Part shown: piece after piece, positions 1-32,869 of the stretch
How the letters are laid out: each line of letters starts with the position of its first letter
How positions within the stretch are numbered: the first letter of the stretch is position 1
DNA from: Patescibacteria group bacterium
Lineage (GTDB): Bacteria > Patescibacteriota > Patescibacteriia > UBA1558 > GWA2-36-10
Assembly (NCBI GenBank): GCA_028718865.1
Contig: JAQUKX010000008.1
Location: 1 to 32,869 of the forward strand
DNA: 32,869 nt
Direction of reading: 5' to 3'
Program-made: the position numbers and the translations under genes
Notes under the pieces: model-generated
Told to the model about the DNA's origin: nothing
The model's database searches: none
The model's input: the letters and a program-made list of their open reading frames with translations, nothing else

Positions 1-886
1 ATCTTTGCAAAATATTTTTTTTGCCGATAAACATAAAGGAAAAAAGAATAACAGTAATAGCCATCAAAAAATGAATATCAAAATTCATCAATGGCGAAAA
101 GTCTAAAGGCCTAATAAAAGAGCTCACTCCCAGTATCCAAAATATATTAAAAATATTAGAACCCACAACATTACCAATGGCAATGTCGGAATTTTTTTTG
201 TAAGCTGCTACTGCACTGGCGGCCAACTCAGGCAAAGAAGTACCAATGGCTACTATAGTAAGTCCAATCAAAGCTTCGCTCATACCAAACTGAGTAGCCA
301 TGGCTATTGCTCCTTTGACTATCCAATCACCACCCAGAGCCAAGCCAGCTATGCCCCCTAAAACCATCAAAACAGATATGCTAGTTTTTCTCTCTTGGAT
401 TTTTTCTCCTGTACCCTGAGATTTGGCAATGCCAAAACTATAATACAAAAATATAATAAAAAAAGACACTAGTATTGCTCCATCTATACGGCTGATAATA
501 TTAAAATTAGCCTGATCAATCAAACGGTCATTGACCATCAACCACAAAACTATTACCGCCAGTAAATTAAAAGGTATTTCTTTAAAAACTGTTCCCTTTT
601 TAACGGTCAAAGGAAAAATCACTGCTGCTACGCCTAAAATAAGCAAAGTATTGGAAATATTAGAGCCCACTATATTGGCTATGGCCAGATCGCTACTGCC
701 TTTGAAAGAAGCAAAAACATTGACTATCAATTCCGGCGCTGAAGTGCCAAAAGAAACTACTGTCAAAGCAATCACCAAATCAGAAACTTTGAGTTTTTTG
801 GCCACTGAAGAAGCGCCATCTACCAACCAATCTGCTCCCTTGATCAAAAGAAAAAAACCAGCCACAAACAGGAAATAAACCAGCAT
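1..886 (-). CDS. Calcium/sodium antiporter (CaCA family, YrbG/CaxA-like), 3' end cut by window edge
   Basis: Inner-membrane cation exchanger that would swap Na+ or H+ for Ca2+. About 295 residues are visible from ATG at 886, and the C-terminus runs off the left edge. Both alpha repeats of the family are readable: the first has GTSAPEL (about residues 47-53) followed by GSNISN (74-79), the second has GTSLPEL followed by GSNIFN. These acidic and Asn residues bind the cation in known exchangers. Hydrophobic segments fill the rest, with a short polar loop (KSQGTGEKIQERK) between the halves. No SD is obvious before the ATG; the leader is AT-rich. It lies downstream of the ATPase operon on the same strand but is separated from it by a terminator, so it is probably its own unit. 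Family is clear; ion specificity is not. Confidence 0.9.
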   Translation of the reverse strand, partial: MLVYFLFVAGFFLLIKGADWLVDGASSVAKKLKVSDLVIALTVVSFGTSAPELIVNVFASFKGSSDLAIANIVGSNISNTLLILGVAAVIFPLTVKKGTVFKEIPFNLLAVIVLWLMVNDRLIDQANFNIISRIDGAILVSFFIIFLYYSFGIAKSQGTGEKIQERKTSISVLMVLGGIAGLALGGDWIVKGAIAMATQFGMSEALIGLTIVAIGTSLPELAASAVAAYKKNSDIAIGNVVGSNIFNIFWILGVSSFIRPLDFSPLMNFDIHFLMAITVILFSFMFIGKKNILQR

Positions 887-949
887 AAATTAAATTAATA
901 ATCTTCCGTTTAATATTTAAACTATATATATTTTAACACAAATAAAAAT

Positions 950-977
950 AATATAAAACGCCCCGAAGCGGGGTGTT
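950..977 (-). terminator. Rho-independent terminator of the V-ATPase operon
   Basis: Read on the minus strand, AACACCCCG, loop CTT, CGGGGCGTT form a 9-bp stem (one G-U), followed by a T-rich tail (TTTATATTATTTTT). It sits 26 bases past the stop codon of the last ATPase gene. Confidence 0.85.
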
Positions 978-1002
978 TTAAAAAATAAAATTTTATAAAA
1001 TC

Positions 1003-1617
1003 CTAAACTACATTTTCTTTGATGCGCATCAGGCCGGCCAAAGCGCTTCTTTCCTGCTCATCCAACTTATTGCTAATATTTTTGATGTTTTTTTCCATCT
1101 CAGGAATAAAAATATACTCCAGGGCATTGACCCGCCGGCGAGTTTTTTCTATTTCCGCTGCCAAGAGGCGAGCGGAGTGCTCCATTTGTGACAACTTAAC
1201 AATATCTGCCAAAGAGTCAGAAAAAATCTTCAGTGAATTATCCAGACCCGAGGAGCTAGTAGCCAAAGAATAACAAACAAAATCCCCTTCTTCTTGATAA
1301 GCAAACTGAGGCACCACCACACTCATCACGTTTTTAGTTTTGACCTCAAAATTTATTTTTTTACTGGGCCAAAGCAAAGCAGTTTCCAAAGACTGGGGAC
1401 GCATATCAGCAGCGGCAATAACAAAAGAGCGAAAGCCTTCGGCAATATTTTCTTCCACTTTTTCTCGCTTATCCTTGGCATCACGAATAATCGCCATGAA
1501 TTCTTTCATTAGACCGTCACGCTTTTCCTTGAGTAATTTATGCCCCCGCTTAGCCACCTTGAGTTTGGCTTTGAGCCGAATGAGCTCCATGCGGGTAGGA
1601 TTTATTTTCTGAGCCAT
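1003..1617 (-). CDS. atpD: V-type ATP synthase subunit D (central rotor stalk)
   Basis: Central-shaft subunit that turns inside the A3B3 head and couples it to the membrane ring. The 204-residue length and start (MAQKINPTRMELIRLKAKL) are typical of the D family, followed by a basic stretch (KVAKRGHKLLKEKRDGLMKEF). The N- and C-terminal thirds are predicted long helices that would form the antiparallel coiled coil. It is the last gene of the nine-gene operon, 27 bases after subunit B, and is followed by a terminator. The ATG has no clear SD; a purine stretch (GAGAAG) lies about 17 bases upstream. The symbol follows archaeal/bacterial V-ATPase usage (ntpD in Enterococcus hirae). Confidence 0.93.
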   Translation of the reverse strand: MAQKINPTRMELIRLKAKLKVAKRGHKLLKEKRDGLMKEFMAIIRDAKDKREKVEENIAEGFRSFVIAAADMRPQSLETALLWPSKKINFEVKTKNVMSVVVPQFAYQEEGDFVCYSLATSSSGLDNSLKIFSDSLADIVKLSQMEHSARLLAAEIEKTRRRVNALEYIFIPEMEKNIKNISNKLDEQERSALAGLMRIKENVV

Positions 1618-1644
1618 AGATAATAAAAATTAAACTTCTCTGCC

Positions 1645-3075
1645 TTAGCTTGCTTTGGCTGTTTCTTTATTCTCTTCTTTTTTCGGAAGATATTTGGCAA
1701 TATGCTCCTCTTTTACTCTCTTGAGCTCGGTTTTGGGCAAAATAGTAAACAATTCCCAGCCCAGATTCAAAGTAGTGATAATATCTCTATCCTCATATTC
1801 ACCTTGGCGGATAAATCTGTCTTCAAAAGCATTGGCGAATTTGACGTACTGTTTATCAATATCTGACAAGGCTGCCTCGCCCAAAATAACTGCCAATTCT
1901 TTGGCTTCTTTACCGCGGGCATAGGCAGCATAAAGCTGGTTGAAAACACCAGAGTGATCTTCACGAGTCTTGCCGTCGCCTATTCCCTTGGACATCAAAC
2001 GGGACAGACAAGGCAAAACATCCACTGGCGGCATAATGCCTTGGCGATAAAGAGAGCGAGAAAGCATGATTTGTCCTTCGGTGATATAGCCGGTCAAGTC
2101 TGGAATCGGATGAGTCTTGTCGTCTTCAGGCATGGTCAAAATAGGAATCTGAGTAATAGAGCCCTTGCGTCCGCGAATACGGCCAGCTCTTTCATATAAA
2201 GTGGCTAGGTCGGTGTAGAGATAGCCTGGATAGCCACGACGTCCTGGCACTTCTTTTCGGGCAGCGGCAATTTCACGCAGAGCTTCGCAATAGTTGGTTA
2301 AGTCAGTCAAAATAACCAAAACATGCATGTCTTTTTCAAAAGCCAAATATTCGGCTGTGGTCAGAGCCAAACGAGGCAAGGTAATGCGCTCTACTACTGG
2401 ATCGTCAGCCAGATTCATAAATAGAACCGCTCTTTCAATTGCTCCGGTTTGATGAAATTCATTAATGAAATACTGGGCTTCCTCAAAAGTACTACCCATG
2501 GCACCAAAGACCACGGCAAATTGAGATTTATCAGTTTCAATTTTCCCCTGGGGGCTGACTTTGACTACTTTGGCCTGACGAGCGATTTGAGCAGCAATAT
2601 TGTTGTGCGGCAAACCAGCACCAGAAAAAATCGGCAACTTCTGGCCACGCACCAAAGTATTTAAGCCGTCAATAGTGGAAATACCCGTTTGAATAAAGTC
2701 ATTGGGAAAATCGCGGGAAAACGGATTGATAGGATAGCCATTGATATTGAGTTTTTTCTCGGGAATAATCTGGCTTCCCTTATCTTTGGGATTGCCGGCG
2801 CCGTCAAAAACTCGTCCTAACATATCGGTAGAAACTGGTAATTCCATCACCCGACCCAAAAATCTGGCTCGGCTATCTTTCAAGCTGATGCCGCGGGTGT
2901 CTTCAAACATCTGCACCACGGCCTTATCCTGACTCACTTCCAAAACGCGGCCGCGCCTGACGCTCTCATCAGGCAAAACCACATCCACCAGCTCCTCGTA
3001 TTTGACGCCTTCTACGCCCTCTACTATCAACAAAGGACCGGCTACGCCTTTGATTGTTTTGTACTCTTTTTGCAT
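1645..3075 (-). CDS. atpB: V-type ATP synthase subunit B (non-catalytic head subunit)
   Basis: Regulatory head subunit that alternates with A in the A3B3 hexamer. At 476 residues it has the family length. Around residues 151-159 the usual P-loop is replaced by SGAGLPHNN, the hallmark of B subunits that bind but do not hydrolyse nucleotide. The beta-barrel N-domain ([19 protein letters not shown]) and the conserved [14 protein letters not shown] and [18 protein letters not shown] segments are present. It lies 24 bases after subunit A. No SD is seen. The C-terminus ends in a Lys/Glu-rich tail ([16 protein letters not shown]). Confidence 0.96.
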
Positions 3076-3099
3076 AGCTGTATTTTAATCCATTATTAA

Positions 3100-4845
3100 T
3101 TATTTCAAAGCCGCCAAAGATTCTTTGATCTCCTGGCCCAAATTTTCAATCTCTTTTATTTTTTCTTCCACGATCATTTTGGCACGGCTCATTTTTTCTT
3201 TGACCGGCAAAGAGATTATCTGCGCTAACTTGACTTCTCTTTCCAAAGCCGCCATGGCCTCTCGGTGAAAAATCAAAATATTTCTCAAAAGCAAATATTG
3301 CTTGGGCAAAGAAGTATAAGTATCTATGTCGTCAAAAGCAAATTGCATCAAAAAGTCTTCGCGCAAAGAACGAGCTGTGTCCAAAACTAACTGCTCTTTG
3401 GCTGAGAGAGCATCCAGACCTACCAAACGGACGATTTCTTCTAGCTCTGACTCCTGTTGTAATACCGTCAGAGCCTCGGTGCGCAGCTTGCTAAAATCAG
3501 GCGCCACTTCTTGGCGGAAATAGGCTCCTAAATCCTCGGCATAAAGAGAGTAACTGGTCAGCCAGTTGATAGCGGGGAAATGTCGGCGATAAGCTAGATT
3601 GGCTTCTAAAGACCAAAATACTTTGGTAACCCGCAGAGTGTTTTGGGTGACCGGCTCAGACAAGTCTCCTCCTGGAGGAGACACTGCTCCGACAACTGTC
3701 AGAGAACCTTGGCGTCCTCCGCTTCCCAAAGTTTTGACTATACCAGCACGCTCATAAAAAGCAGCTGTGCGAGAACCTAAGTATGCCGGATAACCTTCTT
3801 CACCAGGCATTTCCTCCAAACGACCGGAAATTTCTCTAAGCGCTTCGGCCCAACGGCTGGTAGAGTCAGCCATCAAAGCCACATCATAGCCCATATCACG
3901 GAAATATTCAGCAATGGTAATACCAGTATAAACCGAAGCTTCTCGAGCTGCTACTGGCATATTGGAAGTATTGGCAATCAGCACGGTTCTTTCCATCAAA
4001 GATTTACCGGTTTTAGGATCTTTGAGTTCTGGGAATTCCTGCAAAACATCCGTCATCTCATTGCCCCGTTCTCCGCAACCGATAAAAATGATAATGTCAG
4101 CATCGGCCCATTTGGCCAATTGGTGCTGAGTAACAGTTTTGCCCGCGCCAAAAGGTCCGGGAATACAGCCGGCGCCGCCTTTGGCAATAGGGAAAAAAGT
4201 ATCCACAATACGCTGACCAGTGATCATGGGTTTGTCCGGATTGAGTTTTTCCACTACTGGCCGCGGGTCGCGAATAGGCCATTTCTGCATCATGGTGATT
4301 TCATGGCTATCCACTTTGGCGACTGTCTCGCTCACTTTAAATTTGCCTTTTTTGATATCAGCCACTGTGCCTTCCTTGATATGCGGCGGCACCATAATCT
4401 TATGTTTGATCAAGCTGGTTTCCTGCACTTCTCCCAAGATATCACCAGCTACTACTTTATCACCTGTCTTTACTTTGGGCTCAAAATCCCAAAGCTTATC
4501 CTGATCCAAAGCATCAGCTTCAATACCGCGAGAAATAAAAGCGCCGGATTTTTCTTCCAAAGTCTTAAGCGGCCGTTGAATACCATCATAAAAAGATTCC
4601 AACATGCCCGGCCCCAAAGCTACTGCTAAAGGCAAGCCAGTACGCTCCACTGGTTCACCCGGACCAATGCCAGAAGTATCTTCATAAACCTGAATATAGG
4701 CCAAGTCTTTGTCCAGACGGATGATTTCTTCCACTAGGCGCTCTGTAGAGACTCTGACTACTTCATACATTTTGGCTCCAGCCATGCCCGAGGCGACCAC
4801 CAGCGGTCCGGCAACCTTGATTATTTTTCCTTGTTTGTCTGACAT
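3100..4845 (-). CDS. atpA: V-type ATP synthase subunit A (catalytic)
   Basis: Catalytic head subunit that hydrolyses or makes ATP. The 581-residue protein has the P-loop GPFGAGKT at residues 230-237, the GERGNE segment holding the catalytic glutamate at 258-263, and the A-type insertion between the barrel and the nucleotide domain (about 110-190) that separates V/A-type A subunits from F-type beta. [19 protein letters not shown] is intact. It follows subunit F by 21 bases. The start context AAAATTATG has no SD; the same AT-rich context recurs at several other starts in this window. Confidence 0.97.
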
Positions 4846-4866
4846 AATTTTAATAAGCTAATGCTC

Positions 4867-5187
4867 TTAATTTTTAAACAAAATGTCGCTGCCTACGGCC
4901 TTCTCCACTATTTTTCTCAACTCCTGATAGCCCAAGCCCTGCGATCCCAATTGCGATGGAAGAACAGTCACTGCCGGCAAAGGCTGCTGTTTTAGCTCAT
5001 TTAACTCCTCTTCCAAGGCAACTGCCCAATCTTCGCTTATAAGTAAAATAGCATAATTGCCGGCGCTTATTTTTTTCAAAATCTCGCGACCACTATCGAC
5101 TGAAGACAAAGGAAAAGTCTCAAGCCCTAGAGCTTTGAAACCCAAAATGGCTTGCGGTGATCCAGCAATAGCTATTTTATAATCCAT
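4867..5187 (-). CDS. atpF: V-type ATP synthase subunit F
   Basis: Small central-stalk subunit (NtpG in E. hirae) that sits on the D shaft. At 106 residues it shows the Rossmann-like F-subunit pattern: an opening strand (DYKIAIAGSPQAILGFKALGLE), then YAILLISEDWA near the middle, and a C-terminal helix ending VGSDILFKN. The ATG lies one base beyond the stop codon of subunit C, so translation is likely coupled. Identity rests on length, position between C and A, and the ILLISE core; in isolation it would be less certain. Confidence 0.88.
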   Translation of the reverse strand: MDYKIAIAGSPQAILGFKALGLETFPLSSVDSGREILKKISAGNYAILLISEDWAVALEEELNELKQQPLPAVTVLPSQLGSQGLGYQELRKIVEKAVGSDILFKN

Positions 5188-5188
5188 A

Positions 5189-6208
5189 CTAATAAAGCTC
5201 TCTTAATAATTTTTTCACTTCTCTGGAAGGCAACTGATTAGCCTGACCGGTCATGATCAAACGAGTGTTTCTGATATTGCTACGCTTACCATAATAATAA
5301 GCCAGGATTAACTCCGGTCCCCTGTCAATCAACTTGGCTGTCCGCAGATAATCCAATTCCAAATTCTCCAGATTTCTTTCCAACTGCTCTAGTGAGCGAT
5401 CGCTCAAATACTGATCCAAAACTTTTTGTCCTTTGACTGAAAAATACATCCTGATTTTGGCCAAGGCCTCATCCAAAGGCAAATTGACCACTGAGGTAAA
5501 AAATTCCAAAGACAAAGAACCAGCCTCATCAGGTCTTTCATTATATAGAATCTCCGAAATTATATACTCTTTGGACAAAGCCATTAGCTTGCCCCTGATA
5601 AAAGTCTTGAGATTGGCAATATCCAGCTGCAAACGGACAAAATCTTCTATAAAAGGACTGGCCAACACTTTGGCTTGATCGCTATATTCCTTGAAATACT
5701 TGCGGTCAAACCAACGCTCTAACAAAGCCGGTGTTGCTCCCTTGCTCTCATCCTCTACTCTCTTGCGGACATAATCAATGGCTCGCTGACAATAAGGCAA
5801 AATACTCACTTTTTCTCCGGCAATTGCTCGCTTGAGCTTGGCCGGATCTTCATTGCCCATAGCCGAAAGATGCTCGTCAATGTTTTTGCCGTTTAAAGCT
5901 TCTTTATAAAGCAGCTTCATATTGCGGAAATCGTTGCGCATAAAAATAAACTTGACGATTTCCTCATCCGGAGCCATTTCTCTGATACGGGCAAAAACCT
6001 GCTTGAGATCTTCATCTAAAGCCAAAAGAAACTGCTCTGGCTTGAGATCCTGGACATTATCAAAATAGTCAGTGTCATGAAAAACCTTGAAAGCCGACGC
6101 CAAATCAGGCGCATCCACCATGCGCTCTATATCATTGTAGCTTAGGGAGCGGCTTTCTAGGCTGCGCACCACGCCACTAGCGTATAAATAATCGTCTCGG
6201 CTGCTCAT
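5189..6208 (-). CDS. atpC: V-type ATP synthase subunit C (d/AC39-like)
   Basis: Funnel-shaped adaptor between the rotating shaft (D/F) and the proteolipid ring. The 339-residue, helix-rich sequence has the family features: an N-terminal YLYASGVVRSLESRSLSYND segment, internal NDFRNMKLLYKEAL, the repeat-like LQLDIANLKTFIRGKLM, and the C-terminal RSNIRNTRLIMTGQ. It sits between E and F as in the E. hirae ntp operon. The start is the ATG at 6208, 20 bases after the E stop codon, with only a weak purine stretch (AAGTAAGA) upstream. Confidence 0.93.
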   Translation of the reverse strand: MSSRDDYLYASGVVRSLESRSLSYNDIERMVDAPDLASAFKVFHDTDYFDNVQDLKPEQFLLALDEDLKQVFARIREMAPDEEIVKFIFMRNDFRNMKLLYKEALNGKNIDEHLSAMGNEDPAKLKRAIAGEKVSILPYCQRAIDYVRKRVEDESKGATPALLERWFDRKYFKEYSDQAKVLASPFIEDFVRLQLDIANLKTFIRGKLMALSKEYIISEILYNERPDEAGSLSLEFFTSVVNLPLDEALAKIRMYFSVKGQKVLDQYLSDRSLEQLERNLENLELDYLRTAKLIDRGPELILAYYYGKRSNIRNTRLIMTGQANQLPSREVKKLLRELY

Positions 6209-6228
6209 TATTTTATCTTACTTAAAAA

Positions 6229-6798
6229 CTACTGACCGACAAAAAGCTCGTGACCGATTTCTGTCTCTGTCCGGCTTTTTATTTCGTCTATTATCTTGGC
6301 AAAAGTCATATCAATATCGACATCTTCGCCTTGCCAAACAAAGCCCGCGCCCAATTCCGATTGAGACGCAGCCACTGACAAAGCCAGCCCGGATTTTTTC
6401 ACTGCTTTTTCCAGTAAGCTGATTTGACTTTTATCAGTCAAAAGCTGGCCTTTTTGCTTGGGCAGTTCTTTGAACATTTTCAGCAAAAACTCCTCCTGCT
6501 CCACTGGCGACAGTTGGGACAATTTGCTCAAGGCTCGGCTATACACAGCTGACAAAATCTCCCGCTTTTTTCTCAAAAGTTCCTGCTGGTGCCGTGACTT
6601 TTGAGCAAATAAATCCATATCCAAGCGCCGGCCAGAAGCCTGACGAACAGACGCCAGAATCCTTTCTTTTTCTGCCTGGATTTTTTTGGCAAAATCATTT
6701 TCCAGCTCCTTGATAGTCGCAGCAGTCTCCTGATTGATTTTTTCCAATTCTGTCTGATGCTCCTGTTCCAAGGTCTTGATTATTTCTTGCAAGGCCAT
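6229..6798 (-). CDS. atpE: V-type ATP synthase subunit E (peripheral stalk)
   Basis: Peripheral-stalk subunit that with the G/H-type partner forms the stator coiled coil. The N-terminal two thirds is a long charged helix (heptad-like EIIKTLEQEHQTELEKINQE onward). The C-terminal third is the globular head-binding part (ELGAGFVWQGEDVDIDMTFA). I chose ATG 6798 (189 residues); a TTG four codons upstream (6810) would add MPKT but has no better ribosome site. It follows subunit K by 22 bases. Sequence is poorly conserved, as usual for E, so the call rests on architecture and position. Confidence 0.87.
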   Translation of the reverse strand: MALQEIIKTLEQEHQTELEKINQETAATIKELENDFAKKIQAEKERILASVRQASGRRLDMDLFAQKSRHQQELLRKKREILSAVYSRALSKLSQLSPVEQEEFLLKMFKELPKQKGQLLTDKSQISLLEKAVKKSGLALSVAASQSELGAGFVWQGEDVDIDMTFAKIIDEIKSRTETEIGHELFVGQ

Positions 6799-6820
6799 AG
6801 TTTTTGGCAAAAATTAATAA

Positions 6821-7309
<489 letters not shown>

Positions 7310-7351
7310 TTATCTTAGCTTTTAAAAAGCTTTTATGTTAATAAAATTAAA

Positions 7352-9337
7352 TTAACTTTCTTTATAAATATCAATATACTTGGCGGTTTTCACCAGCGGT
7401 TTGAATTTTTCTCCGCCGCCTTCCATAAACTTGGGAAAAAATTCCACATACTGCAAACGGCCAGAGTGAATAAATGACCCCAGAGCGTTTATCGCCAAAT
7501 TGAATAAGTGTCCGCCCAAAAGAATCGAAATCGCTACTGGCCAGCCGATAAAACCAGCCATGTCTTTGAACAAAAAAGCCACAATATTGACCACCATGGC
7601 AATGATGCCTGTCGACAAGCCCAAAGCCAAAAGACGCGAATAAGACATAATGTCGGAAAAATAACCAACCAAGCCGTATAAACTAAGCACACCCATTGGA
7701 ATTTTGAGAAAAATATTTTTACTACGACGGCCTTGAGTCAAAACCAAAAGAGCTGTGGCGGCATAAATCCAATATTTACCCAAAGAAGCCAAGGCAGCAT
7801 TGGCCAAAGCCTGGCCGCTTATCAGCCAAAAGACAATGCCAAACATCAAAAACAACCAAGCACTGACATCAAACAACTTGCCCCAATCCCGACGTATAAA
7901 CTGATAATAAGCATTGATTATCAAACCGGTAATTATCTGTACTCCGCCCAAAATCAAAGCAAAAACCAGCATGACCAGAGGATTTTTGACTGGATCAATT
8001 ATCTGCAAACCAAGCAAAGTACTCTTAATAAAGTTGTCCGGCAAATCAGCTATCACTATGCCAAAATAGCTGCCAAATAAAACTCCAGCCATAAAAGTAG
8101 ACAAACCGGCATACATCAGCAGTCTGAACATGCCTTGCTTGTGGCGCGGCACTCGCATAAGTTTGATGGCCAAAGCTGCTAGTGCTGTCAGTAGTAGGCC
8201 GTAGCCGGCATCGGACAAACACAAGCCAAAAAATACAATAAAAAACGGCGCTAAATAAGGCGTAGGATCCAACTCCTCTGGTTTGGGAGCGCCATAAATA
8301 GAGGTCACTGATTCAAAAGGCTTGACTACTCCTTTATTATTCAAAAGCACAGGCGGCTCTTCATCCTCGGCTATAGTCAATTCATCTATATGTATTTTAT
8401 CGCTCTGCTTGGCCAAAAGCGCCTGCAGATCAGCCAAACTAGATTTGTCAATCCAAGCTTTGAGATAAAAAGTGGCCAGACTCTCATCAGCTTGCACTCG
8501 AGCCGATTGCTTATCCTTTTGCCAAAGCAAATAATCATGAATAATTTTTAGATTTTTTTCATGAGAGCAGAGATCTTTGATTTGTTTATTTATCCCTTCT
8601 GTTTCTTGGCTTAGTTGATTCAGCTTTTCCTGCCTCTGCTTTATCAGCTCAGCCGGCGAAGCACTGTAATCCGGCAAGACTATTTCCTTGAACTGCCAAG
8701 CTTCCAAACTATCATTTACTTCCTTTTCTGCTTCCTTGAGATAAGCCAAGCTAAGATACAAAAATTGAGAAGAAGACGATACCACTGATAAAGCCGCTGG
8801 CAAATTTCCGGCTATTTTTTCAACAGAAAAATCATCACCGCGGCCAGTGGCAATAGTACCCAATTTAAATTGTAATCTGTCGCTAATTTGACTGACTTGA
8901 ATTCTACCCAAAGAATGCCAAGGCAAAAGCTCGGCAATTTCTCCTTTTAGTTGATTGATCTGCAAATTTACCAAATTCAAGCGCGCGCCCAAATCTTCTA
9001 TTTGGCCGACAATTTTCAAATAATCAAAATCCGCCAAAAGCTTGTCTATGCCCTTTTGGTCTATATCAATGCCCGGTGCAAACATTTTGCTTAATTTATC
9101 CCGAAAACTCAATTTGACTTCGGGCTTGTGCTGGGCAATAAAATTGAGAGCGAATTTTACTTGGGCAAATTCATATTCTGCCCGAGATAATTTATCTACT
9201 TCTTCAAAAAATAATCGCGACTGCGAATCTTTGGCAATTATCTGTAAGCTGCCAAAATCATACAAAGCCTCCAGTATTTTTTCCTCGTCCTGTTTAGCAG
9301 CCAGAATGCCGATTTTTGTCATATTCGCTACAGCCAT
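7352..9337 (-). CDS. atpI: V-type ATP synthase subunit I (a-subunit, stator)
   Basis: Membrane stator that provides the ion half-channels facing the K ring. The 661-residue protein has an N-terminal cytosolic arm (about 1-345) with coiled-coil stretches and a C-terminal membrane domain with seven or eight hydrophobic helices beginning at TPYLAPFFIVFFGLCLSDAG. Near residue 566 is SYSRLLALGLSTG; its arginine is the likely counterpart of the essential stator arginine. It follows subunit H by 7 bases and has an AGGA five bases before its ATG. Length and layout match bacterial NtpI. Confidence 0.95.
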   Translation of the reverse strand: MAVANMTKIGILAAKQDEEKILEALYDFGSLQIIAKDSQSRLFFEEVDKLSRAEYEFAQVKFALNFIAQHKPEVKLSFRDKLSKMFAPGIDIDQKGIDKLLADFDYLKIVGQIEDLGARLNLVNLQINQLKGEIAELLPWHSLGRIQVSQISDRLQFKLGTIATGRGDDFSVEKIAGNLPAALSVVSSSSQFLYLSLAYLKEAEKEVNDSLEAWQFKEIVLPDYSASPAELIKQRQEKLNQLSQETEGINKQIKDLCSHEKNLKIIHDYLLWQKDKQSARVQADESLATFYLKAWIDKSSLADLQALLAKQSDKIHIDELTIAEDEEPPVLLNNKGVVKPFESVTSIYGAPKPEELDPTPYLAPFFIVFFGLCLSDAGYGLLLTALAALAIKLMRVPRHKQGMFRLLMYAGLSTFMAGVLFGSYFGIVIADLPDNFIKSTLLGLQIIDPVKNPLVMLVFALILGGVQIITGLIINAYYQFIRRDWGKLFDVSAWLFLMFGIVFWLISGQALANAALASLGKYWIYAATALLVLTQGRRSKNIFLKIPMGVLSLYGLVGYFSDIMSYSRLLALGLSTGIIAMVVNIVAFLFKDMAGFIGWPVAISILLGGHLFNLAINALGSFIHSGRLQYVEFFPKFMEGGGEKFKPLVKTAKYIDIYKES

Positions 9338-9344
9338 ATATGTC

Positions 9345-9656
9345 CTAAGCTAATACTTGTTTGACAATTTTCTGCGCCAGCTTGTCAATCTGGGCAGAAG
9401 AAATATTATCCAACTTAGCCAACTCGGCCTGATGCTTGCTAGCCAAATCAGCTAACGCCTGCTCAAGTTTTTTCTTATCTTGGGCAAAAATACCTTCCTG
9501 TTCCTTTTTCAAGGCCGCCGGCAAATTTTTTAACTCAGTTTCTTTTTCCGCCAAGTAATTGTTGATTTTTTCTTGGGCTTTTTGCTTGGCCTTGGCCAAA
9601 CTTTCCTGCAACTCGGCCTCTTTGGCTTGAATAACTGTCAGTGAATTATTATCCAT
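9345..9656 (-). CDS. V-type ATP synthase peripheral-stalk subunit (H/G/NtpF-like)
   Basis: First gene of the ATPase operon, 103 residues, almost entirely a Lys/Glu/Ala-rich helix (AKAKQKAQEKINNYLAEKE and similar heptads). This is the expected partner of subunit E in the stator coiled coil; the equivalent first gene in E. hirae is ntpF. There is no globular domain or membrane segment. The ATG follows TTATTAAAATT with no SD and lies about 30 bases downstream of the predicted transcription start. The name is by position and composition, since such coiled coils carry little signature. Confidence 0.83.
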   Translation of the reverse strand: MDNNSLTVIQAKEAELQESLAKAKQKAQEKINNYLAEKETELKNLPAALKKEQEGIFAQDKKKLEQALADLASKHQAELAKLDNISSAQIDKLAQKIVKQVLA

Positions 9657-9695
9657 AATTTTAATAAGGGATTTTTAATGATTTCAAAGAGCTCC

Positions 9696-9724
9696 ATTAT
9701 ATAGTAAAAATCAAAAAAAATCAA
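9696..9724 (-). promoter_or_regulatory. Sigma-70-type promoter of the V-ATPase operon
   Basis: On the minus strand: -35 TTGATT (9719-9724), 17-base spacer, perfect -10 TATAAT (9696-9701). Predicted start is near 9689, giving a leader of about 30 bases to the first gene. Confidence 0.8.
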
Positions 9725-9732
9725 TAGGGTTT

Positions 9733-9761
9733 CAAAAAAGGCCTCTTTGCTAAAAAAGGCC
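9733..9761 (-). terminator. Rho-independent terminator of the alkylation repair gene
   Basis: Minus strand: GGCCTTTTT, loop TAGC, AAAGAGGCC form a 9-bp stem with one G-U pair (9740-9761), followed by TTTTTT. It ends the gene at 9786 just upstream of the ATPase promoter. Confidence 0.85.
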
Positions 9762-9785
9762 TAAGATTAGATAAATTGTTATTTT

Positions 9786-10457
9786 TTAAAGACGACTTCT
9801 AACAGCTGGGCTCCTAAGCTCTCTTAAGGCGTCTTTGGCTACCCAAATAGCGCTTTTTAAAGTCTGCTGGGAAATTTTTTCTGCCAGCAATATGGATTTT
9901 TTATTGAGTTTTTTGTTTCTTTTGCCGATTTGCCGCAAAGCCCAATTAACTGCTTTTCTGACAAAATTGCGCTCATCAGCAGCATACTTGATAATCAACG
10001 GGAAAAAAGCCTCAAAGTCCTTGTCCTGGCCGTTTTTTTCCTTAAAAGCCAAAACCGCCATCAGGGCAAAGCCCGCTCGCCTTTCAAATTCTTTTGACCG
10101 CTTGGCCCAAACAGACGCTTTTTTATAAGCCAAAGGCGAAGCATAAAATAAATTAAGACAAACCTGATCGCAAATATCCCAAGAATCAAAATCTTTGCTC
10201 CAGCTATCCATTAGCTGGGAATTTATTTTTTTCTTATCGGCAATAATACTGGCCAAAATTCTAGCCTCATGAATACCGCTGTCCCACAGCTCTAGAGCGA
10301 GCTGATGATCGCTTTTTATTTCTTTGGCTATTTTTCTCACTTCCAACATACTTACTCCCAGCATCTTAGCGCCGGAAATACCAAAACGCTTCATGCCTAG
10401 AAGATTTTTTTTACTGGCTTTACTTTTCAATTTTTTTATAACTACTGCTTTGGTCAT
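9786..10457 (-). CDS. DNA alkylation repair protein (AlkD-like HEAT-repeat glycosylase)
   Basis: Predicted DNA glycosylase of the AlkC/AlkD superfamily, which removes bulky or positively charged alkylated purines without base flipping. The 223-residue all-helical sequence shows HEAT-like repeats. SWDICDQV (W93, D97) and ERNFVRKAVNWALRQIGK (R167, W172) match the Trp/Asp/Arg cluster that lines the DNA cleft of Bacillus AlkD. The N-terminus is basic. It is a single-gene unit with an extended -10 promoter upstream and its own terminator. The start is the ATG at 10457, with no SD. Confidence 0.82.
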   Translation of the reverse strand: MTKAVVIKKLKSKASKKNLLGMKRFGISGAKMLGVSMLEVRKIAKEIKSDHQLALELWDSGIHEARILASIIADKKKINSQLMDSWSKDFDSWDICDQVCLNLFYASPLAYKKASVWAKRSKEFERRAGFALMAVLAFKEKNGQDKDFEAFFPLIIKYAADERNFVRKAVNWALRQIGKRNKKLNKKSILLAEKISQQTLKSAIWVAKDALRELRSPAVRSRL

Positions 10458-10495
10458 TTTATTATTGATAAAATATTAACTCTATTGATACTCTC

Positions 10496-10504
10496 ATTAT
10501 AGCA
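10496..10504 (-). promoter_or_regulatory. Extended -10 promoter for the alkylation repair gene
   Basis: Minus-strand TGCTATAAT: a TGn extension followed by a perfect TATAAT. The best -35 is weak (TTGTTT at 16 bases). The predicted start near 10489 leaves a leader of about 32 bases. Confidence 0.65.
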
Positions 10505-10581
10505 CCAGCAACAGACAAAACAATATTGCTTTTTAACGCCAAGCCAAGTAAAATATATAAAAAGATAATATCAAAAACCAC

Positions 10582-11289
10582 ATGAAAAAAAATTCTCCCC
10601 ATATTCCCCGACTACAGCAAAAAACCCCTTACGGCAAAACCCTGTCCAAAATCCGCGGTCCTTATACCAGGATTTACCTTATCCGCCACTGCCACCCCGA
10701 CTACAAAGTCAAAGAAATAGTTGGCGACAAGAAAATGCCTTTATCAGAACTGGGTCTCAAACAAAGAAAGCTTCTGCAAAAAAAACTTAAACAAATTAAA
10801 CTGGAAAAACTCTATGCCAGCGAGCTTACCCGTAGCCAGCAAACCGCTGAATATTATGCTCAAAAAACCAAAAAAAGGATTTTTATAGACAAGCGCCTCA
10901 ATGAAGTAGACTGGACTGAGTGGTATAAAGTGCAGTACTTCAATATGTCCAGCAAAACTCGAGTAAAAAAAATAGAAAAGTATAAAGAGATGGACAAAAA
11001 AATGTACCGTTTGCAGGAAAAAGTCCGCCGTCTCTTGGCAGACATCTACAAAAAAAATAAAGGCAAGCGAGTCGGCCTTTTTTGCCACGGCAACCTTATC
11101 CGCGCCATGGTCACCAGTATTTTGCATACTGATGTTATTGGTTTTTTGTCCTTAGAAATTTATCAATCCTCGGTCACCAAGCTGGTGGTAGACAAAAACG
11201 GCTATATCAAAATAAACTACATCAACAACATCGGGCATTTGCCCCATAAACCAGATGAAGATATTTTCCTCTCCGCCCTCAACCAATAA
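10582..11289 (+). CDS. Histidine phosphatase family protein (phosphoglycerate mutase-like)
   Basis: Phosphohydrolase of the branch-1 histidine phosphatase superfamily. The phosphoacceptor motif is LIRHCHPD (R35, H36) in place of the usual RHG. The other catalytic residues are present: R84 in SELTRSQQT, E108 in LNEVDW, and H169 in LFCHGN. About 29 basic residues precede the domain. The substrate is unknown; the family covers sugar phosphates, nucleotides and cobalamin intermediates. A GATAAT box at 10564-10569 lies so close to the ATG (10582) that the leader would be only about 6 bases. It converges with 11292-11537 with only 2 bases between stops and no visible terminator. Confidence 0.85.
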   Translation: MKKNSPHIPRLQQKTPYGKTLSKIRGPYTRIYLIRHCHPDYKVKEIVGDKKMPLSELGLKQRKLLQKKLKQIKLEKLYASELTRSQQTAEYYAQKTKKRIFIDKRLNEVDWTEWYKVQYFNMSSKTRVKKIEKYKEMDKKMYRLQEKVRRLLADIYKKNKGKRVGLFCHGNLIRAMVTSILHTDVIGFLSLEIYQSSVTKLVVDKNGYIKINYINNIGHLPHKPDEDIFLSALNQ

Positions 11290-11291
11290 AC

Positions 11292-11537
11292 CTATCGTAT
11301 AAAAAAGAGCAGAGAGAAAAATAAAATAACCGCCACTGCCAGAGAAGCGCCCAGCCAAATTATCAAGCGGCGCTTTTTTGTTTTCTTTTTTTCCTTATCT
11401 TTATTTATTTCTTCAATTGACTCATCCAGCGGCGCTTTTTCCAACTGAAAACGCAAGAGAGAGAAAAATAAAAACAAAGCCAGCAAAATTCCAATAATGC
11501 CGATTATCACTATCCACAGTTGGCTGTTGGCTGACAT
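11292..11537 (-). CDS. Small two-helix membrane protein, unknown function
   Basis: An 81-residue protein with two hydrophobic helices (about 8-28 and 58-79) joined by a highly charged linker (KAPLDESIEEINKDKEKKKT plus KKRR), ending in FFIR. No known motif was recognised. It is the last gene of the minus-strand run that begins with the MgtE-like transporter and follows tspO by 21 bases, so it is probably co-transcribed. Codon use resembles its neighbours. Coding status is supported by clear membrane topology and operon position. Confidence 0.65.
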   Translation of the reverse strand: MSANSQLWIVIIGIIGILLALFLFFSLLRFQLEKAPLDESIEEINKDKEKKKTKKRRLIIWLGASLAVAVILFFSLLFFIR

Positions 11538-11558
11538 AATTATTTGAATTTAGTTTTC

Positions 11559-12044
11559 TCAATTAAGACGCCAAATACTGTAATTGAGCAAAGCAGCAAA
11601 ACTCACCCAAAAGAAGTAAGGCAAAAGAAGATAAGCTGCTTTTTTATCAATATTACAAAAGTGAAAAATCAAATAAGCAATAAAGAGCCAGAGAAAAATA
11701 ATTTCTCCAAAAGCCGCTCCGGGATTTTTCAGGCCAAAAAACAAAATTGACCAAAGAGTATTGAAAAACAAATGAACAATAAAGAGCCAAAAAGCCAGCT
11801 TGTTTTCTTTCTTTTTCAAGCCCTTTTGCCAGACAAGATAAAGAGCAATGCCCATTAGAATAAAAAGAGTAGTCCAGACTGGTCCAAAAATCCAGTTAGG
11901 CGGATTGAACTGCGGCTTGATAAGTTGAGCATACCAACTATCTATGGCTGGCGTGGTAAAAATAGAGCCAATTGCTCCAGCGGCCAAACAAATAAAAACC
12001 GCTGCGGCCAATTTCAATAAATTAAGCTTTGGCTTTTTTAGCAT
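11559..12044 (-). CDS. tspO: TspO/MBR family tryptophan-rich membrane protein
   Basis: Five-helix membrane protein of the TspO/peripheral benzodiazepine receptor family, known to bind porphyrins and modulate tetrapyrrole or stress responses. The 161-residue length is standard. Characteristic features are SIFTTPAIDSWYAQLIKPQFNPPNWIFGPVWT split over helices 1-2 (NPPNWIFGPVW is the family hallmark), FNTLWSILFFGL, and Trp-rich loops. Its start overlaps the end of the GNAT gene by 23 bases. No heme biosynthesis genes are visible here, so the ligand is open; scavenged porphyrin is one possibility. Confidence 0.92.
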   Translation of the reverse strand: MLKKPKLNLLKLAAAVFICLAAGAIGSIFTTPAIDSWYAQLIKPQFNPPNWIFGPVWTTLFILMGIALYLVWQKGLKKKENKLAFWLFIVHLFFNTLWSILFFGLKNPGAAFGEIIFLWLFIAYLIFHFCNIDKKAAYLLLPYFFWVSFAALLNYSIWRLN

Positions 12045-12591
12045 TTTTTTTATTCTTTATTTTATAATCCTCTCTTAATAAGCCATAAACTAAGGAATCG
12101 CAATAGCGCCTATTTTTGTACAAATGCTGGCGCAAACAGCCTTCTTTTTGAAAGCCATATTTTTCCAAAAGCAAAGCTGAAGCAATATTATGATCCATTA
12201 CTTCGGCCCAGACTCTTTTCAATTTCAATTTGCCAAAAGAAAAATCAAGCATCAGCTGCAAAGCTTCACTCATAATGCCTTGACGATGGTATTTTTTGCC
12301 CAGCCAGTAGCCCAAAACTCCGCGGCGGCCAGGTAAGTCAAGATCAGCAATGGTAATCACGCCGATAATCTGATCGCTGTTTTTTTCGGCAATGCCTAAA
12401 GGAAAAGCTTCTTGTTTTTTATATTTCTTTTGGCATCTTTTGATAAACTCTACAGCCTGCTTAAGCTGATAGGGCTCAGGCACATTGGAAAGATGACGGA
12501 TAATATCCCTGTCTTTAATGTTTTGATAAATTGACTTAGCATCAGAGGCTTTGAGATAGCGCAAATTTATTTTTTGACCTATAAGCTTCAT
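12022..12591 (-). CDS. GNAT family N-acetyltransferase (RimJ/RimL-like)
   Basis: Acetyl-CoA-dependent acetyltransferase, 189 residues. The fold is recognisable from the N-terminal INLRYLKASDAKSIYQNIKD strand-helix, the acetyl-CoA loop region GYWLGKKYHRQGIMSEALQL, and VWAEVMDHNIASALLLEKYG, which is typical of RimJ/RimL and ribosomal-protein-like acetyltransferases. The C-terminus is a Lys-rich tail (KIKNKKNAKKAKA). It lies 3 bases after the NUDIX gene and overlaps tspO. The target (a ribosomal protein N-terminus, an antibiotic or a small amine) cannot be told from sequence. Confidence 0.88.
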   Translation of the reverse strand: MKLIGQKINLRYLKASDAKSIYQNIKDRDIIRHLSNVPEPYQLKQAVEFIKRCQKKYKKQEAFPLGIAEKNSDQIIGVITIADLDLPGRRGVLGYWLGKKYHRQGIMSEALQLMLDFSFGKLKLKRVWAEVMDHNIASALLLEKYGFQKEGCLRQHLYKNRRYCDSLVYGLLREDYKIKNKKNAKKAKA

Positions 12592-12594
12592 AAA

Positions 12595-13017
12595 TTATAA
12601 AAACTTATTTAAAATTATTTTTTTTATTTCTTTAGGCCGCAAATCCAAATCAGAAACAATTGCCAAATCATACCACTTGAATTCATATTTACCAGGATAC
12701 TTTGAATTGGGAATTAATTCCGGACCAGTGCCAGTGCCCAACTTACCACCAACAACATCAGCTAGATAAAAATATTCCCTTTGTCCTTCAAAGCCCGGCT
12801 TCTGAGAAAGCATCTGAAAAAATAAATCTCCAGCTAATACGTCTAAACCAGTTTCTTCTTTGACTTCTCTAATTAGACACTGCTCTAAACTCTCCCCTTT
12901 TTCCACTATTCCTCCCGGACAAGCCCAGTAGACTTCCTCAGGCTTAGTTCTTTTGACCAAAAGAATTTTTTGGCCTTGGATGATTATGGCTCGCGATCTT
13001 TGTATTTCCTTGGCCAT
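12595..13017 (-). CDS. NUDIX hydrolase
   Basis: Nucleoside-diphosphate-X hydrolase of 140 residues. The complete NUDIX box is readable as G36-x5-E42-x7-R50-E51-V-x-E54-E55-x-G57-L58 (GGIVEKGESLEQCLIREV then KEETGL), which places the Mg2+-binding glutamates correctly. The substrate is unknown. It starts 4 bases after the MgtE-like stop codon and is followed after 3 bases by the GNAT gene, so it belongs to the same transcript. No SD is visible. Confidence 0.9.
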   Translation of the reverse strand: MAKEIQRSRAIIIQGQKILLVKRTKPEEVYWACPGGIVEKGESLEQCLIREVKEETGLDVLAGDLFFQMLSQKPGFEGQREYFYLADVVGGKLGTGTGPELIPNSKYPGKYEFKWYDLAIVSDLDLRPKEIKKIILNKFL

Positions 13018-13021
13018 ATTT

Positions 13022-14011
13022 CTACAACATTAATTTGGCTATCCATAAATAAACCAAAACGCTCAAAATATCTTGGATAATAGTACCAATCGGACCAGTA
13101 GCATTGGCTGGATCAAACTTCATCCTATTGAGTGCATAAGGTAAAAACAGGCCAGTAGCAATAGAAGTCAATATAGCTGCAAACATAGCCAAAGATAAGA
13201 CTATGCCCATAAGCAAATCTTTGTAGAAAATAATGGTTATCAGAAGCATCAAAAAACTAATCAGTGCAGCGATAATAAGTATTACCGATGACTGCCGCAA
13301 AAAATAAAGGTTAAATTTTAATTTTGAATTAACAGCTATATCACGGACAAATAAAAATCCTACTTGAGCGCCCACAGCATTAGATATATAAACTATCAAG
13401 GGTATAAAAGAAGCCAAGATTATATTTTTGGCCAAAGTGCCTTCAAACAGATTGATAATTTCTGCAGCCAAAATTCCGCCTAGAAGACCCACTAAAAGCC
13501 AGGGCAAACGCGCTCGGACAGACTGAAAAATAGAAGTCTGCAGAATGCTGCGCAGAGCCATGTGCTCCTTGTCAACACCGACAAAATAAGAAATGTCTTC
13601 CTGAGCTTCTTGATAAAGAATATCAAGAATGGCATCATTTAAAACCGCCCCTAAAAAAATTCCTTTTTTATCCACTACTGGCACCATCTTGACACTATGC
13701 TTGAGCGAAGCTAAGGCAACTTTTTCTCTATCAGTATGAGGAGAAGCTGTTACTAGATCCTTGATCATTACTTGGGAGGCTTTTTTATTTTTGGGCTGGC
13801 GAAAAATCTCTTTAATGGACATTACGCCCAAGAGTTTACCGCTTTTCCCCACTACATAAACATAACTAATTGACTCTAGCTGTTTGACATTGGCCAAAAG
13901 ATACTTGGTCACCTCTGCCATAGTAGTACTGGGCCCGGCTATAGGGACTCTATCGTTCATTAGTCGACCAGCCGCATCTTTGGGAAGATTTTTAATTAAA
14001 TTTTTATTCAT
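13022..14011 (-). CDS. MgtE-like magnesium/divalent cation transporter, lacking the N domain
   Basis: CBS-domain-gated membrane cation channel. Residues about 20-135 form a CBS pair (SYVYVVGKSGKLLGVMSIKE; MVPVVDKKGIFLGAVLND), then five membrane helices begin near ARLPWLLVGLLGGILAAEI. FDPANATGPIGTIIQD matches the MgtE G-x-DPA-x-x-SGP segment with the pore aspartate. Unlike classical MgtE there is no N-terminal helical superdomain, and the GGNxGxQ pore-loop motif reads SNAVGAQ, so selectivity may differ. It is the first gene of a five-gene minus-strand run. An AGGAG lies too far (about 18 bases) from the ATG to be certain. Confidence 0.85.
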   Translation of the reverse strand: MNKNLIKNLPKDAAGRLMNDRVPIAGPSTTMAEVTKYLLANVKQLESISYVYVVGKSGKLLGVMSIKEIFRQPKNKKASQVMIKDLVTASPHTDREKVALASLKHSVKMVPVVDKKGIFLGAVLNDAILDILYQEAQEDISYFVGVDKEHMALRSILQTSIFQSVRARLPWLLVGLLGGILAAEIINLFEGTLAKNIILASFIPLIVYISNAVGAQVGFLFVRDIAVNSKLKFNLYFLRQSSVILIIAALISFLMLLITIIFYKDLLMGIVLSLAMFAAILTSIATGLFLPYALNRMKFDPANATGPIGTIIQDILSVLVYLWIAKLML

Positions 14012-14065
14012 TTTTATTTTTTATTTTTACTCCTATATCATACTATATTTCGGCCAAAAGATAAA

Positions 14066-14094
14066 TTGACAAAAATAATTTTTTATCATATTCT
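14066..14094 (+). promoter_or_regulatory. Promoter of the 33-residue membrane peptide gene
   Basis: Perfect -35 TTGACA (14066-14071), 17-base spacer, -10 TATTCT (14089-14094). The start would be near 14101, giving a 44-base leader that carries the GGAGG site. A TTTATC-17-TATGAT pair on the minus strand nearby would serve the divergent MgtE-like operon. Confidence 0.7.
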
Positions 14095-14144
14095 TCGCTG
14101 TTGCCCTTTTTCCGGTTCAAAACCCAAGCGGAGGTGAAAACAAA

Positions 14145-14246
14145 ATGAAAAGAAAAAAAGCTCCTTCCTATTGGCCATATTTTTTGGCCTATGCCTTTGT
14201 CATTGTGTTGGCCATATTCCTGGCCTCAATCGGCAAGACCTCTTAA
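14145..14246 (+). CDS. 33-residue basic-headed single-helix membrane peptide
   Basis: A tiny gene: MKRKKAPSYWPY followed by one hydrophobic helix (about residues 11-29) and the tail GKTS. The Lys/Arg head predicts a cytoplasmic N-terminus. Support for coding is unusually good for its size: a TTGACA promoter, a strong SD GGAGG at 14130-14134 placed 10 bases before the ATG, and a strong terminator directly after the stop. No homologue is recognised. It is one of several small genes here with strong SD sites, unlike the core genes. It could act as a single-helix regulator or subunit of a membrane complex; that is speculation. Confidence 0.72.
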   Translation: MKRKKAPSYWPYFLAYAFVIVLAIFLASIGKTS

Positions 14247-14250
14247 TCTC

Positions 14251-14283
14251 AAAGCCCCCGACCGCACACGGTTGGGGCTTTTA
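14251..14283 (+). terminator. Terminator after the 33-residue peptide gene
   Basis: AAAGCCCC and GGGGCTTTT close a hairpin extended by CGACCG/CGGTTG around the loop CACA. The TTTT tail follows on the plus strand, and AAAA in front makes it usable on the minus strand for the gene at 14307 as well. Confidence 0.85.
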
Positions 14284-14306
14284 AATTATGTTTATAAAAA
14301 TAAATT

Positions 14307-14525
14307 TTATAAACCGCAAAGTTCCATGGTTACGGCTGCCTTAATAGCTCTAAAACCATCTTCATCATGGGAAAGCTCGGGGAAGACATCTCTAATTTTT
14401 TGCTCAAAAGCGCTCCAACGACCGTCAGGATCTGGCCTTAAATCATTTTCCGTAAATTGATTTATTCTTTCATGAAAAAGCCTATAAAGCTCTTGCTTTT
14501 TATCAATTGGATTTTCAAAACTCAT
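14307..14525 (-). CDS. Small hypothetical protein downstream of tRNA-Ser
   Basis: A 72-residue soluble, acidic protein (MSFENPIDKKQELYRLFHER onward; central DLRPDPDGRWSAFEQKIRDV; end AAVTMELCGL). No family was recognised. The pattern of alternating charged and aliphatic residues predicts helices. The ATG at 14525 lies only 22 bases beyond the CCA end of tRNA-Ser on the same strand, so it is probably transcribed with the tRNAs and released by processing. No SD is seen. Coding is favoured by sensible amino-acid composition, with no larger overlapping alternative. Confidence 0.6.
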   Translation of the reverse strand: MSFENPIDKKQELYRLFHERINQFTENDLRPDPDGRWSAFEQKIRDVFPELSHDEDGFRAIKAAVTMELCGL

Positions 14526-14547
14526 ATTTTTTATTTAAACTTCTATT

Positions 14548-14638
14548 TGGCGGTGGGAGAGGGATTTGAACCCCCGATACTCTTTTGGAGTATATCGCAT
14601 TTCGAGTGCGACGCATTCAACCACTCTGCCATCCCACC
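14548..14638 (-). tRNA. tRNA-Ser (anticodon CGA)
   Basis: The cloverleaf reads 5' to 3' on the minus strand: acceptor GGTGGGA/TCCCACC, anticodon stem GTCGCA/TGCGAT with loop CTCGAAA (anticodon CGA, codon UCG), the long variable arm typical of Ser (ACTC...GAGT) and GGTTCAAATCC T-arm. CCA is encoded. Confidence 0.95.
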
Positions 14639-14659
14639 TTAGACAAATTAAAAATCAAT

Positions 14660-14752
14660 AGAGCCATTGAGCCTCGCTACACGCGGTCGAATTATTTATG
14701 GCCAAAGGCCATGAGCGACCCTGAGCGACTGCAAGGAGTCGAACGGGGAGCC
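14660..14752. repeat. Unassigned inter-tRNA element with small inverted repeats
   Basis: The 117 bases between tRNA-Ser and tRNA-Ala are GC-richer than the surroundings and hold two hairpins: ATGGCC-AAA-GGCCAT and CGACT-GCAAGG-AGTCG, with GAGCGAC occurring twice in tandem (GAGCGACCCTGAGCGACT). It resembles the dispersed REP-like intergenic repeats of many bacteria, but only one copy lies in this window, so repeat status is unproven. Confidence 0.4.
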
Positions 14753-14755
14753 AAA

Positions 14756-14832
14756 TGGTGGACTGTGGGAGAGTCGAACTCCCGACCTCTGCAATGCGAA
14801 TGCAGCGCTCTAGCCAACTGAGCTAACAGCCC
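14756..14832 (-). tRNA. tRNA-Ala (anticodon CGC)
   Basis: Acceptor GGGCTGT/ACAGTCC contains the G3-U70 wobble that identifies alanine tRNAs. The anticodon stem CTGCA/TGCAG encloses TTCGCAT, giving anticodon CGC (codon GCG). D-arm TAGCTCAG and T-arm GTTCGACTC are standard. Discriminator A and encoded CCA are present. Confidence 0.96.
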
Positions 14833-14899
14833 AAATTTATTGTCTCTCGCCTGCTAAATTAACATTTTTTGCTGATTTTGACAACTAGAGTTAGAATGC

Positions 14900-14928
14900 T
14901 GGACAAAAAAAATCTAATACCCTATAAT
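14900..14928 (+). promoter_or_regulatory. Promoter of the arsR operon
   Basis: -35 TGGACA (14900-14905), 17-base spacer, perfect -10 TATAAT (14923-14928). The start would be near 14935, inside the operator, leaving a leader of about 26 bases to the ATG at 14961. Confidence 0.8.
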
Positions 14929-14947
14929 ATCAATACTCATTGATATT
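14926..14947. promoter_or_regulatory. ArsR operator (perfect inverted repeat)
   Basis: AATATCAAT-ACTC-ATTGATATT is a perfect 9-bp inverted repeat. Its core, ATCAA-N6-TTGAT, matches the classical ArsR/SmtB-family operator. It overlaps the last bases of the -10 box and the predicted start site, so a bound repressor would block initiation. This supports metalloid-responsive autoregulation of the genes that follow. Confidence 0.85.
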
Positions 14948-14960
14948 AATTTTTTTATAT

Positions 14961-15269
14961 ATGGAATTTTCCTGCTGTAAAAACAATCAATCAAAAAAAG
15001 AGCTCGCCCAAAGCGCTGAGTTTTTAAAAATAATTGCTGAAGAAAATCGGCTCAAAATAATCTGCCTTCTAAAACACCATGACCGCTGTGTCTGCGATAT
15101 CTGGCAATATCTTGATCTGCCTCAAAATTTGATTTCCCACCACTTGAAAATACTAAAAGATTTTGAACTAGTCAGCTCAAAAAAACAGGGCACTAAAGTA
15201 ATTTATTCTCTCAATAGCAAAAAATTAAAAAAATATTATTTACTTTTATCGCATTATATTAATAATTAA
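14961..15269 (+). CDS. arsR: ArsR-family metalloregulator
   Basis: Winged-helix repressor of 102 residues. The helix-turn-helix lies in CVCDIWQYLDLPQNLISHHL then KILKDFELV, followed by the wing SSKKQGTKVIYSL. C43 and C45 in RCVCD sit at the start of the HTH region, the As(III)/Sb(III)-binding type seen in classical ArsR; C5 and C6 near the N-terminus could supply a third thiol. I chose ATG 14961 rather than the in-frame TTG at 14940, because the TTG lies inside the operator near the predicted transcript start. It represses its own operon through the inverted repeat just upstream. Released when arsenite or a similar metalloid binds; the exact inducer is inferred. Confidence 0.92.
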   Translation: MEFSCCKNNQSKKELAQSAEFLKIIAEENRLKIICLLKHHDRCVCDIWQYLDLPQNLISHHLKILKDFELVSSKKQGTKVIYSLNSKKLKKYYLLLSHYINN

Positions 15270-15273
15270 AAAA

Positions 15274-15507
15274 ATGAACATCAAAATCTTGGGCTCTGGC
15301 TGCCCTAATTGCCAGACTTTGGAAAATCAAGCCAAACAAGCTGTCAAAGAACTTGCTCTCCAAGACACTGCTATAGAGCACATCTATGATATTACTCAGA
15401 TTACTCAGTATGGCCTAATGTCCATTCCGGCCATTGTCATCAATGAAGAAGTCAAGGCTGCCGGCCGTATCCCTTCTGTAGAGGAAATAAAAAACTGGCT
15501 AAAATAA
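15274..15507 (+). CDS. Small thioredoxin-like redox-active disulfide protein
   Basis: A 77-residue thioredoxin-fold protein of the short archaeal/bacterial type (Thioredoxin_3, redox-active disulfide protein 2). The active site is GSGCPNC (C10, C13) directly after the first strand; the cis-Pro loop is MSIPAIVINEE, and the end is PSVEEIKNWLK. There is no signal peptide, so it acts in the cytoplasm. It begins 4 bases after arsR and 16 before the permease. Genes of this type are often found beside ArsP-type permeases, where they may hand reduced metalloid or electrons to the transporter; that role is inferred. Confidence 0.9.
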   Translation: MNIKILGSGCPNCQTLENQAKQAVKELALQDTAIEHIYDITQITQYGLMSIPAIVINEEVKAAGRIPSVEEIKNWLK

Positions 15508-15523
15508 ATATCTGGCTAGTTAT

Positions 15524-16645
15524 ATGAATAAAGAGCTAAAAATATTTATTCTGCTTACAGTCTTGTTTTTGTTTTTTTACTTTATGCCTATTGAATCTTT
15601 CTTTTTTACTGGTTTTATGGGAGCTATTTTCTCTGGCTTGGCTCTTTTAAAAGAATACAGCCGAGAACATATCTTGACTTGCCTGCTGCCAGCTTTTTTT
15701 ATTGCCGGAGCCATAACTGTTTTTGTCAGAAAAGAGTCTATTTTAAAATATTTGGGAACCAAAGCCAAAAAAATAATTTCCTATTCTCTGGCTTCTGTTT
15801 CTGGAGGGATTTTAGCGGTTTGTTCTTGTACAATTCTCCCTTTATTTGCCGGAATTAGAAAAAGAGGCGCTGGTCTGGGCCCAGCTGTTACTTTTCTTTT
15901 TGCCGGACCAGCTATTAATATTGCGGCTATTTTTTTGACTATTTCTGTTTTGGGTTTAAATATTGGTTTGGCCAGAATTACTGCCGCCATTTTACTAGCT
16001 ATTTTAGTAGGCTTGTCTATGCAGTTGATTTTTAGAGAAAAAACTGAAAATGGCGATATTTTTATTGAACAAAATAATGACCCCAATTACAATAAAAAAA
16101 CAATTTTGTTTTTTATGCTGGCAATGATCGGAATTTTGATAGTAAATAGTCTAGCAATCAATCAAATTCTCAAATATTCTCTAGTAGTTGGCCTGACTTT
16201 GACTGTAATTATTATTGCCCTAAAAAAATTCCAAAAACAAACCAATGAAAAATGGCTAAAAGAAACCTGGTCTTTTGCCAAAATGCTTTTACCACTGCTT
16301 TTTATCGGCGTATTTATAGCCGGATTTATCATGCCTTTTTTGCCTCAAGAATTGATTGAAAAAACAGTCGGGCAGAATTCTTTTAATGGCAATTTGCTGG
16401 CTGCTTTTTTTGGCGCTCTGATGTATTTTTCCACTTTAACCGAAGTGCCTATTTTACAAGCCTTAATTGCCAAAGGCATGCATCAAGGACCGGCTCTATC
16501 TTTACTTTTGGCCGGGCCTTCTCTAAGTTTACCCAATATGCTGGTAATTAGAAAAGTCTTGGGCAATAAAAAAACCGCCGTTTATATATTATTAGTGATA
16601 TTTTACTCTGGTTTAGCTGGTCTGATTTTTGGCCAAATAATTTAA
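15524..16645 (+). CDS. arsP: ArsP-type permease (DUF318/PF03773 family)
   Basis: Membrane permease of 373 residues with about nine or ten hydrophobic helices. The family motif is intact: VCSCTILPLFAGIRKRG (C100, C102) followed by GPAVTFLFAGPAINIAAI. A second conserved half-site is STLTEVPILQALIAKGMHQG then GPSLSLPNM. Characterised ArsP proteins export trivalent organoarsenicals such as methylarsenite through paired cysteines. Control by ArsR upstream supports metalloid efflux here, although family members of unknown substrate are common. It is cotranscribed with arsR and the thioredoxin-like gene; the ATG has no SD. Confidence 0.88.
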   Translation: MNKELKIFILLTVLFLFFYFMPIESFFFTGFMGAIFSGLALLKEYSREHILTCLLPAFFIAGAITVFVRKESILKYLGTKAKKIISYSLASVSGGILAVCSCTILPLFAGIRKRGAGLGPAVTFLFAGPAINIAAIFLTISVLGLNIGLARITAAILLAILVGLSMQLIFREKTENGDIFIEQNNDPNYNKKTILFFMLAMIGILIVNSLAINQILKYSLVVGLTLTVIIIALKKFQKQTNEKWLKETWSFAKMLLPLLFIGVFIAGFIMPFLPQELIEKTVGQNSFNGNLLAAFFGALMYFSTLTEVPILQALIAKGMHQGPALSLLLAGPSLSLPNMLVIRKVLGNKKTAVYILLVIFYSGLAGLIFGQII

Positions 16646-16656
16646 AAATAAAAATT

Positions 16657-17109
16657 ATGAACAAAAAATTATTACTACCTTTATTATTTATCAGTCTGTT
16701 GTTTTTAGGTGCTTGTACCAGACAAAAAACTGATCAGCCAAATATCAATCTGGCTGAAAATAATTCAACTCCTATTATAGTAAAAATGTTTGTCCAATCA
16801 GATAAAACCGCTTATCGCTCTTATGAAAAAGTAAATTTATCTATTGATTTGATAAGTGACCGGGATCTAGAAAATGTACTAATTGAAGCCAAGGGCATAA
16901 ACAATGATTTCAATAGAAGCTATTTTAATCAAAATAAAACTGTTAATTTAAAAAAACAATCTACTTATAGCCTAAACTTCAGCCAAACGCTACCAGCCTG
17001 TAATAGCTGTTTCGGTTTAACCCCTGGTAATTATAATATAAAAATAAGTGCCAGCCATCAAGGAAAAGTTTTAGAAACTGAAACTATTAATTTAAGTATT
17101 AGCCAATGA
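16657..17109 (+). CDS. Predicted lipoprotein with an immunoglobulin-like domain and a CxxC pair
   Basis: A 150-residue exported protein. The signal ends in the lipobox LGAC with lipidated C20. The mature part is beta-rich (SDKTAYRSYEKVNLSIDLIS; NYNIKISASHQGKVLETETI), like an Ig-like or bacterial Ca-type domain. A solvent-type motif ACNSC (C115, C118) lies in the loop before the last strands. No specific family is recognised. It sits 11 bases after arsP and overlaps the next gene by 4 bases (ATGA), so both lipoproteins are translationally coupled and under ArsR control. A role in binding or delivering a thiol-reactive ligand at the cell surface is inference. Confidence 0.72.
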   Translation: MNKKLLLPLLFISLLFLGACTRQKTDQPNINLAENNSTPIIVKMFVQSDKTAYRSYEKVNLSIDLISDRDLENVLIEAKGINNDFNRSYFNQNKTVNLKKQSTYSLNFSQTLPACNSCFGLTPGNYNIKISASHQGKVLETETINLSISQ

Positions 17110-17741
17110 TTGTAAAGTCAAAACAAAAAATTTTATTAGCTTTTCCACTAGCTATCTTTATTTTGTTTTTATCTGCTTGTAGTAATACTAATAATGTCTT
17201 GAAACAACCCTTGTCTGAAGCCGAAAAAATAAAAATAGCTACTTGTCCTACTTGTTTTGCAATGACTCAAAAATTAGACTCCGAAAAATATCAACTGATT
17301 CCTACTACTTCTACTGCCCAAAGTATTGCTCTTTTGCAATCTGGACAAGTTGATTTAATCCTAGCTGGCCGCACCCTTAAACCAGAGGAACCAATTCTTG
17401 ATTCCTTAATAATAAAAGAAGGTTATTCCTTTTTAGCCAAAGAAGAAATAATAATTTATAGCTCTGATTTGGCCAACTATCAAATCTATACTGACCTAGA
17501 TGTTGCTTCTTTAAAAACAAGCTTAGAAATAGAAAATATTGAACCAGTTGATGATGTTTACCAATATTTAAATCAAGGAATTATTATTACTTCTTGGGAA
17601 AATACTGATTATCACCGAGCCAATTTAGCGCATATACTGGAAAACAATGGCAAAAGAGTAAATTTGTCCAGAAGACCAACTGTATATTGTGCCCAAGCTT
17701 GCGACCAAAAAGCGCAAGATATAGCTACGTTGCTCAAATAA
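17106..17741 (+). CDS. Predicted lipoprotein, periplasmic-binding-protein-like, with two cysteine pairs
   Basis: A 211-residue exported protein with lipobox LSAC (C25). Two cysteine pairs stand out: TCPTC (C47, C50) near the start of the mature domain and YCAQAC (C195, C199) near the end, so the two ends could form one thiol site. SIALLQSGQVDLILAGRTLK followed by PEE resembles the hinge region of type-2 periplasmic binding proteins, and the length would fit a small single or reduced PBP fold. It overlaps the previous lipoprotein gene by ATGA. A PBP-fold arsenite sensor (AioX type) is one known precedent, but no homology can be claimed from reading alone. Confidence 0.68.
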   Translation: MIVKSKQKILLAFPLAIFILFLSACSNTNNVLKQPLSEAEKIKIATCPTCFAMTQKLDSEKYQLIPTTSTAQSIALLQSGQVDLILAGRTLKPEEPILDSLIIKEGYSFLAKEEIIIYSSDLANYQIYTDLDVASLKTSLEIENIEPVDDVYQYLNQGIIITSWENTDYHRANLAHILENNGKRVNLSRRPTVYCAQACDQKAQDIATLLK

Positions 17742-17758
17742 AACACTTAAGTTATAAT
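17730..17758 (+). promoter_or_regulatory. Possible internal promoter for the thioredoxin-CcdA gene
   Basis: -35 TTGCTC (17730-17735, inside the preceding gene), 17-base spacer, perfect -10 TATAAT (17753-17758). The start near 17765 would leave a 16-base leader, so the gene may also be made independently of ArsR. Confidence 0.55.
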
Positions 17759-17780
17759 ATATTAATTATAAAATAAAATT

Positions 17781-18911
17781 ATGTTGAAAAAAATTCTCTT
17801 TTCCTTATTTACCCTGACTTTCTTGCTCTTGCCTTGGCAAAATGCTTTGGCTGAAACTGTCACCCAAAATGGCCCAGTTTATATCTTTTCCAGTCCGACT
17901 TGCCCTCATTGCGCCACTGCTAAAAAATTCTTGGAAAACTTTAAAAAAGAGAGTTCTCCGAACTTGATAATCTATGATTATGAAATTTCCCGCAATGCAT
18001 TTCTGGCCAAAAATTTTTATGAAAAATATTCTGTGCCCCAAAATATGCAGGGATTGGTGCCGGCCATCTTTGTTGGTGACAAATATTTTGTCGGTTTTAG
18101 CGCCCAGACTGGTGAGGAAATTGCCGCTTATCTGCTTGACCAAGAAGAGGTAAAAAAAGAAGGCAATGGATTGACCAAACTGCCAATTTTAGGCGAGGTA
18201 GATTTATTAGATCTTTCCCTACCTATACTGGCTATTACTCTAGGCCTAATTGACGGCTTCAATGTCTGCTCTTTAGGCGCGCTAGTAATTATTTTGGGAT
18301 TGGTGATGGTCTTACATTCCCGCCGACGCATCTTTATCTTTGGCGGAGCTTTTATTTTTACTACCGCTATTATCTACGGTCTTTTGATTTTTCTCTGGCA
18401 CCAATTCTTTTCCTTTATTGCCCCTTATATCCGAAGCATGGAATTGCTGATTGGGCTACTGGCTCTAGCAGGCGGTATTTATTTACTAAGAGAATTCTAT
18501 AAAGCTTATAAATCTGGACCAATTTGTAGCACCAACAATCTGATGTCCCGCCTTACGCCAAAAATAGAAAAAGTTTTTCAAAGTAAAAGTAGTTGGTTGG
18601 CTCTGCTGAGCGCGGTCATTGTCTTTGCCACTGTGGTGACAATAGTGGAATTCCCCTGTTCAGCCTTTTTGCCGGTTTTATTTACCAGTATTTTAGTTGA
18701 CTCGGGCATTTCGCTGGGAACCTCTTTATTTTATATAATGCTCTATATGCTATTTTATCTTTTAGATGAAATTATCATTTTTATCGCTGCTGTTTTAACT
18801 TTAAAAATTAAAATTGTTTCTCCTAAATTCATTATCTTCTTTAATCTGCTAGCTGCCGCTATATTTATATTTTTGGGAATTACTTATCTTCTGGGATCTA
18901 TTTCTTGGTAA
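17781..18911 (+). CDS. Exported thioredoxin/glutaredoxin domain fused to a CcdA-like membrane domain
   Basis: Envelope thiol-relay protein of 376 residues. A signal peptide ends about ALA-24. The outer domain is thioredoxin-like with active site SPTCPHC (C41, C44) and cis-Pro region GLVPAIFVGD. After a linker, six hydrophobic helices begin near residue 145; two membrane cysteines, C163 in GFNVCSLG and C293 in EFPCSAFL, sit where CcdA/DsbD carry the pair that passes electrons across the membrane. It would keep outside thiols reduced using cytoplasmic thioredoxin. It lies 39 bases after the Cys-pair lipoproteins, whose cysteines are natural candidate substrates; that link is inferred. A terminator follows. 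Confidence 0.85.
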   Translation: MLKKILFSLFTLTFLLLPWQNALAETVTQNGPVYIFSSPTCPHCATAKKFLENFKKESSPNLIIYDYEISRNAFLAKNFYEKYSVPQNMQGLVPAIFVGDKYFVGFSAQTGEEIAAYLLDQEEVKKEGNGLTKLPILGEVDLLDLSLPILAITLGLIDGFNVCSLGALVIILGLVMVLHSRRRIFIFGGAFIFTTAIIYGLLIFLWHQFFSFIAPYIRSMELLIGLLALAGGIYLLREFYKAYKSGPICSTNNLMSRLTPKIEKVFQSKSSWLALLSAVIVFATVVTIVEFPCSAFLPVLFTSILVDSGISLGTSLFYIMLYMLFYLLDEIIIFIAAVLTLKIKIVSPKFIIFFNLLAAAIFIFLGITYLLGSISW

Positions 18912-18932
18912 ACATTGATAAAATTTTATCTA

Positions 18933-18968
18933 AAAATCCCTGACCAGAATACCTGAATCAGGGATTTT
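18933..18968. terminator. Bidirectional terminator between the CcdA-like gene and tRNA-Pro
   Basis: AAAATCCCTGA and TCAGGGATTTT form an 11-bp perfect stem. The plus strand ends in TTTT, and the minus strand in TTTTTAG, so it can stop both the gene before it and the tRNA pair. Confidence 0.85.
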
Positions 18969-18979
18969 AAAATATAAAT

Positions 18980-19055
18980 TGGTCGGAGATCCGGGACTCG
19001 AACCCGGAACCTCACGCACCCGAAGCGTGCGCCCTACCAATTGGGCCAATCCCCG
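18980..19055 (-). tRNA. tRNA-Pro (anticodon CGG)
   Basis: Acceptor CGGGGAT/ATCTCCG with the C1-G72 pair typical of proline tRNAs. Anticodon stem CACGC/GCGTG encloses TTCGGGT, giving CGG (codon CCG). T-arm GGTTCGAGTCC is standard; discriminator A and CCA are encoded. Confidence 0.95.
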
Positions 19056-19069
19056 AAAAATTATAGTTA

Positions 19070-19156
19070 TGGTGGGCGAAGAGGGACTCGAACCCTCACG
19101 AGATTGCTCTCACTAGCTCCTGAAGCTAGCGTGTCTGCCAGTTCCACCACTCGCCC
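19070..19156 (-). tRNA. tRNA-Leu (anticodon CAG)
   Basis: Acceptor GGGCGAG/TTCGCCC, anticodon stem CTAGC/GCTAG with loop TTCAGGA (anticodon CAG, codon CUG), and a long variable arm typical of Leu. CCA is encoded. It lies 14 bases upstream of tRNA-Pro on the same strand, so the two form one transcript. Confidence 0.95.
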
Positions 19157-19173
19157 TTTTTAAATATCCGACT

Positions 19174-19202
19174 ATCATATTATATACTCAAAAAAAATTC
19201 AA
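19174..19202 (-). promoter_or_regulatory. Promoter of the tRNA-Leu/tRNA-Pro unit
   Basis: Minus strand: -35 TTGAAT (19197-19202), 17-base spacer, -10 TATGAT (19174-19179). The predicted start near 19167 is about 11 bases before tRNA-Leu. Confidence 0.65.
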
Positions 19203-19240
19203 GCCAAGAGAAAAAAATTCCCCTATTTTTGTTTTTAAGC

Positions 19241-19299
19241 TATAATTAAATCAACTACTAAATAATCATCCGCCCCGCACCTTTCACCCTAACAGGAGG
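19241..19299 (+). promoter_or_regulatory. -10 box and strong ribosome site ahead of the start-less gene at 19310
   Basis: A perfect TATAAT at 19241-19246 (poor -35, TTCCCC) would start a transcript near 19253. The leader carries AGGAGG at 19294-19299, one of the strongest SD sequences in the window, yet no ATG, GTG or TTG lies at a usable distance in the frame that stays open. Confidence 0.5.
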
Positions 19300-19309
19300 C
19301 AATACCGCC

Positions 19310-19657
19310 GAGTACTACAAAGTAACCCTGCCCCAGGCTCTGCCACTTTTTATCTTTCCTCAATTTGAGACTTACCTAGTTCCAGCGGGATCACACACCT
19401 TGCTTTGCATTCCCAATCCCTTGGGATATCTGCCAGATCTTCTGGTGCTGGAAAAAGAATATCGCCGTGAAGGAAAAATCATCGGCATGGTCAAAAGCCA
19501 ATGGCTCTTTATGGCCAGATCCGCCGGACATTTCGGCTGTTTCCCAGAATGGGACATTCGCTTGATGGCCCTGCCGGCTGTCATCCCGCTAGCAGCGCCT
19601 GCACCTGAACAAGCTGAACCAGAAACAATCATCCTCAAGTCAGCTTCCTCCCGTTGA
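19310..19657 (+). CDS. Orphan GC-rich gene with no normal start codon (start shown at GAG)
   Basis: An open frame of 115 codons after the AGGAGG site encodes YYKVTLPQALPLFIFPQFET, then GSHTLLCIPNPLGYLPDLLV and an Ala/Pro-rich tail. Codons are richer in C and G than in neighbouring genes. Ten bases past GGAGG, where other small genes here have ATG, stands GAG; aligning this point with the start of the gene at 19909 pairs KVTLPQALP with RVFLTSPLP, so the two may be distant relatives. Options: a GTG mutated to GAG (broken gene), a sequencing error, or initiation at the distant TTG 19400. No function recognised. A strong terminator follows the stop. Confidence 0.5.
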   Translation, partial: EYYKVTLPQALPLFIFPQFETYLVPAGSHTLLCIPNPLGYLPDLLVLEKEYRREGKIIGMVKSQWLFMARSAGHFGCFPEWDIRLMALPAVIPLAAPAPEQAEPETIILKSASSR

Positions 19658-19662
19658 CCCCT

Positions 19663-19695
19663 GGCGCTCCCCTCAAAAGGAGCGCCTATTTTTTT
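19663..19695 (+). terminator. Terminator after the gene at 19310
   Basis: GGCGCTCC (19663-19670) pairs with GGAGCGCC (19679-19686), an 8-bp perfect stem, followed by TATTTTTTT. Confidence 0.88.
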
Positions 19696-19730
19696 ATCCA
19701 CATACACAGCTTTTGCCAAAGACAAAAATC

Positions 19731-19739
19731 TGCTATACT
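19731..19739 (+). promoter_or_regulatory. Extended -10 promoter ahead of a leaderless mini-frame
   Basis: TGCTATACT: TGn extension plus TATACT (19734-19739), with TTGCCA 15 bases further upstream. The predicted start, near 19746, coincides with the ATG at 19747. Confidence 0.55.
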
Positions 19740-19746
19740 GCTGAAG

Positions 19747-19830
19747 ATGTATAGAAAATATTACAGTAAAGCCTTTCTACTGCCTACGGAACAACATTTT
19801 AATTTTTTCAATGAATTTCTCCTCAACTGA
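19747..19830 (+). CDS. Possible leaderless 27-residue leader peptide ending inside a terminator stem
   Basis: ATG 19747 lies 7 bases past an extended -10 box, so a transcript would begin at or next to it. The frame encodes 27 residues rich in Phe, Tyr and Leu (MYRKYYSKAFLLPTEQHFNF, then FNEFLLN). Its TGA stop is within the stem of the terminator at 19818-19842. That geometry is what a leader peptide in transcription attenuation looks like, with the gene at 19909 as the controlled target. It could equally be a short untranslated RNA whose open frame is chance; there is no SD and no known family. Confidence 0.35.
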   Translation: MYRKYYSKAFLLPTEQHFNFFNEFLLN

Positions 19831-19842
19831 GGAGATTTTTTT
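19818..19842 (+). terminator. Terminator (possible attenuator) upstream of the gene at 19909
   Basis: TCTCCTCA-AC-TGAGGAGA forms a compact perfect stem followed by seven T. It ends a transcript of about 95 bases that begins near 19746. Confidence 0.8.
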
Positions 19843-19908
19843 AATAATCGCTCTTTACAAGCACCTATTTCCTCTTGGCCAAACAACCTCCAACCCAAGG
19901 AGCCAGCC

Positions 19909-20196
19909 ATGAAAATCAGAGTCTTTTTGACTAGTCCTCTGCCTATCAGAGACCTGCGTCGCTACCCTGGCCACAAACTCTTTCTCTTGCCCGGCGAGCA
20001 CCACTTTATCCGGACTTCTCATCCCTGTCATCCTCAAACTATCTGCTATATCTGGCAATACGGCATCCGCTATGGATTGCGCCTAGGTCTGTCTGAGGCC
20101 TACCTTGCCCTGCTGTGGGAAAACGGCCTAGAGGTCGACTGGAACGGCGTTGAGCCTATCTCTGAAAAACTAATACTTCAGGCAGCTCACGCTTGA
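19909..20196 (+). CDS. Orphan small gene with strong SD, unknown function
   Basis: A 95-residue protein (MKIRVFLTSPLPIRDLRRYP; middle HPCHPQTICYIWQYGIRYGL; end SEKLILQAAHA). The start is fixed by AAGGAG six bases before the ATG. It is Pro-, His- and aromatic-rich, has no signal or membrane helix, and matches no family I know. Codon use is markedly richer in C/G than in core genes. It may be distantly related to the frame at 19310. Two hairpins follow, the second a strong terminator. No separate promoter is evident between the upstream terminator and the SD, so expression may depend on read-through. Confidence 0.68.
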   Translation: MKIRVFLTSPLPIRDLRRYPGHKLFLLPGEHHFIRTSHPCHPQTICYIWQYGIRYGLRLGLSEAYLALLWENGLEVDWNGVEPISEKLILQAAHA

Positions 20197-20208
20197 AAAG
20201 ACTCCAGC

Positions 20209-20272
20209 CAGGACAGTTTGTCCTGTATCCTGCCCCCTTGATCCATTTTGGAAACAGGGGGCAAATTTTTTT
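20209..20272 (+). terminator. Tandem hairpins ending the gene at 19909
   Basis: CAGGACA-GTT-TGTCCTG (20209-20225) is followed by GCCCCCT/AGGGGGC (20232-20238 with 20256-20262; the loop contains TCCA/TGGA) and then seven T. The second hairpin is a canonical terminator. Confidence 0.85.
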
Positions 20273-20274
20273 CA

Positions 20275-20308
20275 AACAAAATCCCCCCAAACTATTGCTT
20301 GGGGGGAA
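20275..20308 (-). terminator. Terminator of the 29-residue basic protein gene
   Basis: TCCCCCCAA and TTGGGGGGA form a 9-bp stem around an 8-base loop. Read on the minus strand it is followed by ATTTTGTTTG. It lies back to back with the plus-strand terminator. Confidence 0.78.
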
Positions 20309-20333
20309 TCTAGATTGTTTATAATAAAAAATC

Positions 20334-20423
20334 CTACTTGTTTTTAAAGCGGTTTCGCCTTTTCAGCTTCTTGCGGCGTCTCCTTTTAACCGAGAGTCTT
20401 TTATTTTTTAGCTTTGTTCCCAT
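20334..20423 (-). CDS. 29-residue Arg/Lys-rich protein, possible small ribosomal (AURKAIP1/COX24, mS38-like) protein
   Basis: ATG 20423 opens a 29-codon frame: MGTKLKNKRLSVKRRRRKKL then KRRNRFKNK. More than half of the residues are Lys or Arg. The pattern S-V-K-R-R-R-x-K-K-x-x-R resembles the AURKAIP1/COX24 domain, found in mitochondrial mS38 and in very small bacterial proteins tied to the 30S subunit; bL34 is the main alternative but its usual motif is absent. Coding is supported by a near-perfect promoter, with a leader of about 14 bases, and by a terminator directly after the stop. There is no SD. Confidence 0.65.
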   Translation of the reverse strand: MGTKLKNKRLSVKRRRRKKLKRRNRFKNK

Positions 20424-20443
20424 AAATGATATTTAATGGTGAT

Positions 20444-20472
20444 AATATAGCAAATGCTTTTTAGACTGTCAA
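20444..20472 (-). promoter_or_regulatory. Strong promoter of the 29-residue basic protein gene
   Basis: Minus strand: perfect -35 TTGACA (20467-20472), 17-base spacer ending in TGC, -10 TATATT (20444-20449). It is among the best promoters in the window, which fits a highly expressed ribosomal protein. Confidence 0.82.
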
Positions 20473-20480
20473 CGATTTAC

Positions 20481-20557
20481 TGGTCGTCCTGCTGGGACTT
20501 GAACCCAGGACCCCCACTTTATAAGAGTGGTGCTCTAACCAACTGAGCTACAGGACG
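20481..20557 (-). tRNA. tRNA-Ile (anticodon UAU, reads AUA)
   Basis: Acceptor CGTCCTG/CAGGACG, D-arm TAGCTCAGTTGGTTAGAGC, anticodon stem CCACT/AGTGG with loop CTTATAA (anticodon TAT), T-arm GGTTCAAGTCC, discriminator A and encoded CCA. Most bacteria read AUA with a CAU anticodon modified by TilS; the direct UAU form is uncommon. Confidence 0.94.
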
Positions 20558-20616
20558 AGAAAAAAGACCAGGCCATGTTAAACATTATAAAGGAAGCAAA
20601 AAAATTTGTGAAGCTC

Positions 20617-21732
20617 TTAAGAGCTGGCCAGCAACTTGAGCTTGGTCGCTATTTTAGAGAGCACTATCTCCTTGGCTACAGCCAAATCTTTATCTAAGAC
20701 CACTTTAGCCAAACGCCGATTGCCAACTATTTCCAAGCCCGGCAAAATATCCAAAGCATTGATGTTGGCCAAAGTATAAATCCAGGCTTCACTGGAGTTA
20801 AAATCTCGCTGGTAGAAAATAACAAAAACCAAAAATCCCGGGGAAGCCAGAATAAAATCTCTAACTATACTCTCAAAATCTTGGGGCAAATCTCTAAGCT
20901 CGTCATGCTTAAGATAAGAAAAAGCAATACTGCCTTTTTGCTCCAAACGGGACAATATCTTGCCCCAGCTTTTTAAGGCGCTGATGTCTTTGGTGCGATA
21001 GAGGGCTTCTACTATTTCTTCTCTTTTGGCACCGGCTACTATCAGATCGCCGGCCAGAGTAAGAATTTTGGGATTGACCTTTGGCGACTGGAAGCTCTTG
21101 GTGGCAAAAATAATGCCTGCCAAAAGAGCAGTGGCTATTTCTTGATCAATTTGTCCAGCTAAAAAGAAATAAGATATTTCCGCCAAAGAAGCCGCGGCGC
21201 TATCCACTATATCTAGCTGACCAAAATTCTCATTGAGCAGAGAATTGTCAATATTGACAATAGTGCTATTGTAAAAAAAATGACGATGCTCGGAAAAAAT
21301 TTCTCCCAGCATCTCCAAATCTTCAGCGCCAAATACCAAAACCAAATCATATTTGTAATCACCTACTTCGCTTCTGATATTTTCACTTTTGAAAATACCG
21401 TTTTCCGGTACTATATCTATTTGCAATTCTTTTTTATCTGACTTCAAATCGTAGCTTAGCTGCTTTACCTTGGTTTGAGAAACGTCCAAAATAATCTTAA
21501 AGCTGTTGAGGTCGCCCAGCTGATCTTTGATAGTGATATTTTTTGAAAAAAAAGAATAAAACGGCGTAGCGCCGGCAAAGACTATATCTGATTTTTTATT
21601 CTGCTTGGATAAAAAAACCGACCAGGCAATGGCCGAACTGACCACATCCAAGTTGGGATTTTTAGGGCCAGTAAGCAATATATGATTTGACCCCTCTATC
21701 ATTTTCAGTAATTTGTCTTTTTCCAAATTCAT
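20617..21732 (-). CDS. Degenerate DHH-family phosphoesterase-like protein (catalytic residues lost)
   Basis: A 371-residue relative of NrnA/RecJ DHH proteins that lacks most metal ligands. Where the intact paralogue at 24262 has HQKPDGD, this one has PKNPNLD (only D29 kept); VDSSN is FGAED; and IDHH is IDNS (D162 kept, both His lost). The rest of the framework, such as IVDSAAASLAEISYF for the VxxxASSTxEIVY segment, remains. The C-terminal GGGGH motif is absent. It is thus probably a non-enzymatic nucleotide- or partner-binding protein. I start at ATG 21732, because ATG 21765 lies upstream of the predicted transcript start. Confidence 0.8.
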   Translation of the reverse strand: MNLEKDKLLKMIEGSNHILLTGPKNPNLDVVSSAIAWSVFLSKQNKKSDIVFAGATPFYSFFSKNITIKDQLGDLNSFKIILDVSQTKVKQLSYDLKSDKKELQIDIVPENGIFKSENIRSEVGDYKYDLVLVFGAEDLEMLGEIFSEHRHFFYNSTIVNIDNSLLNENFGQLDIVDSAAASLAEISYFFLAGQIDQEIATALLAGIIFATKSFQSPKVNPKILTLAGDLIVAGAKREEIVEALYRTKDISALKSWGKILSRLEQKGSIAFSYLKHDELRDLPQDFESIVRDFILASPGFLVFVIFYQRDFNSSEAWIYTLANINALDILPGLEIVGNRRLAKVVLDKDLAVAKEIVLSKIATKLKLLASS

Positions 21733-21746
21733 AATTTTAACTAATA

Positions 21747-21775
21747 AATTTAAACCAAAAAACAAAAACTGTCAA
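21747..21775 (-). promoter_or_regulatory. Promoter of the degenerate DHH gene
   Basis: Minus strand: perfect TTGACA (21770-21775), 17-base spacer, TAAATT (21747-21752). The start near 21740 leaves about 8 bases before ATG 21732. Confidence 0.68.
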
Positions 21776-21797
21776 GTTAAAATAAAGGCCAAAAGCA

Positions 21798-21826
21798 TTG
21801 ACTTTTACCTGATTTTTTAGTAAAGT
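21798..21826 (+). promoter_or_regulatory. Promoter of infB-rbfA
   Basis: -35 TTGACT (21798-21803), 17-base spacer, -10 TAAAGT (21821-21826). The predicted start near 21833 gives a leader of about 67 bases. Confidence 0.6.
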
Positions 21827-21853
21827 TATAAGCAATTGAAAATCTCTACTAGC

Positions 21854-21875
21854 AATACACTTAAAAATGTGTATT
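21854..21875 (+). other. Hairpin in the infB leader
   Basis: AATACAC and GTGTATT form a 7-bp stem around TTAAAAAT, 24 bases before the infB start. The AT-rich tail is not a clean T-run, so it is more likely a translational or stability element than a terminator. Confidence 0.4.
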
Positions 21876-21899
21876 TAATTATTTCAGTCAAAGATCAAA

Positions 21900-23873
21900 A
21901 TGAACGTCAGTGCTCTGGCTAGACAACTAAAAATCACCACCCAAGAGCTTTTGGAAAAACTGCCTGAGCTCGGTTTTGATATCGGTGCCAGAGCAATAAA
22001 AATAGATGACAGCCTGGTTCCCAAAATAATTCAAGCCTATAAAAAAGCGCAGAAAAAAGAATTATTTAAAGAAGAATTGGCACAAGTTGAAGAAAGAGGC
22101 CGGCCAAAAGATAAAGACGCTGGCGCAGTCAAAGAAAAAGAAATTTCCATAGGCAATGAAATCATCGTCAAAGATTTGGCAGAAATAATGAATTTGCCCA
22201 TAGCCAGGCTAATGGGAGAGTTAATGAAAAATGGCGTGATGGTTTCACTCAATGAGAGATTGGATTTTGATACTGCCTCTATTATTGCCGAAGATCTCGG
22301 CTTCAAAGTCAAAAAAAGCAACTCTGAACTGATAGAAGAAGCTAGTAAAAGAGAAAAGCTGCAAAAACTACTGGCTGACCGTCAAGGACAAGAAATCCGT
22401 CCGCCGGTAGTAGTAGTAATGGGTCATGTTGACCACGGCAAAACCAAACTACTTGATGCTATCAGAGAAAGCAATGTTGTTGATCAAGAAGCCGGTGGTA
22501 TCACCCAGCATATCGGCGCTTACCAAGCCCAAGCCGGTGGCCGTTTAATAACTTTTTTGGATACTCCCGGTCACGAAGCCTTCAAGGCCATGCGTAGTCG
22601 CGGCGGCCAAATCGCTGATGTAGCGGTCTTGGTAGTGGCCGCCGATGATGGTCTGCAGCCCCAGACCTTAGAAAGCATTGCTGTCATTGAAAAAGAAAAA
22701 CTGCCCTTTGTTGTGGCCATCAATAAAATAGACAAAGACGCCGCCGACATTGATAAGGTCAAGCAAGGACTGGCAGAAATAAATCTTATTCCGGAAGACT
22801 GGGGCGGTAAAGTTATTTGCCAGCCCATTTCTGCCAAATTCAAAAAAAATATCCCTGAACTTTTGGAAATGATACTGCTGGTAGCTGATATGGAAACTCC
22901 CAAAAGCGACAGCCAAGGAACAGCCATAGGCACTATCATTGAATCCCATATTGACAAAAGCGCCGGGCCAGTGGCAACCGTCTTGATTCAAGCCGGCACT
23001 CTTCGCTTGGGAGATATGTTTGTAGTCGGATCAGTCAGCGGCAAAATAAAAACCATGCAGGACTGGACAGGTAAAGCTCTAAATCAAGCCGGACCGGCTA
23101 CTCCCACCAAAATACTGGGCCTGAAAGATTTGCCAGAGGTCGGCGAAATCTTGGAAGTGATCAGTGATAAAAAAGAATTCAAAGAAAAAAGCAAAAGCAA
23201 GCAAAAAGGCAAAAAATCTCTGCTCAAAAATAATCACGTCCAAAGCAATGACGATAAAGACAATGGAAATATCAGCGTCCTCAATATTATTATCCGTTCT
23301 GACGTCTTGGGTTCGGCCGAAGCAATAGAAGAATCTCTAGAAAAAATCAAAGTGCCGGACACCAAAATCAAAGTCATCAAAAAAGGCTTAGGGCAAATAA
23401 ATGAAGATGACATTCTCCAAGCTCAAGCCAGCCAGGCTATAGTAATAGGCTTCCATGTCAAAGAAAATAAAAATATCCAGGCGCTGGCTTTGGAAAAAAA
23501 TGTCAATATCCTCTACTTTGATGTTATTTACAAACTATTGGAAGATATAGAAGCACGGCTACAAAGCATCAAAAGCAAAAAAATCATTCATAAGTTTTTG
23601 GGACGAATGGAAGTTTTGGCCATATTCAAAAAAAAGCGCGACAGCATGATAGTCGGTGGACGGGTACTGGAAGGCAAAGTCAGTAAAGACAGTAAAATCA
23701 AAGTGCTCAAAAACGGGGAAGTGGAAAGCATCGGTGCTTTGAGTAATTTGCAATCAGCCAAAGAGGATGTCAGCGAAGTAGTAGCCGGCAATGAAGCCGG
23801 CATCAGCTATCAGGGAGATCCGATTATTGAAGTGGGTGATCAATTGGAATTTTTCCAAGAAATATATGAGTAA
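21900..23873 (+). CDS. infB: Translation initiation factor IF-2
   Basis: GTPase that places fMet-tRNA on the ribosome. At 657 residues it has a short N-terminal region, starting with the IF2_N-type segment NVSALARQLKITTQELLEKL. The G domain has GHVDHGKT (175-182), DTPGH (221-225) and NKID (275-278). Domains II to IV follow; a Lys/Ser-rich insertion (about residues 422-450) precedes the C-terminal SVLNIIIRSDVLGSAEAIEE part. The Arg-rich N-terminal extension of larger IF-2s is missing, as expected for a reduced genome. The ATG has no SD. Its end overlaps rbfA by 8 bases. Confidence 0.97.
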   Translation: MNVSALARQLKITTQELLEKLPELGFDIGARAIKIDDSLVPKIIQAYKKAQKKELFKEELAQVEERGRPKDKDAGAVKEKEISIGNEIIVKDLAEIMNLPIARLMGELMKNGVMVSLNERLDFDTASIIAEDLGFKVKKSNSELIEEASKREKLQKLLADRQGQEIRPPVVVVMGHVDHGKTKLLDAIRESNVVDQEAGGITQHIGAYQAQAGGRLITFLDTPGHEAFKAMRSRGGQIADVAVLVVAADDGLQPQTLESIAVIEKEKLPFVVAINKIDKDAADIDKVKQGLAEINLIPEDWGGKVICQPISAKFKKNIPELLEMILLVADMETPKSDSQGTAIGTIIESHIDKSAGPVATVLIQAGTLRLGDMFVVGSVSGKIKTMQDWTGKALNQAGPATPTKILGLKDLPEVGEILEVISDKKEFKEKSKSKQKGKKSLLKNNHVQSNDDKDNGNISVLNIIIRSDVLGSAEAIEESLEKIKVPDTKIKVIKKGLGQINEDDILQAQASQAIVIGFHVKENKNIQALALEKNVNILYFDVIYKLLEDIEARLQSIKSKKIIHKFLGRMEVLAIFKKKRDSMIVGGRVLEGKVSKDSKIKVLKNGEVESIGALSNLQSAKEDVSEVVAGNEAGISYQGDPIIEVGDQLEFFQEIYE

Positions 23874-24192
23874 AAGAAACGAACAGGTCGCCGAGCTTTT
23901 ACGCTCAGCTATAAACAGCATCTTGCAAAAAGAATTTGAGCCGCCCCATGGTATCTTGGTCAATGTTTCTGAGGTCAATGTCTCGCCGGATCTAAAAAAA
24001 GCCACGGCTTATGTCAGTGTCCTGCCTCAGGATAAAAGCGGTTCGGGGCTGGAAGCGGTTCGCCGTTTTAGCGGCCGGGTGCAGAGAGAAATGGGCCGCT
24101 ATCTCAAAATGCAAAATACTCCCCAGCTAATCTGGGAATTAGATGATCGCGATCTCAAATACAAAGCCATAGACGAAGCCCTAAGTCGTTAA
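23866..24192 (+). CDS. rbfA: Ribosome-binding factor A
   Basis: 30S maturation factor with a KH-like fold, 108 residues. I start at ATG 23866 (MSKRNEQVAELLRSAINSIL), which matches the family N-terminus; an earlier in-frame ATG at 23791 would add 25 residues read from inside infB. VNVSPDLKKATAYVSVLP is the diagnostic core. The start overlaps the infB stop by 8 bases, so translation is coupled, and infB-rbfA is the classic order. The terminator stem begins at the stop codon. Confidence 0.94.
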   Translation: MSKRNEQVAELLRSAINSILQKEFEPPHGILVNVSEVNVSPDLKKATAYVSVLPQDKSGSGLEAVRRFSGRVQREMGRYLKMQNTPQLIWELDDRDLKYKAIDEALSR

Positions 24193-24220
24193 AATGCGCC
24201 ACTTCTAAAGAGCGCATTTT
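24191..24220 (+). terminator. Terminator of infB-rbfA
   Basis: AAAATGCGC (24191-24199) and GCGCATTTT (24212-24220) form a 9-bp perfect stem with a T-ending arm, directly at the rbfA stop. Confidence 0.82.
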
Positions 24221-24224
24221 ATTA

Positions 24225-24253
24225 TTGACTAAGTAGATTTTTTTGGCTATAAT
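24225..24253 (+). promoter_or_regulatory. Promoter producing a leaderless nrnA transcript
   Basis: -35 TTGACT (24225-24230), 17-base spacer, perfect -10 TATAAT (24248-24253). Counting 7 bases gives a start near 24260, two bases before ATG 24262. Confidence 0.82.
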
Positions 24254-24261
24254 CTTTTATT

Positions 24262-25233
24262 ATGCAAAATCATAAAAATTCCAGCCAAGCTATTTATAAC
24301 GAAATCAAGCAGGCCAAAAAAATACTGCTGATTTCCCACCAAAAGCCCGACGGCGATACTCTGGGCGCCAATTTCGCTCTGGCTGCTTACTTGCGGCAAA
24401 TAGGCAAAATAGCGGACAGCTTTTGTTTTGATCCTTTGCCTACTTATCTAAAATTCTTGCCTCAAAGTGAAAAATTAAGCTCCGACCATCTGCTATTTCA
24501 GCAAAGCTATGATTTGATTATCATTGTTGACTCCTCCAATTTGGAAATGACCGGTGTCAAAGAATTGCTCGCCGTCGCCGTAATGAAAGCACCAAAAAAA
24601 ATAATCAATATTGACCATCATGTTTCCAACCCTCACTACGGCGATATCAACTTGGTAATCAATGATAGCTCCTCAACCTGCGAAATAGTCTATCGCTTGC
24701 TCAAAGATTGGCAAATAAACTGGCACGCTGACATAGCTCAAAATCTGGCCTGCGGTATTATGACCGATACTGGCGGCCTGAAAAATCCCGGCACTGGTTA
24801 TCAGGCTGTAGCAGCTGTTTCTGAACTGGTTAATCTAGGAGCCAATCTAACCAAAATAACCAAACAAGCTCTGCAAAACACCAAGCTCAACCAACTCAAG
24901 CTCTGGGGACGAGCACTGGAGAGGCTGACCAAGAGCCCTAATTACAGCTTGGTCTACACCTGGCTAACCCAAAAAGACTACCAAGAATGCCAGGCCAGCG
25001 AAGAAGACAGCGAAGGCCTATCCAATTTTCTCCACATCCTCAAAGAAGGAGAAGTCATACTGGTGCTCAAAGAAAGTCAAAGCGGCCTAATCCGAGGCTC
25101 TCTAAGAACATCCGGAGACATTGACTTAAGCCAACTCGCTGGACTTTTTGGCGGCGGTGGCCACAAAAAAGCAGCCGGCTTTAGCTTGCCAGGAAAGCTG
25201 GTCTATGATAATAATAGATTAAGAATAGTTTAG
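24262..25233 (+). CDS. nrnA: DHH/DHHA1 bifunctional oligoribonuclease/PAP phosphatase (NrnA-like)
   Basis: Degrades nano-RNA (2-5 nt) and dephosphorylates pAp. The 323-residue protein has intact metal ligands: H26, D30 and D32 in SHQKPDGDTLG, D90 in IIVDSSN, and D118-H119-H120 in NIDHHVSN. The substrate-binding GGGGHKKAAGF closes the DHHA1 domain. The transcript appears leaderless (see the promoter just upstream). It stands alone between the infB-rbfA terminator and clpP. The degenerate homologue at 20617 gives a pair, one active and one not. Confidence 0.93.
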   Translation: MQNHKNSSQAIYNEIKQAKKILLISHQKPDGDTLGANFALAAYLRQIGKIADSFCFDPLPTYLKFLPQSEKLSSDHLLFQQSYDLIIIVDSSNLEMTGVKELLAVAVMKAPKKIINIDHHVSNPHYGDINLVINDSSSTCEIVYRLLKDWQINWHADIAQNLACGIMTDTGGLKNPGTGYQAVAAVSELVNLGANLTKITKQALQNTKLNQLKLWGRALERLTKSPNYSLVYTWLTQKDYQECQASEEDSEGLSNFLHILKEGEVILVLKESQSGLIRGSLRTSGDIDLSQLAGLFGGGGHKKAAGFSLPGKLVYDNNRLRIV

Positions 25234-25344
25234 CCTATGGCTTATTGCTTATGGCAGACACTTTACTTAATTTAAATATCAACTAACTTATAAAATATAA
25301 TAATGTGTGGCATTGGTACTTAACAATAGACTACTAACAAAAAT

Positions 25345-25917
25345 ATGCTTATACCAACCGTAATAGAAAAAGTGCCCGGCGGCGAAAGAGCTTATGATAT
25401 TTATTCCCGCCTGCTCAAAGAAAGAATAATTTTTTTGGGTGACCCGATTGATGACAGGATAGCCAATCTAGTGGTGGCGCAGCTTCTTTTTTTGGATGCT
25501 CAAGATCAAAAGAAACCGATAAAAATGTATATCAACTGCCCAGGCGGATCAGTCACTGACGGCCTGGCTATTTACGATACCATGCAGTATGTCAAAAGTC
25601 CGGTTTCCACTATTTGCATCGGACTAGCCGCTTCCATGGGCGCCTTGCTTTTGACAGCCGGCAGCCAAGGACAACGCTATGCTCTGCCCAATGCCGAAGT
25701 GTTAATCCACCAAGTAATGGGCGGCGCCAGTGGACAAGCCAGTGATATCAAAATAAAAGCCGAGCAGATTCTCAAGCTAAAAAGCCGCTTGAACAAAATT
25801 TTACAAAAACACACTAACCAGCCACTAAAAAAAATAGAAAAAGATACTGACCGCGACTATTACATGACCGCCGAGGAAGCGCTGGAGTACGGCTTGATAG
25901 ACAAAATAATAAAATAA
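25345..25917 (+). CDS. clpP: ATP-dependent Clp protease proteolytic subunit
   Basis: Serine protease barrel that works with a ClpX or ClpA-type unfoldase. The 190-residue protein starts [20 protein letters not shown]. The catalytic triad is in place: S97 in AASMGA, H122 in LIHQVMGG and D171 in [19 protein letters not shown] and [20 protein letters not shown] are standard. No propeptide is evident. A TATAAT at 25296-25301 may be its -10 box; the -35 is poor. No SD is seen before the ATG. Confidence 0.97.
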
Positions 25918-25962
25918 GCCGAAAAACTCTTTCCAATTTTTGGCAAATGTGATAATATATTT

Positions 25963-26090
25963 TTCGAGACGAGTTTTTGGGTTTTTCAACCCACTAACAT
26001 ATGCTCGTCACGGAGGCCATCGGCGCATGGCACCAATTGGTAGTCGTAAGACTTCAAGCGATGCCAGGCACTACGCCGATGGTCTTTTTT
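25963..26090 (+). ncRNA. Possible structured small RNA or structured mRNA leader
   Basis: An extended -10 (TGTGATAAT, ending 25956) would start a transcript near 25963. The RNA folds well on paper: GACGAG (25968-25973) with CTCGTC (26004-26009) around GGGTT-TTTC-AACCC, then an 11-bp stem, 26015-26025 with 26074-26084 (one G-U). Inside that lie TGGCA/TGCCA, TTG/CAA and AGTC-GTAA-GACT with a GNRA tetraloop. Six T follow the long stem, as in a terminator. It does not match SRP, 6S, RNase P or tmRNA hallmarks. The region also contains the start of a possible 47-codon gene, so the two readings compete. Confidence 0.45.
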
Positions 26091-26170
26091 ATATCAAGAT
26101 ATGGGACTTGATTTTTCCAGCAGCTTATGGTAGATTGACTGACGAGGATAAAATCCTCAGTAAAGTTTAA
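26027..26170 (+). CDS. Possible 47-residue protein with strong SD inside a structured region
   Basis: ATG 26027 is preceded at 10 bases by GGAGG (26012-26016), the same spacing as the 14145 gene. It encodes MAPIGSRKTSSDARHYADGL, then FYIKIWDLIFPAAYGRLTDE and DKILSKV. Composition is protein-like, with a hydrophobic centre and an acidic end. However, the start lies between the two arms of an 11-bp stem that also takes in the last two G of the SD, so translation would be poor unless the fold opens. A hairpin (GAGGAT-AAA-ATCCTC) lies near the stop. No family recognised. The competing reading is a non-coding RNA. Confidence 0.45.
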   Translation: MAPIGSRKTSSDARHYADGLFYIKIWDLIFPAAYGRLTDEDKILSKV

Positions 26171-26280
26171 AAAATTAATTTACTGTTTTACCTGTTTTGA
26201 AAGCTATTGGACAATTTTGACGCTATAAAAAATCTAAATTAGCGCCTAAAAAAGCTTAAATTTGTGTCTATAAACAACTC

Positions 26281-26339
26281 TATAATAAGTATTTCTCGCG
26301 ACCGTCAGGCCTCAATTGACGGTAGTTGGTTGTTTTTTT
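26281..26339 (+). promoter_or_regulatory. -10 box and hairpin/T-run in the rny leader
   Basis: The 206 bases before rny hold no gene. TATAAT stands at 26281-26286 (poor -35). ACCGTCA (26301-26307) pairs with TGACGGT (26317-26323), and 9 bases later comes a run of seven T (26333-26339). An outer AAACAAC/GTTGTTT pairing is possible. It may be an attenuator or a processed leader of the rny operon. Confidence 0.4.
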
Positions 26340-26376
26340 CTCAAAACTAAAACAGTAAATCGGAAAGCTAGATAAG

Positions 26377-27891
26377 ATGGAATTAATATGGCTAATAGCC
26401 GCTCTTCTTGCCGGTGCTTTTTTTGGTTTTATAATCAGAAAACTCTTTATCAGCCAAAGAATAAAATCAGCCGAAAGTAAAGCGGAACACATTTTGTCCG
26501 AAGCCAAACAAAATGCTAAGGACACCCTCCTAGACGCCAAAGACAAGGCGCTGGGCATAATCGAAGAAGCGAAAAAAGAAGAAAAAGAAAGGCGTGATCA
26601 GCTCCAAGAAGTGGAAAAGCGCCTAGCTGGGCGCGAGTCTCTTTTTGATAAAAAATTGCTGGAACTGGAAGACAGCAAGCAAAAAATCGGCCACGACCGG
26701 CAACAGCTGGAAAAACAAAAAGCTGAAGTTCAAAAAATCAAGACTGAACAGCTAACCAAGCTGGAAAAAATCGCTGGTCTCAATCAGGACGAAGCTAAAG
26801 AAATTCTGATAAAAAATACCGAGAGCCGGATGAAAGACGAGCTGATGCATCGTCTGCGCAAGCTGGAAGAACAATCTAGTGAAGAACTCGACAAAAAAGC
26901 CAAAGAAATCCTCAGCTCAGTCATAGAGCGCTGTGCCGCTCCCCATACAGTGGAGACCACCACCACTGCTGTCAGCCTACCCAACGAAGAAATGAAAGGA
27001 CGCATTATCGGTCGCGAAGGCAGAAACATCAAAACCATAGAACAGCTCACTGGCGTAGAAATAATCATTGATGACACGCCCGAGTCTATTTTGATTTCAG
27101 CTTTTAATCCTATTCGCCGCCAGCTGGCCAAGCGATCTTTGGAAAAGCTGATGGTCGACGGACGTATCCATCCCGGCCGCATTGAAGAAACCATCCAGCA
27201 AGCCAAAAAGGAATTGGCCTTAGATATCAAAAAAGCCGGAGAAGAAGCTGTCTATAAAGCCGGCGTTATCGGACTAGACAGCAAGCTCATTCAAGTACTG
27301 GGACGCCTTAAATACCGCACCAGTTATGGCCAAAATCAATTGCAACATGCTATTGAAGTTTCCCATTTATCTGGCCTTCTGGCCTCTGAATTGAAAGCTG
27401 ATGTCGGTATCTGCAAAAAAGGCGGACTACTCCACGATATTGGCAAGGCCTTGGATCATGAAATTCAAGGTTCTCACCCTGACATCGGCTACGACCTGAT
27501 GAAAAAATTCGGCTTGCCGGAGGAAGTGGCTTATCTGTCGCTGGCTCACCATGAAGACCATCCCAAAACTCTGGAAGGCATAGTAGTCAAAATCGCTGAC
27601 GCCATTTCCGGCTCGCGGCCGGGCGCCCGACGCGATTCCTTTGAAGAATACATCCAGCGTTTGACCGAGCTGGAAGACACCGCTAAATCTTTTGCCGGAG
27701 TGGAAAAAGTCTACGCGATTCAAGCCGGCCGAGAAATCCGCGTCTTTGTCTCGCCAGAAAACATAGATGATTATGCCGCTGTCCAACTAGCTAGGGATAT
27801 CGCCAACAAAATAGAAAATGACTTGCGCTATCCCGGCGAAATAAAAGTAACTGTTATCAGAGAAAAAAGAATTACCGAATATGCCAGATAA
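26377..27891 (+). CDS. rny: Ribonuclease Y
   Basis: Membrane-anchored endoribonuclease that starts mRNA decay. The 504-residue protein has the family layout: one N-terminal helix (LIWLIAALLAGAFFGFIIRK), a long charged coiled coil (about 30-190), a KH domain with GRIIGREGRNIKTIEQLTG, and an HD domain with catalytic H353-D354 in LLHDIGKALDHE. The C-terminus PGEIKVTVIREKRITEYA is typical. It overlaps ymdB by 11 bases. GGAAAG lies about 13 bases before the ATG, a weak ribosome site. Confidence 0.97.
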   Translation: MELIWLIAALLAGAFFGFIIRKLFISQRIKSAESKAEHILSEAKQNAKDTLLDAKDKALGIIEEAKKEEKERRDQLQEVEKRLAGRESLFDKKLLELEDSKQKIGHDRQQLEKQKAEVQKIKTEQLTKLEKIAGLNQDEAKEILIKNTESRMKDELMHRLRKLEEQSSEELDKKAKEILSSVIERCAAPHTVETTTTAVSLPNEEMKGRIIGREGRNIKTIEQLTGVEIIIDDTPESILISAFNPIRRQLAKRSLEKLMVDGRIHPGRIEETIQQAKKELALDIKKAGEEAVYKAGVIGLDSKLIQVLGRLKYRTSYGQNQLQHAIEVSHLSGLLASELKADVGICKKGGLLHDIGKALDHEIQGSHPDIGYDLMKKFGLPEEVAYLSLAHHEDHPKTLEGIVVKIADAISGSRPGARRDSFEEYIQRLTELEDTAKSFAGVEKVYAIQAGREIRVFVSPENIDDYAAVQLARDIANKIENDLRYPGEIKVTVIREKRITEYAR

Positions 27892-28684
27892 AACCATAAA
27901 AATAATATTCTTGGGCGACATTAGCGGTTACCTGGGCCGGGAAGGCGTCAAGGCTATTGTTCCTATCTGGCAAAAAAAATACCAGCCGGATTTGTTCATC
28001 GCTAACATAGAAAATCTGGCTCACAACAAAGGCGTTACTCCCAAAACTCTCAAAGAAATCTATGACACCGGCGTCAGGCTATATAGCGGTGGCAATCATA
28101 TTTGGAAAAAATATGATATCAGCCAGCTAGCCAAAGAAAGCGACTACCAGATAGCCTGTCCAGCCAACGACAGCCGCACACCCAAAAAATACCGTTACCA
28201 AACTACCGAGGTCAAAGGCGCAAAAATCGCTTTGGTCAGTCTCAATGGACGCACTTTTATGAATGATGATGGCTTGGCCAATCCTTTTTTCACCATAGAA
28301 AAAATCCTGAGCGAACTGCCGCCGGATGCCATTACAATTGTCGATATCCATGCTGAAGCTACCAGTGAAAAAAGAGCTTTGGGCTTTTACCTGGATGGCC
28401 GGGTAGCAGCGGTTTTGGGCACCCACACTCATGTACCTACGGCTGATGCCCAGATTCTGGCCAAAGGCACTGCTTATCTGACTGATATCGGCATGATAGG
28501 CGCCCATGATTCAATTTTGGGTATCAAAAAGGAAATCATCATTGAAAAATTCCTCACTGAAAACAAAATTCTACATGATTTGCCCAAATCTGGCCAAATT
28601 GAAATAAATGCGGTATTATTAGAAATAGATAAACTCAGCAAAAAAGCGAAAAAAATAAAAAATTTAAGGGAAATAATTAATTAA
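27881..28684 (+). CDS. ymdB: YmdB-type metallophosphoesterase (TIGR00282 family)
   Basis: Calcineurin-like phosphoesterase of 267 residues; Bacillus YmdB hydrolyses 2',3'-cyclic nucleotides and affects biofilm and motility. Metal ligands are visible in FLGDISG, IANIENLAHNKG, SGGNHIWKKYD, VDIHAEATSEK and LGTHTHVPTAD. It follows rny with an 11-base overlap, the same pairing seen in Firmicutes, where the two act in RNA turnover. A basic tail (KLSKKAKKIKNLREIIN) ends the protein. Confidence 0.93.
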   Translation: MPDKTIKIIFLGDISGYLGREGVKAIVPIWQKKYQPDLFIANIENLAHNKGVTPKTLKEIYDTGVRLYSGGNHIWKKYDISQLAKESDYQIACPANDSRTPKKYRYQTTEVKGAKIALVSLNGRTFMNDDGLANPFFTIEKILSELPPDAITIVDIHAEATSEKRALGFYLDGRVAAVLGTHTHVPTADAQILAKGTAYLTDIGMIGAHDSILGIKKEIIIEKFLTENKILHDLPKSGQIEINAVLLEIDKLSKKAKKIKNLREIIN

Positions 28685-28689
28685 ACTAT

Positions 28690-28968
28690 ATGAAAAAAGC
28701 GCAGCTAATTGAAGCCGTAGCCATCAAGGCCGGCGTCAGTAAAAAGGAAAGCGAAAGCGTCCTGGAAGCTTTGCAAAATCTAATCATTGAGCGTCTCAAA
28801 GAAGGCAAGGAAACTACCCTGACCGGTTTTGGCACCTTTTCCGCCAAGGCAAGACATGCTCGCATGGGAGTCAATCCGCAAAATCCCAAAGAAAGGATTG
28901 AAATTCCCAAAGTCATAGTGCCAAAATTCAAAGCTGGCAAAACTCTCAAAGACTCTCTAAAAAAATAG
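28690..28968 (+). CDS. HU-family DNA-binding protein
   Basis: Nucleoid protein of 92 residues. The helical part (MKKAQLIEAVAIKAGVSKKE) and the diagnostic GFGTFSAKARHARMGVNPQN segment, with PKERIEIPK in the arm, are those of HU/IHF dimers; VPKFKAGKTLKDSLKK closes it. R-x-G-x-NPQ at the arm tip carries the proline that kinks DNA. It lies 5 bases after ymdB and 9 before the HD gene, so it belongs to the rny transcript. HU versus IHF cannot be separated. Confidence 0.95.
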   Translation: MKKAQLIEAVAIKAGVSKKESESVLEALQNLIIERLKEGKETTLTGFGTFSAKARHARMGVNPQNPKERIEIPKVIVPKFKAGKTLKDSLKK

Positions 28969-28977
28969 ACGCAAACA

Positions 28978-29646
28978 ATGGAGCCGACTCTCAAGCAGCT
29001 AAAAAAAGATCCGCGCATCAACGCTTTTATTGATCATAGCAACCAATATCTAAAAGGTCTTGGCTATACTGATCATGGCCGGCGGCATTTGGATATAGTC
29101 AGCGACCGCGCCAAAATGATAGCCAACAAAATCGGCCTAATTGCTAAGGATCAAGAAGCCGCCGCCGTGGCTGGCTGGTGCCATGACATGGGTAATTTTT
29201 TGGGTCGCACCCAGCACCACTATTGGGCGGCTTTTCTTTTTTCCCAATGCTATATCAGCCAAAGCCCTGATCCTGATTATATAGCCAAAATAATTCAAGC
29301 CATTGTTTCCCATGATAAAGATGACCTGAAAATCGTGGATAAAATAACCGCCTGTCTGGTAATCGCCGATAAGTCTGATGTCCACCGCCTGCGGGTAATC
29401 AAAAAAAGCCTCAAAGAAATAAAAGAAGATATCCACGATCGGGTCAACTATTCGGTTACTGCCAATCGCCTGCTGGTCGATCCGGCCAAAAAGAAAATCA
29501 GCTTGCTACTCAAGCTGGACACAAATTTTACCGACATTATGGACTATTTTTCAATTTTTGTAGAAAGGATGAACTACTGCCAAAAAGCTGCTCAATATCT
29601 GGGCTATGATTTTAATCTAACTATCAACAAAACCAAACTAGCTTAA
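28978..29646 (+). CDS. HD-domain phosphohydrolase
   Basis: A 222-residue HD superfamily protein. Metal ligands are readable: H37 in TDHGRRHLD, H69-D70 in GWCHDMGNF, H80/H81 in TQHHYW, H112 in IVSHDKDD, and D131 in VIADKSD. The extra histidines suggest the two-metal type. The substrate is unknown (nucleotide or cyclic nucleotide hydrolysis are typical). It ends the rny-ymdB-HU run. Its stop codon overlaps that of the convergent peptidase gene, with no terminator between them. Confidence 0.85.
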   Translation: MEPTLKQLKKDPRINAFIDHSNQYLKGLGYTDHGRRHLDIVSDRAKMIANKIGLIAKDQEAAAVAGWCHDMGNFLGRTQHHYWAAFLFSQCYISQSPDPDYIAKIIQAIVSHDKDDLKIVDKITACLVIADKSDVHRLRVIKKSLKEIKEDIHDRVNYSVTANRLLVDPAKKKISLLLKLDTNFTDIMDYFSIFVERMNYCQKAAQYLGYDFNLTINKTKLA

Positions 29647-30473
29647 TCGGGCAGCAAAACCAAAGCGCGCTTAGGGCCGATAGTCTGACCCTTATTTTTA
29701 TCCCAGTCAAAAATAGAAGACATTAGATTGGCTGAGCTATAAACAAAATCTGCTCCCCTTCTGGTGCCGGGGTCATTGGTGATAAAATTATCGCCTAGAT
29801 AACCCTTGACCACCAGCATATGATAGGCTGGTCCCTGGCCGCTAAAAAAAGGATTTTCCAGCTTGCGGCCGTCAGCCGGCACTATCAGCGGCAAGCCCCG
29901 ATCAAGAAAGCTACGGATTTTTTCCGCTGTCAAATCTTCTAGCACCTCTGTCCGATAAGGGAAAAATTGTCGAACCAGATCAGCTGTTTCAACAACTGCC
30001 AGATCATAATGACCGCCCCAATTTTCTTCCTGCCAATTCACCATATCAATCAAAATATTTTCTACCTGCTCTGGACTGGGCAGGTTTTTTCCTTGATAGT
30101 AATAATGCACCATCAAAATACTAGCTTCTTCGCAAGCGTCTTGAAAAGGCTGTTCCCAATTAGCAGTCGGCGCCTGAGAAGTAAAAGGTATAGCCAAATT
30201 AATACCCGACGACTGGCCTAAATTTTCTTCTTGGTTTTCTGATTTATTTTCTACTTGCTCATCAATATCCGTATTTTGAACTATCGATTCCTCTGCCAGC
30301 GGCCGATTATTGAGCTCTATCTCTGGTTCAAGCAAATCAATATTTTGGCTGAACTGCTGATAGCTTCTTTCTACTGGTAATTCCAGCTCCACCAGCTTAT
30401 GGGAACGAGTGCGGTAAGTGTATAAAGCAGCCAACAAAATAACCACAATTATGACAATTTGATATTTTTTCAT
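29643..30473 (-). CDS. Membrane-anchored C39-like cysteine peptidase
   Basis: A 276-residue protein with an N-terminal anchor (YQIVIIVVILLAALYTY, 4-20), an acidic low-complexity linker (about 60-88), and a papain-like Peptidase_C39_2 domain. Catalytic candidates are Q100 in FTSQAPTANW, C114 in QDACEEASI, H218 in GPAYHMLVV and D234 in ITNDPGTRRG. Such domains cleave peptides or act on cell-wall or secreted substrates outside the cell; the target here is unknown. A perfect 18-base palindrome lies 10 bases upstream of the ATG and overlaps the likely -10 region, so it may be repressor-controlled. Confidence 0.85.
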   Translation of the reverse strand: MKKYQIVIIVVILLAALYTYRTRSHKLVELELPVERSYQQFSQNIDLLEPEIELNNRPLAEESIVQNTDIDEQVENKSENQEENLGQSSGINLAIPFTSQAPTANWEQPFQDACEEASILMVHYYYQGKNLPSPEQVENILIDMVNWQEENWGGHYDLAVVETADLVRQFFPYRTEVLEDLTAEKIRSFLDRGLPLIVPADGRKLENPFFSGQGPAYHMLVVKGYLGDNFITNDPGTRRGADFVYSSANLMSSIFDWDKNKGQTIGPKRALVLLPD

Positions 30474-30482
30474 ATTTTATGC

Positions 30483-30500
30483 TAAGTTTAATTAAACTTA
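30483..30500. promoter_or_regulatory. Perfect 18-base palindrome between divergent genes
   Basis: TAAGTTTAATTAAACTTA is fully self-complementary. It lies 10 bases above the start of the peptidase gene and 5 bases above the -35 of the opposite promoter, where a dimeric regulator could affect both. No regulator gene is adjacent. Confidence 0.5.
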
Positions 30501-30504
30501 ACAC

Positions 30505-30533
30505 TTGACAAAAAAATAATCAAGAGTTAAACT
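30505..30533 (+). promoter_or_regulatory. Promoter of the small-gene pair at 30585/30886
   Basis: Perfect -35 TTGACA (30505-30510), 17-base spacer, -10 TAAACT (30528-30533). The start near 30541 gives a 44-base leader with a strong SD, the same layout as the gene at 14145. Confidence 0.72.
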
Positions 30534-30584
30534 GGCCTGTTCTTTACAAACAATCCGCCCCCGAGCTAGAAGGAGGACAAGAAA

Positions 30585-30872
30585 ATGAGCACCGTTGTCT
30601 GGCTATTTGCCCTTCCTTTGTTTCTGACAGTAGTATATATCGTGGTTTTATCCGTCTCAAAACGGATGAGCACGCATACCACATTCGGCTACATCTTTCT
30701 CATGATCAGTTTTTGGATTTCGGTCATCAATATCTTCTTTATCAGGCACCCTGACATAGACAGCGCCAAATTTTGGCTGCTGGGCAATGCTCTGGCGGCC
30801 TTAACAGCCGCCGACATTTTCGCTATTGGCGATAGTGAAAACTGGGATAGTATCTACTATCCCGACATCTGA
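30585..30872 (+). CDS. Small three-helix membrane protein with strong SD, unknown function
   Basis: A 95-residue membrane protein: helices at about 4-24, 35-54 and 63-82, with a basic loop (SKRMSTHTT) after the first and an acidic soluble tail (GDSENWDSIYYPDI). The start is set by GGAGG eight bases before the ATG. No family recognised. Codon use is richer in C/G than in nearby core genes. It shares a transcript with the gene at 30886, 13 bases downstream, and a very strong terminator ends the pair. The two products may act together; that is inferred from linkage alone. Confidence 0.72.
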   Translation: MSTVVWLFALPLFLTVVYIVVLSVSKRMSTHTTFGYIFLMISFWISVINIFFIRHPDIDSAKFWLLGNALAALTAADIFAIGDSENWDSIYYPDI

Positions 30873-30885
30873 AAAGGAGACAGAC

Positions 30886-31107
30886 GTGGACCTCTCGTCA
30901 CTGCCGACCGACACCATAGTCAAGAAAGACTATTGGAACCTGGGAGCTGGCATCACTTTCGACGGCTACTCCTTTGATGGAGGCCAGAGCTGGTACCTGC
31001 TCATGTATGGTGAATTGATTGAAGAGGAGCTCATGAACATGACTCTCTTCATGCCGCTTATCGACGAAAGTCTTGCCGAAAGTCTCCTAGCAATAACCGT
31101 CCAGTAG
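30886..31107 (+). CDS. Small acidic soluble protein with GTG start, unknown function
   Basis: A 73-residue acidic protein (MDLSSLPTDTIVKKDYWNLG; middle FDGYSFDGGQSWYLLMYGEL; end DESLAESLLAITVQ). The start is GTG 30886, fixed by AAGGAG six bases upstream; longer frames reaching back to 30826 overlap the preceding gene and lack a ribosome site. It has no Cys and no signal or membrane helix. No family recognised. It is the second gene of a two-gene cassette with the membrane protein at 30585, so it could be its cytoplasmic partner. Confidence 0.68.
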   Translation: MDLSSLPTDTIVKKDYWNLGAGITFDGYSFDGGQSWYLLMYGELIEEELMNMTLFMPLIDESLAESLLAITVQ

Positions 31108-31140
31108 TCACGCCCTCTCCCCACCTCCTTCTACGCTCGT

Positions 31141-31175
31141 TTCGGGCAGCCAAACTTGGCTGCCCGAATTTTTTT
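31141..31175 (+). terminator. Very strong terminator after the small-gene pair
   Basis: TTCGGGCAGCCAA (31141-31153) and TTGGCTGCCCGAA (31156-31168) are perfect 13-base arms, followed by seven T. Confidence 0.92.
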
Positions 31176-31179
31176 ATAA

Positions 31180-31207
31180 AAGAAAAGACCAGCGCCAAGC
31201 GCCGGTC
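31180..31207 (-). terminator. Minus-strand terminator of the small frame at 31239
   Basis: Minus strand GACCGGCGC-TTG-GCGCTGGTC forms a 9-bp stem with one G-U pair, then TTTTCTTTT. On the plus strand the same position is an A-C mismatch, which supports the minus orientation. Confidence 0.82.
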
Positions 31208-31238
31208 TCGAAAGCAGGGTTGTTTTCCAGTCCAGAGA

Positions 31239-31415
31239 CTAGAAAACAACTGTGGTGGTGAAAGAGCCCGTACTTAGGGAGCTGGTAGCGTCATTGAGGA
31301 GTACAAGGAGGTTAGTCAGAATACTGACTGCCAGTTCCATAAGTCCCGGAGCAAACATCTTGAAAAGTATCAACAAAAATATCAGGTTAAAGAAAGCGTA
31401 TAAAGCGCGAAACAT
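31239..31415 (-). CDS. Possible 58-residue membrane peptide
   Basis: ATG 31415 opens a 58-codon frame: MFRALYAFFNLIFLLILFKM, then FAPGLMELAVSILTNLLVLL and a Ser/Thr-rich tail. One or two hydrophobic helices are predicted. There is no SD and no clear promoter, which sets it apart from the other small cassettes. Support comes from a terminator in the right orientation 32 bases downstream and from another hairpin (31219-31250) that spans the stop codon and is continuous only as minus-strand RNA. An alternative is that the whole segment makes a structured RNA without a product. Confidence 0.42.
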   Translation of the reverse strand: MFRALYAFFNLIFLLILFKMFAPGLMELAVSILTNLLVLLNDATSSLSTGSFTTTVVF

Positions 31416-31501
31416 ATGTTTGTTGACTTAATTCAAAGCCTGGGGAGAATACTTCTTGGGTTCGACGATTCTGCCCAAGGCATATGAATTCATTCAAGAT
31501 T

Positions 31502-31555
31502 ATCCTCTCCAAGAGCCAGCCGGGCTTTTTAGCTCTGTTGGCTCTTGGAGAGGAT
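31502..31555. repeat. Large inverted repeat with perfect 17-base arms
   Basis: ATCCTCTCCAAGAGCCA (31502-31518) and TGGCTCTTGGAGAGGAT (31539-31555) enclose a 20-base loop. On the plus strand TTTATTATTTTT follows, like a terminator, yet no plus-strand gene lies just before it; on the minus strand, 54 bases after the comM stop, there is no T-run. A further hairpin (CTTGGG/CCCAAG) lies at 31455-31479. The 193-base stretch 31416-31608 holds nothing else I can identify. Confidence 0.7.
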
Positions 31556-31608
31556 TTATTATTTTTAAAGGAGCTTCATCTTTTTCTTAACACAAAATCA
31601 GACGCCCG

Positions 31609-32869
31609 TCAATCGCCAAATATTTTGGAGCGATACTGCAAGGCTTCCAAAATATACTCTTCTTTTATCTGCTCATCTCCGGCCAAGTCCGCAATAGTTC
31701 TGGCTACTTTGATTATCTTATAGTAAGCTCGAGCCGAAAACCCTAGCTTGTCGCTGGCTTCAATCAATATTTCTTGTCCGGCCAGCGGCAAAGCACAATA
31801 TTTTTTGATTGTTGCCGGCGCAATGTCGGCATTGAGAAAAAAATTTTCTTTTTGGTAGCGGCGGCGCTGCCTATCTCTAGCTGCTGATATTCGGCTTCTA
31901 ATTTGCCGAGAACTTTCTCCTTGTCCACTTATATTTTGCAAACTCTGGCTTTTTACTTTAGGCAACAAAAAATGCAAATCTATCCTGTCCAGAAGCGGTC
32001 CGGACAAACGCTTTTGATAACGCTCTATTTCTCCGGGTCGACAGCAACACTCTTTGTCTTTATCAGTCAAATAACCGCAAGGACAAGGATTGGCTGTAGC
32101 CAGTAAAATAAAATTGGCTGGAAAATCCAGGCTGCCCTTGGCTCGAGAAACCGTGATTTTCTTATCTTCCAAAGGTTGGCGCAAAGCTTCCAAAACTTGG
32201 CGGGGAAATTCCAGTATTTCATCCAAAAAAAGCACGTTGTGGTGCGCCAAGCTGATTTCTCCGGGTCGAGGCCAAGCGCCGCCGCCGACTATGGCCATGA
32301 CCGAAGCTGAATGGTGCGGCGATCTGATGATACGACGATCAATCAAATGATTATCCGCTGACAAATAACCGGCCAAAGAATGAATTTTACTACTGGCCAA
32401 GGCCTCGGCCATAGTCGGCGGCGGCAAAATAGACAAAAAAGCCTTAGCCAGCATAGTCTTGCCCGCCCCCGGTGGTCCGACCATCAACACATTATGCCCG
32501 CCGGCAGCAGCAATTTCCAAAGCCCGCTTGGCCTGCTCCTGGCCGCAGATATCAGCAAAATCCAAACTATCTTTTGGCTCTTGAGGAGCAAAACAAATTT
32601 TTTGCGCCAAAGGCAAGCTAGCCTTGCCAATCAAATGATCTATTATTTCTCTGAGATTATTGGCTGGCAAAACTTCCAGCTCTGACAATATCGCTACTTC
32701 CTTGGCATTGCCAGCCGGCAAAAAAATTTTTCTGAACCCCAAATCCCGCAAACTGCTGGCCATAACTAGAGCGCCGGGCACTGGCTTGAGCGCTCCGGAC
32801 AAAGACAATTCACCGATAAAAGCCACTTTTTCCTGAGGCAGAGAAACATCACCGCTCTCTGACAAAATA
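31609..32869 (-). CDS. comM: ComM/YifB-family Mg-chelatase-like AAA+ ATPase, 5' end cut by window edge
   Basis: AAA+ helicase-like protein; ComM aids branch migration during natural transformation in Gram-negatives. About 419 C-terminal residues are visible and the frame stays open at the right edge, so the first ~90 residues of the Lon-like N domain are missing. GELSLSGALKPVPGAL belongs to that domain. The Mg_chelatase core has Walker A GPPGAGKTMLAK, Walker B NVLFLDEILEF, and ATANPCPCGY with the zinc-type cysteines CCCRPGE further on. The C-terminal lid (SARAYYKIIKVARTIADLAG) is present. No neighbouring competence gene is visible. Gene symbol by family. Confidence 0.93.
   Translation of the reverse strand, partial: ILSESGDVSLPQEKVAFIGELSLSGALKPVPGALVMASSLRDLGFRKIFLPAGNAKEVAILSELEVLPANNLREIIDHLIGKASLPLAQKICFAPQEPKDSLDFADICGQEQAKRALEIAAAGGHNVLMVGPPGAGKTMLAKAFLSILPPPTMAEALASSKIHSLAGYLSADNHLIDRRIIRSPHHSASVMAIVGGGAWPRPGEISLAHHNVLFLDEILEFPRQVLEALRQPLEDKKITVSRAKGSLDFPANFILLATANPCPCGYLTDKDKECCCRPGEIERYQKRLSGPLLDRIDLHFLLPKVKSQSLQNISGQGESSRQIRSRISAARDRQRRRYQKENFFLNADIAPATIKKYCALPLAGQEILIEASDKLGFSARAYYKIIKVARTIADLAGDEQIKEEYILEALQYRSKIFGD

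Follow-up and report, generated by a model that had tools for sequence, protein, structure and literature searches.

A candidate family-specific noncoding RNA gene between clpP and rny in a Patescibacteria lineage

The intergenic region between clpP and rny in a Patescibacteria genome contains a highly structured segment that overlaps an open reading frame of 47 codons, which raises the question of what this locus encodes: a small RNA, a small protein whose start is gated by the fold, both of these, or a leader of the next gene. We examined it in a stretch of 32,869 nucleotides, hereafter the window, to which all coordinates refer unless a locus handle is given. Positions 25965–26090 on the forward strand appear to form the gene for an RNA of ~125 nt, which is very probably a standalone noncoding RNA and neither a protein gene nor a leader. 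The features in and around it are as follows.

25345..25917, + strand: upstream neighbour, an open reading frame that we take to be clpP; syntenic in 17/17 loci
25927..25958, + strand: putative promoter, in which a T-rich stretch replaces the -35 box and is followed by an extended -10 box, TG-n-TAATAT (25950–25958); motif in 17/17 loci
25965..26090, + strand: predicted small RNA gene; 17 members by the covariance models R1 and R2, fold z-score -6.5
25968..26009, + strand: P1 domain, a 7-bp stem pairing 25968–25974 with 26003–26009; double changes on the alignment fitted to the covariance model (CM)
25978..25993, + strand: P1b hairpin with its tetraloop at 25984–25987; family consensus NUUY with a U-A closing pair
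26014..26085, + strand: P2 terminator stem of 11 bp, 26014–26024 with 26075–26085, enclosing P3
26025..26069, + strand: P3 arm, with the apical motif 26041–26054 (U-RGYY-GNRA-RACY-U) as its cap
26085..26090, + strand: six-T tract, predicted transcript end; sequence identity downstream is at the level of shuffled letters
26027..26170, + strand: 47-codon frame, not conserved and not a gene on present evidence
26377..27891, + strand: downstream neighbour, an open reading frame presumably rny (RNase Y), preceded by a leader and a promoter-like site of its own

The minimum free energy (MFE) of 25958–26091 was -54.6 kcal/mol, compared with -31.4 ± 3.6 kcal/mol for 200 dinucleotide shuffles (z = -6.5), none of which folded as well. 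P1 encloses the P1b hairpin and an A-rich, one-sided unpaired stretch; the MFE fold adds a G-U pair to the 11 bp of P2, P3 is followed on the 3′ side by an A-rich one-sided bulge (26070–26074), and the GNRA loop is GUAA at 26046–26049. Folds of the window RNA and of 16 homologues gave z-scores of -4.1 to -9.3 (100 shuffles each), and the single-sequence folds of all 17 share one architecture, with L022 deviating in P1. The extended -10 box, the nested fold with an 11-bp stem (P2 around P3), the GNRA tetraloop and the six-T tail, all reported in a previous sequence-only reading of the window, were thus recovered at the positions listed above.

Homologues were collected in steps. DNA similarity gave matches in 7/53 genomes, including the window's own; in G007 the match ran through the rny leader only, and the RNA was read beside that leader. 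The resulting 7-row alignment contained double changes in 11/30 predicted pairs and was the basis of R1, which matched 17/21 family genomes with one strong match each (seven of these had built the model and 10 were independent). With completeness of 90% or more and contamination of 5% or less required, 11/12 family genomes were matched; in the order's other families, 0/15 genomes were. R1 also listed three weak matches of 23–26 bits in family genomes: two (G003 and G004) were antisense of the same P2/P3, and the third was a second match in G017 (L025, 26.3 bits). The antisense P2/P3 self-matches at L013 1468–1574 and L012 1548–1651 were left out of the counts.

Each of the 17 RNAs directly follows clpP on its 3′ side and shares its strand. 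The four RNA-negative family genomes (G002, G010, G014 and G020) had no clpP match at E ≤ 1e-30 either, so the absence of the RNA from these assemblies may reflect an assembly gap. R2, built from the 17 rows, matched 16/380 genomes of the class and 2/379 of the phylum, all within the RNA's own family; outside it no match was found in either sample under Infernal's stricter filters, with which weak relatives could be lost. Thirteen clpP loci from sister families within the order, of which one (L040) ends inside clpP, gave no R2 match at E ≤ 10. A pattern scan of named genomes returned nine matches. Eight scored 88–121 bits with R2 and are true members, titled as Komeilibacteria (two), Candidatus Parcubacteria (four) or only ‘bacterium’ (two), and these duplicate genomes counted before. 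The ninth, in Undibacterium (L044), went unmatched by R2 at E ≤ 1; we took it as a chance match. The RNA would be inherited vertically at one site within this family of very small, uncultivated bacteria. On comparative sequence evidence, the locus is best read as a new lineage-specific, family-level noncoding RNA that is well supported as a gene.

We then asked where the conserved unit begins and ends. The motif T[AG]TG.TA..?AT ends 5–6 nt upstream of the RNA in 17/17 loci, the 5′ end of the RNA being itself placed from the position of the -10 box, and invariant columns, T and A, stand at -34 and -20 in the promoter alignment of the 17 loci. A simple scan for promoters and terminators missed both the RNA promoter and the P2 terminator, because it accepts a promoter only with a -35 box and a terminator only with a loop no longer than 8 nt. 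The promoter had a mean pairwise identity of 0.68 (shuffled letters, 0.55) and the RNA one of 0.67 (0.50), compared with 0.50 in the 60 nt 3′ of the terminator (0.49) and 0.52 in the following 100 nt (0.52), these last 160 nt being compared from an ungapped start. This profile indicates that the conserved unit consists of promoter, RNA and terminator. Features expected of a standalone noncoding RNA were examined together: a conserved promoter of its own is present in 17/17 loci as judged from sequence only, a predicted terminator stem and T-tract coincide with the boundary of conservation, and the structure carries compensatory changes.

These changes were quantified on a MAFFT alignment of the 17 rows, using 42 pairs and 500 shuffles. 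Paired cells amounted to 83.6% (76.9% in shuffles), pairs with double changes to 23 (14.6) and the covariation score to 0.379 (0.247). On both the MAFFT and the CM-fitted alignments, 0/500 shuffles came up to the observed value for paired cells, for double changes or for the score; further pair types were no commoner than in shuffles, the observed value being reached by 306/500 (MAFFT) and 96/500 (CM-fitted). Shifting the partner by 1–3 columns reduced pairing to 28–47%. Covariation at homologous clpP–rny loci had been set beforehand as a check on the proposed structure, and it was found.

The signal was distributed over the stems. P2 had 98.4% of cells paired on the MAFFT and 98.9% on the CM-fitted alignment, with double changes in 7/11 pairs, and P1b had 92.2% paired and double changes in 5/6 pairs (MAFFT). 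In the MAFFT alignment many rows have the 3′ arm of P1 out of register, and P1 accordingly reached only 59.5% there; on the CM-fitted alignment, which leans toward the structure and is the only one on which P1 pairs well, it had 97.5% paired and 6/7 pairs double-changed. The P3 arm is looser (76–81% paired, the first two pairs excepted). Its cap is a GNRA loop in 17/17 RNAs, the apical A-U pair is replaced by G-C as a double change in 5/17, and the step beneath the pair that closes the apical loop is U-A in 8/17 RNAs and not a standard pair in 9/17. The P1b loop, read by eye from the alignment and folds, is NUUY in 15/17 (exceptions, L010 and L013). By-eye inspection of the alignments led us to reject a pseudoknot that would pair the 5′ CAAG with the apical CUU, as it is broken in L018 and shows no covariation.

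The same comparison bears on the 47-codon frame. The sequence-only reading had proposed that a GGAGG-10-ATG start opens a protein-like frame running past the T-tract. The letters are indeed there, with GGAGG at 26012–26016, 10 nt upstream of the ATG at 26027, and a stop ending at 26170, but the frame is not conserved. An ATG occurs at the homologous position in 1/17 loci, namely the window alone. Frames of at least 20 codons opening at that position with GTG or TTG exist in L009 (22 codons) and L013 (48 codons), and they resemble the window frame only in a few residues derived from the conserved apical motif. RNA lengths vary by non-multiples of three, which disrupts any frame, and conservation stops at the T-tract, well upstream of the frame end. 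The conserved start and frame expected of a small protein gene are thus missing. A dual-function RNA, or a small gene gated by the stem, is the least probable of the explanations considered, despite the well-placed GGAGG in the window. Since the frame is not conserved, a fold-gated start released by a ligand or by temperature likewise finds no support. The proposed structure is real, and the proposed 47-codon gene is a chance frame. What held of the earlier proposal is a putative small RNA that is structured and has a promoter and a terminator of its own.

A structure that follows clpP in 17/17 loci and ends in a stem and T-tract could merely be the clpP terminator. We consider this very unlikely, as a terminator requires neither a promoter conserved in 17/17 loci nor a covarying P1 domain. 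A cis-regulatory leader of rny, whether riboswitch, attenuator or thermosensor, would also fit a structure that ends in a terminator, and in 14/17 loci the next long frame with the RNA's orientation is rny. A leader of this kind should lie in the 5′ UTR of the gene that it controls; in 3/17 loci (L011, L013 and L017) a convergent frame instead follows immediately 3′ of the RNA. These opposite-strand frames end 66, 81 and 122 nt past the RNA, respectively, and 477, 198 and 169 of their codons were seen. In L013 rny lies behind the inserted convergent gene, and in L011 and L017 rny was not seen downstream. The convergent gene in these three loci argues for a free-standing RNA and against an rny leader. 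In addition, rny's own promoter-like site (26108–26136) lies past the RNA terminator, and the 160 nt past the terminator, in the ungapped-start comparison, are not conserved. We regard the leader reading as just as improbable as the clpP terminator.

We next compared the standalone RNA with known classes. Rfam gave nothing on the window RNA at gathering or permissive thresholds; at E ≤ 5, three weak, chance-level matches appeared in 25900–26376, none of them on the RNA. Across the window, ARAGORN and Rfam yielded five tRNAs and nothing else, none of them at this locus. With Rfam 15 at E ≤ 1, the 16 other homologous loci had no match on the RNA, and the five matches obtained all fell at L018 713–826. 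The earlier impression that the RNA belongs to no known class was accordingly upheld, with no Rfam match in any of the 17 RNAs. The segment at L018 713–826 is a long hairpin between a DHH-type gene and clpP whose weak matches are to plant microRNA models, which it presumably draws by shape only.

6S RNA and signal recognition particle (SRP) RNA were compared individually, because both were undetected in this family. 6S RNA is one long rod with a large symmetric central bubble. The window RNA is likewise a standalone structured RNA; unlike 6S RNA, it has two hairpin domains and neither a long rod nor such a bubble. It was not identified as a 6S RNA, given this fold and the lack of an RF00013 match. 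At E ≤ 1, RF00013 matched 0/21 family genomes, so the 6S niche may be open in the family; it matched only 6/14 controls, indicating that this model is weak across phyla. With small bacterial SRP RNA, the RNA shares an arm that ends in a GNRA cap above a non-canonical step; it differs in having no RF00169 match, and the conserved symmetric loop that serves Ffh in SRP RNA was part of the comparison. RF00169 matched 0/21 family genomes and 13/14 controls. Identity with SRP RNA was rejected, as there was no RF00169 match and no Ffh M domain was found in these genomes; SRP RNA is not expected in a class that appears to lack Ffh, its partner.

The closest general resemblance is to intrinsically terminated small RNAs, with which the RNA shares a length of ~125 nt, a putative promoter of its own, a terminal stem with a U-tract, single copy number and intergenic position. 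Such size, an own promoter and an intrinsic terminator are typical of trans-acting antisense small RNAs. The RNA could pair with target mRNAs through its exposed 5′ end, the loop of P1b or the A-rich strand on the 3′ side of P1, and the conserved U-rich P1b loop would suit this. In contrast to these small RNAs, it has no long conserved unpaired seed: no conserved unpaired run reaches 7 nt, and what is conserved is the stems, the NUUY loop and the GNRA-capped apical motif. For two neighbouring targets, native RNA–mRNA pairs were no stronger than mismatched species pairs, the co-folding counts showing no excess (6/14 for the rny start and 6/14 for the clpP start region). Antisense action is a possible but weaker candidate, to which we would assign about one chance in three.

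Conserved unpaired runs are only about 3–4 nt long (the CAAG-like 5′ end, NUUY and GNRA), and the longer unpaired stretches, rich in A, vary across the 17 RNAs. For this reason we favour protein binding over antisense pairing, the short runs pointing, not strongly, to a partner that reads shape rather than to a seed. If the RNA is indeed standalone, protein binding is its likelier mode of action; identity and mechanism taken together, a standalone RNA recognised by a protein is an explanation that we hold slightly more probable than its negation. The transcript would be made from its own extended -10 promoter, end at the U-tract after P2 and act in trans as a structured RNA. A protein would recognise it by its shape, by the NUUY loop of P1b and by the apical motif of P3 with its bulged or mismatched U, Y-A step and GNRA cap, and the RNA might then sequester or scaffold that protein. 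More specifically, it could be the core of a lineage-specific ribonucleoprotein with a housekeeping job, for example as a polymerase- or ribosome-binding stand-in for 6S RNA in cells that have apparently given up SRP, which we consider rather unlikely. The RNA is present in 17/17 clpP-bearing family genomes with a conserved promoter, and the genomes measure ~0.6–1.2 Mb; it therefore likely matters to the cell. The portions of the literature available to us contained no description of a noncoding RNA family for this bacterial group, and those of PMC8321541 and PMC7203096 did not describe this RNA, which is now a defined object to seek in metatranscriptomes.

Separately, SRP components were surveyed across the window's class. 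SRP RNA was found in 0/91 genomes (G000–G090; controls, 12/14) and the Ffh M domain in 0/53 (controls, 14/14), while the SRP54 GTPase domain exceeded the cut-off in 2/53 as partial, weak matches (controls, 14/14). The signal recognition particle thus seems to be missing in this class; class-wide loss of this near-universal pathway, if true, would be notable, and the literature passages that we could consult held nothing on it.

The rny leader itself (26108–26376) has features of its own. It has a promoter-like site, TTGATT .. TATGGTAGATT, and contains the complementary segments ATTTACTGTTTTA (26178–26190) and TAAAACAGTAAAT (26348–26360), the latter directly ahead of the start region. TTTACTG, as read by eye from the sequences, recurs in 13/14 rny leaders (loci L008–L024). 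The pairing is the best long-range helix in 9/13 leaders tested, and in 4 of those 9 it beats every one of the 20 shuffles; in the sister-family loci L035, L036 and L037, different sequences that could pair lie equally far from the start. The leader is possibly autoregulatory; RNase Y autoregulation is reported for B. subtilis in the part of the source available to us (PMC10303841). Within the leader, 26301–26340 also contains a terminator-like hairpin (ACCGTCAGGCCTCAATTGACGGT) with a T-run close behind.
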